From an uncultured Ruminiclostridium sp. (GTDB taxonomy: Bacteria > Bacillota > Clostridia > Oscillospirales > Ruminococcaceae), in NCBI GenBank assembly GCA_947594425.1, contig CANQED010000006.1, positions 62,001 through 126,000 on the forward strand: DNA of 64,000 nt, in the 5' to 3' direction. This document shows positions 1-64,000 of this stretch, in pieces (positions within the stretch are counted from its first letter, which is position 1; each line of letters opens with the position of its first letter). The notes under the pieces are model-generated. The model did no database searches, was not told the origin of the DNA, and saw only the letters and a program-made list of their open reading frames with translations. Both the position numbers and the translations under genes were made by a program.

Positions 1-2
1 GC

Positions 3-164
3 ACTCCTTATGTAGACGGCGCAAGCGTTAAGGCATCGCTCATTAAGAACGGCAAGGGCAAGAAGATAACGGTATTCACCTACAAGCCCAAAAAGTCGAG
101 CAAGCGCACCATGGGTCACAGACAGCCCTACAGCAAGGTAAAGATAGAGGCAATAAACGCCTAA
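3..164 (+). CDS. rplU: 50S ribosomal protein L21, C-terminal part
   Basis: The window opens inside this gene; the last 53 codons are present and the start lies to the left. The translated end carries the L21 signature ([20 protein letters not shown] followed by a short basic tail), which binds 23S rRNA. It is followed four bases later by prp and then rpmA, the standard L21-Prp-L27 order of Firmicutes. The identification is from this C-terminal motif plus the neighbours, and both agree. Confidence 0.93.
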
Positions 165-168
165 GGCG

Positions 169-495
169 ATGATAAACGCAGTCTTTACCGAGAAAGACGG
201 TCGTCTGACAGGGTTTACCCTGACGGGACATTCTTCTTTAGCCGAGCATGGACAGGATATAGTCTGCGCGGGCGTATCGAGCGCGCTTATGCTCACGATA
301 AACACGATAACCGACTTTATCAAGGCTGACGCCGAGGTAGACGCCGATCCCGATAAAGAGGGTTATGCCTCGCTTAAGCTGTGCGAGCCGTACAGCGAGA
401 GAGCGCAGGATATGTTATCGTCGTTTTACGCGCATTTGGGCGTTATTAAAGAAGAATACGGGCAGATAAAGCTCAGTATCACAAAATCAAGCTAA
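169..495 (+). CDS. prp: Ribosomal-processing cysteine protease Prp
   Basis: A 108-residue protein of the YsxB/DUF464 family. Prp removes the N-terminal extension of ribosomal protein L27 before it is assembled. The catalytic pair is visible: His in [10 protein letters not shown] (about residue 20) and Cys in DIVCAGVS (about residue 33). It sits between rplU and rpmA, and the adjacent L27 does carry a cleavable extension, so enzyme and substrate are neighbours. The ATG lies 4 bases after the rplU stop, implying translational coupling. Length is normal for the family. Confidence 0.93.
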
Positions 496-515
496 ACAGA
501 AAGGAAGAAAAAGAA

Positions 516-794
516 ATGATAAGATTAAGTCTTCAGCATTTTGCACATAAAAAAGGTATGGGTTCTACCAAGAACGGACGCGACAGCGAATCCAAGAGGC
601 TCGGCGTTAAGCGCGCCGACGGTCAGTATGTGCTCGCGGGAAATATTCTCGTTCGCCAGAGAGGAACTCACATCCATCCCGGCAACAATGTAGGACGCGG
701 TTCCGACGATACCCTGTTCGCACTTGTAAGCGGCAAGGTAAAGTTTGAGCGCTACGACAAAAATCGCAAGCAGGTCAGCGTATACGAAGACTGA
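516..794 (+). CDS. rpmA: 50S ribosomal protein L27 with N-terminal extension
   Basis: A 92-residue L27. The mature protein would begin [15 protein letters not shown], whose N-terminus reaches the peptidyl transferase centre. It is preceded by the nine-residue extension MIRLSLQHF, which Prp is expected to remove between F and A. The usual Firmicutes site is LNLQFF/AHKKG; here the residue before the terminal Phe is His (LQHF). The start is preceded by AAAGGAAG. The gene is co-directional with rplU and prp and followed by a hairpin with a T-run. Confidence 0.97.
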
Positions 795-874
795 AAACAG
801 CACACCGTATAACATTCTGTATTTTCCCTAAATAATACGGGCTGTGTTTGGTAAACTTATGCACACGACGATAC

Positions 875-900
875 GGGCGGGGAAACTCGCCCTTTTTGTT
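875..900 (+). terminator. Hairpin plus T-run between rpmA and obg
   Basis: GGGCG (875-879) pairs with CGCCC (888-892), followed by TTTTTGTT. It lies between rpmA and obg, so it may end or attenuate the ribosomal transcript before obg. A longer imperfect stem (about 797-848, ACAG..CCGTAT with ATACGGGCTGT) precedes it. Confidence 0.6.
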
Positions 901-920
901 GTATAGATAAGGAGCGGCAT

Positions 921-2195
921 ATGTTCGTCGATATTGTTAAAATATATATCAAGGCAGGAAACGGCGGCAACGGTGCGGTTTCTTTCCACAGAGAAAAATA
1001 TGTCGCGGCGGGCGGTCCCGACGGAGGCAACGGCGGCAAGGGCTCGGATATAGTATTCGTCGCCGATGACAATTTGTCCACGCTGATAGATTTTCGCTAT
1101 AAAAAGAAATATATCGCCCCCGACGGGGAGAAAGGCGGCGCGTGCCGACGCACCGGTAAAAGCGCCGAGCCTACCGTTATAAGAGTACCGCGCGGCACTC
1201 TAATTAAGGACACCGAGACGGGCAGGATACTCGCCGACATTTCGGGCGACGAGCCCGTCGTTGTCGCTAAGGGCGGTATGGGAGGAAAGGGCAATATGAA
1301 CTTTGCCACCTCGACGCGGCAGATACCCAAGTTTGCTAAGCCCGGCTATCCCGGAGAAGAATATAACGTAACTCTCGAGCTTAAGCTGCTCGCGGACGTG
1401 GGTCTTGTCGGCTTTCCGAATGTCGGCAAATCCACCTTTATAAGCGTTGTCAGCGCCGCAAAGCCGAAAATCGCCAACTACCACTTTACCACGATAACAC
1501 CTGTGCTCGGCGTGGTGACGGTCGGGGACAGGTCGTTCGTTATGGCGGATATACCCGGACTTATCGAGGGTGCGAGCGGCGGCGCGGGACTTGGGCACGA
1601 ATTTTTGCGCCACGTGGAGCGCTGCCGTATGATAGTGCACGTTGTGGACGTTTCGGGCAGCGAGGGCAGAGACCCCAAAGAGGACTTTGAAAAGATTAAT
1701 TACGAGCTTAAAAATTTCTCCGAGGAGATAGCAGAGCGCCCGCAGATTGTCGTTATGAACAAGACCGACCTTGCTTCCGAAGAGCAGATAAGCGATTTTA
1801 AGGCATATATAGAGGATAAGGGTCTTCCCTGCTTTGCATGCTGTGCGGCGAGCGCCGAAGGCACTCGCGAGGTGATAAACATTATCGCCGCCGAGCTTGA
1901 CAAGCTGCCGCCCATAAAGCGCTATGAGCCCGAGCCGCTGACCGCTAAAGAGCTCGACGAGCAGCAGCTTAAGAAAAAGAGTTTTACTATCACTAAAGAG
2001 GACGGCATATATATAGTTGACGCGCCGTTTCTCGCGCCGATATTGCAGACGGTCAATATGGACGATTATGAGAGCCTGCAATACTTTCAGCGTGTGCTCA
2101 GGTTCAGCGGAATAATAGATAAGCTCGAAGAAATGGGAATACAGGAAAACGACACCGTTTCGATATACGATTTTGAATTTGATTATATGAGGTAG
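921..2195 (+). CDS. obg: Obg family GTPase
   Basis: A 424-residue three-domain Obg GTPase, involved in late 50S assembly and, in Bacillus, stress and sporulation signalling. Residues 1-158 form the glycine-rich Obg fold (KAGNGGNGAVSFHREKY). The G domain follows with P-loop GFPNVGKST (164-172), G3 DIPG, and G4 NKTD. The last ~80 residues are the OCT domain. It is preceded by AAGGAG and followed directly by mrnC. Length and domain order are typical of the Firmicutes protein. Confidence 0.97.
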   Translation: MFVDIVKIYIKAGNGGNGAVSFHREKYVAAGGPDGGNGGKGSDIVFVADDNLSTLIDFRYKKKYIAPDGEKGGACRRTGKSAEPTVIRVPRGTLIKDTETGRILADISGDEPVVVAKGGMGGKGNMNFATSTRQIPKFAKPGYPGEEYNVTLELKLLADVGLVGFPNVGKSTFISVVSAAKPKIANYHFTTITPVLGVVTVGDRSFVMADIPGLIEGASGGAGLGHEFLRHVERCRMIVHVVDVSGSEGRDPKEDFEKINYELKNFSEEIAERPQIVVMNKTDLASEEQISDFKAYIEDKGLPCFACCAASAEGTREVINIIAAELDKLPPIKRYEPEPLTAKELDEQQLKKKSFTITKEDGIYIVDAPFLAPILQTVNMDDYESLQYFQRVLRFSGIIDKLEEMGIQENDTVSIYDFEFDYMR

Positions 2196-2200
2196 TCTTG

Positions 2201-2605
2201 ATGTCAGATGATTTTTCCGAAAAGGACGCGCGTGCGCTCAGCCCGCTTACGTTAGCTTTTTTCGGCGACAGTGTTTATGAGGTGCTTGTCAGGGAAAGAA
2301 TAGTAAAGAACGGCTCAAAGCCTATACGCGAACTGCACGACGCGGCGGTAAAAAAGGTTAACGCGGGATTTCAGTCATTAGCGTCGCAGAAAATAGAGGC
2401 TATGCTGAGCGAGCAGGAGCTCGAAATTTTCAAGCGCGGGCGTAACGCTGCAGGCAGCAACGTCCCCCGCTCTAGCAATTCTAAGGATTATCACCGTGCG
2501 ACGGGGCTAGAGGCGCTATTCGGCTATCTGTACCTTTCGGGAGAGCGCGAGCGTATGAAAGAGCTGTTCGATATTATTTACGATATGGACGATATGACAG
2601 AATAA
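2201..2605 (+). CDS. mrnC: Mini-ribonuclease III
   Basis: About 134 residues, a stand-alone RNase III catalytic domain without dsRNA-binding domain. In Bacillus, Mini-III matures the ends of 23S rRNA. The family motif LAFFGDSVYEVLVRE with its catalytic Asp lies near residue 20, and the acidic helix near the C-terminus is present. The frame is also open from a TTG three bases earlier (2198), but GAGG at 2189-2192 is placed better for the ATG at 2201. It starts 5 bases after obg, so the two are co-transcribed. Confidence 0.88.
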   Translation: MSDDFSEKDARALSPLTLAFFGDSVYEVLVRERIVKNGSKPIRELHDAAVKKVNAGFQSLASQKIEAMLSEQELEIFKRGRNAAGSNVPRSSNSKDYHRATGLEALFGYLYLSGERERMKELFDIIYDMDDMTE

Positions 2606-2615
2606 GGGAGGAGTT

Positions 2616-3494
2616 ATGACTTCCTCAAAAAAGAAGAAGAAAGAAAAGAAGAAAATACCTAAGCTGCTCTACGATATACCGATAATCATTATCGGGGGCT
2701 TTCTTTTTGCGTGCGGGGTAAAGACCTTTGCCGCGCCAAACGGCATAGCCTCGGGCGGAATATCGGGTATAGCGGTCATAATCTCGCATCTTACGGGGCT
2801 TAACGAGGGTATACTTTACCTTATACTCAATGTCCCGATAATGATAATAGGGTTTATATTTCTCGGACGGCTGCTGATGTTTAAGACGCTTATCTCGATA
2901 GCCACTATAACGGTCGCGACCGACTATGTGTTTGAATTTTTGCCGAAATATCAGGGCGATACGATCATAGCGGCGATATACGGCGGCATACTGCTCGGCG
3001 CGGGGCTAGGGCTGTGCTATTATTGCGAGGGCACCTCGGGCGGCACCGATATAATAAACAAGCTTATAAACCGCAAATTTCCGCAGATGAGCCTCGGCGT
3101 GATAACCTTTTTGGTGGATATGGTGGTAATACTTCTCGCGATAATCGCCTTTGGCAACATCGAGGCGGGACTATATTCGCTGATAGCGATATTTGTATCA
3201 TCTAAGGTCATGGATATGCTGATATACGGCAGCTATGAGGGCAAAATGCTGCTGATATTCTCGGTAAAATACGAGGAGATATCAAAGCGGATAATGTCCA
3301 CCGGACGCGGCGTGACATTTTTACAGGGCACGGGCGCTTATCACGGGGATGATACCAAGGTGATATGCTGTGCGGTGCATAAAAACGAATACGTGAAGGT
3401 AAAGCGTTTTGTCAAGGAGATCGACCCTGACGCGTTTATGATAATAAACAGCGCCAAGGAGGTTTTGGGACAGGGCTTTAAGCAAATAAATTAA
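2616..3494 (+). CDS. YitT family membrane protein (DUF161 + DUF2179)
   Basis: A 292-residue protein with a Lys-rich N-terminus, then about five membrane segments in the YitT pattern (ASGGISGIAVIISHLTG, EGTSGGTDIINKLINR), and a soluble C-terminal DUF2179 domain (about 210-285; STGRGVTFLQGTGAYHGDD). These proteins are widespread in Firmicutes; the transported substrate, if any, is unknown. The start has an excellent site (AAGGGAGGAG) and follows mrnC by 10 bases. Family assignment is secure, the function is not. Confidence 0.88.
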   Translation: MTSSKKKKKEKKKIPKLLYDIPIIIIGGFLFACGVKTFAAPNGIASGGISGIAVIISHLTGLNEGILYLILNVPIMIIGFIFLGRLLMFKTLISIATITVATDYVFEFLPKYQGDTIIAAIYGGILLGAGLGLCYYCEGTSGGTDIINKLINRKFPQMSLGVITFLVDMVVILLAIIAFGNIEAGLYSLIAIFVSSKVMDMLIYGSYEGKMLLIFSVKYEEISKRIMSTGRGVTFLQGTGAYHGDDTKVICCAVHKNEYVKVKRFVKEIDPDAFMIINSAKEVLGQGFKQIN

Positions 3495-3514
3495 ACAGGA
3501 TAGGAGCAAATAAT

Positions 3515-4249
3515 ATGTCAGGTCATTCAAAATGGAGTACCATTAAGAGGAAAAAGGGCGAAAAGGACGGCGCAAGGGCAAAGGTCTTTACCAAGATAAG
3601 CCGTGAGATAATAGTAGCGGTAAAAGAGGGCGGCGGCGACCCGTCCAACAACGCAAAGCTTGCGACCCTAATACAAAAGGCTAAGTCCAACAATATCCCC
3701 AACGACAACATCGACAGACTTATTAAAAAAGCGGTCGGCGGCGGAGAAAAAAGCGACTACGAAAACTGCGTATACGAGGGCTACGGTCCTGCGGGAGTAG
3801 CGGTCATAGTGGACTGCCTTACCGACAACCGCAACAGGACCGCGGGCGAGATACGCCACTATTTTGACAAATTCGGCGGTAATATGGGAGCTACGGGCTG
3901 CGTGTCGTTTATGTTCGGTCTTAAGGGAATTATCGTCTTGGACAACGAGGACGGCGACATAGACGAGGACAAGGCAATGGAGGACATACTCGAATGCGGC
4001 GGCGACGACTTTAGCTTTGAGGACGGCTGTGTAGAGATAACCACCGACCCCAAGGACGTAGGGACGATAGCCGAGGCGCTCTCCGCGCGCGGATACAAGG
4101 TGCTTTCCGCCGAGGCGGAGCAGGTGCCGTCTACTTATACCACCCTCACCGACGAGGAGCAGATAAAGAAAATGACGCTGCTGCTCGAGGCGCTTGAGGA
4201 CAACGACGACGTACAAAACGTATGGCATAACTGGGAAATGAGCGAATAA
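3515..4249 (+). CDS. YebC/PmpR family protein
   Basis: A 244-residue YebC-family protein. The N-terminal signature MSGHSKWSTIKRKKGEKDGA and the GGGDPSNNAKLATLIQKAK region are clear. The family has been described as transcriptional regulators; more recent work links some members to translation of difficult nascent chains. An acidic middle domain (GDIDEDKAMED) is normal. The start is preceded by AGGAG. A strong hairpin follows the stop. Confidence 0.94.
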   Translation: MSGHSKWSTIKRKKGEKDGARAKVFTKISREIIVAVKEGGGDPSNNAKLATLIQKAKSNNIPNDNIDRLIKKAVGGGEKSDYENCVYEGYGPAGVAVIVDCLTDNRNRTAGEIRHYFDKFGGNMGATGCVSFMFGLKGIIVLDNEDGDIDEDKAMEDILECGGDDFSFEDGCVEITTDPKDVGTIAEALSARGYKVLSAEAEQVPSTYTTLTDEEQIKKMTLLLEALEDNDDVQNVWHNWEMSE

Positions 4250-4260
4250 TAATAACAATG

Positions 4261-4295
4261 TACCCCCGACTGAAATCAAAACTCGGTCGGGGGTA
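4261..4295. terminator. Bidirectional terminator between yebC and the PNPOx-like gene
   Basis: TACCCCCGAC (4261-4270) pairs perfectly with GTCGGGGGTA (4286-4295) around a 15-base loop. Convergent genes flank it. The minus-strand side is followed by the T-rich run ATTGTTATTATTATT, so it should work best for the minus-strand gene. Confidence 0.75.
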
Positions 4296-4309
4296 TAGTG
4301 TTACTGTTA

Positions 4310-4780
4310 TTACGGCAAATTTGCCTTAGCGGAGATCTCTGTTACCGTGAGCTTAACGACCGCCGTATTTTGCAGAGAAGCTGTATTATAGTCAAAGTGG
4401 GAGGTTTGAGGGTATCTTGACATAAGCAGATCTATCCCCCGCTTTTTATCCTCTCCATGCAAAAACTCCGCGCGCGCCTTTCCCATAACGCTTTTATAAC
4501 TCATAGTTACGGCTTTTCTCTCGGGAAAAAGCTTTATACCGAGCGGAATATCGAGCTCAAAAGAGCAGTAAGGGCTGCTTTGCAGCATTTCATACTTTCT
4601 CCCCGCTTTTGCTCCGTGAAAATAAAACAAAAGTTGACCGTCTGTTACCTCGTACGCAAAATTGACCGGCACAATGTACGGATAATTACCGTCGGACAAT
4701 CCTAGCCGCAAAACATCGCACCCGTCTATTATCTTTATCATCTCTTCAAACTCGGTTATTTCCCTGTCGCTTCTTCTCAT
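4310..4780 (-). CDS. Pyridoxamine 5'-phosphate oxidase-like (NimA-type) flavin-binding protein
   Basis: About 156 residues from the ATG at 4780, chosen because GGAG stands just upstream and the start follows the neighbouring stop by 4 bases. It has the small split-barrel FMN-binding fold of PNPOx/NimA-like proteins: MRRSDREITEFEEMIKIID, then LGLSDGNYPYIVPVNFAY and FYFHGAKAGRKYEML. Such proteins bind FMN or related flavins and are often annotated as nitroimidazole-resistance-like; the substrate cannot be told. It probably forms an operon with the upstream membrane protein. Confidence 0.82.
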   Translation of the reverse strand: MRRSDREITEFEEMIKIIDGCDVLRLGLSDGNYPYIVPVNFAYEVTDGQLLFYFHGAKAGRKYEMLQSSPYCSFELDIPLGIKLFPERKAVTMSYKSVMGKARAEFLHGEDKKRGIDLLMSRYPQTSHFDYNTASLQNTAVVKLTVTEISAKANLP

Positions 4781-4784
4781 ACCA

Positions 4785-7022
4785 TCATCTCCAAAACTCA
4801 AACAGCCTGCCGAAAGACAGTGCCGTGGGCTGCCAGTCCGCCGCAATATTAGGATAAGCGTACTGATAACACTGACCAAAATTAAGTATCAGGCAGACTG
4901 CCGCTGCTATCACTAAAAATGTGTTGATATATTCTTTAGTATTCTCCGCGCTCTTGCGGTAGATCACAGCCAACACGGCAAACGCCCCGATAAGTATCTG
5001 CCAGTTAAAATCTACACAGTAGCGCACACCGTAACCCGACTCCCATATGGAGAACATTATTATAAGCGGGCAGATAATGCACACCACGGCGATAAGCACG
5101 GCGTACAGCCGCTTGTTCTTGCTGTCGCTGTGGCGATAAGCCTTAGCCGCGCCGAAATAAGAGAACACGGGCAGAGCCTTCCACAATAGTCCGCACGCCG
5201 AGGCTGTCGCAATAAAATAATACCCCTGCGGATAAAATGTCTGCACCGCCCCAAAATTGAAAAACGGAAAATCCGGAGTAAAGCTCGGCAGCGCGAAGAT
5301 ATAATTAAACGCTCCGATAAGCGCAAACGGCATATGAAACTCGGCGGTGGTAAAATCGTTTATCGTAAGCGAATAATCGATACCGAAATCGAACACCGAG
5401 CCAAAGCGCGCATAATTATACAGCATCTGCACCCCGCCTATCACCACAAAGGGCAACAGCGCGCATAAAAGATACGGCGTAAGGACTTTTACGGCGCTCT
5501 TGCCGTCGGCGAGCCTAAGCTTTTTGACCGCGCCCGCCGCTATAAATATCAGCGCGGCGGCACAGTACACCGCTAAGGTCGGGCGGCACAATACCGCGAG
5601 CGCCAAAAATACCGACGAGAGCGCGGCGCGGTAATTTATCACCCTGCCCTCGCCTATCATATTAGATGTAAGCAGAAAATACGCTCCCGCCGCAACGCAG
5701 GCAAAGCCCGAGCTCTGCGCTATCTCGTAAAATTGCGGCGTAGGAAAGCAAAACCATATACCGCTCGATAATTGTATAATAAACAGTCCCAAAATAACTA
5801 TTGACGAGCGTATTTTCTTTAAAAATCTGTCGGCAAACGCAAGGTACAGCTTAGTCAAAAAGAGTATACCTATCCCGCCGAACAGCCACACCGCCCACGT
5901 AGAGGGGAAATACCACCCCGTTATCAGGTGATACGGTAAAAACAGCAGCAGCGGCGCTATCCCGTAATAAGAATAATATTTGCCGTTATAATACAGCCTG
6001 TCCCACGGATAATAGCCGATATTGCCCGTGCGCCGCTGTGAATAATCATAGGGGTTATCGAGCGCCTCGAGCCGCTCGTTCATATCAATATCAAGGTCGA
6101 GCCTCCCCTGCTCAAATGCGTCGACAAGCTCCTGCGTTATCTGATTTCCGCTCTCGGCGGTAAATTCTTCGATATAGTCGCCCTGTCTGTATTTGCTGAC
6201 ATTTACTATAGTAAAGGATAATACCAAGAATACTGCGGTCATAACGTAAGATACAGCCCTGACGGCTGATTTGCGGTCAGAATGCTCACGTTTAAGAAGC
6301 TCCGAGCGCGTCAGCGCATATACAGCCGCGCAAAGCAAAATAAGCCCGAAATACCTTATCGGCGAAAAATAAAAATCAATAGGGCGGTTTACGGCTATCT
6401 CGCTTAATGTAATGCTCTCGTCCTTAGCGGCGGTAAACCTTACCCGCAGGGTGTGAGTATCGCCCGACAGGTTTAGCACGGCGGTATTGCTGCGCCGATT
6501 GCCCCTTATCACCTTAAGCTGCGCCGTGCCGTAGCGATACTCCGCCGAGTTGCTGTCGTCCTTAGCGTCTACCGACACCGTGACGAGCGGCTGCTTGTCG
6601 GAGCTTACGTCCACCGTCAGTGTGCCGACCCGCGCGCCTACATCAAGCTCGATAACGCTCTCGCCGTCGGTCTTATTCTTTTCGCCGTCGAAATTTGTCG
6701 AGCTTATTATTTTTGGGGAAAATTCCTCGTACTGCCCGCCGATAAGGCGAAAGCTGTTAAAATTAAACACCGCGACTTCAAGCACGGCGGCGGCAACGAC
6801 CGCCTTTTTGATAAAGCGGGAAAATTTGCCGTCGAACACAGTCAGCGCGCCGAATGCCGCGACCGACAGCGACAATACCGCCCCCGCTCCCTTTAACGCG
6901 GAGGTTATAAAGCATATATCGAGCAACGCTGTAATAAGCAGGACCAAAATTATTATCCAAATAAGCCTGTCCTGCCTTTTTGTAAAGTATTTAGATATAA
7001 AACCGTTAAGCCGTTTTTTCAT
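4785..7022 (-). CDS. Large polytopic membrane protein, possible GT-C-type
   Basis: About 745 residues from the ATG at 7022, which has CGGAG 8 bases upstream; an upstream in-frame ATG (7070) lacks a site. The N-terminal ~90 residues hold three hydrophobic segments, residues ~100-230 are predicted extracytoplasmic and beta-rich, and the rest holds about ten membrane helices. After ~300 there is an aromatic-rich loop (RTGNIGYYPWDRLYYNGKYY). Topology is like GT-C (ArnT/PMT-type) glycosyltransferases, but no catalytic Asp motif is recognised with confidence, so the function stays open. Confidence 0.6.
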   Translation of the reverse strand: MKKRLNGFISKYFTKRQDRLIWIIILVLLITALLDICFITSALKGAGAVLSLSVAAFGALTVFDGKFSRFIKKAVVAAAVLEVAVFNFNSFRLIGGQYEEFSPKIISSTNFDGEKNKTDGESVIELDVGARVGTLTVDVSSDKQPLVTVSVDAKDDSNSAEYRYGTAQLKVIRGNRRSNTAVLNLSGDTHTLRVRFTAAKDESITLSEIAVNRPIDFYFSPIRYFGLILLCAAVYALTRSELLKREHSDRKSAVRAVSYVMTAVFLVLSFTIVNVSKYRQGDYIEEFTAESGNQITQELVDAFEQGRLDLDIDMNERLEALDNPYDYSQRRTGNIGYYPWDRLYYNGKYYSYYGIAPLLLFLPYHLITGWYFPSTWAVWLFGGIGILFLTKLYLAFADRFLKKIRSSIVILGLFIIQLSSGIWFCFPTPQFYEIAQSSGFACVAAGAYFLLTSNMIGEGRVINYRAALSSVFLALAVLCRPTLAVYCAAALIFIAAGAVKKLRLADGKSAVKVLTPYLLCALLPFVVIGGVQMLYNYARFGSVFDFGIDYSLTINDFTTAEFHMPFALIGAFNYIFALPSFTPDFPFFNFGAVQTFYPQGYYFIATASACGLLWKALPVFSYFGAAKAYRHSDSKNKRLYAVLIAVVCIICPLIIMFSIWESGYGVRYCVDFNWQILIGAFAVLAVIYRKSAENTKEYINTFLVIAAAVCLILNFGQCYQYAYPNIAADWQPTALSFGRLFEFWR

Positions 7023-7060
7023 AATTTTACTCCGAGATATTTTTAAGCTTTTATTTTTCA

Positions 7061-7089
7061 ATTTTAACATAATTCGGCATTTAATGCAA
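7061..7089 (-). promoter_or_regulatory. SigA-type promoter for the 7022-4310 operon
   Basis: On the minus strand TTGCAT (7089-7084) and TAAAAT (7066-7061) are separated by 17 bases. This lies ~40 bases upstream of the membrane-protein start, in the divergent intergenic region shared with the Asp23 operon. Confidence 0.6.
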
Positions 7090-7167
7090 GTACATTAGAG
7101 CGAAAAAGCATAATTCTTAAATATCCGGCTGATTTTTTTAAAATCGCTCAAATTTTCCCGTTTGCTC

Positions 7168-7196
7168 TTGTAATTTTCTATCGGTTGGTGTATAAT
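7168..7196 (+). promoter_or_regulatory. SigA-type promoter for the Asp23-nusB-xseA operon
   Basis: TTGTAA (7168-7173), 17-base spacer, TATAAT (7191-7196). It heads the long housekeeping run that ends at recN. A small hairpin (TGCGGG/CCCGCA, about 7213-7230) lies in the short leader. Confidence 0.7.
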
Positions 7197-7253
7197 TGAT
7201 ATATATGCAAAAATGCGGGGCTCTTCCCGCACTAAAACAGAAAGGTGAAAATT

Positions 7254-7619
7254 ATGAGCGGCAGAAAATCTTCCAATTCATCGGCGAGCTTAAAAATATC
7301 CAACGACGTTTTGACCAAGATAGCCGAGGTCGCGGCTACCGAAATACGCGGCGTCGCCTCGCAGGGCGAGCACCTTGTGATAAGCGACAAGGGTATGAAC
7401 ATAGCGGGAAAATTCGTATCCCCCGTTAAGGCGGTCGTTCGCGGCGACGCGGCGGAAATATCGCTTAATATAGTGGTATTGCAGGGCTGCAACGCGGGCA
7501 AGGTCGCCGAGGCGGTGCAAAAGAGCGTCAAGTCCGCGGTGCAGAATATGGCGGGCGTTCCCGTCTCTAAGGTAAATGTAAGAGTAGCCGACATAATGTT
7601 AAACTCCGCGGGTAAGTGA
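7254..7619 (+). CDS. Asp23/Gls24 family envelope stress response protein
   Basis: About 121 residues from the ATG at 7254 (AGGTG six bases upstream; an in-frame GTG at 7245 is part of the ribosome site). The core resembles Bacillus YqhY: VLTKIAEVAATEIRGVAS and NIVVLQGCNAGKVAEAVQ. YqhY-type proteins are encoded next to accBC or nusB and have been linked to membrane lipid homeostasis. Here the gene directly precedes nusB, the usual place. Confidence 0.88.
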   Translation: MSGRKSSNSSASLKISNDVLTKIAEVAATEIRGVASQGEHLVISDKGMNIAGKFVSPVKAVVRGDAAEISLNIVVLQGCNAGKVAEAVQKSVKSAVQNMAGVPVSKVNVRVADIMLNSAGK

Positions 7620-7620
7620 T

Positions 7621-8061
7621 ATGAGCGAGAGAAAGCTTACAAGGCACGAGATGAGAGAGGCGGCTCTGCTTATACTGTTTCAGTCCGGCCTTAACGACAG
7701 CCCGTCTGAAGAGCTTATCGACGAGGACGTCGAGGCTTTCGGGCTTGAATATAACAATGAGAGCGTAAAGCTCGTAAACGGCGTTATCGAGCACGCCGAC
7801 GAGCTAAACGGCATAATATCCGAGTATTCCACATCGCGCTCGCTCGATAGGATATCGGTCATGAACCGCACTATTATGAAGATAGCGCTGTACGAGATAC
7901 TGTACTGCCCGTCCGTCCCCGATAAGGTGGCGATAAACGAGGCGGTAGAGCTGTCAAAAGAATACTGCGAGAAGAACGATACCGCATTCATAAACGGACT
8001 GCTCAGCGCATTTTACAGAAAAAGGCAAAGCGAGTTAGCCACGGAGAAGAAAGATGGCTGA
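7621..8061 (+). CDS. nusB: Transcription antitermination factor NusB
   Basis: A 146-residue all-helical NusB. NusB with NusE/S10 binds boxA of rRNA leaders and supports antitermination. The N-terminal LTRHEMREAALLILFQ, the middle SVMNRTIMKIALYEILY and the C-terminal KVAINEAVELSKEYC are the conserved family blocks. It begins one base after the Asp23 gene and overlaps xseA by 8 bases. Confidence 0.95.
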   Translation: MSERKLTRHEMREAALLILFQSGLNDSPSEELIDEDVEAFGLEYNNESVKLVNGVIEHADELNGIISEYSTSRSLDRISVMNRTIMKIALYEILYCPSVPDKVAINEAVELSKEYCEKNDTAFINGLLSAFYRKRQSELATEKKDG

Positions 8062-9262
8062 TATTTTCAGCGTAAGCGTTTCACAGCTTAACCGCAGGCT
8101 TTCGCTGATAGTATCGTCGGATAAAGCGCTAAACGATCTGTACATACACGGTGAGATATCCAATTTTACCTTGCACAGACCCTCGGGGCATATATATTTT
8201 ACGCTTAAGGACGAGCAAAGCGCGATAAAATGCGTTATGTTCAAAAACAACGCCGCCTCGCTGACCTTTATGCCCGAGGCGGGAATGAGCGTCATAGTCC
8301 ACGGCAGGGTCGGCGTGTATGAGCGCGACGGCGCTAATCAGATATACGTGTCCGAGCTCTTTACTCAGGGCGCGGGCAAGCTGTATCTCGAGTTTCTGAA
8401 AACAAAAGAGGAGCTCGAAAAGGGCGGCTTTTTTGCCAAAAAGCGCGAGCTGCCCGATAAAATAAGCAGTGTATGTATAATAACCTCTGAAAAGGCGGCG
8501 GCACTGCAGGATATGCTCAATGTTATATCCGAGCGCTGCCCGCTGGTAAAGATAACTCTGATACCAGCCTTAGTTCAGGGCGACAGCGCGCCGTTAAGCC
8601 TTATCGCCGCGCTTAAAAAAGCGCAGGGCACCAAAGCAGACGTTATTATAATCGGGCGCGGAGGCGGCTCTGCCGAGGATCTCTCGGCGTTCAATGACCG
8701 CACGCTTGCGATAGAATTATTCAACAGCGATATCCCGACGATATCGGCGGTCGGGCACGAGACCGACTATTCGATAACCGACCTTGTCGCGGACAAGCGC
8801 GCCCCTACCCCTACGGCGGCGGCCGTTCTTGTCACGCCGTACACTTTAGAGGACATATTTGCTTATGCCCTATCAAGGCGAGAATTAATAGCAAAGCGGC
8901 TGATAAGCAGGCTTGACGACAGCGCCTCACGGTTAGAGCTAAGCGAGCGCAATATAAGCGCACTCTCCCCCGCGGGCAAGATCGACCGCGCCGAAAATGA
9001 GCTTAAGCTTATTATACGAAATGTGACAAACTCGGCTAACAGCTGCATAGCGCGCTATAACGCCGAGCTTGATAAAAAGGCGGAATACATATCCGCGATA
9101 AACCCGCTGAATGTTTTAGTGCGCGGATATTCTATCACTATGAAAGACAAAAAGGTGATCACCGACGCAAAGGATATAAGCGAGGGAGATATACTCGACA
9201 TAACGCTCTCTAAAGGAAATATCACCGCAAGGGCGATAGATCCCGACAGAAAGGAACAATAA
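8054..9262 (+). CDS. xseA: Exodeoxyribonuclease VII large subunit
   Basis: A 402-residue XseA, the large subunit of ExoVII, which degrades single-stranded DNA in both directions. It has an N-terminal OB-fold (about 1-100; HGEISNFTLHRPSGHIYFTL), a catalytic middle with GRGGGSAEDLSAFND (about 207-222) and VGHETDYSITD, and a helical C-terminal region for XseB binding. It overlaps nusB upstream and xseB downstream (TAATG), so the block is translationally coupled. Confidence 0.97.
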   Translation: MADIFSVSVSQLNRRLSLIVSSDKALNDLYIHGEISNFTLHRPSGHIYFTLKDEQSAIKCVMFKNNAASLTFMPEAGMSVIVHGRVGVYERDGANQIYVSELFTQGAGKLYLEFLKTKEELEKGGFFAKKRELPDKISSVCIITSEKAAALQDMLNVISERCPLVKITLIPALVQGDSAPLSLIAALKKAQGTKADVIIIGRGGGSAEDLSAFNDRTLAIELFNSDIPTISAVGHETDYSITDLVADKRAPTPTAAAVLVTPYTLEDIFAYALSRRELIAKRLISRLDDSASRLELSERNISALSPAGKIDRAENELKLIIRNVTNSANSCIARYNAELDKKAEYISAINPLNVLVRGYSITMKDKKVITDAKDISEGDILDITLSKGNITARAIDPDRKEQ

Positions 9263-9453
9263 TGACCGATCTTAGTTTTGAACAGGCTATGAACAGGCTC
9301 GACGAGCTTTCGAGAATAATGGAAAAGCCCGACGTCACTTTAGAAAATTCTATGGAATGTTATAAAGAGGCGGTAGAGCTTGTACGGTTCTGCAAAAAAT
9401 ACTTAGAGGACGCAAAGCTATCCGTCCAAAAGTTAGAAGAGGGGCAAGAATAA
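9262..9453 (+). CDS. xseB: Exodeoxyribonuclease VII small subunit
   Basis: A 63-residue helical protein with the XseB pattern (SFEQAMNRLDELSRIMEKPDVTL then a helix ending KLSVQKLEEG). Several copies bind each XseA. Its ATG overlaps the xseA stop by one base. Confidence 0.95.
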   Translation: MTDLSFEQAMNRLDELSRIMEKPDVTLENSMECYKEAVELVRFCKKYLEDAKLSVQKLEEGQE

Positions 9454-9455
9454 AG

Positions 9456-10361
9456 GTGTTAAATACAGGAGCCGACGGTTATCCGCTTAGCTGCGGCGAT
9501 TTTTCCGCAATGACGGAATTTTACCGCGAATATTTTGAGCGCGAGCTCGAAAAGGCATGCGGCAATTTTGCCGAAGAGGGCTGCGGCTATGAGGAGCTTG
9601 CCGAGGCTATGAAATACAGCCTACAGGCGGGCGGAAAAAGGATACGCCCTATGCTTGCGCTCGAATTTTGCCGTGTGTGCGGCGGGAATATCAAAGACGT
9701 GCTGCCCGCCGCGATAGCTATAGAGATGATACACACCTTTTCGCTCATACACGACGATCTGCCCTGTATGGACGACGACGATATGAGACGAGGCCGCCCG
9801 AGCTGCCATATCGCCTATGGAGAGGCGCTCGCTATGCTTGCGGGCGACGCGCTCGCGTTTGAGGCTTGCAGGGTGGTCGCTAATTCCGACCTTGACGCAA
9901 AAAAGGCCAAAATGACTATCTCCACGCTTTGCAATTACTCTAAAAAAATGATAGGCGGGCAGACGATAGACCTTAAGGGCGCGGATGAGCGCACGCTGAT
10001 AGATATGTACGCGCTAAAGACCTCGATGCTGATAAGCGCGGCATGCGAGTCGGGCTGCATTGCGGCGGGCGCTGACGACGAGAAAATAAGCGCCGCGAGA
10101 GAATACGCGTATTATCTCGGCGCGGCGTTTCAGATAACCGACGATATACTTGACGTTACCGCCGACGAGACCGAGCTCGGAAAGCCGACGGGCAGCGATG
10201 AAAAGTCGGACAAATTTACAAGCGTAAAGCTGTACGGGTTAGACAACGCGCGCGTTAAGGCGAAAGAATACACCGATAAGGCGCTTTTGGCGCTAACAAA
10301 ATTTGATGATCGAGATCTTCTTGAAAAGCTTACCGATATGCTGCTTAGGAGAAAAAAATAG
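9456..10361 (+). CDS. ispA: Farnesyl/geranyl diphosphate synthase
   Basis: A 301-residue trans-prenyltransferase that condenses DMAPP/IPP to GPP and FPP for undecaprenyl and quinone synthesis. Visible motifs: GGKRIRP (IPP binding, ~55), first aspartate-rich motif DDLPCMDDDDMRRGR (~97), and second motif QITDDILD (~225). The GTG at 9456 is 2 bases after xseB with AGAGGGG about 11 bases upstream; an internal ATG 18 codons later (9510) is possible but has a poorer site. It belongs with dxs downstream: both serve isoprenoid synthesis. Confidence 0.93.
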   Translation: MLNTGADGYPLSCGDFSAMTEFYREYFERELEKACGNFAEEGCGYEELAEAMKYSLQAGGKRIRPMLALEFCRVCGGNIKDVLPAAIAIEMIHTFSLIHDDLPCMDDDDMRRGRPSCHIAYGEALAMLAGDALAFEACRVVANSDLDAKKAKMTISTLCNYSKKMIGGQTIDLKGADERTLIDMYALKTSMLISAACESGCIAAGADDEKISAAREYAYYLGAAFQITDDILDVTADETELGKPTGSDEKSDKFTSVKLYGLDNARVKAKEYTDKALLALTKFDDRDLLEKLTDMLLRRKK

Positions 10362-10364
10362 ACG

Positions 10365-10877
10365 ATGAGAACTGACGAGGTAAACGTAATACTGATAATA
10401 GCGGTCGTAAGTTGGGTATTAGCCCAGCTGTTAAAGACCCTTATCGATATGATAAAGACCCATAAATTTTCCGCCGAAAGGCTGACGGGCTCGGGAGGTA
10501 TGCCGTCCGCACACTCTGCGACGGTATGCTCTCTTGCGATAGCTACCTGCCGCGTCTGCGGGATATGCTCCGCCGAATTTGCGCTTGCTATGGTGTTGGC
10601 AATGGTGGTAATGTACGACGCTACCGGAGTCAGACGCGCGGCGGGACTTCACGCAAAGGCAATAAATCAGCTGCGCAGGGTCGTAAACGAGCTTGACGAA
10701 GAATTTATGGACAGGTTTGACGACAAGATAGACGATATATCCGAAAACGACGATGAAGATATAAAGGAGCTTAAAGAGTACCTCGGTCATACACCGCTCG
10801 AGGTATTGTGCGGAGCATTGCTCGGAATACTCGTAGCTATGGCGTTTCCGATAGTTTCACCTATAGGGGCGGTATGA
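10365..10877 (+). CDS. Divergent PAP2 family protein (DUF212, YuiD-like)
   Basis: A 170-residue protein with three to four membrane segments. The motif GSGGMPSAHSATVCSLA (about 43-59) resembles the PSGH motif of PAP2 phosphatases, and YDATGVRRAAGLHAK is the other conserved block. It lies between ispA and dxs, so a role with isoprenoid diphosphates is tempting, but that is inference from position only. Confidence 0.85.
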   Translation: MRTDEVNVILIIAVVSWVLAQLLKTLIDMIKTHKFSAERLTGSGGMPSAHSATVCSLAIATCRVCGICSAEFALAMVLAMVVMYDATGVRRAAGLHAKAINQLRRVVNELDEEFMDRFDDKIDDISENDDEDIKELKEYLGHTPLEVLCGALLGILVAMAFPIVSPIGAV

Positions 10878-10894
10878 AAGGTAGGCGATAGGGC

Positions 10895-12691
10895 TTGCTG
10901 CTGAATAAAAACATTTCTGCCGAATACATAAAATCACTCTCACTCGAAGAACGCCGCAGGCTCTGTAAGGAGCTTAGGGCGTTTTTGGTGCGTACCGTTA
11001 CCGAAACGGGCGGTCATTTAGCGTCTAATCTCGGTACCGTAGAGCTGACTGTAGCCCTGCACTCGGTATTTACCACTCCCGAGGACAAGATAGTATTCGA
11101 CGTCGGACATCAATCATACGTGCACAAAATAATCACCGGCAGGGCTCAAAAGATGAATATGCTCAGGTGCGAAAACGGCATATCGGGCTTTCCGAGGTGC
11201 GACGAATCGGTACACGACAGCTTTATCGGCGGGCACTCGGGCATATCTATCTCCGCAGCGCTCGGAATAGCCGAGGCTATGAAATTAAACGGCGACGACC
11301 ACAGCGTGGTAGCGGTGATAGGCGACGGAGCTTTTACCGGCGGCGAGGCGTACGAGGGGATAAATAACGCGGGCAAGACCGACTGCAATCTTGTCGTCGT
11401 ATTAAACGAAAATGAGATGTCCATCTCAAAAAATACCGGAGCATTCGCGCTTTATCTCGCGCAGATACGCTCGTCGCAGAAATATTACCGCACCAAAAAA
11501 TCGGTCGAGAGCATACTCCAAAAAACCCCCGTCGTCGGCAAAAGCATAGGCAAAGCAGCCGAGAAAGCTAAGAAAATGCTCAGAGCGGTGCTGTACAACG
11601 GCAACCTTTTTGAAGATCTCGGCTTTAAATATTTAGGTCCGATAGACGGACACAATCTCGAGGAGCTGACCGAGGCGCTCACCGTAGCAAAGCTTATGAA
11701 GCGTCCCTGCCTTGTGCATATATATACCAAGAAAGGCAAGGGCTACCCCCCTGCCGAGAGCAACTCGGGAGAATATCACGGTATCCCCCCGAAAAACCAG
11801 CTCTGCACTAACGCCGTCACCTTTACCGAGCGCTTTGGGCGCAAATTGTGCGATATGGCGAGGAATGACGAGAGCATATGCGCGGTGACCGCGGCTATGA
11901 AGTACGGCACGGGGCTGCAATATTTTGCTAAGGAATTTCCGACGAGGTTTTTTGACGTCGGGATAGCGGAGCAGCACGCCGTGACCTTTTGCGCGGGGCT
12001 TGCCTCTATGGGGAAAATACCCGTATTCGCGGTCTACTCATCCTTTTTGCAGCGCAGCTTTGATCAGCTGGTACACGATTGCGCGATAGAGCGCCGCCAT
12101 ATCGTGTTGGGGATAGACCGCGCGGGCTTTGTCGGCGAGGACGGCGAGACGCACCACGGTATGTTTGACGTGCAAATGCTGTCTTGTATCCCCAACGCGA
12201 CCATATACTCCCCCGCTGACGGAACGGAGCTTGAGCAATGTCTCGAAAAGGCGGTATACGAGGATAAAGGTATCGCCGCCGTGCGTTATCCGCGCGGCGC
12301 GCAGGAATACGACACGACAGCTCCCTACAGCGATATAAAGCACTTTAGCTCAGGGAAAAGCAGGCTTATATTCACCTATGGCAGAATAACCGCCGAGGCG
12401 TTAAAGCTAAAGCAATTCTGCGATATTTTGCAGGCGGTGAAAATTTTCCCGATAAGTGCAGAAATAATAGATATATGTAAGAAGTATGACGAAATATATA
12501 TGTTTGAAGAGGCGCAGAAAAGCGGCGGAATATGCGAGAAGCTCGCCGCCCTGCTGCAAAACGGCGGATACAAAGGCAAGCTGACGGTGACAGCCGCCGA
12601 GGGATTTATGCCGCAGGCTAAGGCTGAAAGGCAGCTCGCGCTTCAGGGACTTGACAGTGAGGGAATGAAAAAAGTTGTCCTCGGAGAATAA
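10895..12691 (+). CDS. dxs: 1-deoxy-D-xylulose-5-phosphate synthase
   Basis: A 598-residue DXS, first enzyme of the MEP pathway (pyruvate + glyceraldehyde-3-P to DXP, with ThDP). Motifs: FDVGHQSYVHKIITGR (~68), GGHSGISISAALGIAEA (~110), ThDP motif GDGAFTGG (~143) with NENEMSIS, and the transketolase middle domain EDGETHHGMFD. The start is a TTG with GGTAGG upstream. It is ~20-30 residues shorter than many homologues, the shortening being at the C-terminal domain. The 3' end overlaps tlyA by 17 bases. Confidence 0.96.
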   Translation: MLLNKNISAEYIKSLSLEERRRLCKELRAFLVRTVTETGGHLASNLGTVELTVALHSVFTTPEDKIVFDVGHQSYVHKIITGRAQKMNMLRCENGISGFPRCDESVHDSFIGGHSGISISAALGIAEAMKLNGDDHSVVAVIGDGAFTGGEAYEGINNAGKTDCNLVVVLNENEMSISKNTGAFALYLAQIRSSQKYYRTKKSVESILQKTPVVGKSIGKAAEKAKKMLRAVLYNGNLFEDLGFKYLGPIDGHNLEELTEALTVAKLMKRPCLVHIYTKKGKGYPPAESNSGEYHGIPPKNQLCTNAVTFTERFGRKLCDMARNDESICAVTAAMKYGTGLQYFAKEFPTRFFDVGIAEQHAVTFCAGLASMGKIPVFAVYSSFLQRSFDQLVHDCAIERRHIVLGIDRAGFVGEDGETHHGMFDVQMLSCIPNATIYSPADGTELEQCLEKAVYEDKGIAAVRYPRGAQEYDTTAPYSDIKHFSSGKSRLIFTYGRITAEALKLKQFCDILQAVKIFPISAEIIDICKKYDEIYMFEEAQKSGGICEKLAALLQNGGYKGKLTVTAAEGFMPQAKAERQLALQGLDSEGMKKVVLGE

Positions 12692-13412
12692 AACAAGGCT
12701 TGACGCTAAGCTGTACGAATTAGGCCTTACCAAAAGCCGCACAACCGCGGCGGAGCTTATAAAAGCGGGCAAGGTCAAGGTAAACGGCAAGATAATAACA
12801 AAGCCCTCTTTCACCGTCGCTGACAGCGATACAGCCGAGGTCACCGAGCAGCCCGAATTTGTCAGCCGCGCGGGGCTAAAGCTAAAGGGCGCGATAGAAT
12901 ATTTCGGTATCGACCTTAAAGATAAGCGATGTATAGATATAGGCGCGTCTACGGGCGGCTTTACCGACTGTATGCTGAGATACGGCGCTGTTAAAGTATA
13001 CGCGGTAGATGTAGGTACGGCGCAGCTTGACGATACGCTTAGAGCCGACGGCAGGGTCATCTCCTTAGAGCGTACCGACATACGCACCGCCGACCTTGAA
13101 AAGGCGGATTTTATCTCAGTCGATGTGTCTTTTATCTCGCTAAAGCTTATAATTCCGTCGGTGTGCAGACTGCTCAACGACGGCGCGGGCGCGGTATTGC
13201 TGATAAAGCCGCAGTTTGAGGCGGGCAGAAAAAATATCGGCAAAAACGGCATAGTGCGCAACCCTAAGATACACCGCGCGGTATGCGACGATATATCTGC
13301 CTTTGCCGAGGGTGCGGGGCTTACAGTTAAGGGCATTATCCCCTCCCCTATCAGCGGCGGGGACGGCAACAAGGAATTTTTGATGTATGCCGTAAAGAGA
13401 AAGGAAAGCTAA
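12675..13412 (+). CDS. tlyA: TlyA family rRNA (cytidine-2'-O)-methyltransferase
   Basis: A 245-residue protein with an N-terminal S4 RNA-binding domain (KAGKVKVNGKIITKPSF, about 27-60) and a FtsJ-like methyltransferase domain (CIDIGASTGGFTDCML, ~80; VLLIKPQFEAGR, ~175). TlyA methylates 16S and 23S rRNA in mycobacteria; homologues are often labelled hemolysin A. The start is a TTG inside the dxs 3' end with GAGGG 11 bases upstream. Confidence 0.93.
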   Translation: MSSENKTRLDAKLYELGLTKSRTTAAELIKAGKVKVNGKIITKPSFTVADSDTAEVTEQPEFVSRAGLKLKGAIEYFGIDLKDKRCIDIGASTGGFTDCMLRYGAVKVYAVDVGTAQLDDTLRADGRVISLERTDIRTADLEKADFISVDVSFISLKLIIPSVCRLLNDGAGAVLLIKPQFEAGRKNIGKNGIVRNPKIHRAVCDDISAFAEGAGLTVKGIIPSPISGGDGNKEFLMYAVKRKES

Positions 13413-14254
13413 TGAAAGCGTTTATCTGCTCTAATCTCAAAAAGAATAACAGTCTAAGCACCGTAAGGGACGTATGCACCATGCTCGAGGAACTAAACAG
13501 CGTGCCTATGATGTCAGAAGAGCTTAAGGGGCATTTCAGCGGCGCAAATATCCTATTCGGCAAGGAAGAACAGCTGATAAACGACTGTGATATCATCATC
13601 ACCGTCGGGGGCGACGGGACGATATTAAAGTGGGGGCGCAAGGCTGCCGCCGCAGGAAAGCCGCTGCTCGGGATAAATACGGGCAGGCTCGGCTTTATGG
13701 CTACTCTCGAATGCGACGAGCTGCACAAGCTCAGAAAGCTCACCGATAACGATTATTCTGTCAGCCGCCGTATGCTGCTCGACGTATCGATAAACGACAG
13801 AAAATACGTCGCGGTAAACGATATAGTCTTCAGCAAGAGCCGCTTTGCAAAGCTGCCCGAATTTTCGGTGTCGGCGGGAGATTATGAGGTTACGCGTATT
13901 CGCGCCGACGGGATAATATTCAGCACGCCGACAGGCTCGACCGCTTATTCTCTCTCAGCGGGAGGACCTATCATACAGCCCGACGCGCAGTGCATAGAGT
14001 TTACCCCGCTGTGCGCGCATACGCTGTTCGGCAGACCTATGATATTTTCCGCCGAAAGTGAAATGCGGATAACCTACACGGCTTATGAGAACTCCGAGGT
14101 CATACTCAGCATAGACGGAAACGACGATATATCCTTTGCCGAGGGCGACTGCGTAAGGATAAGCAAGTCTGCGCTCACGCTCGACCTAATAGACATAGAC
14201 GGCGGAGGATTTTATGACGCGGTGCATAATAAGCTTATGCGCCCGCTTAAATAA
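13412..14254 (+). CDS. nadK: NAD kinase
   Basis: A 280-residue ATP-NAD kinase, making NADP. The GGDGT motif occurs in ITVGGDGTILKWG (~67), followed by LLGINTGRLGFMA (~85), and FSTPTGSTAYSLSAGGPII (~172). It overlaps tlyA by one base (TAATG), typical of coupled translation in this operon. Its 3' end runs to 11 bases before argR. Confidence 0.97.
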   Translation: MKAFICSNLKKNNSLSTVRDVCTMLEELNSVPMMSEELKGHFSGANILFGKEEQLINDCDIIITVGGDGTILKWGRKAAAAGKPLLGINTGRLGFMATLECDELHKLRKLTDNDYSVSRRMLLDVSINDRKYVAVNDIVFSKSRFAKLPEFSVSAGDYEVTRIRADGIIFSTPTGSTAYSLSAGGPIIQPDAQCIEFTPLCAHTLFGRPMIFSAESEMRITYTAYENSEVILSIDGNDDISFAEGDCVRISKSALTLDLIDIDGGGFYDAVHNKLMRPLK

Positions 14255-14264
14255 AGGTATTGAT

Positions 14265-14702
14265 ATGAAAAAAGACAGGCAGGCAGAAATATTACGGCTT
14301 ATAAGCACCTATGAGATAGAAACTCAGGAGATGCTGCTCGAAAAGCTTAAAGAAAGCGGTTACCTCGTCACTCAGGCGACCGTATCGCGCGACATAAACG
14401 AGCTCGGCATAACCAAGAGCACCTCCGAGTACGGCGTTAATCGCTATACCCACGGCAAAAAGTCGCGCGGCGCGGGCTTTTCAAACATATTCTCCGAGAC
14501 CGTGATAAGCATAGATTATGCCATGAATATGGTAGCCGTCAAGTGTCACCCCGGTATGGCAAACGCCGCGTGCGCGGGGCTTGATATAATGGAGCTGTCG
14601 TATGTAGTCGGCACGATAGCGGGAGACGATACGGTGTTTATACTCACCCGCACCGAGTCCGACGCGAAAACGCTCACCGAGCGGCTAAGACAATTAGTAT
14701 AA
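14265..14702 (+). CDS. argR: Arginine repressor ArgR/AhrC
   Basis: About 145 residues from the ATG at 14265 (AAAGGT seven bases upstream); the open frame extends further upstream but only over nadK. The N-terminal winged HTH has VTQATVSRDINELGITK (~35), and the C-terminal hexamerisation/arginine-binding domain has GTIAGDDTVFIL (~118). The position between nadK and recN is the common Firmicutes one, where the gene is part of the recN operon. Confidence 0.96.
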   Translation: MKKDRQAEILRLISTYEIETQEMLLEKLKESGYLVTQATVSRDINELGITKSTSEYGVNRYTHGKKSRGAGFSNIFSETVISIDYAMNMVAVKCHPGMANAACAGLDIMELSYVVGTIAGDDTVFILTRTESDAKTLTERLRQLV

Positions 14703-14719
14703 GAAAGGAGGCTGACGCC

Positions 14720-16390
14720 TTGTTAAGAGAGCTTTATATCGAAAATTTAGCGGTCATAGAAAAGGCGTCTGTCGCCTTTGGAGAAAATCTCAACGTCTTT
14801 ACCGGAGAAACGGGCGCGGGCAAAAGTATCCTTATCGGCGGTATAAACGCCGTGCTCGGCGCGAGAGTGAATAAAGACATAGTGCGCTCGGGCACGGATA
14901 AGGCGGTGGTCGCCGCGCTTTTTGACAACATTCCCGATAATGTGAGAAAAATCATCGAGGATAACGGCTACGAGTGCGGGGATGAATTATTGCTGCAGCG
15001 CGAGATATTCCGCGACGGCAAAAGCACCGCAAGGATAAACGGCAAGACCGCCACCGCCGCAATATTAAAAGAGGCGGCAAGCGAGCTTATAAGCATACAC
15101 GGTCAGCACGACAATCTGCTGCTTATGAGCAACGACAGGCAGAGGGATATACTCGACAGCTTTGGTCAGACGTACGAGCTTCTCGGCGAGTACCGCGAGG
15201 CATTTAAGGAGTTTTCTTCCCTTTCGCGCAGGATAAAAAATCTCTCCGACACCGACGATATAAAGCGCGAGCGCGCCGAGCTTTTACGCCAAAGGATAAA
15301 GGAAATAGACGGCTATAAGCTGCATATTGGCGAGGAAAACGAGATATCCGAGCAGCTGAATAAGCTGAGAAATTTTGAAAATATACAGACGAATATATAC
15401 GGCGCTCTGAACGCCATATCGGGCGACGAGGAGACCGAGGGCGCGTATCAAAGGCTCAAAAACGCGCGGGACAACATATACGCGCTTATGGAGGATATCC
15501 CCTCCGTATCGGCGCTCGCGGAAAGGACAGACGCGCTGCTTATAGAGCTCGAGGATATCCGTGAGGAAATATCCTCGCTAATTCCCGACCAAGCGGAGGA
15601 TATGGAGCGCACACTCGACGCTTGCGAGGAACGAATGAGCGACATTCTCCGCCTTAAAAGAAAGTACGGCTGTGAGCTCGACGAGCTTTTGACCGAGGCG
15701 GAAGAATGGCGGCAGGAGCTTTACGCGATAGACAACAGCGAGGACGTTATCGGCGAGCTTGCCGAACAGCGCAAAATAAAGGGCGAGCAGGTCAAAAAGC
15801 TTGCCGAGCGCCTTACCGCCAAAAGGAAAGCCGCCGCAGACACGCTTACTAAGCGCATATCCGAGGAGCTCGCCTTTCTCGACATGCCCGACATAAGGCT
15901 TGTATTCGATATAAAGCAGGACAAGGTCACGCTAAGCGGTATGGACAAGGTAGAGATGCTCATATCCGTTAATAAAGGCGAAGAGCTTAAGCCGATAAAT
16001 AAGATAGCGTCGGGCGGCGAACTGTCGCGAATAATGCTTGCAATAAAGAATGTCCTCGCCGACAGCGACAATATACAGACGATGATATTCGACGAGGTGG
16101 ACACGGGCATAAGCGGTCACGCCGCGCAAAAGGTAGGGATAAAGCTGCGCCAGACAGCCAAGACCCGCCAGATACTCTGCGTCACGCATTTAGCGCAGAT
16201 AGCGGCAATGGCGGACACTCACCTGCTGATAAAAAAATCCACCGACTCCTCCCGCACCTATACCGGCATAATCTCCTTAGACCACGAGGGCAGAAAAAAA
16301 GAGATAGCGCGAATTATCTCGGGCGACGAAAACAGCGATATCTCCCTCGAAAACGCGGAAGAATTGCTCAACAGAAGAAACGAAATATGA
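14720..16390 (+). CDS. recN: DNA repair protein RecN
   Basis: A 556-residue SMC-like ATPase acting early at double-strand breaks. Walker A GETGAGKSILIGG (~31), long coiled coil (about 150-390), signature IASGGELSRIMLAIK (~430), Walker B TMIFDEVDTGISG (~455). The start is TTG with a near-perfect AAAGGAGG 8 bases upstream. It is the last gene of the operon and is followed by a 14-bp perfect-stem terminator. Confidence 0.97.
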   Translation: MLRELYIENLAVIEKASVAFGENLNVFTGETGAGKSILIGGINAVLGARVNKDIVRSGTDKAVVAALFDNIPDNVRKIIEDNGYECGDELLLQREIFRDGKSTARINGKTATAAILKEAASELISIHGQHDNLLLMSNDRQRDILDSFGQTYELLGEYREAFKEFSSLSRRIKNLSDTDDIKRERAELLRQRIKEIDGYKLHIGEENEISEQLNKLRNFENIQTNIYGALNAISGDEETEGAYQRLKNARDNIYALMEDIPSVSALAERTDALLIELEDIREEISSLIPDQAEDMERTLDACEERMSDILRLKRKYGCELDELLTEAEEWRQELYAIDNSEDVIGELAEQRKIKGEQVKKLAERLTAKRKAAADTLTKRISEELAFLDMPDIRLVFDIKQDKVTLSGMDKVEMLISVNKGEELKPINKIASGGELSRIMLAIKNVLADSDNIQTMIFDEVDTGISGHAAQKVGIKLRQTAKTRQILCVTHLAQIAAMADTHLLIKKSTDSSRTYTGIISLDHEGRKKEIARIISGDENSDISLENAEELLNRRNEI

Positions 16391-16393
16391 AAA

Positions 16394-16440
16394 ATAACAC
16401 CTTATCCAAGCAAAAAACGGATAAGGTGTTATGCTTTTAT
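16394..16440. terminator. Strong bidirectional terminator between recN and ridA
   Basis: A perfect 14-bp stem (16394-16407 with 16419-16432, arm ATAACACCTTATCC) and an 11-base loop, followed by GCTTTTAT on the plus strand and ATTTTTCAT on the minus strand. It separates two convergent operons. Confidence 0.9.
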
Positions 16441-16444
16441 AGGT

Positions 16445-16819
16445 TTACAGCTTTTCGGCTATTACCTCGACCTCCGCGAGGACGTTTTTGGGCAGGGTCT
16501 TTACCGCCACGCAGGAGCGCGCGGGCTTGCCCGTAAGATAGCGGGCGTATACCTCGTTGAACTTTGCAAAGTCGCCCATGTCCGCAAGAAAGCAGGTAGT
16601 CTTGATGACCGTGTCATACGAGCCGCCCGCGGCCTTAAGTATCTCGCCGAGGTTCTTCATTATCTGCTCGGTCTGCCCCTCGATATCGGTCGCCGTCACC
16701 TCGCCGACGGCGGGGTCGATGGCTATCTGCCCCGAGGTGTAGATAAGCCCTCCCGATACAACCGCTTGAGAATAAGGTCCTATCGCCTCGGGTGCGCTGC
16801 TTGTGTAAATTTTCTCCAT
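16445..16819 (-). CDS. ridA: RidA family reactive intermediate/imine deaminase
   Basis: About 124 residues from the ATG at 16819 (AAAGGTG upstream; a GTG three codons earlier overlaps that site). RidA hydrolyses the 2-aminoacrylate/2-aminocrotonate enamines released by PLP enzymes such as IlvA. Family blocks: APEAIGPYSQAV (~9), YTSGQIAIDP (~28) and the catalytic-Arg region GKPARSCVAV (~98). It directly follows ilvA in the same transcription unit, matching its substrate source. Confidence 0.95.
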   Translation of the reverse strand: MEKIYTSSAPEAIGPYSQAVVSGGLIYTSGQIAIDPAVGEVTATDIEGQTEQIMKNLGEILKAAGGSYDTVIKTTCFLADMGDFAKFNEVYARYLTGKPARSCVAVKTLPKNVLAEVEVIAEKL

Positions 16820-16837
16820 AATTATCACCTTTCCTTT

Positions 16838-18034
16838 TTATTGCTCGATGTGGTAACCCGCATCGGTCAGTGCGTCTTTAATCTGCTTTATATGCTCAAA
16901 ATTACGCGTTTCGAGCACTATCCTCAAATAGCAGCCGTTAACGTCCGAGCCCTCGCTCGAGCGCTCGTGGTGTATTGAGGTGACGTTTCCGCCGAGGTCG
17001 GCGATTATCTTAGATACGCCTTTGAGCTGGCCGGGCTTGTCGATAAGGGCGATATTGACCTGATATGAACGTCCGCTCTTGAGTAGTCCTCTTCTTATCA
17101 CACGCGAGAGGATAGTAACGTCGATATTACCCCCCGAGATAAGACAAATTACCTTCTTGCCCTTAATAGGCAGCTTATCGAACATAACCGCCGCGACAGG
17201 CACAGCGCCCGCACCCTCGGCGATAAGCTTGTGCTGTTCTATTAGGGTGAGTATCGCAGTGGATATTTCGTCGTCGGTAACGGTAACGATATCGTCAACG
17301 TATTTTCTGACATATTCAAATGTATGCTCACCGGGCTCTTTTACCGCTATGCCGTCGGCAATGGTGGACACCCCGCCGAGCGTTTCTATCTTCCCATCCT
17401 TTACCGAGGTCAGCATAGACGGCGCGCCCGCCGCCTGAACGCCGTATACCTTAATATCGGGCTTTAGTGCTTTTAGCGTATAAGCCACTCCCGATATAAG
17501 CCCTCCGCCGCCTATAGGGACGACTACCGCGTCCACGTCGGGCAGCTGGTCGAGCAGCTCTAGCCCTATCGTGCCCTGCCCCGCGATAACGTCCTCATCG
17601 TCAAACGGGTGGATAAAGGTGTAGCCCTTTTCGTCGCGCAGTTCGAGCGCCTTGTTATAAGCGTCGTCATATACTCCGTCTACAAGACATATTTTAGCGC
17701 CATAGCTCTTGGTGGCCTCGACCTTAGATATAGGCGCGCTGTCGGGCAGGCATATGATAGACTCTATCCCGCTTTTAGCGGCGGCAAGCGCAACCCCCTG
17801 CGCGTGATTTCCCGCGCTGCACGCAATAACGCCCTTAGCCTTTTCCTCCTCGGTAAGGGTGGACATCTTATAATACGCGCCTCTCACCTTAAACGAGCCC
17901 GTTATCTGCAAATTCTCGGTCTTAAGATAGACCTCGGCGTCGGGGCAGATCTTAGGCGCGTGTATAAGGTCGGTGGGTCTTATCACCTCCTTAAGCTTAA
18001 ACGCCGCGTGGTATACCTTGTCAAGTGTAAGCAT
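16838..18034 (-). CDS. ilvA: Threonine ammonia-lyase
   Basis: A 398-residue PLP-dependent threonine deaminase giving 2-oxobutanoate, the first step to isoleucine. The PLP Lys lies in TGSFKVRGAYYK (~48) and the phosphate loop in VPIGGGGLISG (~177). The C-terminal ~75 residues form an ACT domain (YQVNIALIDKPGQLKGVSK). Length fits the short, single-ACT form. The upstream T-box leader, apparently reading an Ile codon, argues for a biosynthetic role in this organism. The start is preceded by AAAGGAAGGAAAAGGA. Confidence 0.95.
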   Translation of the reverse strand: MLTLDKVYHAAFKLKEVIRPTDLIHAPKICPDAEVYLKTENLQITGSFKVRGAYYKMSTLTEEEKAKGVIACSAGNHAQGVALAAAKSGIESIICLPDSAPISKVEATKSYGAKICLVDGVYDDAYNKALELRDEKGYTFIHPFDDEDVIAGQGTIGLELLDQLPDVDAVVVPIGGGGLISGVAYTLKALKPDIKVYGVQAAGAPSMLTSVKDGKIETLGGVSTIADGIAVKEPGEHTFEYVRKYVDDIVTVTDDEISTAILTLIEQHKLIAEGAGAVPVAAVMFDKLPIKGKKVICLISGGNIDVTILSRVIRRGLLKSGRSYQVNIALIDKPGQLKGVSKIIADLGGNVTSIHHERSSEGSDVNGCYLRIVLETRNFEHIKQIKDALTDAGYHIEQ

Positions 18035-18069
18035 ATTCCTTTTCCTTCCTTTGCTCTAAAATAAAATAT

Positions 18070-18356
18070 ATTCGCCTAAATAAAAATCTCCGCCCCCTCG
18101 GAAAACCGAAAAGAGGCGAAGACATAAAGCTCCGTGTTACCACTCTTATTATCCGCAATGCGGATCACTCTGTGCATATCCATCAATATGCCGCTCTGTA
18201 ACGGGAGCGCCCGTACAGACGTACTGCTGTTTCCGCCTGTCCGCTCAAAGGTGATAGCCATTGCCGATACCCGTCTGCCGCCTCACACCCTGCGCGGCTC
18301 TCTGATAGACCGATAACGGCGGCGTCCTTGTCGCCGCGTTTAATTTATCAAACAGT
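18070..18356 (-). promoter_or_regulatory. T-box riboswitch, probably tRNA-Ile specific, controlling ilvA-ridA
   Basis: Read on the minus strand, the ~280-nt leader has the T-box sequence AGAGUGGUAACACG (about 18148-18133), followed by a terminator whose 5' arm CUUCGCCUCUUUUCGG pairs with CCGAGGGGGCGGAG and ends in AUUUUUAUUU. The end of stem I reads GGCUAUCACCUUUGAGC (about 18259-18243), giving specifier AUC (Ile). The UGGU of the T-box fits a tRNA with discriminator A. Binding of uncharged tRNA-Ile would favour the antiterminator and ilvA expression. Overall layout is certain; the specifier codon is read by analogy. Confidence 0.87.
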
Positions 18357-18385
18357 ATTTTATCACTGTTTTTGTGATTTGTCAA
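18357..18385 (-). promoter_or_regulatory. SigA-type promoter of the T-box-ilvA-ridA transcript
   Basis: On the minus strand TTGACA (18385-18380), 17-base spacer, TAAAAT (18362-18357). It lies just downstream of the ATPase gene stop (18391), so ilvA-ridA is its own transcription unit. Confidence 0.85.
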
Positions 18386-18390
18386 GTGTT

Positions 18391-18996
18391 TTACATAGAC
18401 TTTTTGATTATAAGCTGTACCTTGTTGGACTTTACTCCGACAAGCACCTCGTCGGCGAGCTTTGCCACAATGGACTTTTCCAGCTCGTCCCACTCTTCTT
18501 TTTTCGCTTCGCGCCCGCCGGAATAATTGCCGAGGTCGCTTTTCATACTGCTGAGCGACCACATCATATCATATCCGAGATTGGAATATCCCTGAGACAT
18601 ATAATCCATATAGTCGTTGCCGCCGTATTTTATCGAGGTGTCATAGGACATCATGCAATACTCAAATACGCCCGTCAGCTTTCCCATAAAGCCCTTAGAC
18701 GCGATATTTTTGCCGCTCGACGACATACCGAGCAATTGCTCGCGCTGGTCATAGTCGACGCTGCACTGAGCCTCGAGGTAAAGACTGACTTCTTTATCCT
18801 CGCCCTCTACCCAAAAGTCCGCGCTGAATTTGCCGACGATGTTCTTTACAAGGCCCATCATCTCTTCAGCTAATAGCCGCACTCTCAGCGACTGCTTATG
18901 GTCAAATTTCTGATACTCGGCAAAGCGCTCCGCCTCGTTAAGGGCGCTCGCCATTCCCGTGCCGTCATTCTTGACAGAAATAGTATTTGTCTTCAT
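18391..18996 (-). CDS. ATPase of the anti-sigma/STAS partner-switch type (divergent)
   Basis: A 201-residue soluble protein encoded 10 bases after a STAS-domain protein. An N-box-like helix (RVRLLAEEMMGLVKNIVGKF, ~38-57) and a following G/S-rich segment (GMSSSGKNIASKGFMGKL, ~90) resemble HATPase_c anti-sigma kinases, but the ATP-binding boxes are weak and a Met/Tyr-rich middle is unusual. Inference: it regulates or is regulated by the STAS partner. No sigma factor gene is present in the window. It could instead be a lineage-specific ATP-binding regulator. Confidence 0.6.
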   Translation of the reverse strand: MKTNTISVKNDGTGMASALNEAERFAEYQKFDHKQSLRVRLLAEEMMGLVKNIVGKFSADFWVEGEDKEVSLYLEAQCSVDYDQREQLLGMSSSGKNIASKGFMGKLTGVFEYCMMSYDTSIKYGGNDYMDYMSQGYSNLGYDMMWSLSSMKSDLGNYSGGREAKKEEWDELEKSIVAKLADEVLVGVKSNKVQLIIKKSM

Positions 18997-19006
18997 TGTT
19001 CCTCCG

Positions 19007-19303
19007 TTATTCGATAGTAAGTATCTCGTTAAAGCCCGTTATATCGAAAACCTCCGCGATAGTCTCATTTACATGAGTAACAGTCATTTTGCCCTGCTTG
19101 TTCATTATTTTCTGAGCCGAGAGCAAAACTCTTAGCCCCGCTGATGACATATAATCAAGCTTCTCGATGTCGAGGACAAGCTCCTCAACGCCTCCGAGCG
19201 AGGTCTTAAATTCGTTTTCAAGCTCGGGCGAGGTCGCGGTGTCAAGTCTGCCCTCGAGCGTCACAGTGAGCTTTTTGCCCTCTTGATTTTTGGTAATGGT
19301 CAT
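19007..19303 (-). CDS. STAS-domain anti-sigma factor antagonist
   Basis: A 98-residue single STAS domain like SpoIIAA/RsbV. The phosphoacceptor region is LDYMSSAGLRVLLSAQ (~55), with two adjacent serines at the usual position. N-terminal TVTLEGRLDTATSPELE is also typical. It is translated from AAAGGAAAC upstream of the ATG and forms an operon with the ATPase that follows. Members act by binding an anti-sigma kinase unless phosphorylated; the target here is not known. Confidence 0.9.
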   Translation of the reverse strand: MTITKNQEGKKLTVTLEGRLDTATSPELENEFKTSLGGVEELVLDIEKLDYMSSAGLRVLLSAQKIMNKQGKMTVTHVNETIAEVFDITGFNEILTIE

Positions 19304-19560
19304 TTTTATCTGTTTCCTTTCTGAATAAACATTAAGAACGCCGAATGACCCGTAAAAGTATGTAATTTACACGGGTGCGATCCTTTATATAATTATATCA
19401 CAAAATATCTTTTGTGCGTATGTTATTTGCGGCAGTTTTTTGTCGTAAACGACACGACTTTTATAAAATTGACGTTTAACGCATATCACATGACGTAAAT
19501 AACACTATTATTTTTAGGTTTAATATGGTAAAATGATAATGTATTAAAAGGAGGATAGAT

Positions 19561-19592
19561 ATGGATATAGATTATCTTTTTGCTTTTGCAAA
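19561..19592 (+). other. Apparent +1 frameshift at the start of the PAP2 gene
   Basis: AAAAGGAGG stands seven bases upstream of ATG 19561, an ideal start, but that frame ends after 24 codons. The PAP2 frame is open only from about 19571 (stop TAG at 19568) and has no site of its own. Removing one T from the T5 run at 19577-19581 joins them into MDIDYLLLLQNFRDATGG. Either a real mutation, a homopolymer sequencing error, or recoding. Confidence 0.75.
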
Positions 19593-20524
19593 ACTTCCGC
19601 GACGCCACGGGCGGCGTGCTCGACGGCTTTTTTGAGCTGATAACAAAGCTCGGCGAGGCGTCGATAATAACCATCTTGGTCGCGGCATTCTACTGGTGCA
19701 TAGACAAGCGCGAGGGCATATACCTTATGCTGACGTTATATTACAACCGCGTGATAAACGGCTTTTTAAAGATCACCGCCTGCGTATACCGCCCGTGGAT
19801 AAGGGACGCGCGGATACTTCCCGTCGAGGGCGCAATAGCGGACGCTACGGGTTATTCATTCCCGAGCGGGCACTCCGCTAACGCTACGGCGTTTTTCGCG
19901 GGTCTAACAGTCAAAAAGGGGCGCAATATAATTATAAAGATCGCGCTTATTGTGCTTGTGCTGCTGATAGGCTTTTCGCGCAATTATCTCGGCGTACATA
20001 CCCCGCAGGATGTTATCGTATCGATAGTAGTCGCGGTGGTATTGCTGATAGCGTTTAAGTTCTTGCTCGACCGGGTGGATAAGCACCCTAATTTAGACTG
20101 GATAGTGCTTATCTCGGGGATAGCCCTTTGCGTGCTGCTGATACTTTATGCCGCGTTAAAATCCTACCCCGTAGATTATAACGCCGCGGGCGAAATGATA
20201 GTCGACCCCGCGAAAATGTCCGTCGACTCGTTTAAAAATGCGGGTATGGGGCTCGGCTTTATCATCGGCTGGTTTTTAGAGAGGCGGCTGATAAAGTTTT
20301 CGGTCGAGGGCAAATGGTATGTTAGAGTGATACGCTTTGCTATATGTATCGGGGTGTATTTCCTGCTTAAAGACCTCGCCGTGCCGTTCATTCCTCAGCT
20401 TATCAGCGGAGGCGTAGGCAAGGCTGTCGAGCAGTTCGTGCTTATTCTCTACATCTCGGCGGGCGCTCCGCTTATCATTAAGCTTATAAACCCGCTCGAA
20501 AAGAAGATATTTAAGACCGCATAA
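19580..20524 (+). CDS. PAP2-family membrane phosphatase
   Basis: A 314-residue open frame (TTG at its head; the true start is probably 19561 with a frameshift). The three phosphatase motifs are complete: KITACVYRPWIRD (~64), PSGHSAN (~93) and SRNYLGVHTPQD (~133), giving the catalytic His-Asp set for acid-phosphatase/vanadium-peroxidase chemistry. About seven membrane helices follow in the C-terminal half. Likely substrates are lipid phosphates or undecaprenyl diphosphate; the sequence does not decide. It is monocistronic with a terminator behind. Confidence 0.85.
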   Translation: MLLQNFRDATGGVLDGFFELITKLGEASIITILVAAFYWCIDKREGIYLMLTLYYNRVINGFLKITACVYRPWIRDARILPVEGAIADATGYSFPSGHSANATAFFAGLTVKKGRNIIIKIALIVLVLLIGFSRNYLGVHTPQDVIVSIVVAVVLLIAFKFLLDRVDKHPNLDWIVLISGIALCVLLILYAALKSYPVDYNAAGEMIVDPAKMSVDSFKNAGMGLGFIIGWFLERRLIKFSVEGKWYVRVIRFAICIGVYFLLKDLAVPFIPQLISGGVGKAVEQFVLILYISAGAPLIIKLINPLEKKIFKTA

Positions 20525-20531
20525 TACTTTT

Positions 20532-20565
20532 CCCGCCCGAGAAATATCTTAGGCGGGATTTTTTT
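20532..20565 (+). terminator. Rho-independent terminator after the PAP2 gene
   Basis: CCCGCC (20532-20537) pairs with GGCGGG (20552-20557), followed by ATTTTTTT. Inner bases can extend the stem. Confidence 0.9.
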
Positions 20566-20581
20566 GCCATAAGTTTAGCCC

Positions 20582-20610
20582 TTGCAAATTCTACTTAAAA
20601 ATGCTATAAT
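20582..20610 (+). promoter_or_regulatory. SigA-type promoter of the GHKL/LytTR two-component operon
   Basis: TTGCAA (20582-20587), 17-base spacer, TATAAT (20605-20610), 43 bases upstream of the kinase ATG. Confidence 0.75.
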
Positions 20611-20653
20611 AATATTTACATTGTTACGATAAATCTCAGATCAGGTACATTGT

Positions 20654-22276
20654 ATGGAAAAGACAAAGAAAATTACACTTATTGCGGCGTTTTTGTTGGT
20701 ATGCTTTGGGCTGATATGGATTTTTGCTATCTTTACGGACACTCCTCCGATATTAAGCGAATATCTTACAGAAGAAAATATTACGTTCACCTCCGACAGC
20801 GGCGACACCGAAAAGGTAGAGTCTAACAGCGATGTTCAGATACGCTTTGACGGGACGTACACATCCACATACACCTATATCCCCAATGGCGATGGTTATC
20901 TCTCCCTTACGCTTAATTACGGCGTAGGCAAAAGCATACTCAGGGTAAACGACAAGGAGATCTATTCGGGAAAGACCGACAGCTACGAGAATATGATAGA
21001 CTGCCCCGAGATAAAGATAGGCGTTATCCCGCAGGACGAGAATATATACATATCCCTTGATGTAAGATATACCGACGACGTCACATATATCTTCCCGCCG
21101 CTGGTAAAAATGCAGGATATCGGCGCCACAGAAAGGTACACCGCCTCTGTAATAAACAGCTCGGCTTTATTAGCGGGTATCTCGGGCTTTTGCTTTTTGC
21201 TTATAATAGCGCTGTTTTTCTTAAGCCTGTTCTTTTCCGCTCCCGACCCGAGCCTGCCGTTTTTGGCTCTCGGTACACTCATCTTCTGCGTCAGCAGGCT
21301 ATTTGAGACGGGAGCGATAATATGTCCCGACGCGCTGTACGATATAGTTTACGGGGTGCTCCCCTACACCGTCGCGCCGCTAATGCTGATATTTATCATT
21401 CTTAACCGAAAGAAAAAGACGCTGAAATATTTTCTGATAATATCAACGGTCATGGCAATAATCATAACGCTGGCGTATATACTCCGCTATACCTTTGACC
21501 ATGTGCCCGAGATAGTCTTACAAATGCAGATGCTCGCGGAGTTTGTCGGCGACAGATTATTTGACAAGGCCGTAATGCTCGCGTCGGGGTATCTTATTAT
21601 GCTGTGCGTTGCGGCGGCGTTTGTCTACCACGCCATAAACATAGTAAGGACCGAGTCGGAAAAGACCGCCCTCGAGGCTCAAAACCGCACTGTCGTATCG
21701 GGTTATAAAAACCTCGTCAACAATGTAAAGCGCACCGCCGAGGTCCGCCACGAATGGAAGCACGACCTGCTGACCCTGTCGCTTTTATACAAGCAGGGCA
21801 AGATAGACGAGATAGGTCAATATCTTAATGAGAAAAATGAGTTTATCGACGAAAGCGAGCGTGTTCATTTTACCGAAAATTTTGTATTTGACGTTATACT
21901 CGGCTCGGCTGCCGCAAGAGCGGCGGACGAGGGCGTCGAGCTCAAAACCTACCTGAATATCCCCTCACAGCTTAATATTAAAGAAGAAGAGCTGTGTCAG
22001 CTGCTTATGAATATGTTCGACAACTCGTTCAACGCCTGTGCCAAGGTAGACGGTGACAAATTCATAAGCTTCACCGCCGAGATGAAAAACGGCTTTCTTG
22101 CGATAAAGTGTTCTAACAGTATGCCTGTCGAGCAGGAACAGCACGATGATATATCGCACGGGTGGGGGCTGAAAAATATGCGGGCGATATGCCGAAAATA
22201 CGGCTCTGAGCTTATTACGCAAAGCTCGGACGGCGTATTTACCGCTAAGACCGCCTTGCAGGTCAGCGAAAAATAA
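20654..22276 (+). CDS. GHKL sensor histidine kinase with extracytoplasmic domain
   Basis: A 540-residue kinase. One N-terminal membrane helix, a ~130-residue beta-rich extracytoplasmic domain (about 35-170), then six to seven helices (about 170-340), in the manner of 7TMR-DISM sensors. The phosphoacceptor is in EVRHEWKHDLLTLSLL (~370). The GHKL ATPase has NMFDNSFNAC (N box) and HGWGLKNMRAICRKYG (G box). The LytTR regulator follows after 21 bases. The stimulus cannot be read from the sequence. Confidence 0.9.
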   Translation: MEKTKKITLIAAFLLVCFGLIWIFAIFTDTPPILSEYLTEENITFTSDSGDTEKVESNSDVQIRFDGTYTSTYTYIPNGDGYLSLTLNYGVGKSILRVNDKEIYSGKTDSYENMIDCPEIKIGVIPQDENIYISLDVRYTDDVTYIFPPLVKMQDIGATERYTASVINSSALLAGISGFCFLLIIALFFLSLFFSAPDPSLPFLALGTLIFCVSRLFETGAIICPDALYDIVYGVLPYTVAPLMLIFIILNRKKKTLKYFLIISTVMAIIITLAYILRYTFDHVPEIVLQMQMLAEFVGDRLFDKAVMLASGYLIMLCVAAAFVYHAINIVRTESEKTALEAQNRTVVSGYKNLVNNVKRTAEVRHEWKHDLLTLSLLYKQGKIDEIGQYLNEKNEFIDESERVHFTENFVFDVILGSAAARAADEGVELKTYLNIPSQLNIKEEELCQLLMNMFDNSFNACAKVDGDKFISFTAEMKNGFLAIKCSNSMPVEQEQHDDISHGWGLKNMRAICRKYGSELITQSSDGVFTAKTALQVSEK

Positions 22277-22297
22277 TATAGTTTTAAGGAGATAAAA

Positions 22298-23014
22298 GTG
22301 TCTGAATATAATATAGCCGTCTGCGACGACGACAGCCGATTTGCCGAAGAGCTTGTAAGGCTTTGCGAAAAAGTAATGCTGAAAACAAATATACCCTTTA
22401 CCGTAAGCTCGTTTAGCAGCGCGCAGGAATTGGACAAAGAATTTTCACGCGGTACCGATATCGACCTTTTGTTCTTAGATATCAAGCTTGGTGAACAAAG
22501 CGGTATCGAGATAGCGGGAAGATTGCGCGACAACGGGAAAAAGTGCTCTGTGGTGCTTATGACCGTGGACAGCTCTTATCTGCTCGAGGGGTACACCGTA
22601 CAGCCGATATATTTTCTTATGAAGCCTATAAGCGAGGAGGAGCTCGAGAAAGCCGTCAAGACCGACCTTAAAAGGCGTATCCAAAACAGCAGCCTGTTTA
22701 TCAAATGTGAGCGCAGGCAGGTGCAGATACCCGTTGACAGCATAACCTATATCGAGGTGCTCGACCACGCTATGACGGTACACACCCGCGCTAAGGACTA
22801 TGTCGCGCGTATGACCTTCAGCAAGCTGCTCGAAAGGCTGCCGCAGACGCATTTTGCAAGGTGCCATAACTCATATGCGGTAAACCTGTCCTGCGTAAGG
22901 CGATATTCGAGGATAGACGGCGTGACGCTCGACAGCGGCATAACGCTCCCGATAGGAAGAAAGTATTTTGACGACTTTCGCAGAAGATTTGTAGAGTTTA
23001 TGGATATATACTGA
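22298..23014 (+). CDS. LytTR family response regulator
   Basis: A 238-residue regulator: receiver domain (1-120) with acidic pocket CDDD and phosphoacceptor Asp in LLFLDIKLGEQSG, followed by a LytTR DNA-binding domain (about 140-238; ITYIEVLDHAMTVHTR, ARCHNSYAVNL). The GTG start has AAGGAG upstream. It pairs with the preceding GHKL kinase. Its targets are probably autoregulatory or unlinked; no candidate gene set is next to it apart from the HAD hydrolase. Confidence 0.93.
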   Translation: MSEYNIAVCDDDSRFAEELVRLCEKVMLKTNIPFTVSSFSSAQELDKEFSRGTDIDLLFLDIKLGEQSGIEIAGRLRDNGKKCSVVLMTVDSSYLLEGYTVQPIYFLMKPISEEELEKAVKTDLKRRIQNSSLFIKCERRQVQIPVDSITYIEVLDHAMTVHTRAKDYVARMTFSKLLERLPQTHFARCHNSYAVNLSCVRRYSRIDGVTLDSGITLPIGRKYFDDFRRRFVEFMDIY

Positions 23015-23026
23015 TAGGAGCGGGAT

Positions 23027-23683
23027 ATGGGAAAAATAAAAGCCGCCGTGTTTGACCTTGACGGCACATTGCTCGACTCTATGTATGTCTGGGCTAAGGT
23101 GGACGAGCTTTTCTTACAAAAGCGCGGACTTGTCGCCCCCGACTATTACGGTGAAGAATGCAGTAAGCGGTCGTTCTATCAGCTCGCGCTGTATACGATA
23201 GACTTGTTCGCATTAGACGAAACCCCCGAGCAGGTCATGGACGAATGGATGGAGCTCGCTATAGAAGAATATCGCAGCGGCGTAAGGTTAAAGCCGAACG
23301 CCGCCGAAACTGTATCATATGCTAAATCAATTGGGCTTAAGACCGCCGTTTGTACATCATTAGTCGAAAGCCTGTACATACCCGCGCTGAAAAACAACGG
23401 CTTAGCCGACAGCTTTGACATAATAGTCAGCGCCGATAAAGAAAGCGCGGGCAAATCCGACCCCGCGATATACCTTTATACCGCCCAAAGCCTCGGGGTA
23501 AAGCCGCACGAGTGCGTTTTCTTTGACGATGTAGCGGCGTCGCTAAGGGCCGCAAAGCAGGCGGGTATGGCTGCGGTGGGAGTTTTCGACCCGCTAAGCT
23601 CGCAGTCAAGAGCCGAGATGCAAAAATATTCGGATATACTCACCGACAGCCTCTCAAAAGAGCTGCTTTACAAATTCGGCTGA
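23027..23683 (+). CDS. HAD family hydrolase (phosphoglycolate phosphatase-like)
   Basis: A 218-residue HAD subfamily IA protein. Motif I is AVFDLDGTLLDSMYVW (Asp nucleophile ~9), a helical cap follows, motif II is KTAVCTS (~110), motif III Lys in ESAGKSDPAIY (~144), and motif IV is FFDD (~168). Substrate is a small phosphate or beta-phosphoglucomutase-type sugar phosphate; not decidable. It follows the LytTR gene by 12 bases, so it is probably co-transcribed. Its 3' end overlaps the convergent LysR gene by 16 bases. Confidence 0.9.
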   Translation: MGKIKAAVFDLDGTLLDSMYVWAKVDELFLQKRGLVAPDYYGEECSKRSFYQLALYTIDLFALDETPEQVMDEWMELAIEEYRSGVRLKPNAAETVSYAKSIGLKTAVCTSLVESLYIPALKNNGLADSFDIIVSADKESAGKSDPAIYLYTAQSLGVKPHECVFFDDVAASLRAAKQAGMAAVGVFDPLSSQSRAEMQKYSDILTDSLSKELLYKFG

Positions 23684-24594
23684 GAGGAAAGATATTTTTT
23701 CATTTCATCTATGTATAGCTCACCGGTGTTGCTAAGCACGAGATTTTTCTTTTTAATATACCCTATCTCCATAACGCCGCCCGTGTCATTCTCCTCCGTT
23801 TCAAAGGGTACTGCGACATAATCGCTGCCGTTTAATTCTTCGCAAATTATCCCCGAGCATAAAGTATAGCCGTTAAGCCCTATCATAAGGTTAAGCATAG
23901 TGGCGCGGTCCGAGGCTTTAATGGTGCGGGGATATTCTTCTGTGCTGAGTATTTCCTCGGCAAAGTAGAACGAGCTGTCCCCCTGCTCAAACGAAAGGCA
24001 GGGATAGCTCTCGAGCTGCTCTAAGGTTATCGACTTACACCCCGCGAGCGGGTGCCCTTTCCACAAGTATACATACGGGCTGCACTTTATCAGGGTGTAA
24101 AATTCCAGACCGTCGGTCTTAAATATATCGGTCATAAACTTACGGTTAAATTCATTCAGATAAAGTATGCCTATCTCGCTTTTAAGGGTGGCAACGTCGC
24201 TTATTATCTCGCGGGTCTTGGTCTCTCTTATGGCAAATTCGTACTCGGCGGTGTTAAAATTCTTCACCATCTCGACAAAGGCCTTTACCGCAAAGGAATA
24301 ATGCTGCGTGGATACGCCGAATTTTTTCTTATGAGTGCCGGACTTGCCGTATTTCTCGGTCATTGTTTCATACTGACGGTACAGCATACGCGCGTATGAG
24401 ATGAACTCCGTGCCGTCGTTGGTAAGGGTCGCTCCCCTGCCGCCGCGGTGAAAAATCGTTATGCCGAGCTCGTTTTCGAGCTCGCGTACCGCACTGCTCA
24501 GCGAGGGCTGGGATATGTACAGAGCCTCCGCCGCCTTGTTGAACGAGCCCTTTTGCGCTATCACAATGACATATTTTAGCTGTTGAAGCGTCAT
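23668..24594 (-). CDS. LysR family transcriptional regulator
   Basis: About 308 residues from the ATG at 24594 (TGGAGG upstream; the longer frame to 24669 has no site). N-terminal winged HTH: LQQLKYVIVIAQKGSFNKAA and ISQPSLSSAVRELE (~20-45), followed by a LysR effector-binding domain (~90-300). No divergent target gene is adjacent; upstream is a 540-base stretch with the dispersed repeat. The regulon is unknown. Confidence 0.92.
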   Translation of the reverse strand: MTLQQLKYVIVIAQKGSFNKAAEALYISQPSLSSAVRELENELGITIFHRGGRGATLTNDGTEFISYARMLYRQYETMTEKYGKSGTHKKKFGVSTQHYSFAVKAFVEMVKNFNTAEYEFAIRETKTREIISDVATLKSEIGILYLNEFNRKFMTDIFKTDGLEFYTLIKCSPYVYLWKGHPLAGCKSITLEQLESYPCLSFEQGDSSFYFAEEILSTEEYPRTIKASDRATMLNLMIGLNGYTLCSGIICEELNGSDYVAVPFETEENDTGGVMEIGYIKKKNLVLSNTGELYIDEMKKYLSSQPNL

Positions 24595-24636
24595 AATATT
24601 GCCTCCAAATCCTATTATATCGGTAGGCTTTAATTT

Positions 24637-24665
24637 ATGATAACATATTCCGGCTGAAAAGTCAA
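24637..24665 (-). promoter_or_regulatory. SigA-type promoter for the LysR gene
   Basis: On the minus strand TTGACT (24665-24660), 17-base spacer, TATCAT (24642-24637), about 40 bases upstream of the ATG. Confidence 0.6.
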
Positions 24666-24740
24666 TCATAATATGAAAATTCAGGAGGCGCTCCGATTTT
24701 TTAACTGATTATTTGGATAATAATATCATTTTTATCCTAC

Positions 24741-24930
24741 CAGCTTGCCGAAAAGTCCTCCCTACAGTCGGCTTTCTCGCCAAGCTGTCAAAAAATCGAC
24801 CACCCGCTGCAGCGGCTTTGCTCGATTTTGCCGCTCTTTGAGCGGCTCTTATTTAAACTTGAGGGTGAAAACCCTGATGGTTTTCCCCTCAAACTCCTCT
24901 TTCCTTCCGCTTTATATGGAACTTTTTTAC
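24741..24930. repeat. Dispersed structured intergenic repeat, copy 1
   Basis: Non-coding element sharing blocks with 42291-42590: CAGCTTG..CAAGCTG terminal hairpin (24741-24787), AAATCGACCACCCGCTG with its pairing GCTCGATTTT (about 24794-24829), the hairpin GAGGGTGAAAACC/GGTTTTCCCCTC (about 24861-24890) and CTCTTTCCTTCCGCTTTATAT (about 24897-24916). It lacks the two extra palindromes found in copy 2. The rest of the 540-base gap holds only the LysR and XRE promoters and leaders. Confidence 0.8.
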
Positions 24931-24981
24931 ATTCTATTTGTGTAATTATATTATTATTATACAACTTTCTTTATTTTTCTA

Positions 24982-25010
24982 TTGACAAAAGGAAAATTGC
25001 GTGTTATACT
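24982..25010 (+). promoter_or_regulatory. Consensus SigA-type promoter for the XRE regulator
   Basis: TTGACA (24982-24987), 17-base spacer, TATACT (25005-25010). It drives a ~115-base AT-rich leader in which AACGCA (about 25023-25028) can pair with TGCGTT (about 25091-25096), and AAAAGT with ACTTTT inside. Confidence 0.85.
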
Positions 25011-25132
25011 AAAATCAGTTAGAACGCAAATCATAAATTTGTTCGATGAAAAGTAACTTTTTTCGGGTGAAAAGGTAAACATTTATAATCTGCGTTTTAT
25101 CGCCTACTTACATTATTACAGGAGGGTGTGTA

Positions 25133-25384
25133 ATGTTAAATTCTAAAGACGTAGGAACAGTGATCAGACGTTTCAGAAAGGAAAAGGGACTTTCTCAGGA
25201 AGTAGTAAGCTCTATTGCCGACATAGGCAGAACTCACCTCAGCGCTATCGAGCGCGGTGAGCGCCGCCCTACTCTTGAAACGTTCTTCAGGCTTTCAGAG
25301 GCTCTCGGCGTTCGCCCGAGCATACTTGTCGCAGCTATCGAAGTCGAAAGGAAAAAGAGAGCCGAAGCTGAAAACGCAGAATGA
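25133..25384 (+). CDS. Helix-turn-helix (XRE family) transcriptional regulator
   Basis: An 83-residue single-domain XRE protein: VIRRFRKEKGLSQEVVSSIA then RTHLSAIERGERRPTLETFF form the HTH (~10-60), followed by a charged C-terminal tail. Ribosome site AGGAGGGTG is strong. It is monocistronic, with a consensus promoter, long leader and terminator, which suggests substantial independent expression. It resembles SinR-type/phage-type small regulators; the target is not evident. Confidence 0.9.
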   Translation: MLNSKDVGTVIRRFRKEKGLSQEVVSSIADIGRTHLSAIERGERRPTLETFFRLSEALGVRPSILVAAIEVERKKRAEAENAE

Positions 25385-25408
25385 TACTGCCTGTCCATAA
25401 CAAAGCTG

Positions 25409-25440
25409 CTGCCGTACCGTAAGGTGCGGCAGAATTTTTA
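25409..25440 (+). terminator. Terminator after the XRE gene
   Basis: CTGCCGTACC (25409-25418) pairs with GGTGCGGCAG (25423-25432) around GTAA, with one mismatch, followed by AATTTTTATAT. Confidence 0.85.
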
Positions 25441-26202
25441 TATATGCCCGAATATCAGCAGATACAGCGCCATCAATATCGGCTGGTGGAGGATATATAT
25501 CCACAGCGTATATCTTCCGCAGACGGCGAGCGGCTTGCAGTGGGTCTTGTAGAAAAATTCGGGCATCTTGTCCTCCACAGCATAGCCTCCGATATATGCG
25601 CCCGCGATAAATACGAACAGCCACGGCAGCAGCGGGAAATAATCCATAGACTGAAAGCCGCTTTGGATAAACCCGAGCGGAAACAGCAGTCCCGCGTCGT
25701 ATATGACCCTCGGCAGGGCTATGCCTATCCCCTTTGCGGGGCCTAAGTATCCCTCGCTTATTCCCCTTGTAAGCAGGAACAGCACCGCGCACAGCGGCAC
25801 GGCGACCTTTGCCGGTATTTTTAAAAGCTGCTTTTCGGATATGGCGTATATCATCATCGAAATTCCCATAAAATGAAGAATGCCGAACAGTATCGGGGCG
25901 TTAGGCGCAAAAAACGCAAATACAAATGTGATTATCATGCCCAAGAAAAAGCATTGTATGCCGCGCTTTGCATTATTTCGCGAATAGCGGCACGCCATAC
26001 CCGATATGAACATAAACATGCCCGCGAAAATATCGCGCACTATCCCGAACCACCCGTCAAACATTATCGGTATGCTTATGCCGTAGGTATAATTCAGATC
26101 GAACATCGCATGATAAAACACCATACACAATATGCAAAACCCGCGCACCTCGTCCATAAGACCCGCACGGCGGCGCGGTTTAACTGCTTCACTGCTTTCC
26201 AT
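25438..26202 (-). CDS. HGSNAT/DUF1624-type acyltransferase membrane protein
   Basis: About 254 residues from the ATG at 26202 (ACGAGGT upstream). It has seven to eight membrane helices and the family start MDEVRGFCILCMVFYHAMFDLNY-like region (split here: MDEVRGFCILCMVFYH then AMFDL) with the conserved D-RG and H. ILFGILHFMGISM is another conserved block. The HGSNAT_cat family is thought to move acyl groups across membranes onto sugars; the acceptor here is unknown. A ~135-base 5' leader with a GGGTG/CACCC hairpin (26234-26251) precedes it. Confidence 0.8.
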   Translation of the reverse strand: MESSEAVKPRRRAGLMDEVRGFCILCMVFYHAMFDLNYTYGISIPIMFDGWFGIVRDIFAGMFMFISGMACRYSRNNAKRGIQCFFLGMIITFVFAFFAPNAPILFGILHFMGISMMIYAISEKQLLKIPAKVAVPLCAVLFLLTRGISEGYLGPAKGIGIALPRVIYDAGLLFPLGFIQSGFQSMDYFPLLPWLFVFIAGAYIGGYAVEDKMPEFFYKTHCKPLAVCGRYTLWIYILHQPILMALYLLIFGHI

Positions 26203-26436
26203 AATATGACCTCGTAATAAATCAAATTCAGTCGGGTGCAAATTATCACCCAAACCGGCAATCAAAAGATTTCCCCATAAAACCGCTTTGCCAGTCAAGA
26301 CAAGCGTATGCGGGTGCGTGCTTTTATATGCCCACAAAATATTATACCTTATGCCGCTGAAACTTTCATTATGCAATTTCAACAATTTTACAAATCATCA
26401 TATAGGCATTTTCTATAAACGGGGGCAAAATAATTG
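26203..26436. other. Divergent intergenic region, leader of the HGSNAT-type gene
   Basis: No gene is seen. On the minus strand a TATAAT (26345-26340) with a poor -35 may start a ~135-base leader containing the hairpin GGGTG (26234-26238)/CACCC (26247-26251). No known riboswitch pattern was recognised. The plus-strand Nudix promoter adjoins it. Confidence 0.4.
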
Positions 26437-26465
26437 TTGAAATAGTGGGCAAATTGTGTTATTAT
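26437..26465 (+). promoter_or_regulatory. SigA-type promoter for the Nudix gene
   Basis: TTGAAA (26437-26442), 17-base spacer, TATTAT (26460-26465), 40 bases upstream of the GTG start. Confidence 0.7.
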
Positions 26466-26505
26466 ATGAATGAAAAAAACAAGATGCCAACCGGAGGGAT
26501 ATTAA

Positions 26506-27027
26506 GTGCTGATTGCAAAGATAACAGACAGTGACTTTTTCGGGGGAGAACCTCAATATGTTGACGGTCAGACAGGATACAATGTAAGAGGCGTTTTATT
26601 TGACGGCAAGGGCAATATAGCTCTGATGAAGCCCGAAAATTCCGAATATTACAAATTGCCGGGCGGAAGAATAGAGATAACGGAGACCACCGACCAAGCG
26701 TTTTTGCGCGAGATAAGCGAGCAGACGGGCTACAATGCCGAGATAGTGGGCTATCTCGGATGGGTAGAGGAGCATAAGGCTAAGAAGAACCGCTGCACGG
26801 TGTCGCACTGCTTTGTCGGAAAGATAACTGACGATAATTGCAACGAAGAAGTATTGCAAAGCGCGCAGGAGCGCCTCGGCTTTACCCTGCAATGGGAGGA
26901 TTTTAACAACGCTATCGCTAAGATAAAAGAGCTGCTTGACGGCTGCAAGGACTATCAGGCCTGCTTTACGCTTAAGCGCGAGCTGTTGATACTCGAGACT
27001 ACCGCCGATAAATTCCCCGTATGTTAA
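26506..27027 (+). CDS. Nudix hydrolase-like protein with altered Nudix box
   Basis: A 173-residue Nudix-fold protein. The Nudix box is at about residues 51-73: GRIEITE..RE, then ISEQTGY. In the consensus REUxEExGU the second Glu of the EE pair is Gln here (REISEQTGY), a position that binds metal in MutT. So it may have weak, altered or no hydrolase activity. GTG start with GGAGGG upstream. It precedes a small membrane protein by 13 bases. Substrate unknown. Confidence 0.82.
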   Translation: MLIAKITDSDFFGGEPQYVDGQTGYNVRGVLFDGKGNIALMKPENSEYYKLPGGRIEITETTDQAFLREISEQTGYNAEIVGYLGWVEEHKAKKNRCTVSHCFVGKITDDNCNEEVLQSAQERLGFTLQWEDFNNAIAKIKELLDGCKDYQACFTLKRELLILETTADKFPVC

Positions 27028-27040
27028 GAAAGGAATAATA

Positions 27041-27280
27041 ATGACCGAGCCAAAAAATACCGAGACTAACGACATCGACAACAACGACGATATGCTTGCT
27101 ACCGAAGAAGAAAGTCAAACCGTATCCTTTAAAGTAAGCGAGAGCGCGGCTCCGCAGCGCGGCTGGACTAAAAAGGAAAAATACGCCGTATGGATAATAG
27201 CGACGGCACTCACCGTTGTTACGGTAATAGTGCTGTTCTTCCTTAAAATAATAGACTTCAGCCATTTTACGCTGTTTTAA
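27041..27280 (+). CDS. Small single-span membrane protein
   Basis: A 79-residue protein with an acidic, Asn/Thr-rich soluble N-terminus (about 1-45) and one membrane helix near the C-terminus (about 53-72; VWIIATALTVVTVIVLFF). AAAGGAATAATA precedes the ATG and a terminator follows, so it is very probably expressed, as second gene after the Nudix protein. No family was recognised. Confidence 0.7.
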   Translation: MTEPKNTETNDIDNNDDMLATEEESQTVSFKVSESAAPQRGWTKKEKYAVWIIATALTVVTVIVLFFLKIIDFSHFTLF

Positions 27281-27291
27281 GCATACGAAAG

Positions 27292-27325
27292 CCGCCCAAG
27301 GTGTTGCCTTTGGGCGGTTGTGTTT
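27292..27325. terminator. Terminator between the small membrane protein and the LuxR-type regulator
   Basis: CCGCCCAA (27292-27299) pairs with TTGGGCGG (27310-27317), followed on the plus strand by TTGTGTTTT. Convergent genes flank it. Confidence 0.8.
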
Positions 27326-27331
27326 TCTCTT

Positions 27332-27949
27332 TTACCCCTTAAGGTATCTTACGGCTATCTGTGTTCTATGCTCAAGACCCGTCTTTTCGAGGATAACGCT
27401 GATATAATTCCTCACAGTACCGTTTGACAGGTACAATTTATCGGCTATCTCCTGATTTGACAGCCCGTCGGCGATAAGCTGCACTATCTGCAATTCTCTC
27501 TCGGTCAAAAGCTCAAAGACCGCGCTGCTGCCGCCGCTGTTTATCATACTTTCGCGTATATACGTAAGTATGCTCTCCTCAAATACCGTACCCTTGCTGT
27601 ACACTGTCCTTATCGCGCTGAGAATGCCGTCGGTCGGTGTGCTTTTTAATATATAGCCGCACACCCCCGCCTTTAGCGCGCGGATGATAAAATCCCTCTC
27701 GTCAAATGTAGAAAGCAGCAGCGGGCGGCACAGCTCCCTTTTAAGCATCTCCTCGGCGGCGGTTATCCCGTCGAGCACGGGCATACGAATATCGAGCAGG
27801 GCGACGTCTACCCTGTTATCCTCGCACAGCCTTAACGCCTCTTTGCCGTTTTCGGCTATGCCTATAATATCAAAATCGGACTGCGAGGCGAGGATTATCT
27901 TTAGCCCCTCGCGTATAAGCATATCGTCGTCAGCTATTATGATATTCAT
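27332..27949 (-). CDS. LuxR/NarL-type response regulator
   Basis: About 205 residues from the ATG at 27949 (GGAGGG upstream). The receiver domain has ADDD and the phosphoacceptor Asp in VALLDIRMPVLDG (~50). The C-terminal LuxR HTH has LTERELQIVQLIADGLSNQEIA (first 20: LTERELQIVQLIADGLSNQE) at ~140. It overlaps the upstream kinase gene by 20 bases, so the pair is coupled. Likely target is the ABC operon it belongs to, as for LnrK in Bacillus. Confidence 0.93.
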   Translation of the reverse strand: MNIIIADDDMLIREGLKIILASQSDFDIIGIAENGKEALRLCEDNRVDVALLDIRMPVLDGITAAEEMLKRELCRPLLLSTFDERDFIIRALKAGVCGYILKSTPTDGILSAIRTVYSKGTVFEESILTYIRESMINSGGSSAVFELLTERELQIVQLIADGLSNQEIADKLYLSNGTVRNYISVILEKTGLEHRTQIAVRYLKG

Positions 27950-29099
27950 ACTTACCCTCCTTTGCCTCGCCGTCAAAGATCATCACTATATGAAATCCGT
28001 CCTCTCTTGACGAAATTACGCACCTGCCGCCCGCGCGCCGGGTGCGCTCTTCTATCGCGGTAAGCCCCATCCCCTTAGCGAAAACCCCTACAGCCCTGCC
28101 GTCGTCCTTGACCTCGGCGGTGACGACTTTGTTCATAACTTTAATATTAAGTGAAAATTTCTGCGCGTTCGAGTGCTTTACGGTGTTTGTCATAGCCTCG
28201 AGCATATTATCCATAATGCACTGCATCACGGCGGGGCTTATCTCCTCCTCAGCCCCGACAAGCTCATAATCGGTCTTTATATCATAGTCTACCGTAAATC
28301 TGTCGAGCTGCGCTCTCAGCTCCGCCGCCCCGACCGCCGTACTGTCGGGGCGCTCCTGCCTTAACGACATACGTATATCGTCTACCCCGCTGCGCAGCGC
28401 GCTTATCGCGGTGTCAATACAGCCCTCCGCCTGCTTTGGGTCGGATTGGATATTCAGCTTTGCCGCCTCGAGCAATATTATGCTGCCCGAGATACTGTGC
28501 CCGAGCTTATCGTGTATCCTCACCGCAAATCGGCTGCGCTCTTTTAGCGAGGACGCCTCGCCTAAAGACCTTATATAAGCCTCGCTGTTGACAATTCTTC
28601 TTCTCGCCGCCGCAAGCTCCTCGCTTAACGCTTTTACCGCGCTAAGCTTTTGAGCGATAGTATCGTTCATAAATCTGAGTAATAGGAAAAATACCATCAC
28701 CGCCGCGCCTATCACCCTATCCGATGTATTAAGCGGCATAAAAAGCATATACAGCGCATACGCCGCTATAGACATAATATAAAACAGCGGCTCGCTTTTA
28801 AGCTTCTTAGAAACCCACACGTCGAGCGGCTCGACCGTGACTATCAGCAGCAGCGAAAATAATTCCCCCTGCGAGAGCATGACCAGCGCGACCGCCGACG
28901 CAGCCGCCGCTAAGGTGAAGATAAGCTTGTCGTTAAACCTTTCCCTCAGCAAAAACTCAAGCACAAACACGCAGGAAAAGGACAGCACTGTTAATATAAC
29001 CGCTTTGTCCGCCAAAAAGCCGCCGTCTATATACCTATACGCCGACGCTAAGATAAGCGCCGCGAGCTTTGTAAACAGATACAAAAGACCCGATGACAT
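27930..29099 (-). CDS. DesK/LnrJ-type sensor histidine kinase
   Basis: A 389-residue kinase. The N-terminal ~150 residues hold five to six membrane helices with almost no external loops, followed by a coiled segment. The HisKA_3 phosphoacceptor is in RIHDKLGHSISGSI (~195). HATPase boxes include MLEAMTNTVKHSNA (N box) and GMGLTAIEERTRRAGG (G box). Such membrane-embedded sensors often respond to lipid perturbation or to lipophilic antibiotics. Starts with ACGAGGT upstream, ~100 bases after the permease gene. Confidence 0.9.
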   Translation of the reverse strand: MSSGLLYLFTKLAALILASAYRYIDGGFLADKAVILTVLSFSCVFVLEFLLRERFNDKLIFTLAAAASAVALVMLSQGELFSLLLIVTVEPLDVWVSKKLKSEPLFYIMSIAAYALYMLFMPLNTSDRVIGAAVMVFFLLLRFMNDTIAQKLSAVKALSEELAAARRRIVNSEAYIRSLGEASSLKERSRFAVRIHDKLGHSISGSIILLEAAKLNIQSDPKQAEGCIDTAISALRSGVDDIRMSLRQERPDSTAVGAAELRAQLDRFTVDYDIKTDYELVGAEEEISPAVMQCIMDNMLEAMTNTVKHSNAQKFSLNIKVMNKVVTAEVKDDGRAVGVFAKGMGLTAIEERTRRAGGRCVISSREDGFHIVMIFDGEAKEGKYEYHNS

Positions 29100-29198
29100 A
29101 ATTTACCTCGTGACAAAACGTCCGCTTATCGTCTATAAGACGAGAGCGGGCGTATTATTTCTTACTGCTTAATATTTTACCATAAAGACAACTTAGTG

Positions 29199-30326
29199 TC
29201 AACCGCGCTTTTTAGTGAAAAGCACCGCCGATATCAGATAAGTCAGCACGCCGAACAGCGCGAGTATACATATATTGACAAGCGGAGTATTTGTATCGCC
29301 CTTTATCAGCTCGTTCACCCAATAAAACGGCGTGCAGACCGAGATGACCTTTATAACGCCCGCGCCGTCGGATATCGGGAAAAACGCTCCGCCCGCGATA
29401 CTCCCTATACTTGCGATTATCGTAAACAAATATACCAGCGTATACCTGTAGCTTGTCGCCATAGCGACAAATATCCCTAACCCCGACACAAAGAGTGCGA
29501 ACAGGATATTTCCTATAATAAACTCGGCGGGCGCGCAGGCTACGCTGCTATCCGTCAAAGCAAGCCACACCGTCAGCGGCATAATGCATATCAGCGACTG
29601 GATAAACGCCGCCAAGCCCGTCCCCGTAAGATATTGCAGGGACGTTACAGACGAGCATTTCATGCGCGTATATGTGCCGTACAATTTATCGTCGAGCACC
29701 CCGAGTGAGATAAAGATAGCCGCCCCGCAGGTAAACACCTCCATAAAGCCGAGCGCCGTACTGTACGCGCTCAAATCGCCCGATTTAGCGGGCAGGTCGA
29801 TTATCTGCGCCTGCTCGACATTTACCCGGGAGTAGTCCGCGTCGGATAAGATTTTTTCAAAAGCCTCCGCGTTGCCGTCCGCAGCCTTAGCCGCCGCCGA
29901 CGCGCTGAACATAAATGTATTTATATACGCGGTGATAAACGCGGCGTTCTCGTAGTCGTCGAGCGTCAGCGTCCGTATCTTAACGTCCTCGCCGTTGAGC
30001 AGCCCCTCCTCGGCACCTTTGGGTATCTCTATCACGGCGGATATGTCCTTATTTATCAAGCTGTTATTAAAGCTTTCGGGCTCGTCGGTAAACAGCTCAA
30101 AGCCGAGCCTTTCGGTAAAATAAGAGGTAAACTCTCGTGTAAGCGCCGTATCCTCGCCGCATATCATCCCCGCGAATATGGGCGCGGAGCCGTCATAATC
30201 ATGCACACCGCCGAATGCGGCAGAGCAGATATTATATATTACAAACGATACTACCGCACAAATTACCGCTACCATAAAGCCGAACTTCTGCCTGCGAAGA
30301 GTGCCGATAAAAATCTTCATATTCAT
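29199..30326 (-). CDS. ABC-2 type permease (LnrN-like)
   Basis: A 375-residue ABC-2 permease: one N-terminal helix, an extracytoplasmic domain of about 150 residues, then five helices in the C-terminal half. It begins MNMKIFIGTLRRQKFGFM and ends in a basic tail. Together with the neighbouring permease and ATPase it would form a heterodimeric exporter. The 15-base gap to the previous gene and the shared topology support a single complex. Confidence 0.88.
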   Translation of the reverse strand: MNMKIFIGTLRRQKFGFMVAVICAVVSFVIYNICSAAFGGVHDYDGSAPIFAGMICGEDTALTREFTSYFTERLGFELFTDEPESFNNSLINKDISAVIEIPKGAEEGLLNGEDVKIRTLTLDDYENAAFITAYINTFMFSASAAAKAADGNAEAFEKILSDADYSRVNVEQAQIIDLPAKSGDLSAYSTALGFMEVFTCGAAIFISLGVLDDKLYGTYTRMKCSSVTSLQYLTGTGLAAFIQSLICIMPLTVWLALTDSSVACAPAEFIIGNILFALFVSGLGIFVAMATSYRYTLVYLFTIIASIGSIAGGAFFPISDGAGVIKVISVCTPFYWVNELIKGDTNTPLVNICILALFGVLTYLISAVLFTKKRG

Positions 30327-30341
30327 ATTTTTGCCCCCTTG

Positions 30342-31436
30342 TCAGACATATTTCTTTTTGCTGAAAATAAGCGTAGCAAGCATAACGCACACCGCCGATA
30401 CGGCAAAGCATACTACCGTCACCATTATCGCACCCGAGCTGTCGCCGAACAGCGTAAGGCTGAACGACGCCTGCTGAATGATGTACGGCGGCAAATACTC
30501 GCTGAACCCCTCGATAATTGTCGGCTTGCTAAACGAGCCCGAAAAGAACAGCATGCTCCAGCTTATCGGCAAAATTACCGCAGGTGCGGGGACCTTTATC
30601 AATAAGCCTATGAAAAATCCCACCGCCGTTAAAGCGAGCGACACGCTGAAATACATAAGTATCAGCAATAAATTTCCCCATATATTGTCGCAGTAGCTTG
30701 CCCCGCAAAGCAATACCGAGAACACCATAGTGCTGAATATTATTATAACAGCCTCGATGAGCTTTCCGAGCATCATACTAATAAGCACCGATACCCGCCT
30801 TTTCGGCGTGACAAGCGTGCGGACAAGCGTATTTTGACTTTGCTCGGTGTGAATTGCGTCGCCCGACGATATAGCTATCGAGAAGAACAACATCATAACA
30901 AGTATAGCCACCGCATAATAGTCTATCATACTGCGTGTAGCGCCGAGCCCCTCGTGCTTTACAAAATCATCCTCCCCCGCGGTAAAGTCGATGACGCTAA
31001 GCGCGGCGGGATCTTCTTTCGCTATGCTGACATACATAGCCGACACCTGCTGATAAGAATTGAACACCGCATTTAGCGCGCGGTTGATAACGCCGTTTGC
31101 TCCCGCGTATATCTCTATGTCCGAGCCGTTAAGGGTGACAAACGCCGATATCTCACCCTTTTCGGTCATTTTGCGCGAAAGGTCGGGATCAAGAGACTTT
31201 TCGGCGCTTATCATATCCGCCCGAGTTATAAACTGCTCAAACGCCATAGCGTTAAACATATCCGCGTCCTCAGTCGAATAATGTATGCTTATATCGCCTA
31301 TCTCATAGTCCGAATAATCAAGCTGCTGCAAAAACGTTCCGAGCATAAGCACCAGCATCGCTGGCATAATTACGCAATTAAAGACTGCGGCGGGCGCGCG
31401 CAAAAACTCGCGCACTTGCTTTAAAAATACCTGCAT
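30342..31436 (-). CDS. ABC-2 type permease (LnrM-like)
   Basis: A 364-residue ABC-2 permease with the same plan as its neighbour: N-terminal helix (~20-40), external domain (~45-175) and five to six helices, with the typical VRTLVTPKRRVSVLISMMLGK region (middle part shown as LVTPKRRVSVLISMMLGK) leading into the membrane core. It starts 4 bases after the ATPase gene stop. The pair is probably an ancient duplication. Confidence 0.88.
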   Translation of the reverse strand: MQVFLKQVREFLRAPAAVFNCVIMPAMLVLMLGTFLQQLDYSDYEIGDISIHYSTEDADMFNAMAFEQFITRADMISAEKSLDPDLSRKMTEKGEISAFVTLNGSDIEIYAGANGVINRALNAVFNSYQQVSAMYVSIAKEDPAALSVIDFTAGEDDFVKHEGLGATRSMIDYYAVAILVMMLFFSIAISSGDAIHTEQSQNTLVRTLVTPKRRVSVLISMMLGKLIEAVIIIFSTMVFSVLLCGASYCDNIWGNLLLILMYFSVSLALTAVGFFIGLLIKVPAPAVILPISWSMLFFSGSFSKPTIIEGFSEYLPPYIIQQASFSLTLFGDSSGAIMVTVVCFAVSAVCVMLATLIFSKKKYV

Positions 31437-31440
31437 GACC

Positions 31441-32385
31441 CTACCTCAATTCGTGACCCGTAAGCGCCAAAAATACCGCGTCAAGGTCGGGTACGGTGCT
31501 CTGCACCGCCCTTAACGGCAGCCCGTACTTTCTGACCTCGTCGATTATATACGCAAAATCCGTACCGGCAAGCCGCACGTCAAGCTTTACGGTATTATCC
31601 TGACAGCTGACGCTGTTTACGTCGGGCAAGAGCTTAAGCTTCTTAACAAACTCGTCGACATCAAACCCCGAGGGAAAGCGCGTGGTGATAAGTATCGTCT
31701 TGCTGTCCGTTATCATAGAAACAAGCTCCTGCTCGCTGCCCTGCGCCGCCATACGCCCGTGGTCGATTATCGCCATTCGGTCGCATATCTCCTCGACCTC
31801 GTGCATATAGTGCGAGGTGTATATTATCGTAGCGCCCTTATCCCTAAGCAGCTTTATCGAGTTTAGGATATGCTCTCTCGACTGCGCGTCTACTCCGACC
31901 GTTGGCTCGTCCATAACGATAAGCTCGGGGTGGTGCGCTATCCCGCAGGCGATATTCAGTCTGCGCTTCATACCACCCGACATCTTTTTCGCCTTTAGCT
32001 TTGCATATTCGCTGAGCCCCGTAAATTCGAGCGCGCGCATTGCGCTCTCTTCAAGCTGCTTGCCCTTTAGCCCGTACAGCGACGCGAAAAATTTTACGTT
32101 TTCTACAGCTGAAAGATACGGGTACAAAGCGATATCCTGCGGAACGATACCTATTATCTTCCTTACCTCGGAGCGCTGCTTTACGGTATCGTATCCGTTT
32201 ACGCTGACCTTGCCGCTGTCGGGCTCGTCGATGGTGGTTATTACGTTTATCGTCGTCGACTTTCCCGCGCCGTTAGGTCCTAACAGCCCGAATATTTCCC
32301 CCTTGCCGACCTCAAAGCAAAGGCAGTCCACCGCGCAGAAGCTGCCGTAGTTCTTTATCAGCTTTTCGACCTTTACAAATGACAT
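31441..32385 (-). CDS. ABC transporter ATP-binding protein (LnrL-like)
   Basis: About 314 residues from the ATG at 32385 (AAAGGA ten bases upstream; the longer frame to 32427 has no site). Walker A GLLGPNGAGKST (~38), signature MSGGMKRRLNIACG (~132), Walker B LIVMDEPTVGVDA (~155), and the H-loop TSHYMHE (~190). The C-terminal ~95 residues are the DUF4162-like extension of drug-exporting DrrA-type ATPases. First gene of the exporter/two-component operon. Confidence 0.93.
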   Translation of the reverse strand: MSFVKVEKLIKNYGSFCAVDCLCFEVGKGEIFGLLGPNGAGKSTTINVITTIDEPDSGKVSVNGYDTVKQRSEVRKIIGIVPQDIALYPYLSAVENVKFFASLYGLKGKQLEESAMRALEFTGLSEYAKLKAKKMSGGMKRRLNIACGIAHHPELIVMDEPTVGVDAQSREHILNSIKLLRDKGATIIYTSHYMHEVEEICDRMAIIDHGRMAAQGSEQELVSMITDSKTILITTRFPSGFDVDEFVKKLKLLPDVNSVSCQDNTVKLDVRLAGTDFAYIIDEVRKYGLPLRAVQSTVPDLDAVFLALTGHELR

Positions 32386-32486
32386 TTTAACGTGTCCTTT
32401 CTGTATTTTCTGCTCATATTGTATCATAAATCAAAACGCTTTACCAGTTACAAACTTAATTTTTTACTATGACAATTGTAATAATA

Positions 32487-32520
32487 AAAAATTACAGCCG
32501 CGCTATTTGCGTGGCTTTTT
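32487..32520 (+). terminator. Hairpin copy A with T-run; repeat of 33517-33545
   Basis: AGCCGCGC pairs with GCGTGGCT (one G-U) around TATTT, followed by TTTTT on the plus strand. The 29-base block AAAATTACAGCCGCGC..GCGTGGCT recurs 1 kb away, so the two hairpins bracket the AraC-GGDEF gene. Confidence 0.65.
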
Positions 32521-32529
32521 AGACAAAAT

Positions 32530-32560
32530 AACGCTCCCGAGATCATCGGGAGCGTTTTTG
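32530..32560. terminator. Terminator of the AraC-GGDEF gene
   Basis: AACGCTCCCGA (32530-32540) pairs perfectly with TCGGGAGCGTT (32546-32556). The plus side ends TTTTTGTG; the minus side, after the AraC-GGDEF stop, continues ATTTTGTC. Confidence 0.85.
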
Positions 32561-32577
32561 TGATCAATCGTAGAGCT

Positions 32578-33405
32578 TTAATCCATCTCAAATGCCTCCG
32601 GACTATCCGAGGGAGCGTCTACAAGCTCATTGAAAAGGATAGAATATTTTGTACAGCTGTCATGCGTCAGCTTTATCGCTCCTGCGCGCAGGCTTATCGG
32701 AAGCTCGATGTCGTCGCACCTTACCGTTTCGCCGTTATGCGACATAACGGACAGCGCGATGCTTTTTACGGCTTCAGGCTCTTCGCTGTCGGTCACAAGC
32801 ACATATTCATCGCCGCCTATACGGAACATAAACATATCATCGCCGCACGCCTGCTCAATGCGGCTGAGCGATTCTCTTATCGCGGCGTCGCCCGCTTTTC
32901 TGCCGTAAGCTTTGTTAATTTGATCTAAGCGGCAGGTATCAAAGCATAAAACATACTTGCCCTCTTTTGATCTAATACGGTCGTACAGTTCGGTAATATC
33001 AAACCTGTTTTTCATTATTACTTCTCCTTTACACTCCGCTGTTTGCGGAAAATCAAGCTTTGGGAAAAGCTCGGTAAAGCTGCGATTTTTTGCGTACCTT
33101 TGCGGAGTTATGCCCCACACTCTGATAAAAGCGCGTGCGAAAGCCTCCGGCGAACGGTAGCCGTAATCGAGCGCGGTATCCAGCACGGAACGCCCGCTTT
33201 TCAAAGCGCGGGCGGCAAGAGTCATTCTCCGCCTTGTGACATAATCGCCTATGCTGATATGAAAAACGTATCTGAACAGCTTTTGCAGTCCCGAAAGCGA
33301 ACACATCGCCGCCGCCGCACATTCTTTCTGCAAAAAATCGCCGCTAAGATGTTCTTCCGTGTACTCTAATGCCCTGCGCAGAGTTTCCAGCTTAAAATTA
33401 TCCAT
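32578..33405 (-). CDS. AraC-type HTH fused to a GGDEF-like domain
   Basis: A 275-residue two-domain protein. Residues ~8-105 are an AraC double HTH (LSGDFLQKECAAAAMCSLSG; GYRSPEAFARAFIRVWGITP then QRY). Residues ~135-260 are a GGDEF-like domain: YVLCFDTCRLDQINKAYG aligns with the LDIDxFKxIND motif with the second Asp replaced by Cys, and FRIGGDEYVLVTD carries GGDEY for GGDEF. A small diguanylate-cyclase-like domain at the C-terminus of an AraC regulator is unusual; it could sense or make a nucleotide. It lies upstream of the exporter operon on the same strand. Confidence 0.8.
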   Translation of the reverse strand: MDNFKLETLRRALEYTEEHLSGDFLQKECAAAAMCSLSGLQKLFRYVFHISIGDYVTRRRMTLAARALKSGRSVLDTALDYGYRSPEAFARAFIRVWGITPQRYAKNRSFTELFPKLDFPQTAECKGEVIMKNRFDITELYDRIRSKEGKYVLCFDTCRLDQINKAYGRKAGDAAIRESLSRIEQACGDDMFMFRIGGDEYVLVTDSEEPEAVKSIALSVMSHNGETVRCDDIELPISLRAGAIKLTHDSCTKYSILFNELVDAPSDSPEAFEMD

Positions 33406-33433
33406 TTTTTCAGGCTTTTCCCTCCTAACCTAA

Positions 33434-33456
33434 CGTTCCGGAACGATTTAAGTATA
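33434..33456 (-). promoter_or_regulatory. Promoter region of the AraC-GGDEF gene with 12-bp palindrome
   Basis: On the minus strand a TATACT (33456-33451) is followed within ~6 bases by the perfect palindrome CGTTCCGGAACG (33445-33434), which would overlap the transcription start. The -35 is weak. This looks like an operator for a repressor or autoregulator. Confidence 0.5.
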
Positions 33457-33516
33457 ACACAACAAATTATAAAAATCCTGATAATTTGAGTAAAAATGCA
33501 AGCTTTTGCTCCAACT

Positions 33517-33550
33517 AAAATTACAGCCGCGCATTTTGCGTGGCTGTAAA
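33517..33550 (-). terminator. Hairpin copy B after mutS2; repeat of 32487-32515
   Basis: TTACAGCCGCGC pairs with GCGTGGCTGTAA around ATTTT (one G-U), directly downstream of the mutS2 stop; on the minus strand TTTTAG follows. Nearly the same 29 bases occur at 32487-32515. Confidence 0.65.
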
Positions 33551-33559
33551 TTATATCTC

Positions 33560-35950
33560 TTATTCAAGCTGCGCTACCGTCACGCCCTGCTCTCCCTCTC
33601 CGTAAACTCCGTCGCGAAAGGACTTGACGTGCGGGTTGCGCCTTAGGTATTGCTGTACTGCGTTTCTCAGCGCTCCGGTGCCTTTTCCGTGGATAATGGT
33701 GACTACCGATATACCGCTTATAAGACAGCTGTCGATAAACCTATCCACCTCGATAACTCCCTCGTCGCCCTGCATACCTCGTATATCGAGCTCCATCGAG
33801 GACTTGCGGGTAAAATTGCTTTCGACGCTCTTGCTTATCTTAGCGGGCTGCTTTTTGCTCTCCTGCTTTTTCTCAATAAGCCGCAGATTTTCGAGCCGCG
33901 TCTTGGTCCTCATGGTGCCCACCTGCACAAAGCAAATATTCTTCGCGTCGGGAAGTCTTATAAGCACTCCCTCGCTGTCAATGTCCGCAAGCCTCACCGT
34001 GTCCCCTATTTTAAGCGGGCGCGGCAGTACATAGTGGTCGGGCTTTTTGTCCGCTACGGGGTCGGCGGTGTCATACATCTTATTTACGGCGGAGCCTACT
34101 CGCCCCTTAGCGCCCTTTACCTTAGCGGAAAAGTCCTCGCTATCCTTTTCTTTTCTCAGCTTTTCGAGCTCCTCGAGCATTTTCTCGCCCTCATAGCGCA
34201 CCTGCTCTATAATGCTTGCCGCTCTTAGGCGCACCGCCTGCAATTCTTTTTCCTTATCTTTTTCGAGCCTATCGCGCTTGGTCTCAAGCTCATCAGCCAG
34301 CCGCCGCGCCTTATCCGCGTCTAAAGCGACCTTAGCCTTTAGCTCCTCAAGCTCGGCGCGGCTCTTTTCGAGTGCCTCCACCGCCTGTTCAAAGCGCATA
34401 TTCTCACTGCTTACAAGCTCCTTTGCCTCACTTATTATATCCTCGCTCATACCGAGCCTTGAGGATATCGCAAAGGCGTTGGACTTGCCGGGTACGCCGG
34501 TTATAAAGCGATATGTGGGCTGTAGAGTATCCACGTCAAACTCGCAGCAGGCGTTTTCTACCCCGTCGGTCTGTATCGCGAAAAGCTTTACCTCTTGATA
34601 ATGGGTAGTAGCCATTACCCTGCTGCCCCGCCGCTGAAGCTCGCGCAGCACGCTCACCGCGAGCGCCGAGCCCTCTACGGGGTCCGTCCCCGAGCCCAAT
34701 TCGTCGAGCAGCACGAGCGACCTGTCGTCGGCGGTCTTAAGTATCCCGACTATATTGTTCATATGAGATGAAAAAGTAGAAAGGCTCTGCTCTATGCTCT
34801 GTTCGTCGCCTATATCTACGTATATCCTGCCGAACATACCCACCACGCTGTTTTCGTCGGCGGGTATCATCATCCCGCACATAGCCATAAGTATCAGCAG
34901 CCCCGCGGTCTTTAGCGAGACCGTCTTGCCTCCCGTATTAGGTCCCGTGACGATTAGCGAGGTGTACTCCTCCCCGAGAGATAAGTCTATAGGCACGACC
35001 TTATCTTTATCTATCAGGGGGTGACGCGCCTTTTTTAAGATAAAGCACGGGCGGTCGGTTATCTTAGGCACGCTGCCCTTAAGCCTTGCGCCGAAATTTG
35101 CCTTGGCAAAATACATCTCGAGTATTATTAGATTTTCATACCCCCTGATAAGGCTCTCGGCAAAATCCCCCACCGCCTGCGAAAGCTCGCGGATAATCCG
35201 CTCTATCTCCTCCTGCTCGCGCGATTGCAATACCCTTATCTCATTGTTGGCCTCAACTACGCTCATAGGCTCTATAAACAATGTCGCCCCGCTCGACGAC
35301 GAGTCGTGCACAAGCCCGCCTATCTCGCCCTTATACTCGGTCTTTACCGGCACAACAAAGCGCCCGTCACGCATAGTGACAAGGCTCTCCTGCAAATATT
35401 TGCGCTTTTCGGCGCTTTTTATCAGCTTGTCGAGCTGTTCGCGCACCGAGAGGCTTTTCTTGCGTATCGTGCGCCTTATCCGCGATAGCTCCTCGCTCGC
35501 GTTGTCCGACAATTCCTCCTCGGAGATAATGCTGTCGGATATCCTGCGCTCGAGGCTCTTATTCGACGAAAGCATACTGAAATATTCATCAAGCAGGCTT
35601 TCTATCCCCTCGCACTGCGAATACCACGAGATAAGCCCGTCGAGCTCACTCAGTACTAGCCCTATATCTAGCAGCTCGCGCAGTGACAAAGCCGCCCCCT
35701 GCGAGGCTCTCTGCGCGCTGAAGCGTATATCTTTTATATTAAAAAACCTCGGCGTGCCGAACTTTGACGATAATGTAAAGGCGTCGTCGGTCTTTTTTAT
35801 CTCCGCCCTGACAGTGTCGATATCATATTCGGGGCGTATCTTAGATATTTTCTCCCTGCACGCGTCGCTTACCGCGTGCTCGGACAAAAGAGCTAATATT
35901 TTATCCAGCTCTAACTTTTTGTATTCTTTTCTCATTATTATAAGCGGCAA
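33560..35950 (-). CDS. mutS2: Endonuclease MutS2
   Basis: About 796 residues. MutS2 limits recombination and acts on stalled/collided ribosomes in Bacillus. Core/lever region (1-300), ATPase with Walker A TGPNTGGKTVSLKTAGL (~330), LVLLDELGSGTDPVEGSAL (~410), coiled region (~510-620), KOW-like segment and C-terminal Smr nuclease domain with LDIRGMQGDEG and IHGKGTGALR (~720-790). The start is uncertain: AGGAGGG at about 35960 points to the TTG at 35950; the ATG at 35935 is the next option, a TTG at 35968 the longest. Confidence 0.95.
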   Translation of the reverse strand: MPLIIMRKEYKKLELDKILALLSEHAVSDACREKISKIRPEYDIDTVRAEIKKTDDAFTLSSKFGTPRFFNIKDIRFSAQRASQGAALSLRELLDIGLVLSELDGLISWYSQCEGIESLLDEYFSMLSSNKSLERRISDSIISEEELSDNASEELSRIRRTIRKKSLSVREQLDKLIKSAEKRKYLQESLVTMRDGRFVVPVKTEYKGEIGGLVHDSSSSGATLFIEPMSVVEANNEIRVLQSREQEEIERIIRELSQAVGDFAESLIRGYENLIILEMYFAKANFGARLKGSVPKITDRPCFILKKARHPLIDKDKVVPIDLSLGEEYTSLIVTGPNTGGKTVSLKTAGLLILMAMCGMMIPADENSVVGMFGRIYVDIGDEQSIEQSLSTFSSHMNNIVGILKTADDRSLVLLDELGSGTDPVEGSALAVSVLRELQRRGSRVMATTHYQEVKLFAIQTDGVENACCEFDVDTLQPTYRFITGVPGKSNAFAISSRLGMSEDIISEAKELVSSENMRFEQAVEALEKSRAELEELKAKVALDADKARRLADELETKRDRLEKDKEKELQAVRLRAASIIEQVRYEGEKMLEELEKLRKEKDSEDFSAKVKGAKGRVGSAVNKMYDTADPVADKKPDHYVLPRPLKIGDTVRLADIDSEGVLIRLPDAKNICFVQVGTMRTKTRLENLRLIEKKQESKKQPAKISKSVESNFTRKSSMELDIRGMQGDEGVIEVDRFIDSCLISGISVVTIIHGKGTGALRNAVQQYLRRNPHVKSFRDGVYGEGEQGVTVAQLE

Positions 35951-35964
35951 AATGCCCTCCTGTA

Positions 35965-36729
35965 TCAATATTCAGCTAAAACGTCTTTATAATATTTAAG
36001 CGTGTTGAACGAGGTCTCAAGCTGCGCCTCGATATACGCCTCGGTTATCTCGCCAAAGCGCTGTTCATATTTTTCGGATATCCTGAACTTAAACATTTTT
36101 TCGGTATCGCTGTACGCAACATACCGCATAATATGCAGCAGTGTGGGGTCTAGCTCGTACGCGTCCTTATTTCTGGTAAACGCCAATTTTGTATAGCAGT
36201 TTGAGCAGAATATCATACCCTCCGACGGCAAAAAGTACATTACATCGTCTAAGTAGCTCGCGCATTCTTGGCAGGCTCTTAAATCGGGCATAAAGCCGAT
36301 ATGGGTGATAAACCTGAACTCGAATACCGCCTTGATAAAATTTATCGGCCGCTTTCCTTTTTCGAGCTGATAAAATGCCATACATACGAACCTTAACAGC
36401 TCACTGTGATCCTCCTCCGAAGTAGCGCAGTATTTTATAATATCTGCAAAATACGCCGCGAGCGAGAACGCCTCTATGCTCTTGGAAATATCGTGAAAGG
36501 TATAGATAGGTCGGGTGCTGTTTATCGTATACCTTGTCCCCTTTTTGCTTAGGCAAAATTCGGCGTACGCAAACATAGACGACGCGGCGAGATTGCTCCC
36601 GCCTATCTTTTTTGCCCCGTGAGCCATGACCTCTATCAGTCCCGCTCGGTCGGTAAACACGTCGAGAAAGCAGCCGCTTTCTCCGACCTCACGCCTGCCG
36701 ACTACAATTCCCTTTACCGTGATAAGCAT
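35965..36729 (-). CDS. recO: DNA repair protein RecO
   Basis: About 254 residues from the ATG at 36729, 5 bases after the era stop. It loads RecA with RecR onto SSB-coated DNA. N-terminal OB-fold (TVKGIVVGRREVGESGCFLD), helical middle, and a four-Cys zinc site (CQECASYL, then FCSNCY) near 165-190. The position between era and mutS2 in this operon is consistent with Clostridia gene order. No strong ribosome site is seen, so translation is probably coupled to era. Confidence 0.95.
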   Translation of the reverse strand: MLITVKGIVVGRREVGESGCFLDVFTDRAGLIEVMAHGAKKIGGSNLAASSMFAYAEFCLSKKGTRYTINSTRPIYTFHDISKSIEAFSLAAYFADIIKYCATSEEDHSELLRFVCMAFYQLEKGKRPINFIKAVFEFRFITHIGFMPDLRACQECASYLDDVMYFLPSEGMIFCSNCYTKLAFTRNKDAYELDPTLLHIMRYVAYSDTEKMFKFRISEKYEQRFGEITEAYIEAQLETSFNTLKYYKDVLAEY

Positions 36730-36733
36730 AATA

Positions 36734-37639
36734 TCAGTCCGCGTTAAGTCCGAGGTCGGCAATAACGCTCTCTTTATTGCGCCAGTCCTCTTTTACCTTG
36801 ACCCATATCTGCATATTTACCTTGCAGCCGAAATACTCCTCCATTTCCTCTCTCGCAAGCGAGCCTATCTTCTTTAACATCTCGCCCTTTCGCCCTATCA
36901 GCATACCCTTATGCGACGCCTTTTCGCAAAGTATCACGACCCCGAGGTCTACTATGTCCTTGCCGCTGCGGTTCTTTCGCATTTCCATACTCTCGATGTA
37001 CACCGCCGTACCGTGAGGTATCTCGTCGAGCATATTGCACAGTATCTTCTCCCTTACAAGCTCCGCAAGCCACACCTTTTCGCTCTGATCGGTAGGCAGG
37101 TCGTCGTCAAAATAATGCGGCCCCTCTTTTGCGTATTTTTGTAAAACGGGCATTATCTCGTCGGTATTTATACGGTTTTTGACGCTTATCGGGATTATCT
37201 CCTTAAAGTCGTACAGCTCGCTGTATTCTTTTATTATCCCGAGCAGACGGGACTTGTCCTTTATCAGATCGACCTTGTTTATCAGCAGTATAACGTCGAC
37301 GTTTCGCGTTTTAAAGCTGTCAATAAGCGACCTTTCTATCTCCGACAGCTTTTTCTCCGCGTCGGTCATAAGTATGATAACGTCCACGTCGTCCACGCTG
37401 TCCTTTATCGAGCGCACCATCTGATTAGACAGCTTGTTTCTCGGCTTGTGCATACCGGGCGTATCTATGAACACATACTGCGTTTCGCCCTCGGTAAGCA
37501 CGCCGTTTATCCTTGTGCGGGTGGTCTGCGGCTTTTCGCTGACGATAGCCACCTTTTCCCCGACAAGCAGATTTACAAGTGAAGATTTTCCCGCGTTAGG
37601 TCTGCCCGTAACCGCTATAAATGCCGATTTAGTACTCAT
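36734..37639 (-). CDS. era: GTPase Era
   Basis: A 301-residue Ras-like GTPase that binds the 3' end of 16S rRNA. G1 GRPNAGKSSLVN (~12), G3 DTPGMHKPRN (~58), G4 NKVD (~120), then a C-terminal KH domain with GLIGRKGEMLKKIGSLAR-like sequence (here MLIGRKGEMLKKIGSLARE, ~245). Its ATG overlaps the dgkA stop (ATGA). Length is standard. Confidence 0.97.
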   Translation of the reverse strand: MSTKSAFIAVTGRPNAGKSSLVNLLVGEKVAIVSEKPQTTRTRINGVLTEGETQYVFIDTPGMHKPRNKLSNQMVRSIKDSVDDVDVIILMTDAEKKLSEIERSLIDSFKTRNVDVILLINKVDLIKDKSRLLGIIKEYSELYDFKEIIPISVKNRINTDEIMPVLQKYAKEGPHYFDDDLPTDQSEKVWLAELVREKILCNMLDEIPHGTAVYIESMEMRKNRSGKDIVDLGVVILCEKASHKGMLIGRKGEMLKKIGSLAREEMEEYFGCKVNMQIWVKVKEDWRNKESVIADLGLNAD

Positions 37640-38127
37640 TTATCCTTTTTTCCTTTAATATTCCTTTTTTTGCCGCTTGACACAAATAAATAAAAAACGC
37701 ACAGCGTTCCTATCAGCATGGATATATGCCATATATCCTGCGTTAAATAGCGGAATATAATGCCGAATGTCTTTACGTCCCAAAACATTATCACCGCGAT
37801 TATTACCGCCGCCGCCGCCGAGATAAGCACCGCTCCCGCAGCTATGTCCTTTCCTACCTTAGCTAGCGCCGAATAGCCAGGAGACACCTTGTCGATAACG
37901 ACCTCTATCGCGGTGTTTATGAGCTCGGTGCATATCACGATAAGGCAGGTCAGTATCAGCAGTATTATCTCCGCTCGGCTGAACGAATAAAACTGCGCGC
38001 AAAACAGCACCACTATCACCGCTACGATATGGATACGCAGATTGGTCTCGTGCTGTACGCAAAAGGAGATCCCGTGCGCGGCGTACCTAAAGCTGTTTAT
38101 CAGCCGTTTGATAAAGCTCATGGTCAT
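37636..38127 (-). CDS. dgkA: Diacylglycerol/undecaprenol kinase family protein, extended
   Basis: A 163-residue DgkA-type membrane kinase. The catalytic region CTELINTAIEVVIDK (~65-79) and the three-helix core are present. It is longer than the ~125-residue Bacillus undecaprenol kinase: a fourth hydrophobic segment (about 130-150; ISMLIGTLCVFYLFV) and a Lys-rich tail follow. The start overlaps the ybeY stop (ATGA) and the stop overlaps era, so the three are coupled. Confidence 0.93.
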   Translation of the reverse strand: MTMSFIKRLINSFRYAAHGISFCVQHETNLRIHIVAVIVVLFCAQFYSFSRAEIILLILTCLIVICTELINTAIEVVIDKVSPGYSALAKVGKDIAAGAVLISAAAAVIIAVIMFWDVKTFGIIFRYLTQDIWHISMLIGTLCVFYLFVSSGKKRNIKGKKDK

Positions 38128-38615
38128 TCGCCCGCTTCGGGTCGCCTGATATCGAGCTTATCGAGTATCCTCTCTTGCAGCTCGTTCATTATCTTCTCGC
38201 CATCGGGGTCGTCCTCGTGGGTGTACCCGAGCAAGTGGAGAGTAGAATGCGTCGCCAAAAACGCCACCTCGCGCACAAGCGAATGTCCGTATTCTATCGC
38301 CTGCGCGTGCGCCTTTTCGAGAGAGATAAGTATATCCCCGAGCATATACCCGCCGTTTTCGGGGTTTATGTCGTATTCGTCATACGCGCCGAGCGGAAAG
38401 GATATCACGTCGGTGACTTTATTTTTCCCTCTGAATTGCTTATTAAGGCGCTTTATCTGCTCGTTGTCCACTAAGGTCACGGACACGTCCCAGTCGCCGT
38501 CGTATCCCGTTTCTTTAAGGGTAGCCTTAACGCACCGCCTTATCACGGTGCGCAAGCCCTTTGGCAATTCTATCACCTTTTGGTCGTTTCTGAACGACAT
38601 AAAAACCTTTATCAT
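38124..38615 (-). CDS. ybeY: Endoribonuclease YbeY
   Basis: A 163-residue metal-dependent RNase needed for 16S rRNA 3' maturation. The zinc-binding motif H3XH5XH is seen as THSTLHLLGYTHEDD (~125), preceded by the LGDILIS block (~95). It has AAAGGA eight bases upstream of the ATG. It lies between phoH and dgkA, its usual Firmicutes place. Confidence 0.96.
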   Translation of the reverse strand: MIKVFMSFRNDQKVIELPKGLRTVIRRCVKATLKETGYDGDWDVSVTLVDNEQIKRLNKQFRGKNKVTDVISFPLGAYDEYDINPENGGYMLGDILISLEKAHAQAIEYGHSLVREVAFLATHSTLHLLGYTHEDDPDGEKIMNELQERILDKLDIRRPEAGE

Positions 38616-38635
38616 CGTTTACCGTCCTTTAGAGT

Positions 38636-39598
38636 TTAATAACGCTTTTTCTCGTTATATTCCTCGTATGCCTTTACTATGCTCTGCACAAGCCTGTGCC
38701 GAACAACGTCCTTTTCGCTAAAGCGCAGGATAGCTATATCCTCCACGTTTTTAAGCACCTTTACCGCCTCGACAAGTCCCGAGCGCTTTGCGTCGGGCAG
38801 GTCTATCTGCGTAATATCGCCCGTTATCACCATCTTGCTGTTAAAGCCCAGACGGGTGAGGAACATCTTCATCTGCTCGGGGGTGGTATTCTGCGCCTCG
38901 TCGAGTATGATAAAGCTGTCGTCAAGCGTCCGTCCGCGCATATACGCGAGCGGCGCGACCTCTATACAGCCGCGCTCCATATTGCGCTGAAAGGCCTCGC
39001 TGCCCATCATATCAAACAGCGCGTCATAAAGCGGGCGCAGATACGGGTCAACCTTGTTTTGCAGGTCGCCGGGCAAAAAGCCGAGCTTCTCGCCCGCTTC
39101 TACCGCAGGGCGCGTAAGGATTATCCTCTGCACCTCGTGAGCCTTGAACGCCCTTACTGCAAGCGCTACGGCGAGATACGTCTTTCCCGTGCCTGCGGGG
39201 CCTATGCCGAACACCACGGTATTCTTCTTTATCCCGTCTACGTATCGGCTCTGACCTACGGTCTTTGGCTTTACGGGCTTGCCGGTGTGAGTGACGCATA
39301 CGCAGTCCGAGGAGATAGTGCCTATCTCGTCCGCAGCGCCCTCGTTTACCATAGATATGGCATATCTCACCCGCTGGTCGGTTATCGTTTCTTTCTTTTC
39401 GGCAAGCTCCGCAAGCGCTGTCAGCACCTGCAGCGCCTTGTCCACCGAGTTTTCTTCGCCGCGTATCTTTATTTCGTCCTCTCGGCTGAAAATCGACACC
39501 TTGTATTCTTTTTGTATTATATTGATATTCTCGTCAAAATCTCCGAAAATATCGTGCATAAGCCCTATATCGGAAAGCGACAATGCTTTTTCTGTCAT
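38636..39598 (-). CDS. phoH: PhoH family ATPase
   Basis: A 320-residue PhoH-like protein with Walker A FGIGPAGTGKTYLAVALA (~133) and Walker B DDSFIILDEAQNTTPEQMK (~230). An N-terminal region resembling a KH-like domain (~20-70) precedes the P-loop. PhoH proteins are predicted RNA helicase/ATPases; ybeY next door supports an RNA role. AAAGGA precedes the ATG. Confidence 0.95.
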   Translation of the reverse strand: MTEKALSLSDIGLMHDIFGDFDENINIIQKEYKVSIFSREDEIKIRGEENSVDKALQVLTALAELAEKKETITDQRVRYAISMVNEGAADEIGTISSDCVCVTHTGKPVKPKTVGQSRYVDGIKKNTVVFGIGPAGTGKTYLAVALAVRAFKAHEVQRIILTRPAVEAGEKLGFLPGDLQNKVDPYLRPLYDALFDMMGSEAFQRNMERGCIEVAPLAYMRGRTLDDSFIILDEAQNTTPEQMKMFLTRLGFNSKMVITGDITQIDLPDAKRSGLVEAVKVLKNVEDIAILRFSEKDVVRHRLVQSIVKAYEEYNEKKRY

Positions 39599-39673
39599 AA
39601 AACGTCCTTTCTTTTATCGCCGAAAACTCTTTCTCAGTATAAGTATAACACAAATTATCTGCTTTTTCAAGAT

Positions 39674-40864
39674 TTACTCATAAATAATGCTTATTTTCTG
39701 CTTTTTTCCGAATTTTTTATCCACGGTGTATTTTACCGTAAGCTTGATGCCGTTATCGTCGGGGGTAAAGGTCTTTTCGGCGGTCACTATTTTCGCCTCT
39801 GATAAAAAATTATCCTCGTAGTCCTGTTTCATTTTCTCTAACCGCTCGATAACGTCGCGGTTTGTATAAGTATAATTTTTCTCGGTATAGGCAGTGTATG
39901 TGCCCTTTCTTATCTTAAACGGCGTATTCAGCCCGAAAAAGCTGATATTATATGTATCCTCGGTGTATTTATAATCGTCGCTCTCTACGCTCCCGCTCTC
40001 CCAAGGTATAGGGACCGAAAAGCCCCCTATCACGAGGTAGGACTTGTTTATCTGCTCGCCGTCCGCGGTCTTTACCGTCGCCTTAAACGGCAGATAAAAC
40101 TCCTCGGTCTGCTCCGTCCTTACCGTAAGGTCGCCGTCCGAGTGGACGTAAAGTATTTTACCCGCGTTGTCGTTAACAGTGCCGCTTACAAGCAGCTGTC
40201 CCTTTCTGACCCCGCTGCCGACGGTGGTCTGCAGCACGCCGTGCCGCACTATCGCCCCGACAAGCTGACCGTCGCAGTCCGATACTATATTGCAGGGCGT
40301 ATCGGTCGGCACCTCGGGCTCTTCGTGCTCTACTGCCTCGCCGACCTTGACGTATACCCTGCTTCCCTCTCGCTCTACGCTTATCCACGACAGCTCGCGT
40401 ATGGCGTTTTGGGTCTTTAGCTCGCATATCCTAGTGTCAAAGCCGAACCTGCCCGCCCCGGGCATAAGCCCCTCCTTTTCAAGCACGCCGAGTATCTCGT
40501 TTTCGGATACGGTCTCGTTTCCGCTGACCCTTATATCCCATACAAACTGCGACAGCCCGAGGATAATAGCAAGGCAGCTAAACGCCCCTACCACTATCCC
40601 CCACCTTTTGCGGTATTTTCTTAAGAAAAAATACAGTCCCTTGCGCTGAGCCGCCTTTATCCTGACCTTGTATTTTACGGCGGTGCGCGCTATATGCTCA
40701 TAATCCCTCGGATATGCAAGCGCGCTGAGCTTTCCTTTCTCCTGCTTTATATCGAACAGCTGTATATTGTCCGAGATAAGGCTTGTCAAAAACTTTTCCT
40801 GAAAGCCTCCTAGGCACTGAAACCTTACATACCCGAAGCTTACCTTTGACGTTCTCTTTTTCAA
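39674..40864 (-). CDS. yqfD: Sporulation protein YqfD
   Basis: A 396-residue protein with a cytoplasmic N-terminus, one membrane helix (~95-115; VVGAFSCLAIILGLSQFVW) and a large extracytoplasmic part including a FtsQ/POTRA-like segment (IRVSGNETVSENEILGVLEK). YqfD is conserved in spore formers and expressed in the mother cell under SigE in Bacillus. The TTG start is 2 bases past the yqfC stop. Its presence with yqfC is good evidence of an endospore former. Confidence 0.93.
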   Translation of the reverse strand: MKKRTSKVSFGYVRFQCLGGFQEKFLTSLISDNIQLFDIKQEKGKLSALAYPRDYEHIARTAVKYKVRIKAAQRKGLYFFLRKYRKRWGIVVGAFSCLAIILGLSQFVWDIRVSGNETVSENEILGVLEKEGLMPGAGRFGFDTRICELKTQNAIRELSWISVEREGSRVYVKVGEAVEHEEPEVPTDTPCNIVSDCDGQLVGAIVRHGVLQTTVGSGVRKGQLLVSGTVNDNAGKILYVHSDGDLTVRTEQTEEFYLPFKATVKTADGEQINKSYLVIGGFSVPIPWESGSVESDDYKYTEDTYNISFFGLNTPFKIRKGTYTAYTEKNYTYTNRDVIERLEKMKQDYEDNFLSEAKIVTAEKTFTPDDNGIKLTVKYTVDKKFGKKQKISIIYE

Positions 40865-40866
40865 TC

Positions 40867-41148
40867 CTAAGCATTCCTTTCTCTTGACTCTCCGTCAAAT
40901 GTCAGCGACTCGATCTTTCCCGTTATCTTAACGCTGTCATAGGTGTAATTTGTCATAGACAGATCGAGCCCTATTATTTTTACGGTGTTTTTTGCAAGCC
41001 TCAGCTTTATGACGTTCTCTTCAAGCAGCAAAACCTCCCTGACATATTCCACCGTAAGAAAGCCGTTATCCTCGAGCGACAGATACGAGTGATTTTTAAC
41101 GATGTTTTTCAGGTTCTCAAATTTCATTGCAAGCTTATTGACGTTCAT
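40867..41148 (-). CDS. yqfC: Sporulation protein YqfC
   Basis: A 93-residue YabP/YqfC family protein, beta-rich (NGFLTVEYVREVLLLEENVI, ~28-47, then IKLRLAKNTVKIIGLDL). First gene of the minus-strand operon yqfC-yqfD-phoH-ybeY-dgkA-era-recO-mutS2. The ATG follows GGACGGTG. It shares a 66-base divergent region with ylbJ. Confidence 0.9.
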   Translation of the reverse strand: MNVNKLAMKFENLKNIVKNHSYLSLEDNGFLTVEYVREVLLLEENVIKLRLAKNTVKIIGLDLSMTNYTYDSVKITGKIESLTFDGESRERNA

Positions 41149-41172
41149 TTTTTCACCGTCCCTTCATATAAT
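41148..41172 (+). promoter_or_regulatory. Possible SigE-like promoter for ylbJ
   Basis: CATATAAT (41165-41172) preceded by TTCATTT about 14 bases upstream roughly fits the SigE pattern (KMATATT, 14-15, CATACAHT). The match is partial; the argument rests mainly on ylbJ being a SigE gene in Bacillus. Confidence 0.3.
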
Positions 41173-41214
41173 CTATATGCAAGTACGGCTAAAAAAATAA
41201 TAAAGGATAGATAT

Positions 41215-42267
41215 ATGAAAAAGAATGAACAGACAAAGATTTTTTTATTCTCGGCGATAGGATTAATGACCGCCGTTATGCTGATAACGGACAGCGGCGG
41301 AGTGTCGGGCGCGGTAATCTCCTGCATAGACGTATGTCTTAATTCGCTGATACCGTCGTTATTCGGGTATATGGTACTTTGTACCCTCCTCACTCAGAGC
41401 GGGGCGGGAAATATCATATGTATGCCGCTGTGGTATGTTTTTCGCAAAATAATAAGGCTTGACAGCAAGCTGTTCAGCGTATTCGTTATGAGCCAGATAG
41501 GCGGCTATCCCGTAGGCGCAAAGCTTATTAGCGCGCTTTCCTCTCAAAGCAAAGAATACTCCGACAAGGCGCAGACTTGCGTTTCTTTCTGCTACAACAG
41601 CGGCCCCGCGTTTATAACCGGCATAGTCGGGCTTTCGGTCTACCACAGCATCGAGGCGGGTATGATAATATTCGTTTCCTGCCTTTTGGCTAATATTATT
41701 ATCGGCGCTGTCCTGACGCGAAAATATACCTACAGCAAAAAATTTGAATACACTCGCACCGACCTTTCCTTTGACACGGTAAAATCCAGCCTTATATCAG
41801 CAGGTCACGCACTTCTCACCGTCTGCCTGTCTATGATACTTTTTAATACGGTCATCGAGCTTATAAGGTACATAGGCGTGGATTTCGGCAAGGACACCAT
41901 CGGCACGATAATAATGAGCGCGTGGGAGATAACCAATATACAGAGCGCCAGCGCGCTGCTCCCGCTCCCGATAGCCGCCGCGCTAATGTCTTTCGGAGGG
42001 CTGTGCGTAATTTTTCAGGTACTGACCCTAAGCAGCTTTAAACTGAGCGTTATACGCTTTATCGCCGCGCGCCTTTCCGCCGCCGCCATCTCGGGAGCGT
42101 TGTGCTATGGGATAGTATGCCTCACGGGCTTTACCCCGAGCATACAGACCTATGCCCCCTACATCCCCGCCGTCACCGAGGGCAGCCCGATAGCCGCACT
42201 GTGCGTGGGGGCAATGACGGTCATGCTGCTGACGCTGTGCCGGCAAAAAAAGGAGTGGGGAAAATAA
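41215..42267 (+). CDS. ylbJ: YlbJ-like sporulation integral membrane protein
   Basis: About 350 residues from the ATG at 41215 (AAAGGATAG upstream). About nine membrane helices with conserved Gly/Pro blocks: SLIPSLFGYMVLCTLLTQSG, MSQIGGYPVGAKLISAL and CYNSGPAFITGIVG. This is the Gate/nucleoside-recognition-type family to which YlbJ and SpoIIIA-region transport proteins belong; YlbJ is needed for spore cortex formation. It is divergent from yqfC. Confidence 0.88.
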   Translation: MKKNEQTKIFLFSAIGLMTAVMLITDSGGVSGAVISCIDVCLNSLIPSLFGYMVLCTLLTQSGAGNIICMPLWYVFRKIIRLDSKLFSVFVMSQIGGYPVGAKLISALSSQSKEYSDKAQTCVSFCYNSGPAFITGIVGLSVYHSIEAGMIIFVSCLLANIIIGAVLTRKYTYSKKFEYTRTDLSFDTVKSSLISAGHALLTVCLSMILFNTVIELIRYIGVDFGKDTIGTIIMSAWEITNIQSASALLPLPIAAALMSFGGLCVIFQVLTLSSFKLSVIRFIAARLSAAAISGALCYGIVCLTGFTPSIQTYAPYIPAVTEGSPIAALCVGAMTVMLLTLCRQKKEWGK

Positions 42268-42270
42268 AAA

Positions 42271-42290
42271 GGCACGGGGTGCGTGCCTTT
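42271..42290 (+). terminator. Terminator right after ylbJ
   Basis: GGCACG (42271-42276) pairs with CGTGCC (42282-42287), then TTTC. Short T-run; the tandem terminators at 42599-42661 probably back it up. Confidence 0.65.
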
Positions 42291-42590
42291 CAGCTTGTCG
42301 AAAAACCCTCCCTATGGGTCGGATTTTCCGACAAGCTGACAAAAATCGACCACCCGCTGTAGCGGGTTTCCTCGATTTAAAGCAATTTTTAACGCGTTAA
42401 AAATTGCTTAATGACGCATCTGCGAGCGGCTTTTATCTAAACTTGAGGGTGAAAACCCTGATGGTTTTCCCCGTAGCTTATTTCTCGAATTGCAATATAA
42501 AGCAAATTGAGAAATGAGCGTAAGCTGTCCGCCGTACGGCGGCAGCATAAACTCAACTCTTTCCTTCCGCTTTATATTGACCTTTTTCTA
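42291..42590. repeat. Dispersed structured intergenic repeat, copy 2 (long form)
   Basis: Shares its blocks with copy 1. The first hairpin CAGCTTGTCG (42291-42300)/CGACAAGCTG (42329-42338) is perfect; AAATCGA (42343-42349) pairs with TCGATTT (42372-42378) around CCCGCTGTAGCGGG. Two insertions relative to copy 1 are themselves palindromes: a 30-bp perfect one at 42380-42409, and 42475-42545 with TTTCTCGAATTGC/GCAAATTGAGAAA plus CCGCCGTACGGCGG. The common hairpin GAGGGTGAAAACC..GGTTTTC is at about 42445-42471. No coding capacity. Confidence 0.8.
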
Positions 42591-42598
42591 CAGACTGA

Positions 42599-42661
42599 AA
42601 GCCAAGCTTTTGCTTGGCTTTTTCGACAGACTGAGCCCCTGCGGTTGCAGGGGCTTTTGTT
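42599..42661 (+). terminator. Tandem terminators
   Basis: Hairpin 1: AAGCCAAGC (42599-42607), TTTT loop, GCTTGGC (42612-42618), T5C. Hairpin 2: GCCCCTGC (42635-42642)/GCAGGGGC (42647-42654), then TTTTGTT. Both have their T-runs on the plus strand. The next ~120 bases before the convergent gene show nothing recognisable. Confidence 0.85.
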
Positions 42662-42781
42662 ATGGGGAAAAGTAGTAAAATTCTCCGCCGCCCTCGGCTT
42701 TATCGGCTATAAGCAGTGAGGGTGCCTGCGAGAAAATGATACCAAAGTAGGGTCTTGAGGTGGTAAAGTCTAAACCGTATG

Positions 42782-45409
42782 TTAGATCTCCTCTACCCTA
42801 ATATAATCTATCATAATACTTCTGTTTTCTCCCCTCAGTTGTGCCGCGCCTATCATAAATTCATCATAAAAACTATTATTCGGTGTAAATTCCTTTTCAA
42901 TTATTATCCACGTATTATTATTTTGAGGCGTGACCTTATGAGTGTGAATAACTTGAAATTCTCTGCTGTTAGAGCGCTTAATATGAAAATTAAAATCGGG
43001 CGATGATGTTGACAGCTTGAATTTGATCTTCAATTTGTATCTCTTTCCCTTTTCTAATTTGTCAGGCAATGCAAGCATACAATAATGACCTATCTCGGGA
43101 TACGGCATTTGTGTAGTTAATACCGTCGAGCCGTCCAGATAATCGTCCCTCCAGTAGGTAGGATCGAAGTGAAAATACGACATTTTTCCTTTTGCTATCT
43201 TCATCGCAGCCTCTTTTGCCGCGTGATATGAGGTTTTTTCTACAGTGTCGAGAAAAACGCGCCGCCTAAGAGTATCCGGCCAGTGTCGTTCGCTTGTAAA
43301 TGCAACGACATTATATTTTTTTACACTTTCTAGTGGTTCTTCTTTCAAAACGCCGATATACTCTTTCGGCACGGATGAAAGGAATTCCTCTCCCTTTGCG
43401 TTATTTACAAGTATCAGTGATACCCCCTTTGACGGGTCGACGCTCTTGTCGTATTTCTGTATTCCCCAACAATCACCTATCGTGAGATCTCCTACGCGCA
43501 TTGTCCCTTGATATTTGCAGTCAAGGCAATGAGATGAAAGAGAAAGCGAGCAACTATGAAAAACTTTTAAATAATCATCGTTATTCTCCGCAGTAACTGT
43601 CTGAGTGCGCCCGTCTTTATAAGTTATTAAAGACGTATTTTCTCCCATTATAGTATCATTTTCATTCTTATGCCTGAAATTATATGCTGCAAGCTCATTC
43701 AAATCAAATCTTTCACCGAGATACTTTTTAAAAAGTCCCGCACTCGGGCAATTAGCGCAAAACAGATCTACAATAAGCAGGTTTGAATAGCCTTTGCCTA
43801 AATATTTTCTAAGCCCCGCTGCCTGACAGGGCGTCCCGACAAACATAAGCGGTTTGCCGTCACCGAGCTTTTCTTTTATTTTCTTAAAAGTATCGCCCAT
43901 ATAGCTCTGAAAATATTTGGACTTTTTCTGCTTATTCAAGTCCTCCTTTGTATAAGCAAATATATGCTCTGCGACAAAATCGTCTGTCCATGCCGCACCT
44001 ACGACACAGCCGCCTTTATCTATTACGCTCTTAGCCAAAACAGTCGCCGCCCCGCCCGACGCGCAGCTCATAAGCTCATTTTTATCGCTTGTAATAAAAG
44101 CATACGCAATAGGCGCGGGGGTATTCAGATTTCGCGGCAGCTCTATCGCGGCGCATACATCAACGCATTTTCCACAGTTCACGCATTTATCAAAGTCGAC
44201 CTCGGCTTTATAAGAGCCGTATTTATCCGTTCCGAAATGTACGGCGTCGACAGGGCACGCCGATACGCACGCTCCGCACCCCATGCACAGCTTTTTATCA
44301 AGCTTGGTGTTTACATTTTTTATCTCGACCGAGGGCAGCTTTTCTATAGGCGTAAGTAATGCGTTTTTCAGCCATTTAACAGACCTGTCCCTCTCCCTTT
44401 CGATAACTCGATTTGCATTTGTAAAATCTATCTTTTCTAAGAATTTTTCATCAAGCGGTATTTTCGTATCAGAAACTAATCTATCGCTCATGTTTATCGA
44501 TGATAATAGAGTTTTAAATCTTTCAACACCACGCATAATATTTTGAACGGCGATAAACGGCTTATTATAAATAATTGAGAAACAAGCGCCGTGAAAACTG
44601 TCTGTAATTACAAACGATGCGTTTTGATAATATCTCAGCAAATCAAAAGCAGTTATATTAGGCAATGTATTCGGCAAATTCAAAATTTGCTTGACTCTCT
44701 CATAACGTCCTGAAAACCCATCAAGAATATTTACTGCTTTTATTCCCAATTTTTCGGAATAAAACTGTATTGCCTTTCTCTTTTCTTCGGTCGGATCAAG
44801 AATATATGTAAGCAAATATTTTTCCTTTTCATTATATTGAGAGTATTCAGCTAATTTATCCCATACATCTTTTGTAACGTCAAAAACCGGCTCCATAACT
44901 CTCGTTCCTAATATTCCGTATTGCTTTGCCAAAATATCGACACTTTCGTCTTCTCTGACGGATATTGCAGAATACCGGCTAAGAAGCTTTTTGTTTTCCG
45001 CTAAAACACTATCCGGCTCTTGAACATATCTGCCAAATGAAGTGGAAAAACTAATTTTCTTTTTTGCGTCATCAACAAAATCTAATTTAAAATAATTGGC
45101 AAATCTTCGTTCGCCTTTATTTGGGTTGTAATGCCATATCTGGTCTGAACCCGTAAGAAAAGAATTGCATTTTCCGTTATATTCTCCTAATCTTTCAAAC
45201 GGCAAAACCTCTGATAGATCGTTTTCATCATATACTTTTTCAAAAAATCTCTTAGCATGCGGCTCAAAGCCATTATAAGGCGTAACTATATTAAGCGGCG
45301 ACAATCCGAACGATTTTAGTATTGAAAATGTCGCATAGCCGTTTAACAGCGACCCGTAATTTCCCCAATACCAGCACCCGACTACTCCGACATCATAATG
45401 TTCTCTCAT
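42782..45409 (-). CDS. Polysaccharide pyruvyl transferase - ferredoxin - FrhB fusion with C-terminal beta domain
   Basis: An 875-residue protein. Residues 1-360: polysaccharide pyruvyl transferase (CWYWGNYGSLLNGY, LTGSDQIWHYN, SFSTSFG, VITDSFHGACFSIIYNKPF). About 368-425: two 4Fe-4S sites (CMGCGACVSACP and CVNCGKCVDVCA). About 430-745: FrhB-type flavin domain (MSCASGGAATVLAKSVIDKG, FVGTPCQAAGL). About 750-875: a beta-sandwich-like tail resembling a carbohydrate-binding module. Pyruvyl transferases put ketal pyruvate on glycans using PEP; the redox half may modify or reduce a sugar. Last gene of the glycan operon; the partner at 48548 has the domains in reverse order. Confidence 0.85.
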   Translation of the reverse strand: MREHYDVGVVGCWYWGNYGSLLNGYATFSILKSFGLSPLNIVTPYNGFEPHAKRFFEKVYDENDLSEVLPFERLGEYNGKCNSFLTGSDQIWHYNPNKGERRFANYFKLDFVDDAKKKISFSTSFGRYVQEPDSVLAENKKLLSRYSAISVREDESVDILAKQYGILGTRVMEPVFDVTKDVWDKLAEYSQYNEKEKYLLTYILDPTEEKRKAIQFYSEKLGIKAVNILDGFSGRYERVKQILNLPNTLPNITAFDLLRYYQNASFVITDSFHGACFSIIYNKPFIAVQNIMRGVERFKTLLSSINMSDRLVSDTKIPLDEKFLEKIDFTNANRVIERERDRSVKWLKNALLTPIEKLPSVEIKNVNTKLDKKLCMGCGACVSACPVDAVHFGTDKYGSYKAEVDFDKCVNCGKCVDVCAAIELPRNLNTPAPIAYAFITSDKNELMSCASGGAATVLAKSVIDKGGCVVGAAWTDDFVAEHIFAYTKEDLNKQKKSKYFQSYMGDTFKKIKEKLGDGKPLMFVGTPCQAAGLRKYLGKGYSNLLIVDLFCANCPSAGLFKKYLGERFDLNELAAYNFRHKNENDTIMGENTSLITYKDGRTQTVTAENNDDYLKVFHSCSLSLSSHCLDCKYQGTMRVGDLTIGDCWGIQKYDKSVDPSKGVSLILVNNAKGEEFLSSVPKEYIGVLKEEPLESVKKYNVVAFTSERHWPDTLRRRVFLDTVEKTSYHAAKEAAMKIAKGKMSYFHFDPTYWRDDYLDGSTVLTTQMPYPEIGHYCMLALPDKLEKGKRYKLKIKFKLSTSSPDFNFHIKRSNSREFQVIHTHKVTPQNNNTWIIIEKEFTPNNSFYDEFMIGAAQLRGENRSIMIDYIRVEEI

Positions 45410-45410
45410 C

Positions 45411-48400
45411 TTATTTTCTCCCCCTCAATTTACCGAAAGTTCTTTTCCCCTCGTCGCTCTCCGCGGCGGGTGCGGCGGGCGCTTTTTCGCTCTCCATCCC
45501 ATTTACCGCGTTATCCGGCAGCATATCATTCTGCCATACAAAGCCCTGCGTTATACGCTCAAATTTTACCGAGTCGCGGTCGCTCCTGCTCGTCAGCGCG
45601 GCAAAGCTGTAGTCGTACCCGCACGCCCGTCCGGGATATTTTGCGAAGAATGCCACGCTGTTTTTATCCGGGCAGGCGTATATCATACCTTTCAGCGGCG
45701 CGGCGTCGCTCTCCCAGTCGAATTGATGGAGCTCTATCCGCCGCGCTCCCTCTTCGCCGAACCACGTCCCCGATATCCTCAGCGTATCGGATACCGACGC
45801 GCCTAAATTTTCCAGCTTAATAAATTTTATCTCGGCATAAAAGTCACTGTAGTTAAAATCCTCAAGCGTCAGCTTAAACAGCTTAGTCCCTGCGCCCTCA
45901 AACGCCACATCCGACTGAAAGGTCACCTTGCCTCTTAATTCTCTCATTTTTTTCAATTCCTCTCTCAGCTTGTCGTTTTCTTCGTTTGCTTTCCACAGCT
46001 TATCCCTTAATTTCTCCAATTCGCTGTTCGGAGTAAAATTAGTCTCGTTCAGAGAGATGTTTTTGTGCAGAAATTCGTTTTCCTTTATCAGCCAGCCATA
46101 ATCCTCTTTAGACATCTCCACCGTACCGCTGTTGTCGATACCGTAATACCCCGCAAGCTCGTCGACGTGCTGTCCCATAGTGACCAGTCCGTGATGATGC
46201 GCCCAGTATTCCTTTAGATCCTCGGGCTTATCGATAAAGTGCATTATCTTAGCATTCAGCTCCTCGGCGTCCCCCGCCGCAAACTTAAACAGCTCGCTGT
46301 CGCACAGCTCCGACGCTCCGCCCGCGCTGCTCGCGAGCACAGGCACTCCGTATGCCACCGACTCTATCGCTATCTGCGGAAGATTGTCCTCCCACAACAC
46401 CGGCACAAGGCTGAGATTGCACCCCTTGAAAATATTCGGAAGGTCCGCATGGGTATAGCCGTTTATTACCTTTATCGAGTGAAAATTGCGCAGCATAGAA
46501 TATATCTCCGCGTGCTCTTTTTGTTTTACAGTCAATACAAGATCTATTTTTTTGGCATACTTAACAGGCATTTTACTCAAAGCGTCCAATAAAAACGGAT
46601 AGCCTTTTTCCTCATAGTTTATGTCGTTGCCCAAGAACACTATTTTTAATCCGTTTTCGGCGGGATACGACTGATTTTTGCATTGAATGGACGCGACCTT
46701 TGTGCCGATATACGATACTTTCATTTTTGCGGTGTCAAAGCCGTTATCCTCCGCTATTTTATACACCCTTTTAGATACCGCAAGTATCACGTCGCAATTT
46801 TTATTCAGCTTTGCGGTAGCGGTTTTCGCAAAGTCAAGTATATTTTCCGCCGTTGCGTCTATATCCAATCTTTCAAAGCCGAAGCTATTTATCCAATGAT
46901 TTTGCGAAAAGCACCTGCTCGGTTCGTGACCGTACTTTCCGCGCTCGTATGTCTCAAGCGCAATTTTTGACTTAATATCCGCGCGGGTGCATTTCATACA
47001 ATCTTCTCCCGTGTGGTCGGGAACGCAGTTGCAGTGCTTATGCCGCATATAATACGAACCGTTTACGCACAGCGGAACATAATTGTGGATAGAAAAGATG
47101 AATTTGGTCTCGGGGTGTTCTTCTTTCAAATCAAGGACGTCTAACGACAGACCCTCAATATTATTAAAATGGATAGTTTCAAAGGGACCGTATTTTTCCA
47201 AAAATTCATTGAACTTAGCTTTTAGATCCTTATTTTCAAGCGCGACAAGTGGATTTATATACATATTCCTCTGCTCTGCCGGAACAGGAGAATTTACTAT
47301 CTCATACTGACGTACTTTATCGTCGAAAATATTGTTGATTTTTCGGTAATATATTTCTTCCTTGTATGCGTCATACGCAAATCCGCTTGACAGAAAATAT
47401 ATGTTTACCGTAGGATATTTATTGAGTATCTCTTCGATAATATTTTTGCAATAAACGGTAACACCGCCGCCCCAATTCCACGGATTATCGAACGGCAGCC
47501 AATTGTAAATAAGTATTTTTGGAAATTTAGCGGATATTTTTTTCAGCGGAGAAAGATAGGTATTATACAACAGCTGTTCCTTAAGGCTGAACTCCTCCGA
47601 TATACAATCTCTGTCGAGCCGCTTCATTAAACTGTTGGCACATTCCGTTATCTCAGCCTCGTTCGCGTCGTAATCAAAATCTTGTATGGCTCCGTTAAGA
47701 TATATTAAAGCCCTCGAATAAGTCGGGCGCTTGATTTTTCTGTCTGTAAATCCGTTTGTCTCAAGAATATCAAGATTATCCTCCATTCTCAAGAAAGGTA
47801 TCTTCGGATCCATCTGATTATTAGACGACGACTCGGGGTTGGATCTAAAGTAGAAGTAAAACGCCCTTTTCGTCCACATTATGCTCTTTGCCTTGCACAG
47901 CGTCTCGTAGAAGAACGGGTTATCCACCCAGCCGCCGCCTTTTTCTTCCATGAATACTATCTTGTTTTCACGCAAAAATTCGCGGCGGTATATCGCGCTC
48001 CATACCGACGGGTGTCCCCATGATATCTGCGGGTCGTCCTTGAGCTTGAACGGCTTTTCGGTGTCCGCTATCATATCGCGCTCGTGGTTGGGAGTTATCA
48101 CGGGCGGCTTATCGTTCTGCTCATAATAATCATAAAAATTCCCCTTAACTACGTCCACCTCGCCGCCGCCCGTCAGCGCATACAGCGATTCATACATATC
48201 CGCCGCGATAAAGTCGTCGCTCTCTACTATCCCGATATATTCGCCCGTCGCCGCGTCGAGACCTCTGTTCATCGAATTGCCGTAGCCCGAATTTGGCTTG
48301 TCGATAAGCTTTACCCTGTCGTCCTTTTCGACAAACTCCTTTATTATATCCGGCGAGTTATCCTTGCTGCCGTCGTTTACGACGATGACCTCTATATCCT

Positions 48401-48500
48401 CGAGCGTCTGATGTATTATGCTGTTCAGACACCGCGCCAAATACTTTTCTACATTGTATACCGGGACTATCACCGATACCTTTGGGTTGCTTACTTTCAT
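45411..48500 (-). CDS. Multidomain glycosyltransferase (GT2 + GT4-like + coiled coil + beta domain)
   Basis: A 1029-residue protein. GT2 at ~7-330 (VSVIVPVYNVEKYLARCLNS, VVNDGSKDNS, ESDDF). GT4/GT1-like at ~335-785: donor-side IVFLGNDINYEEKGYPFLLD, VLWEDNLPQIAIESVAYGVP. A Cys/His cluster (HKHCNCVPDHTGEDCMKC, ~488-505) in the GT4 N-lobe may bind metal. A coiled coil (~820-865) and a beta-rich C-terminal domain (~870-1000) follow. It could add two successive sugars. It stops 2 bases before the next gene's ATG, so translation is tightly linked. Confidence 0.87.
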   Translation of the reverse strand: MKVSNPKVSVIVPVYNVEKYLARCLNSIIHQTLEDIEVIVVNDGSKDNSPDIIKEFVEKDDRVKLIDKPNSGYGNSMNRGLDAATGEYIGIVESDDFIAADMYESLYALTGGGEVDVVKGNFYDYYEQNDKPPVITPNHERDMIADTEKPFKLKDDPQISWGHPSVWSAIYRREFLRENKIVFMEEKGGGWVDNPFFYETLCKAKSIMWTKRAFYFYFRSNPESSSNNQMDPKIPFLRMEDNLDILETNGFTDRKIKRPTYSRALIYLNGAIQDFDYDANEAEITECANSLMKRLDRDCISEEFSLKEQLLYNTYLSPLKKISAKFPKILIYNWLPFDNPWNWGGGVTVYCKNIIEEILNKYPTVNIYFLSSGFAYDAYKEEIYYRKINNIFDDKVRQYEIVNSPVPAEQRNMYINPLVALENKDLKAKFNEFLEKYGPFETIHFNNIEGLSLDVLDLKEEHPETKFIFSIHNYVPLCVNGSYYMRHKHCNCVPDHTGEDCMKCTRADIKSKIALETYERGKYGHEPSRCFSQNHWINSFGFERLDIDATAENILDFAKTATAKLNKNCDVILAVSKRVYKIAEDNGFDTAKMKVSYIGTKVASIQCKNQSYPAENGLKIVFLGNDINYEEKGYPFLLDALSKMPVKYAKKIDLVLTVKQKEHAEIYSMLRNFHSIKVINGYTHADLPNIFKGCNLSLVPVLWEDNLPQIAIESVAYGVPVLASSAGGASELCDSELFKFAAGDAEELNAKIMHFIDKPEDLKEYWAHHHGLVTMGQHVDELAGYYGIDNSGTVEMSKEDYGWLIKENEFLHKNISLNETNFTPNSELEKLRDKLWKANEENDKLREELKKMRELRGKVTFQSDVAFEGAGTKLFKLTLEDFNYSDFYAEIKFIKLENLGASVSDTLRISGTWFGEEGARRIELHQFDWESDAAPLKGMIYACPDKNSVAFFAKYPGRACGYDYSFAALTSRSDRDSVKFERITQGFVWQNDMLPDNAVNGMESEKAPAAPAAESDEGKRTFGKLRGRK

Positions 48501-48547
48501 TATTACACCTCTTGTATATTTTTGTGTCGGAATACCGACCGTTTTCC

Positions 48548-50806
48548 TTACTTTTTCGCTTTAAGCGCGTCGATCTCGCTTTGCTGCTCAGCGACCAGCT
48601 TTTCAAGCCGTTCTACCCTCAGCGCGAGCGAGCGCAGGCTCGGCTGCCTTTCTTTCCCGAATGACAGCGCACCTTTCAGCCGTTCGAGGCTTATCGCCCT
48701 TTCTCGCTTAAATATCTCCCTCACCGGCGCATAGTCTATGTCGGTCAAAAGTTCCGCCCGCTCCGGCAATTTGCTCGGGTCATAAAGCAGCCTTTCGGGC
48801 AGCCCCGCGAGCTCGAGCAGATGCGTAAACCTCGTTATCCCCCTCGAATAATTCGCAAACGCCGCAAACGGCTTTTCATATATCATCGCAAAGCACGCGC
48901 CGTGGTGCGAGTCCGTCAGCACAAACCTGCTGTGCTTAAAACAGCTCACGAATTCCTCTATCGTCGGGTCATCTTTTAATTCGCCCGTGTGCCACTCTCC
49001 TTTTCTTCTCTGCTCGGTCTTCATATCGAGAATGGCTGTCACCTTTAGCCCGAGCCTCTTTGCGGCGTAGCTTATCGCTTTTTGCTTTTCCTCCGACGGG
49101 TCGAGGATGTAGCACAGCAGATACCCGTCCTCCTTAATGTCCGCCTTGTCCGCAAGGCTGTCATAATGCCTTTTATCGCAGATAAAGACCGGGTCGAGAT
49201 CTCTGTTTACCTCTATGCCGAAATTCTCCTTAGCCGCCGATATCCCCGACCTCTCCCTCACCGAGATGTAGTCAAAATCCAGCAGCAGCTCCCTCGCCTT
49301 TTTCTTCTGCTCTGTCGTCCCGCCAAATTCCTCATGCCCGAACGACGTCGCAAAAGCCACCTTCTTTTTGTCCGCCTCGGCAAAGTCGAGGAAGAACGTG
49401 TACCCCGTAAGGTCTATCGCCCCTTTCGTCCACAGCTGATCCGACCCCAGCATAAACATATCGCAGAACCTGTTTACCTCCGACAGCTTATCGACAGGGC
49501 GATATTTTGTGATGGGGAAGAATTTTTTCATAAAATCCACAGTCTTTTTTGTCTGCGGCTCCCACATCCTGCCGTCCAGCTTTGGCACCTGCACCATTAT
49601 CGCGAGCATATCCATGTCCTCGAGTATCTTGCCAAGCCCATAATATGTCAGCGCGCTGCCGTAATTAGACGCAAACCACCAGCCGACCAGCCCCACGTCA
49701 TAGCGGTACTTTCTTCCGTACCACAGCGACTTTAAATACCCGTCCTCAGGCAAATGCTTAAAGAAAAATCTCCGCCCCGGGTGCTCCGCCTGCGGCGCTC
49801 TTAACGCCCCGTTGAATTTTTGCGCGTGGCTCAGCGGCGCTTTCTCACACAGCTTAAGCCTGCTTTTTATCTTCTTAAACGCCCTCTCGCCCTTTTTTGT
49901 ATTTATCAGTACCAGCGACGTCCCCTTGCGGTCGTCCCACTGCTCCTTGTATTTTCCTATCCCCCAAAAGTCTCCTAGGGTGATATCCCCTACTCTGTGC
50001 GTCCCCGCATATTCGCAATGCCCGCAGTACGGTCGGCAGGTTATCCCGTTTAAAAAGCCGATATACCACTCGCTCTTGTCGTGCGGCTGCCTTGTGACGC
50101 TCCCGTCCGAATAATTTATCGCGACGGGCGTAGACCACCCGTATATTTCTTTCTCGCGAAAATTCACCGACGTTATCTTCCTGCCCTTTGCGCAGTCCTT
50201 TAAAAACGCCCTATACGCCTTAGGCGAATTTCCCCCGTGGCAGACAAGGTCCACCGTCAGCAGATTGTCATACTCCTTTGAAAGAAAATTCTTCAGCCCC
50301 GCTATCTGGCACGGACACCCCGAGTACAGCACCGATTTTCCATTGTCGAGCAGCTTTTTAGTCTCGGCATAGCTCCCCGCGCTCTCGCTCTGCACATACT
50401 TTGACCCGCGCAGCCTCTCGAGCCCCTTTTTATCCGACACAATTATCTGCCTTACCGTCCGATACTCGTCCTCGTACGCCGCGCCGCAGACATATCCTCC
50501 CGCGTCGATAACATTTTCCGCGAGCAAGGTAAACACCCCGCCCGACGAGCTCTTCATCCTCAGCTCGTCGCTGTCCGCCATTACGGCATAGCACTCCGGC
50601 GTGTCGTATCCTCTCGCCGCGCGGCTCACCGACGGGCATTTGCTCTTGCACAGCCCGCACCCCACGCACTTTTCCCTATCGACCGACGGGTACAAAAAGC
50701 CCTCGCCGTCCGCTATCATCCTTATCGCACCCACAGGGCAGATGTCAGCGCACGCCGCGCAGCCCGTGCACTCGCTCTTATTCAGGCTCTCAACATTTGC
50801 CGCCAT
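48548..50806 (-). CDS. Ferredoxin - FrhB - polysaccharide pyruvyl transferase fusion
   Basis: About 752 residues from the ATG at 50806 (AGAGGG upstream). Residues ~10-62: two 4Fe-4S sites (CTGCAACADICP, CVGCGLCKSKCP). About 70-345: FrhB domain (SSSGGVFTLLAENVIDAGG, SGCPCQIAGLKNFL). About 375-690: pyruvyl transferase (VGWWFASNYGSALTYYGLG, LGSDQLWTKG, FATSFGHEE, VLTDSHHGACFAMIYEKPF). About 715-752: coiled coil. The same three modules occur in the 875-residue protein in the opposite order, so the two are paralogues by domain shuffling or descend from separate genes fused twice. Confidence 0.85.
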   Translation of the reverse strand: MAANVESLNKSECTGCAACADICPVGAIRMIADGEGFLYPSVDREKCVGCGLCKSKCPSVSRAARGYDTPECYAVMADSDELRMKSSSGGVFTLLAENVIDAGGYVCGAAYEDEYRTVRQIIVSDKKGLERLRGSKYVQSESAGSYAETKKLLDNGKSVLYSGCPCQIAGLKNFLSKEYDNLLTVDLVCHGGNSPKAYRAFLKDCAKGRKITSVNFREKEIYGWSTPVAINYSDGSVTRQPHDKSEWYIGFLNGITCRPYCGHCEYAGTHRVGDITLGDFWGIGKYKEQWDDRKGTSLVLINTKKGERAFKKIKSRLKLCEKAPLSHAQKFNGALRAPQAEHPGRRFFFKHLPEDGYLKSLWYGRKYRYDVGLVGWWFASNYGSALTYYGLGKILEDMDMLAIMVQVPKLDGRMWEPQTKKTVDFMKKFFPITKYRPVDKLSEVNRFCDMFMLGSDQLWTKGAIDLTGYTFFLDFAEADKKKVAFATSFGHEEFGGTTEQKKKARELLLDFDYISVRERSGISAAKENFGIEVNRDLDPVFICDKRHYDSLADKADIKEDGYLLCYILDPSEEKQKAISYAAKRLGLKVTAILDMKTEQRRKGEWHTGELKDDPTIEEFVSCFKHSRFVLTDSHHGACFAMIYEKPFAAFANYSRGITRFTHLLELAGLPERLLYDPSKLPERAELLTDIDYAPVREIFKRERAISLERLKGALSFGKERQPSLRSLALRVERLEKLVAEQQSEIDALKAKK

Positions 50807-50817
50807 TTTTATCCCTC

Positions 50818-52671
50818 TCAATTTCTCACATATTCATCGGACAGCCCCGCTATATATCTATGCCTGCCGTCCACAAACTCGCTGAACACCCTCGGCAATT
50901 TCCTGCCCGAAAGCAATTCGGGCTCAAGCAGCGAGAGTATCCTTATCAGCTCCGCCGCGACCTTAGCGGGGCTCTCGGTATCCGCGCACCCGTACTCCTC
51001 TACATACACGCGGTCAAAGCACTCGCTCACGAGCTTATCAAAATACCCGCCGTCCAGTATGTCGAACGCTCTGCCGTACAGCGCCGCCGACCCGCATTCT
51101 TTAGCAATCTCCAGCCTGTCCGCTACCGACCTCAGCATCTTCACGCAGTCCTCACTGCTAAGCCTCCTCGCGGGCGGCCGCTCGCACCGATACACACCGT
51201 CGACTGCGGCCTTTTCCTTTGATAAAAGCCGCGCCGCCGCGACAAACACGCTCCCGCTCATTATCGAATAATCGTTAAAGCAAAGCTTGCTCTTCTTGAC
51301 AAAATCCGTCCTATACAGCGCGCACCCCGCGTTATCCTCGCTCCCGCCGCACAATACAAGCTCGGCGCTGTGCTCCTCGGCACACCTTACCCATCTATTT
51401 AGCGCCTCGTTATCCGCAAGTCTGCCGAAAGGGAAAAGATACGCCAGATACTTACCCTCGGCCGCCTTAGCCGCGATATTGCACCCGTCGGTGTAGTGCC
51501 TGTCCTCGGCGTTGTACACCCTCACCCGCTTGTCGCGGTGGAGGTACTTATGTATTACGGCATAACATTCGCTCGATACCGAGTTGTTGACTATTATCAG
51601 CTCTAATTCCCGTAGGCTTTGCCTAAGGCAATTATTTATCGCCTGTTCTATCCTCTCGGGGGCGCAATTATCGCGGCTCACGCATATCGCCGCGGATACA
51701 ATGCACTCACGCGGGCTTTCTTCGCTTACCGCGAAAAAATACTCCAACATCTCCCGTATATGCGGTAAAAGCGCATATCTCAGCCTTTCGTACCCGCACC
51801 GCGAAAATATCTCGGACAGCGCCCTCGCGCCGTCTATCCTATCATTCAGCGGCAGCTTGATAAAGTCGTCATACAAAAATTCCGCGCACCACCGCAAATA
51901 CCCTTTGGCAAAGCGCTCCATCTCCCCCGACCGTATCCACTCGTCGGCGACGTGGCGCACCATCTTTATATGCGCGAGGCACTTTTTCCCCGCGTCGTTA
52001 TACACCAATGTATTCATCAGCGAGTTTTCCCTAAACCAGCGGTACTCGTACAGCTTATCCGCTATCACGGTTATCCCCTTTGCTTTAGGATAAATCCTCA
52101 GCTGAAAGGCGTTATCCTCGCCTACATGTATGCTCTCGTTCAGTAAAAGGCCATTTCTTGTCAGCAGCTCTCTTTTGACAAACGTCCGCCAGATGAACGG
52201 CCGTACCGCCGCGTTATCAAAAAGAAACTCCTCGTCCGCCCTTTCATAATATCCGTTTTGGGGAGAAAGCGCGGCATACAGCCACCCCTCCGCTTTAGGC
52301 TCGGGCGGAAATATTTCCGCCCCGCAGATAACTATTTCCGAATTATCCCGCTTTGCCGCCTTGTACAGCCTTTCTAGCATATTCGGCTTAATGCGGTCGT
52401 CCGCGTCGACAAAGGCGAGGTATTCGCCCTTAGCCGCCCTTATCCCCGCGTTTCTCGCCGAGGGCAGCCCGCCGTTCGGCTTAGTTATGATTTTTATGCG
52501 CTTATCGCGCGCCGCATATCTATTTAAAATCTCCGCGTCCTCGCGCGTCGACCCGTCATTTACGCAGATTATCTCTATGTCGCTGAGCGTCTGAGCAATT
52601 ATGCTGTCTAAGCATTCAGACAGATATTCTTCCACATGATATACCGGCACAAGAACGGACACCAGCGCCAT
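50818..52671 (-). CDS. Glycosyltransferase with two GT2 domains
   Basis: About 617 residues from the ATG at 52671 (AGAGGTG upstream). First GT2 at ~1-235: VSVLVPVYHVEEYLSECLDS, CVNDGST, FVDADDRIKPNML, with the DxD present. Second GT2-like domain at ~325-470: SAAICVSRDNCAPERIEQAI, IIVNNSVSSE, GKYLAYLFPFGRLADN, where the DxD position has become FPFGR, so it is likely degenerate. A possible sugar chain extension enzyme of the glycan cluster. It stops 12 bases before the next gene. Confidence 0.87.
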   Translation of the reverse strand: MALVSVLVPVYHVEEYLSECLDSIIAQTLSDIEIICVNDGSTREDAEILNRYAARDKRIKIITKPNGGLPSARNAGIRAAKGEYLAFVDADDRIKPNMLERLYKAAKRDNSEIVICGAEIFPPEPKAEGWLYAALSPQNGYYERADEEFLFDNAAVRPFIWRTFVKRELLTRNGLLLNESIHVGEDNAFQLRIYPKAKGITVIADKLYEYRWFRENSLMNTLVYNDAGKKCLAHIKMVRHVADEWIRSGEMERFAKGYLRWCAEFLYDDFIKLPLNDRIDGARALSEIFSRCGYERLRYALLPHIREMLEYFFAVSEESPRECIVSAAICVSRDNCAPERIEQAINNCLRQSLRELELIIVNNSVSSECYAVIHKYLHRDKRVRVYNAEDRHYTDGCNIAAKAAEGKYLAYLFPFGRLADNEALNRWVRCAEEHSAELVLCGGSEDNAGCALYRTDFVKKSKLCFNDYSIMSGSVFVAAARLLSKEKAAVDGVYRCERPPARRLSSEDCVKMLRSVADRLEIAKECGSAALYGRAFDILDGGYFDKLVSECFDRVYVEEYGCADTESPAKVAAELIRILSLLEPELLSGRKLPRVFSEFVDGRHRYIAGLSDEYVRN

Positions 52672-52684
52672 ACACACACCTCTT

Positions 52685-54589
52685 TTAAGCTTTTGCGGTC
52701 AATTTTTCAAACGCCCTCTTTATCGTCGGGATAAATCCGTAGGTCCTAAAATACACCCTCATTTTGTTAAAGACCGAGAGCCTGCCATACTCCGCCGTTC
52801 CTACCGACGGCAGCTTTTCCGGCGTCTTACGCCTCGTATGCGGCTTAGTTAAAAGCGCCTTTTCCGCGTTTTTCAGCGCGTCACAGCGGGCACGGCACAG
52901 CTTGTCCTCGCTCTCCTCCTCGCTCATTCTCACTTTAAGCGGCGAACTCTCGGGGGCGGATAGATACCGCGACAAATCGTCCCTGCACCCGCCCTGCGTG
53001 ATGTATTCTATTCGGCTGAGCTCTTTTTGCTGGGCATTTATCACGCGTTCGGTCTTTTCTGCGTCGGCGGGAAATTTAAAAAGCATAGGCGCCTTTACCG
53101 CATAATTCCACCAAAAATTGCTGTACAAGCCCTGAATATTCACCCACGGCTCATTCTCGCCGTAATACAGCACCGGCCGCCATGTCGCCTCAAGCTGATA
53201 CTGCCCGCGATTTTTGAGCTTTGACCTTATCGGGAGCATGTATTCCCTCTCGCCGCCCGCAAGGGTCACGAACCACTCGGCAAAGCAGCCTATCTGATCT
53301 TCGCAGAGCAAATTGAGTATATCTATCGCGCTTTTGCTTTCAAAAAGCGGCTTTGCCTCAGCAAGTATCCTATGCTTTCTAAATCTCTCGCAATTGATGA
53401 CAAATATATCCTCGGACAGCCGTCTATTTTTAGACACATTTGTGATACCGCCCTCGGGCAGTCCGCTGATGTAGTAGTCGTCAACATTGCACGTGCGGTA
53501 AAATTCCGAAAGGTCGTGCATAGCTATCGCTTTCTCGTTAAAATATATCAGCTTCTTTACCTTAGGCAGCCGCTCCGATATTTCCAGCGGGTAATATTCC
53601 CGCCTCAGCCGCGAGTGGACAAATTCCACCCGGCATATGCCGTAATTCTCGCATAGGCTCAAAAATCTCCGCTTGTCCTCGTCGGTGACGTCCACGCCGT
53701 GCATAAGGTAAAAAGTGAATTTCGTACCCTTTTTCGCGTTTTCGAGCGCCGATACCATCGACACCTCGACCGCGTAAAGGTTGTCCTTATTTATCGCATA
53801 CGCTATCGGGATATTAACGCCCTCCGCGGCAAAATTTATCGGGTATACCTTGTATTTAAGCCCCTGCCGCATTTTCTCATATATGAATATCCCCGTCAGC
53901 CGCTCCGAGATAAACAGCCGCTTTTCGCCGATATCCACCCGCCTGCAAAACTCCTCCAATATCCCGAAAATATATTCGCAATACTCGAAAAACATTTTCT
54001 TCGGAAAGATGAACATATTGCAAAAGCAGCCCACATCCTGCCGCATATATTCGTCTGCGGCGGCACAATACTGCGGGTACATTTGCTTTAGCAGCTTCAG
54101 CGCGAGCGCCATATCCTCCGCGCGGTGGCTTGCGAGAAAATGCTTGTATATCCCGTCGACTTTCCCCAAATGGCAGGCAAAGTCGCAGCTTTCGAGTTCC
54201 TCGGACAGCCGCTCGGGATCGTACCCGAGCATATCCAAATATTTAGGCGAGCCCATCTCGGGTATCTCGTACACCTTTATTTCGCCCTCGTTGAATACAA
54301 AATGCCGCCGATAGTGCATAAGGCCTATGTAGTCAGGGTCGTCAATTTTATCATAATTCTTCCACGCCCAGTAAAGCGCGGTCAGCTCGTTGTAGGTGCG
54401 GTTGAGCAGTGAGATATTCTCCCCCGTATCGTCGCCTATCATATTGTCAAGCAGCCACTTGAGGTCGGGGTCGTCGGGGTCTTTCTCCCTTTTAGCTATC
54501 GCCCTGCCGACGTGTATGGGGGTCAAGATATCATCTTTAAGCAAAACATCGGGCTTATGATAGCATATCAGCAGCTTGATCTTCTTCAT
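52685..54589 (-). CDS. DUF4422 protein fused to a GT8-like domain lacking DxD
   Basis: About 634 residues from the ATG at 54589 (GAGGGGAAAC upstream). Residues 1-~240: DUF4422 capsular-polysaccharide domain (LLICYHKPDVLLKDD, YWAWKNYDKIDDPDYIGLMH, HYRRHF). About 262-480: GT8-like fold (INFAAEGVNIPIAYAINKDN, FTFYLMHGVDVTDEDKRRFL). The GT8 position that normally reads LYLDxD..G/HDL is KLIYFNEKAIAMHDLSEF: the DxD metal ligand is missing. DUF4422 members are glycosyltransferase-like. The start overlaps the GlfT2-like gene stop (ATGA). Confidence 0.82.
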   Translation of the reverse strand: MKKIKLLICYHKPDVLLKDDILTPIHVGRAIAKREKDPDDPDLKWLLDNMIGDDTGENISLLNRTYNELTALYWAWKNYDKIDDPDYIGLMHYRRHFVFNEGEIKVYEIPEMGSPKYLDMLGYDPERLSEELESCDFACHLGKVDGIYKHFLASHRAEDMALALKLLKQMYPQYCAAADEYMRQDVGCFCNMFIFPKKMFFEYCEYIFGILEEFCRRVDIGEKRLFISERLTGIFIYEKMRQGLKYKVYPINFAAEGVNIPIAYAINKDNLYAVEVSMVSALENAKKGTKFTFYLMHGVDVTDEDKRRFLSLCENYGICRVEFVHSRLRREYYPLEISERLPKVKKLIYFNEKAIAMHDLSEFYRTCNVDDYYISGLPEGGITNVSKNRRLSEDIFVINCERFRKHRILAEAKPLFESKSAIDILNLLCEDQIGCFAEWFVTLAGGEREYMLPIRSKLKNRGQYQLEATWRPVLYYGENEPWVNIQGLYSNFWWNYAVKAPMLFKFPADAEKTERVINAQQKELSRIEYITQGGCRDDLSRYLSAPESSPLKVRMSEEESEDKLCRARCDALKNAEKALLTKPHTRRKTPEKLPSVGTAEYGRLSVFNKMRVYFRTYGFIPTIKRAFEKLTAKA

Positions 54590-56220
54590 ATGTTTCCCCT
54601 CCAAAGGACCGCCTTGACAAACTCCCACAAGCTCTTCTTCGTCACATACCCCTTTTTCGCCCTGCGGTCAAAGTGCAGCGCTCTTTTGTACCCAAAATAC
54701 ATTTCCTTCCTATCGAAGAAAATATCGGTTGTCGCATAGTCCTTTTTGCACAAAAATGCGGGGATAAGCTGCCCGTACAGCAGCAGTCTTTTTTTGCGGT
54801 CAACCTTAGCGCTCTGCGCCCTCTCATATTTCTCCTGCGAAAATCTCACCCCGTGCCGCTTATACAGCTCTTCCTCGTCTAATATGGGATAATTCAGCCC
54901 GCGTACGTATTCGTGATTTTTCTCCGCGTCGAGCGCGCGTATGTATTCTATCCCCCTGCGATAGTCGCGATAGCCGAGACTTGCCGCCCGCGCCATATTG
55001 TACTGCTGGCGAAACGCCTTTTCGCGCACCCGCCCGCGCGCGAACCTCCTCGCCTCCTTGCGGGATATCCCGCCGTGCAGGCTGCGCGTCAATAAGTAGT
55101 TGCGCACGTTGTAGTACTCGCTGTCGGCGTTATATTTGCCGTCAAAGCGCTCGTGCCAGACCCCGACGCCGCTTAGCGTGACGATATCCATCCCGCACCT
55201 CAGCGCATACTCCACGTCGTCATATTTTATGAAAAACGGCAGCGGCAGCAGCCCGCTTTTCGCATAGCAGACGGGCATACAAAAGAGCCACCAGCCGCCG
55301 TAATTTATCGTCTTTTCGTGTTCATCTTCGCAGAGTGCCTCGCGCTTAGTCATATCGAGCCCGTACGAGCAGCCGGTCTGACTTCCGCTTATGATATCAA
55401 AGTACCCGCCCGCCTCAAAGCAGACGGTAGGCTCATCGGCAAAGAGCATACTCCCCGCGACGCAAAGCTTGTCGTCCCGAGTTGTACTCAAAAATCCGAA
55501 CAGCCGCTCTAATGCCGCAGGTTCAAAGTCCACATCGTCGTCCATTAGCATTATGTGGGTAAAGTCACGCCTCGCCGCGTACTCCATCCCTCGGGCAAAT
55601 CCTCCGCTCCCGCCGCAATTGACACTTTTGATAAGTCTTATTGTGTGGTCAGGAAAGTCACCGAGAGTGCCACCGTTATCCACGACGATGACCTCGCCCT
55701 CTACCCCGCTTTTTCTCAGCGCGTCGGCGGCCGTCAAAGCATTGCGCACCGCGCATTTTTCGCGATGATAGGTGCATATCACTATCGCGGGAGACACCCT
55801 CTTTACCTCGTCACATTCGGCGATTGCGGTTATCTTATCTATGCGTACATCATTTGACATAAATGTCAGCTTAAGATATACAAAAAAACTGTCGGCCGAA
55901 ATGTAGACAAAGCGTGCCAATATTTCAGCATTTGTGTTTGATATATCGCACACATTTTCGCTCAATAGCTCCCCTTTGTCGGTATACATCTGCGCGCATA
56001 TTTTGCCGCTTCCGCATATCTCGTACCCTACCGCTTCTGCCTCGCAGTACCGCCTCATCTTCGCACTGAACACCAGCCCGAAATACGTATCAAAGCTGAC
56101 AACCGCGCCCTTTTCGCCCACAAGGCCGCCGCCCTCAGACCGCACCCTCTCTCCCCTAAAGTACAGCTCCCGCGCCCCCTCGCGCGGGCTCAATGGGATG
56201 GGGAAAAGCGCCTTTTTCAC
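54586..56220 (-). CDS. GlfT2-like glycosyltransferase family 2 protein
   Basis: A 544-residue protein with the layout of galactofuranosyltransferase GlfT2: N-terminal beta-sandwich (~1-135), GT-A domain (~143-375; PAIVICTYHREKC, VVDNGG), metal motif MLMDDDVDFEP (~225), helical C-terminal part with GVGVWHERFDGKYN (~345). In GlfT2 this fold polymerises galactofuranose from UDP-Galf; the sugar here is not proven. Its GTG start overlaps the upstream recombinase stop (GTGA), so it depends on translation of the recombinase. First enzyme gene of the glycan operon. Confidence 0.88.
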   Translation of the reverse strand: MKKALFPIPLSPREGARELYFRGERVRSEGGGLVGEKGAVVSFDTYFGLVFSAKMRRYCEAEAVGYEICGSGKICAQMYTDKGELLSENVCDISNTNAEILARFVYISADSFFVYLKLTFMSNDVRIDKITAIAECDEVKRVSPAIVICTYHREKCAVRNALTAADALRKSGVEGEVIVVDNGGTLGDFPDHTIRLIKSVNCGGSGGFARGMEYAARRDFTHIMLMDDDVDFEPAALERLFGFLSTTRDDKLCVAGSMLFADEPTVCFEAGGYFDIISGSQTGCSYGLDMTKREALCEDEHEKTINYGGWWLFCMPVCYAKSGLLPLPFFIKYDDVEYALRCGMDIVTLSGVGVWHERFDGKYNADSEYYNVRNYLLTRSLHGGISRKEARRFARGRVREKAFRQQYNMARAASLGYRDYRRGIEYIRALDAEKNHEYVRGLNYPILDEEELYKRHGVRFSQEKYERAQSAKVDRKKRLLLYGQLIPAFLCKKDYATTDIFFDRKEMYFGYKRALHFDRRAKKGYVTKKSLWEFVKAVLWRGNI

Positions 56221-57131
56221 CTAATCTCTCCCGCTAATTCCACCGCCCTCACCTTGCTGTCCATACTCGCCTTTTGGCAGTACAGCAGGGTGCTCTGCAC
56301 GCTGGCATTTCCGAGTATCTCGGTCAGGGCGGCTATGTCCGCGCCGCGGCTGATACAGCGGCCTATGAACAGCTTTCTCAGCTCGCTGAAGCTTATCTGC
56401 GGCAGGCGCTCCTTTTTAAGAAAAGCCCGCAGCCTGTATTGCATTGTGCGCGGTTCTGCGGGCATAAGTGTTCCTGTCAAAAAGTACCTGTTGCCCTCTG
56501 CCCTAAACCGCTGCAGATAGCCCGAAAGGCGCGGCGTTATCGGAACGGTGCGCATTCCCGCACGGCTTTGCGGAGAGGATATCACCAGTCCGCCGCCCTC
56601 TCCGGTGGATACGCGCTGTAGGCTTTTGCTTACAGTCAAAACGCCTTTGTCAAGGTCTATATCCGACCACTTAAGCGCGCATAATTCTCCTATTCTCAGT
56701 CCGGTAAACAGCGTCAGGGCTATCCCCGCTTTGGTGAGGTCGGGCTTGTCCGAAACGGCTTTACAAAGCCGTTCAAAGCTGTACTCGTCATAGATCTTAT
56801 CTACACTTTCGGCACTCGAGACCCTCGGCAAGTCCACCTTAGCCGCAGGGTCGGGGACATTGTACAATTGTGATAGATATTTGGTTATCATTTTCAGCAG
56901 TGACAAATTGCTTACGGCGTACCGCTGAGTTACGCCATCGCTTAAAAGTTTCGCATAAAACGCCGATATTTCTCGCTCGCTGAGCTCGCAGAATGCGGTT
57001 TCGGCAAAGTAAGGCAGGATATTTTTTTCAAGCTTAAGCTTGTATTGCGCATACGAGGACAGACGCACGCGGCTCTTTATGTATTCAAGCCATTCCGCCG
57101 CACCGTCCTTAAAAACGGGATATTCTGCCAT
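56217..57131 (-). CDS. Tyrosine recombinase, catalytically degenerate
   Basis: A 304-residue tyrosine recombinase-like protein: core-binding SAM-like domain (~8-100) and catalytic fold (~115-295). Arg I is kept (FTGLRIGELCALKWSD), as is the Lys hairpin (LTVSKSLQR) and the Tyr (LLYCQ), but HxxR reads SELR (ISFSELRKLF) and the later His/Trp is Asn (ILGNASVQSTLL). It lacks an N-terminal arm-binding domain. So probably reduced or no recombination; possibly a DNA-binding partner or modulator of the intact recombinase upstream. It overlaps the GlfT2-like gene. Confidence 0.88.
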   Translation of the reverse strand: MAEYPVFKDGAAEWLEYIKSRVRLSSYAQYKLKLEKNILPYFAETAFCELSEREISAFYAKLLSDGVTQRYAVSNLSLLKMITKYLSQLYNVPDPAAKVDLPRVSSAESVDKIYDEYSFERLCKAVSDKPDLTKAGIALTLFTGLRIGELCALKWSDIDLDKGVLTVSKSLQRVSTGEGGGLVISSPQSRAGMRTVPITPRLSGYLQRFRAEGNRYFLTGTLMPAEPRTMQYRLRAFLKKERLPQISFSELRKLFIGRCISRGADIAALTEILGNASVQSTLLYCQKASMDSKVRAVELAGEIR

Positions 57132-57213
57132 AGTCCGCCTCCCAACTTGTATTTCTTGCGATTTTGGGTTATATTTAAATTATGACGGGGTGATATTCTT
57201 TCGGGAATTTCGT

Positions 57214-57228
57214 CTTTAGCGAAAAATG
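57214..57228 (-). promoter_or_regulatory. Shared motif TTTCGCTAAA, copy 1
   Basis: On the minus strand TTTCGCTAAAGACGAAA lies ~85 bases upstream of the degenerate recombinase ATG. TTTCGCTAAA plus two further matching bases recur ~98 bases upstream of the intact recombinase. Candidate recombinase-binding or regulatory site. Confidence 0.4.
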
Positions 57229-57274
57229 TCGATTATCGGTCGGCTATTTTATTTTCAAGGAGCAAACCGCGCTG

Positions 57275-58327
57275 CTATGCGGCAAAGCAAAGCTTTTTCA
57301 TAAACCGCTTTTTGCGCTCGAGAGAGGAATGAACATACCTATTGAGCGTAATTTCCACGCCCGAGTGACCGAGTATCTCGGACAGCGATTTAACGTCAAA
57401 GCCAAGCTCTACACAGTTTGTGGCGAACACGTGGCGCAGGGCGTGAAAGTGCATTGACGGCAGGTTTGCTTTTTTAAGCAGCGCCTTAAATCTATACTGC
57501 ATCGTGCGCGGCTCAATGGGCTTTTGTGTGCCGGAAAGCAGATAATTCTCACCCGCGCTCATATTATTTGCAAGCAGGCTTAAAACGCGGTCGGGCAGCG
57601 GGATAACGCGCACCGAGGACATGCTTTTCGGCTCGGTTATCACAAGACGCGTGCCGTGCTGGCAGCGTATGCGCTGGATGGTTTTGCTGACAGATAATGT
57701 CCTGTCGGAGAGGTTGATATCTGACCACTTAAGCGCGCACAACTCTCCCAGTCTCAGTCCCGTATAAAGGCAAAGGGTCACGCCGAGAGAGGTCAGGCTC
57801 TTATTAAGCGAGAGGTGCTTTTCGAGGCACTTTTGCTGGGCTTTGTCGGGGAGAAAGATCTCGGTGCGCCTTCTTTTGGGGAGAATGACTTCCGAAATAT
57901 TGTTTTTGATCTCATGTACACGCTCGCCGTACTTCATAACGGATTTGAGTAAAATAACCATGTCGGCGGTGTAGCCTGCGGAAAGCCCGTCAGAAAGCCG
58001 TTCGGCGATAAATCCTCTCACCATATCGGCGGAAAGCTCATCGGTAAAAAGCCCGCCGAATTTCGGCAAAATGTGCGCATCGGCTTTGCCGCGATAGTTA
58101 GCTAAAGTAGACTCTTTTACCTTTACGCTGACAGCCGATAACCACTCGTCAAAAAGCATTTTCACCGTCAGACGGCAGTCGGAATTGCCTCGACTTGCGA
58201 TAAAATCGGCTATCTTGCGCTCGACCTCGGCACGAGACCGCCCATAAAAATACTTCGTCCCATTAGTCCTCTCATCGCTAAATCTGCCCTCATACCGCCC
58301 GTCGCGGCGATGATAAATATTTTTCAT
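57275..58327 (-). CDS. Tyrosine recombinase/integrase, intact
   Basis: A 350-residue integrase of the Tn916/phage type: N-terminal arm-binding domain (~1-48; RRDGRYEGRFSDERTNG), core-binding domain (~55-150), catalytic domain (~165-340). All catalytic residues are visible: Arg in YTGLRLGELCALKW, Lys in LSVSKTIQR, HALRHVF (HxxR), GHSGVEITL and Tyr in NRYVH. It is homologous to the next gene, which looks like a decayed or specialised duplicate. No phage structural or conjugation genes are nearby; downstream is the glycan operon. AAAGGAGG precedes the ATG. Confidence 0.93.
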   Translation of the reverse strand: MKNIYHRRDGRYEGRFSDERTNGTKYFYGRSRAEVERKIADFIASRGNSDCRLTVKMLFDEWLSAVSVKVKESTLANYRGKADAHILPKFGGLFTDELSADMVRGFIAERLSDGLSAGYTADMVILLKSVMKYGERVHEIKNNISEVILPKRRRTEIFLPDKAQQKCLEKHLSLNKSLTSLGVTLCLYTGLRLGELCALKWSDINLSDRTLSVSKTIQRIRCQHGTRLVITEPKSMSSVRVIPLPDRVLSLLANNMSAGENYLLSGTQKPIEPRTMQYRFKALLKKANLPSMHFHALRHVFATNCVELGFDVKSLSEILGHSGVEITLNRYVHSSLERKKRFMKKLCFAA

Positions 58328-58345
58328 ATTTCCTCCTTTGAATTA

Positions 58346-58374
58346 TTGACAAACAACGGATTTTATGATATACT
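58346..58374 (+). promoter_or_regulatory. Consensus promoter on the plus strand, upstream of no gene
   Basis: TTGACA (58346-58351), 17-base spacer, TATACT (58369-58374). It points away from the integrase into a non-coding stretch that ends in a strong terminator at 58470-58505. No plus-strand coding frame follows. Confidence 0.65.
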
Positions 58375-58387
58375 TTGTGTATAATAT

Positions 58388-58416
58388 ATTATGACTGTTT
58401 TTTGCGGTTTTCGCAA
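58388..58416 (-). promoter_or_regulatory. Candidate promoter for the recombinase/glycan operon
   Basis: On the minus strand TTGCGA (58416-58411), 17-base spacer, CATAAT (58393-58388). It overlaps head-on with the plus-strand promoter at 58346-58374, and the TTTCGCTAAA motif (58434-58425) is just upstream. Confidence 0.5.
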
Positions 58417-58424
58417 ATGACGAA

Positions 58425-58434
58425 TTTAGCGAAA
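58425..58434 (-). promoter_or_regulatory. Shared motif TTTCGCTAAA, copy 2
   Basis: Second occurrence of the ten-base motif, ~98 bases upstream of the intact integrase ATG; a TTTCGC (58409-58414) on the plus strand forms an inverted partner. Confidence 0.4.
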
Positions 58435-58469
58435 GAATATGGCTTGATTTTTTTGTATAATAAGCGCAA

Positions 58470-58505
58470 AAATTCCCCGTCGATTTTCCGACGGGGAATT
58501 TGATA
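58470..58505. terminator. Bidirectional-type terminator between the exporter and recombinase genes
   Basis: A perfect 13-bp stem, AAATTCCCCGTCG/CGACGGGGAATTT, with loop ATTTTC. On the minus strand it is followed by TTTGCGC and could end the exporter operon transcript; on the plus strand by GATAAAAT. Confidence 0.75.
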
Positions 58506-58595
58506 AAATATGACAAATTGTTTAATATAGCACTATATTTACCCTATCTCAGTCAGTATCCCTTATCCATTTCGCTGACCGTGCAGCAAAACGGC

Positions 58596-61073
58596 TTAAC
58601 GCCCTCCGCCCGCATTGCGAAACAAGCCGCTTCGCGTTATTTCCCTTTTGGAAATAATATAACTCAATAAAGCGGTAAGCACCGTCAACAAAGCAAACAC
58701 GGCGATACAAATTGCCGCCAAGCCGCTAAGGGGCAGATAATCGAGCGCCCGTGTCCTTTCTATTATAAGCGCGGTACACAATATCGCGGCCGCCCCGCCC
58801 GAGAACAATATAGTTTTCATATTCGTAAGTGCCGAAAGCTTTACCAGCAATGCGCTGTCTGCGCCTATCTGCTTTAAGAGAATTAGGCTCAGCATATCTC
58901 CTTTTGTCTTAAGCTTTGCGGATATTATAATTGCGGTCATCGCCATTAACTCAAAGATAAGCAGAACTATCCCAAATCCCGTGACGGTGGAGAGAGAGGC
59001 GTCCCTGTATTCTCTGCTTTGCTGTAATCTGTTATCCAGCGAGGTGTACTGACATCTTGAAACGACAGCCTCCGCCTTTTCGGTAACGGTCTTGATATAC
59101 TCATCATCTTTATTTTCGCCGACCGAAAGGACTACAATGTCAAATTTTGCCTCCTTATGGATATCGGAAAGATAATCGGCGCATAAAATATAATAATCGT
59201 ATCCGCTCAGTGCGCCTACCGTGTATTCGTCTTTATGGAAGAGGAACTTCTCGGGATCGTCCGCTGATTTTTCGGGATCGACGCTGCTTACGGTAAGTAT
59301 GGTCAATTTATCACCCACGTTATAATAAGACGCGGGCGCGGCTATTATTTTGCCGCTTTCAAACGCTTCTTTGCTCATATGGTCAACGCCGTAATCTTTT
59401 AATGCGGCGTAATTTTTTACAGCGGTCTTGCCCGTGATAAGATAGCCGCTGTTGTCTCCGCCCGCAGCTTTAAGAGCGTAATCAAGTGTCGGCGTTTCCC
59501 GCTCGGTAAGATATTGCCGATTGCGTATACAGTTTTCCATATAAGGGTCGGGATCCGAGGGGTCATAAAAGATAAACACGCCGATATTTGCGCTAAGCGA
59601 AGAATATACCACATCAAGCCCCATGTCGGTAAGCTCTTTAAGATTTTCAGCGGACACTCCCGAGCCCTCGGGCAGATTGATATTATATATATCCTGCGCT
59701 GTGCCTCCGCCCGGAATATACAAAGCAATATCCTCACCGTTGCCGCTTTCACGCGCCGCAGACTGATACTCGCTTATCACGGATATTTCCACGCCGAACA
59801 ACCCGACGCCGACAACGGCAACGCAAAGGAACATAAGCAGCCCCGATAACAGCCGCTGGGAAAAATTTATCCTCGACTGCGCTTTGTTCCATAGCTTTGT
59901 TAAAGAAACGGCGTCGACGAAAGGCTCGGTATGCTTTCTTGCTCTGCGCGGCTTTTTCTCGAAGCTGTTTTCGAGCTTTTTATAATATTTAATTACCGAA
60001 AAGGCAAAAACAAGCAATATAACTATCGAGCATATCATACAGCCGAAAAAGGCATAGCGTGCGTCATACACAAAGAGCGTTTCCTGCCCCGAGACCAGCT
60101 TTGAAAAAAGCCGACAGAATACGAAAGTAACTGCATACCCAGCCCCGCTGCCGATGATCGAGGCGGATATCATCGTGCCGAGCGCTGTTATAAGATATAT
60201 CGGTATGCACATTCTTAAAGGCATACCTATACAGCCGAGCAGACGGACGTACTTGTCGTACTCTTTCATTATATATTGCAAAACGCCGTATATACCCAAA
60301 ATCATTATAAGCACAATAAACACAGCTAAGGGGATAGTGACGATTTTTACAGACTCGATCTGTGCCTTTACGCTTGAGTGATTTAAGGTCATAAAGGTGT
60401 CGCTGTATTCTCCGCCGAGATAATTGCCGCTTTCGGGTGCATAATTACACATAATATCGATATAGGCGGGCGTTTTAACCTGCTGTACGGTGAGAATGAC
60501 AGGCGGCGGATAGGTAAACGATTTTTTGGTGATATCGGTATTCTGCCAGTTAAGCAGATAGCTTTCGATTTTCCCGCAGAGGGTAAAGCTTTTATCAACT
60601 TTCTCGCCGTTTTGCCGCACGGTCACAGTAAAGGTATCGCCTATATCCGCGGTAAGGCTTAGTGAATTATACGCGCTTTCTTCTATCGCCGCCTCGCCCT
60701 CTTTTTCGGGAAGTCTGCCCTCTGTCACCTCGCGGTGCTTGCTTAAAAGCGCCTTTTCGGGCAAATAACCGATATAAAACTTATTATCCAAGCTTTCCGA
60801 ATATACCGCGTCATAACCGCAAAAGACGGTCATACCGTCCGACGGCTCGGATAAAAGCCGAGCGGATTTGGAAATATCCGCGTTGTAGATTATTCCCGCT
60901 TCTTCTCCGTATTGTTTAAGAATATTATCCTCTACGGTTTTCGCATAGCAGCTGTTATACATAAGCGACGCCTCAAACGCCGCAACGAACAACGAAATTA
61001 TCAGTACGCCTAAGAGCGCCGTGTGCTTATGCGCTTTAATAAATTTGCCCGCGATAAAAAAGGAGATCCTCAT
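58596..61073 (-). CDS. ABC transporter permease, FtsX/MacB superfamily
   Basis: An 825-residue permease. An N-terminal helix (~18-38), extracytoplasmic domain (~45-240), three helices (~245-365), a second N-helix (~410-430), large second external domain (~435-680) and three C-terminal helices (~690-810), i.e. the duplicated FtsX plan of BceB/LolC-like exporters. Such proteins expel or sense antimicrobial peptides or move lipoproteins. The ATPase gene lies 4 bases upstream, so the two are one unit. Confidence 0.88.
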   Translation of the reverse strand: MRISFFIAGKFIKAHKHTALLGVLIISLFVAAFEASLMYNSCYAKTVEDNILKQYGEEAGIIYNADISKSARLLSEPSDGMTVFCGYDAVYSESLDNKFYIGYLPEKALLSKHREVTEGRLPEKEGEAAIEESAYNSLSLTADIGDTFTVTVRQNGEKVDKSFTLCGKIESYLLNWQNTDITKKSFTYPPPVILTVQQVKTPAYIDIMCNYAPESGNYLGGEYSDTFMTLNHSSVKAQIESVKIVTIPLAVFIVLIMILGIYGVLQYIMKEYDKYVRLLGCIGMPLRMCIPIYLITALGTMISASIIGSGAGYAVTFVFCRLFSKLVSGQETLFVYDARYAFFGCMICSIVILLVFAFSVIKYYKKLENSFEKKPRRARKHTEPFVDAVSLTKLWNKAQSRINFSQRLLSGLLMFLCVAVVGVGLFGVEISVISEYQSAARESGNGEDIALYIPGGGTAQDIYNINLPEGSGVSAENLKELTDMGLDVVYSSLSANIGVFIFYDPSDPDPYMENCIRNRQYLTERETPTLDYALKAAGGDNSGYLITGKTAVKNYAALKDYGVDHMSKEAFESGKIIAAPASYYNVGDKLTILTVSSVDPEKSADDPEKFLFHKDEYTVGALSGYDYYILCADYLSDIHKEAKFDIVVLSVGENKDDEYIKTVTEKAEAVVSRCQYTSLDNRLQQSREYRDASLSTVTGFGIVLLIFELMAMTAIIISAKLKTKGDMLSLILLKQIGADSALLVKLSALTNMKTILFSGGAAAILCTALIIERTRALDYLPLSGLAAICIAVFALLTVLTALLSYIISKREITRSGLFRNAGGGR

Positions 61074-61077
61074 AATA

Positions 61078-61746
61078 TCACTCCTTTTCGCTGACGCTGC
61101 CGTCGGTTATTGTGATGATCCTGTCCATTTGCTCGGCAATGCCGCTGTCGTGGGTAACGATAACGAGGGTGCAGCCAAACTCATTCGAGGTGCGCTTTAG
61201 CAGCGATATCACCGTGTCCGAGCTTTTTTCGTCAAGATTTCCCGTCGGCTCATCGCAAAGGATCACCGACGGCTTATTGGTCAGCGCTCTTGCTATCGCC
61301 ACACGCTGCTGCTGTCCGCCCGAGAGCTCGGAGGGATAATGCGATAGTCGCTTATCTATCTCTAACATCGATACCACGTAACGGATATAGTCTTTATCCG
61401 GCTTGGCGGAATTAAGCAGCGCGGGTATGATGATGTTTTCATATGCGGTAAGCTCGGGTATAAGGTTATATGACTGAAAGACCCGCCCGATATTCTTTAG
61501 CCTGAAATTTGCGAGCTTGTCCTCGTTGTCAAAAGGCAGCGGCATATCATCATACATCACCGTGCCGCTTGTCATAGCGTCCAGCCCGCCGATAATATTA
61601 AGCAGCGTGGTCTTGCCCGAGCCGCTCGGCCCGACGACAGCGACCCGCTCGCCCTGTGATATGGTAAAGCTGCACTTTTTCACGGCTTGCACCAATGTTT
61701 CGCCAGAACCGTAGTTTTTTACAAGGTCTTTTACCCTGATATCCAT
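61078..61746 (-). CDS. ABC transporter ATP-binding protein (MacB/LolD type)
   Basis: A 222-residue ATPase: Walker A GPSGSGKTTLLNIIGGLD (~38), signature LSGGQQQRVAIARAL (~138), Walker B VILCDEPTGNLDE (~158), H-loop VTHD (~196). Partner of the downstream FtsX-type permease. AAAGGCGATGA lies upstream of the ATG. The sensor kinase gene ends 163 bases upstream of it on the same strand. Confidence 0.95.
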   Translation of the reverse strand: MDIRVKDLVKNYGSGETLVQAVKKCSFTISQGERVAVVGPSGSGKTTLLNIIGGLDAMTSGTVMYDDMPLPFDNEDKLANFRLKNIGRVFQSYNLIPELTAYENIIIPALLNSAKPDKDYIRYVVSMLEIDKRLSHYPSELSGGQQQRVAIARALTNKPSVILCDEPTGNLDEKSSDTVISLLKRTSNEFGCTLVIVTHDSGIAEQMDRIITITDGSVSEKE

Positions 61747-61908
61747 TATTCATCGCCTTTCTTGAATAGACATAGAATTGATTTGATATTGCGCAATATA
61801 CTCGGGAATTCCTTAAAATAAATAATAAAGTTTTCTATGCGTTTAGTCAATAGTTAAATGCCGAAAGTCAAAATATGGCGCTGAATGCAACAGCATACAA
61901 AAATAAGC

Positions 61909-63225
61909 CTAAAAATCCGTTTGTTTTTGTGCACTTTGCACAGTACTTGTAGACGAGCCGTTAGGTATAGGTATAGTCAATTCTGCCGAAAAGACCGCGT
62001 CGGTGTATTCGGTAACAAATAAGCCGTTGTATTTTTCGGCGGTCGACCGTATTATTGATAAGCCTAAGCCCTCGTGCTTAGGCTTTGATGATAATATTTT
62101 GCCTTTTTGAGTTAAAAGCCCTCCCGAATAAGAATTTTTGACGGTCACAAGCAAAAAGCCGTTTACTTTTTTCATTTCAAATTTTATAAAAGGCGAGGAA
62201 GTCTTTTCGCACGCTTCGATGGCATTATCCCACAGGTTAGCGAAAACAGAGGTTATATCTACGTCTTTCATAAAATCGATATCTACGTCCTCGATCTTAG
62301 TCGAAACGTCTATGTTCTTGCCCTTAGCGGCTGAGAGCTTTTGGCTCATTACTATGCTGAGTATCTTATTGCTGCACGAAAAGCCGTAAAACAGAGTATC
62401 TAATTCTTTATTTATCTGCTCCCCATAACGCGCAGTCTCCTCGCTTTCAGCCGAATTTGAAATAACGGATATATGCTTTTTGATATCATGTATGACTCTG
62501 CGGGACTGCTGATACTTTTCATCAAGCTCCTTATAATATGCAAGCTGTATCTCGCTTTGCCTTGCCGAAAGGTCAAGCTCGTATTTCAGCTTAGCATTCT
62601 GAGCGATCTTTCGTATAGTATATGTAATATAGGCGTTCAGGATAAGAAAGCCTATCATTATCAGTATAAACGTAGTTCCCGACGTCTGACGTCCCGAAAG
62701 AGAAAAGATAACGTATATTTCAAACAGCGTAAACGCCAGCAGTATTATCATTTCTCTTATTCTCAGCGGACGGAGGTCTTTTCTTGAAAAGATTGCCGTA
62801 GTTATTCTGTAAATTAAAAACATTATTATGAGATCAAACAAATTGATAATACACATAAGTTCATTATCAGAAATTACATCGGTATAGCTTTTACCTGTTA
62901 TCAGCGTCGATATCAGTATTGTCAATATTACGCTTATAAACAGCGGCAAAACGGTGTAGTACAGAAACATTTTAATAGAATTGACTTTATACAACAGCCC
63001 GCAGACAGCGCAAAAGCTTAAAAATCCGTAAATCAAATTAAGAGTAGGTATATGTAGACAGTTTACCGCTGACATGGCAATAATTGCCGCAATACATGCG
63101 GCTATATAAACTATGGTTTTGCTGTACTTTCTTGTGCATAAATGTTCAAAATACAAAAACATTATTATGTTCAAAGCCGCAATAACCGCGATCTGTGCGA
63201 TAATAGGGATAAATGCTTCGGGCAT
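61909..63225 (-). CDS. GHKL (AgrC-like) sensor histidine kinase
   Basis: A 438-residue kinase. The first ~210 residues hold six to seven membrane helices with short loops, as in AgrC-type peptide sensors. The phosphoacceptor is in SRRVIHDIKKHISVIS (~248), and the GHKL ATPase has NLWDNAIEACEK (~335) and HEGLGLSIIRSTAEKYNG (~390). AGGAGGCGATAAC precedes the ATG. It pairs with the LytTR regulator upstream and is followed on the same strand by the ABC exporter. Confidence 0.92.
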   Translation of the reverse strand: MPEAFIPIIAQIAVIAALNIIMFLYFEHLCTRKYSKTIVYIAACIAAIIAMSAVNCLHIPTLNLIYGFLSFCAVCGLLYKVNSIKMFLYYTVLPLFISVILTILISTLITGKSYTDVISDNELMCIINLFDLIIMFLIYRITTAIFSRKDLRPLRIREMIILLAFTLFEIYVIFSLSGRQTSGTTFILIMIGFLILNAYITYTIRKIAQNAKLKYELDLSARQSEIQLAYYKELDEKYQQSRRVIHDIKKHISVISNSAESEETARYGEQINKELDTLFYGFSCSNKILSIVMSQKLSAAKGKNIDVSTKIEDVDIDFMKDVDITSVFANLWDNAIEACEKTSSPFIKFEMKKVNGFLLVTVKNSYSGGLLTQKGKILSSKPKHEGLGLSIIRSTAEKYNGLFVTEYTDAVFSAELTIPIPNGSSTSTVQSAQKQTDF

Positions 63226-63243
63226 AAGTTATCGCCTCCTTAA

Positions 63244-63951
63244 TTATTCGCCGCGTAGGCGTTTTGAAAGAATATAATAAAAATCTTTCTGCTTTCTCAG
63301 AGCTAAAGGCAGCCATGTTCCGTCATTCATTATTATACCGTCGTTTTTATTTATCATATTGACAAATTTCAAATTCACTAAACACGATTTATGGGTTCTG
63401 TAAAAATCATCGCTGTCAAGCATTTTTATGATGTTTGATAAATTATCCTTAACTATGTATTTTGAGTAGAGCGTTTTACAGGTCAATACATTCTTTTGAT
63501 CGAAAATAAAATAGCATATTTCGTTTTTATTCTGTATCACCGCGCCTTTTTCGGTATTAAGAAGAATTTTTTCCGCTTTACTCTCTTTAGCGGAGGTAAT
63601 ATAATCGTCCATGACGCGAAAAATGCTCTTCTCGTCGATCGGTTTGATAATATAATCAAAAGCATGGACCTTATACGCCTTTTGCCAATAATCGGGGTAA
63701 CCGGTAATGTATATTATAGGTATATTAACGTTATATTTTCTCAAATGTGCCGCGGTATCTATCCCGTTTATCGGCTCCATTTCTATATCGAGAAAAATAA
63801 TATCCGCGGCGGTCGACGCCGAGATAAGCGAATTGCCGTCGTAATATTTATTTACCGTTATGTCGAGCTGCCTGCTTTCAGAATACTTTTTTACCGCCTT
63901 AGCGAGCTTTTCGACCGCATCTCGGTCATCATCACATATCGCAATAATCAA
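63244..63951 (-). CDS. LytTR family response regulator
   Basis: About 235 residues: receiver domain (1-120; AICDDD, phosphoacceptor Asp in IIFLDIEMEPINGID) and LytTR DNA-binding domain (~140-235; RTHKSCLVNLKFVN). The start is unclear: the frame opens with GTG at 63960, and GTG 63954 or TTG 63951 fit the GGGG at 63962-63959 region better. It likely regulates the adjacent exporter. The last 40 bases of the window beyond it show nothing recognisable. Confidence 0.9.
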   Translation of the reverse strand: MIIAICDDDRDAVEKLAKAVKKYSESRQLDITVNKYYDGNSLISASTAADIIFLDIEMEPINGIDTAAHLRKYNVNIPIIYITGYPDYWQKAYKVHAFDYIIKPIDEKSIFRVMDDYITSAKESKAEKILLNTEKGAVIQNKNEICYFIFDQKNVLTCKTLYSKYIVKDNLSNIIKMLDSDDFYRTHKSCLVNLKFVNMINKNDGIIMNDGTWLPLALRKQKDFYYILSKRLRGE

Positions 63952-64000
63952 CACTAACACCCCGTATCTATCGATACCCGTTTTTAGACAAAACGAATTA

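Follow-up and report, generated by a model that had tools for sequence, protein, structure and literature searches.

Bacterial capsules and O-antigens have long been reported to contain lactyl-ether sugars, whose synthesis is poorly understood. In N-acetylmuramic acid, the lactyl ether is made by MurA and MurB, which transfer an enolpyruvyl group from PEP and then reduce its C=C bond in a flavin-dependent step. FrhB-type enzymes carry a flavin and Fe-S clusters, and one member of the family, the ferredoxin-dependent 8-vinyl reductase BciB, also reduces a C=C bond. The pyruvyl transferase family (PPT, PF04230) has a structurally known member in Pvg1, which uses PEP and makes a 4,6-ketal, as a passage of its description states (PMC6801904).

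The window analysed here is a stretch of 64,000 nucleotides from an uncultured Ruminiclostridium sp. (contig CANQED010000006.1), in which the PPT and FrhB families meet in single proteins. The first-pass annotation had described two PPT/ferredoxin/FrhB fusions of opposite domain order in one operon. ORF coordinates and Pfam searches confirmed this, and both ORFs lie on the minus strand of the same glycosyltransferase operon.

875-residue fusion (42782..45409, minus strand): The order is PPT-ferredoxin-FrhB-tail. Pfam places PS_pyruv_trans at residues 17-289 (44543..45361; E 9e-29), a 2x[4Fe-4S] ferredoxin module at about 370-421 (44147..44302; also recognized by its cysteines), FrhB_FdhB_N at 443-505 and FrhB_FdhB_C at 521-683 (43361..43849; 3e-18). 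In the tail, a CBM_4_9 match is slightly below threshold (24.5 vs 25.9 bits).

752-residue fusion (48548..50806, minus strand): The order is ferredoxin-FrhB-PPT, ending in a putative coil. The ferredoxin is at about residues 5-60, FrhB_FdhB_N at 73-141, FrhB_FdhB_C at 157-322 (49841..50338; 9e-23) and PS_pyruv_trans at 381-652 (48851..49666; 1e-29), followed by a C-terminal stretch. The length given assumes the ATG start at 50806; in the mechanical ORF list, the frame opens five codons earlier, at a TTG.

For the 875- and 752-residue proteins, the scores are 101.6 and 104.8 bits for PF04230 (gathering score 25.3), 66.6 and 81.3 for PF04432 (23.3) and 22.9 and 27.4 for PF04422 (22). Both have all eight ferredoxin cysteines in two CxxCxxC...C motifs, as expected of a 2x[4Fe-4S] module, all four FrhB core cysteines and the histidine of the PPT "SxH" motif. 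The alignment equates this histidine with that of "DRLH" in Pvg1; from the residue order R337-L338-H339, it would be Pvg1 H339. Neither protein has a Pfam match (up to E 0.01) to a MurA or MurB family.

The neighbouring ORFs are all on the minus strand and were assigned by family searches. A 1029-residue protein with GT2 and group-1 glycosyltransferase domains (45411..48500) separates the two fusions. Upstream of them lie a GT2 glycosyltransferase (50818..52677, 619 aa), a DUF4422 protein with a weak GT8-like match (52685..54628, 647 aa) and a GT2 protein of 544 aa (54586..56220), which resembles the galactofuranosyltransferase GlfT1 weakly, its score being far under the curated cut-off. Two tyrosine recombinases stand at the operon head, identified by family matches (56217..57131 and 57275..58327). 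The repeat search placed the second between inverted repeats (57193-57225 and 58408-58440). We know of no glycan structure for this organism.

Elsewhere in the host genome the arrangement is repeated. There are seven PPT and six FrhB matches, comprising four Fd-FrhB-PPT proteins (the one in the window included), one PPT-Fd-FrhB protein (that of the window) and one Fd-FrhB protein without its own PPT, immediately downstream of a fusion. The remaining two PPT matches lie at the ends of reading frames some 1,290 aa long, without FrhB and with a motif that has no histidine. Three cassettes of this genome adjoin recombinases. The two paralogues in the window operon could modify two different residues, which is a guess.

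We consider it probable that each fusion is a self-contained enzyme that builds lactyl ethers (O-1-carboxyethyl groups) onto a surface glycan. The domains, the intact motifs, the recurrent fusion and linkage, the occurrence of the gene pair in the E. coli O124 cluster, whose antigen carries a lactyl ether, and a published correlation between PPT genes and lactylated capsules suggest this reading. Going by its family, the PPT would move the C3 unit of PEP to one sugar hydroxyl and form an enolpyruvyl ether or an equivalent instead of a closed cyclic pyruvate ketal. Such an ether at a single hydroxyl would be a natural intermediate or alternative product. Electrons, most likely from cellular ferredoxin, would then reach the FrhB flavin by way of the protein's own two [4Fe-4S] clusters, and the flavin would reduce the C=C bond to give the lactyl ether. 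On chemical grounds, glucuronic acid cannot take a 4,6-ketal, because its C6 is a carboxylate.

Electron donor: The Fd-FrhB profile aligns end to end with Fsr (7npa, 7np8), and its FrhB part matches F420-type beta subunits and 7-hydroxymethyl chlorophyll a reductase (HCAR, 5dqr). F420 dependence was considered and rejected, since CofD (TIGR01819) was not found in the one genome searched, that of the host, which is 99.95% complete. Hence, a role for coenzyme F420 is unlikely, and ferredoxin is the likely donor.

We followed the FrhB family through the host's order, Oscillospirales, where it was found in 95 of 297 genomes. The FrhB matches outside the host genome were fetched with roughly 6 kb of flank on either side (111 regions, some of which stop at a contig end) and scanned with profiles built from sequences of this analysis; four partial matches over the cut-off (G087, G164 and two of G193) lie outside these regions. 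A PPT was fused to FrhB or lay within about 6 kb of it in 109 of 123 matches, one gene being split in two. The two were fused in 47 matches, within 1.2 kb in 41 and farther apart, up to about 5 kb, in 21. The search suggested by the first-pass annotation, for both architectures and for adjacent unfused genes, thus returned 26 PPT-FrhB fusions, 21 FrhB-PPT fusions and 62 unfused linked pairs, which are on the same strand without exception (62/62). One protein of 1,331 aa is PPT-Fd-FrhB-PPT, and two further proteins combine a FrhB/PPT pair with two GT2 domains. The window pair is therefore one case of a recurrent pattern, with both orders found across the order. A one-off chance fusion, which we also considered, was rejected on the 109/123 linkage and the 47 fusions in both orders.

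For 14 of the 123 FrhB matches, a PPT was absent from the fetched stretch, and some of these stretches were cut off where a contig stops. The family census of these loci covered 71 of the 108 ORFs picked and gave four guanido-phosphotransferase and three Clp-type members; no PPT was among the 25 of 105 families listed. Because of these members, FrhB has other roles too. In the reverse direction, 35 PPT matches in 41 genomes (the host included) comprised 15 fused to FrhB, 7 or 8 within about 6 kb of it and 12 or 13 without such linkage. The first-pass annotation had named modules that are unlinked or inactive in most genomes as the finding that would speak against a joint function. On the FrhB side the outcome favours a joint function; on the PPT side it does so more weakly.

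The same linkage would arise if both genes only resided together in horizontally moving glycan cassettes while their activities were independent. The patchy distribution over the genomes of the order, the loci on plasmids described below and the recombinases beside three cassettes of the host genome agree with this. As a control, however, 40 regions that surround genes for UDP-galactopyranose mutase (GLF) in the same order were examined, and only two had a PPT, one of them a FrhB fusion. This count omits eight GLF matches inside FrhB loci and four unfetched matches; with the eight included, a PPT was present in 10 of 48, nine of these being FrhB-linked. Cassette residence also leaves the fusions in both orders unaccounted for, and we regard it as a very improbable explanation. 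A shared function of the reductase and the PPT is preferred.

Beyond the order, named genomes were scanned with the FrhB of the E. coli O124 type described below, using a two-sequence alignment. Sixteen loci were found, among them loci in Tolumonas, Methylomonas, Bifidobacterium, a Fervidobacterium and a Methanosarcina MAG. A PPT is present in 11 of the 16, once as a weak match (L053) and once encoded on the opposite strand (L063); of the five loci lacking one with the first profile, two are contigs of less than 5 kb, and a later profile adds a PPT for L059. Across 394 genomes of the order of Tolumonas, a PPT lies within about 1.5 kb in 12 of 16 FrhB matches, one of them weak. On plasmids, FrhB and PPT genes are immediate neighbours in Bacteroides finegoldii and in Pseudobutyrivibrio and are fused in Marinibacterium, and in Ruminococcus albus the PPT, FrhB and ferredoxin are three separate genes. 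Sinorhizobium meliloti pSymB also has a FrhB/PPT pair. For Alloyangia FrhB, no PPT was present in the stretch examined, and viral contigs scanned with the 752-residue protein gave no match.

These separate genes bear on the redox gating that the first-pass annotation had put forward, in which the reductase would sense the redox state and only regulate the PPT. Direct fusion fits such regulation. However, all 147 aligned FrhB domains over 300 aa keep the four core cysteines, and among the 53 fused proteins every ferredoxin cysteine is present in at least 52. Together with the unfused pairs and the separate ferredoxin gene of R. albus, this conservation suggests an enzyme that transfers electrons, and gating seems to us extremely improbable. 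The other part of the proposal, that the iron-sulfur flavoprotein and the PPT act in one reaction, fared better: recurrent fusion in both orders, the 109/123 linkage and the conserved active-site residues make one common pathway very likely.

E. coli O124/O164: Among 5,426 E. coli genomes, the O124-type FrhB probe matches six (five chromosomes and one plasmid). A plasmid FrhB probe gave seven matches in the same genomes, namely two plasmids and five partial matches on the same chromosomes; the second plasmid carries a FrhB fragment with a PPT adjoining. All E. coli FrhB matches from both probes adjoin a PPT. At the five chromosomal loci, the flippase is named O124/O164 in RefSeq, and the order is wzx-FrhB-PPT-glycosyltransferases (5/5); a polymerase with the O124/O164 name is in view at one of them. 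Two of the five strains have an intact PPT gene; in the other three it is broken into two reading frames. The O124 PPT is 36% identical to the PPT of the 752-residue protein over 273 residues. The O124-type FrhB is distant from that of the window (21%, E 0.001) and has only four of the eight cysteines of the ferredoxin module.

The O124 O-antigen, which is identical to that of Shigella dysenteriae 3, carries 4-O-[(R)-1-carboxyethyl]-D-glucose (lactyl-glucose), and O164 is a related antigen that is not known to contain lactate. Another lactyl O-antigen is that of E. coli O58. An entry in a review lists 4-O-[(R)-1-carboxyethyl]-D-glucose for S. dysenteriae (PMC10609480). In Salinivibrio, an O-antigen with 4-O-lactyl-mannose is described in a passage that gives 4,6-pyruvyl-mannose for comparable repeats in other species (PMC8466920).

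Nitroreductase as a second partner: On the E. coli plasmid p30COLEC-2, a nitroreductase-family gene lies immediately upstream of a PPT, and a single cluster on plasmid pBDSF8-3_3 contains both a FrhB-PPT pair and a PPT paired with a nitroreductase fragment. Homologues of the PPT-linked nitroreductase are present in 28 of the 394 genomes of the order of Tolumonas. A PPT was found in the flank of about 1.5 kb for 18 of 21 long matches and for none of seven short or decayed ones; several of the 18 PPTs are weak by profile (weakest E 0.009), and Pfam confirmed one weak one with E 2.6e-22. FrhB and nitroreductase are both flavin families. Two unrelated reductase types with PPT partners are what a pathway that reduces after pyruvylation predicts.

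Klebsiella capsules: For 46 capsule types without pyruvylation, a passage in Pan et al. 2015 (PMC4616057) reports PPT genes only in K8, K22, K37 and K66. In Table 1 of a paper on K antigens, as its tabs are read here, the sole O-lactyl entries are K22, K37 and K66, in a column with K66 and a column with K22 plus K37, and K8 is given as pyruvylated (PMC6856556). The lactyl groups of K22, K37 and K66 thus account for PPT genes in these "non-pyruvylated" types. The annotation of 79 Klebsiella loci, as far as the text gives it, includes one "coenzyme F420 hydrogenase" and two "nitroreductases" (PMC4616057). It is a natural prediction of our reading that these three belong to K22, K37 and K66. The K22 lactyl group has the (S) configuration according to the title of a cited reference. 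The O124/O164 locus and the Klebsiella correlation point to lactyl ethers formed by reduction as the product, instead of the pyruvate ketals that the first-pass annotation had suggested looking for.

Phylogeny: An FrhB tree (98 rows) and a PPT tree (107 rows) were built from randomly drawn rows of the order, to which all own and named rows were added. Both are quick-search trees with many open forks, in which a change may stand for either a gain or a loss. In the FrhB tree, 13 changes are required for the label PPT-FrhB and five for FrhB-PPT, and starred branches alone force six and three; in the PPT tree, the numbers are 11 and five, with nine and three forced. The domain order has therefore changed repeatedly. 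Both window PPTs share one starred clade of the PPT tree with the O124 PPT. Of the nitroreductase-linked PPTs, 10 of 16 are in a separate clade.

S/R position: The window-type TDSxH region aligns with TDRLH of Pvg1. Ser stands two residues before the histidine in 60 of 72 sampled FrhB-linked PPTs; WcaK and 12 of 17 unlinked PPT rows have Arg there. R337 of Pvg1 is modelled as contacting PEP in a passage on its structure (PMC6801904). R337 is probably the Arg of the RxH motif and would thus be replaced by Ser in most FrhB-linked PPTs. As a clue to function, the replacement is suggestive only. The single residue was rejected as a sure functional marker, since 11 of 16 nitroreductase-linked PPTs keep Arg.

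The tree and the motif also bear on a more conservative reading, in which the PPT makes an ordinary cyclic ketal and Fd-FrhB independently reduces another part of that glycan, such as a keto sugar. This would agree with the ketal formed by the characterised Pvg1, with the conserved histidine in the catalytic region of the PPTs, with RxH as in WcaK and Pvg1 in six of the 72 FrhB-linked PPTs and with a small FrhB-linked clade on the WcaK side of the PPT tree. The majority of FrhB-linked PPTs, however, form a branch separate from WcaK, and ketal formation leaves both the PPT genes of the non-pyruvylated K22, K37 and K66 and the pairing of nitroreductase with PPT unexplained. We therefore judge it unlikely and retain the formation of lactyl ethers as the preferred reading.

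A wider proposal is that a PPT-family enolpyruvyl transferase with a flavin reductase is a general bacterial route to lactyl ethers, in which the reductase sets the stereochemistry: (R) with FrhB, as in O124, and (S) with nitroreductase, as in K22 and K37. We put this forward tentatively and hold it to be doubtful in this general form.

If the lactyl-ether reading is true, capsule-locus annotations such as "pyruvyl transferase" and "F420 hydrogenase" are misleading. Loci that contain both would then be lactylating, which would alter how structures are predicted for many anaerobes and for some serotypes. The combination of PPT and FrhB domains is already visible in public annotation. In the open-access literature searched, we found no paper that assigns lactyl-ether synthesis to a PPT with FrhB or nitroreductase; this is weak evidence of absence, because subscription papers were mostly outside the search. 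What appears to be new is the pairing of familiar families with a logic like that of MurA/MurB.

Compared with MurA/MurB, the proposed order of PPT and then FrhB would follow the same logic, but the protein families are unrelated. MurA/MurB use NADPH and act on UDP-GlcNAc, whereas the fusions are proposed to use ferredoxin and Fe-S clusters and to act on glycan residues. If this is true, the MurA/MurB strategy evolved a second time, with ferredoxin as the likely electron source. With the ketal pyruvyltransferases Pvg1, CsaB and WcaK, the window PPTs share PF04230 and the histidine. They differ in being fused or linked to a reductase, and FrhB-linked PPTs mostly have Ser where WcaK and Pvg1 have Arg (CsaB was outside this comparison). 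In the FrhB/FpoF/Fsr/HCAR family (PF04432/PF04422), the window FrhB stands apart as it is fused to or adjoins a glycan enzyme, in a host without CofD. The E. coli O124/O164 pair has the same two families side by side, with a PPT in the starred clade of the window PPTs, but it is unfused and its FrhB is a divergent subtype.

Three glycan cassettes of this genome carry, at the head of the operon, a tyrosine recombinase gene flanked by inverted repeats. In the window, the gene with its repeats spans 57193-58440, and the repeats are 33 nt long with 85% complementarity. In the equivalent stretches of the loci L014 (1614-2816) and L015 (238-1440), the gene lies between repeats of 23 nt, which are 96% complementary in both cases. 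The recombinase with its flanking repeats looks like a self-inverting switch, which would render glycan expression phase-variable.

Two contigs of about 4 kb from the same genome (L017 and L018) each contain a frame of approximately 1,290 aa with a match to polysaccharide pyruvyl transferase (PPT) at the C-terminal end, and the histidine motif is missing from both matches. When compared by eye, the C-terminal parts of the two frames looked almost the same. In relatives (loci L249-L252 and L255-L257), frames of 749-820 aa carry a PPT domain from another PPT branch, and FrhB is absent from these frames.

FrhB also occurs in 14 loci free of PPT (L105, L118, L125, L134, L145, L153, L156, L166, L170, L193, L199, L204, L206, and L208). 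Because a family census of 71 ORFs taken from them included guanido-phosphotransferase (McsB-type) and Clp-type ATPase proteins, some FrhB genes may adjoin an McsB/ClpC operon.

Two small E. coli plasmids (L043 and L046) combine a nitroreductase-PPT pair and an FrhB-PPT pair within one glycan cluster, which is accompanied by several insertion sequences; in each plasmid cluster, one of the two reductase genes is a fragment. Among E. coli strains with O124/O164 clusters, three (L044, L047, and L050) have a split PPT gene and two (L048 and L049) have an intact one. These strains provide a natural comparison for lactylation.
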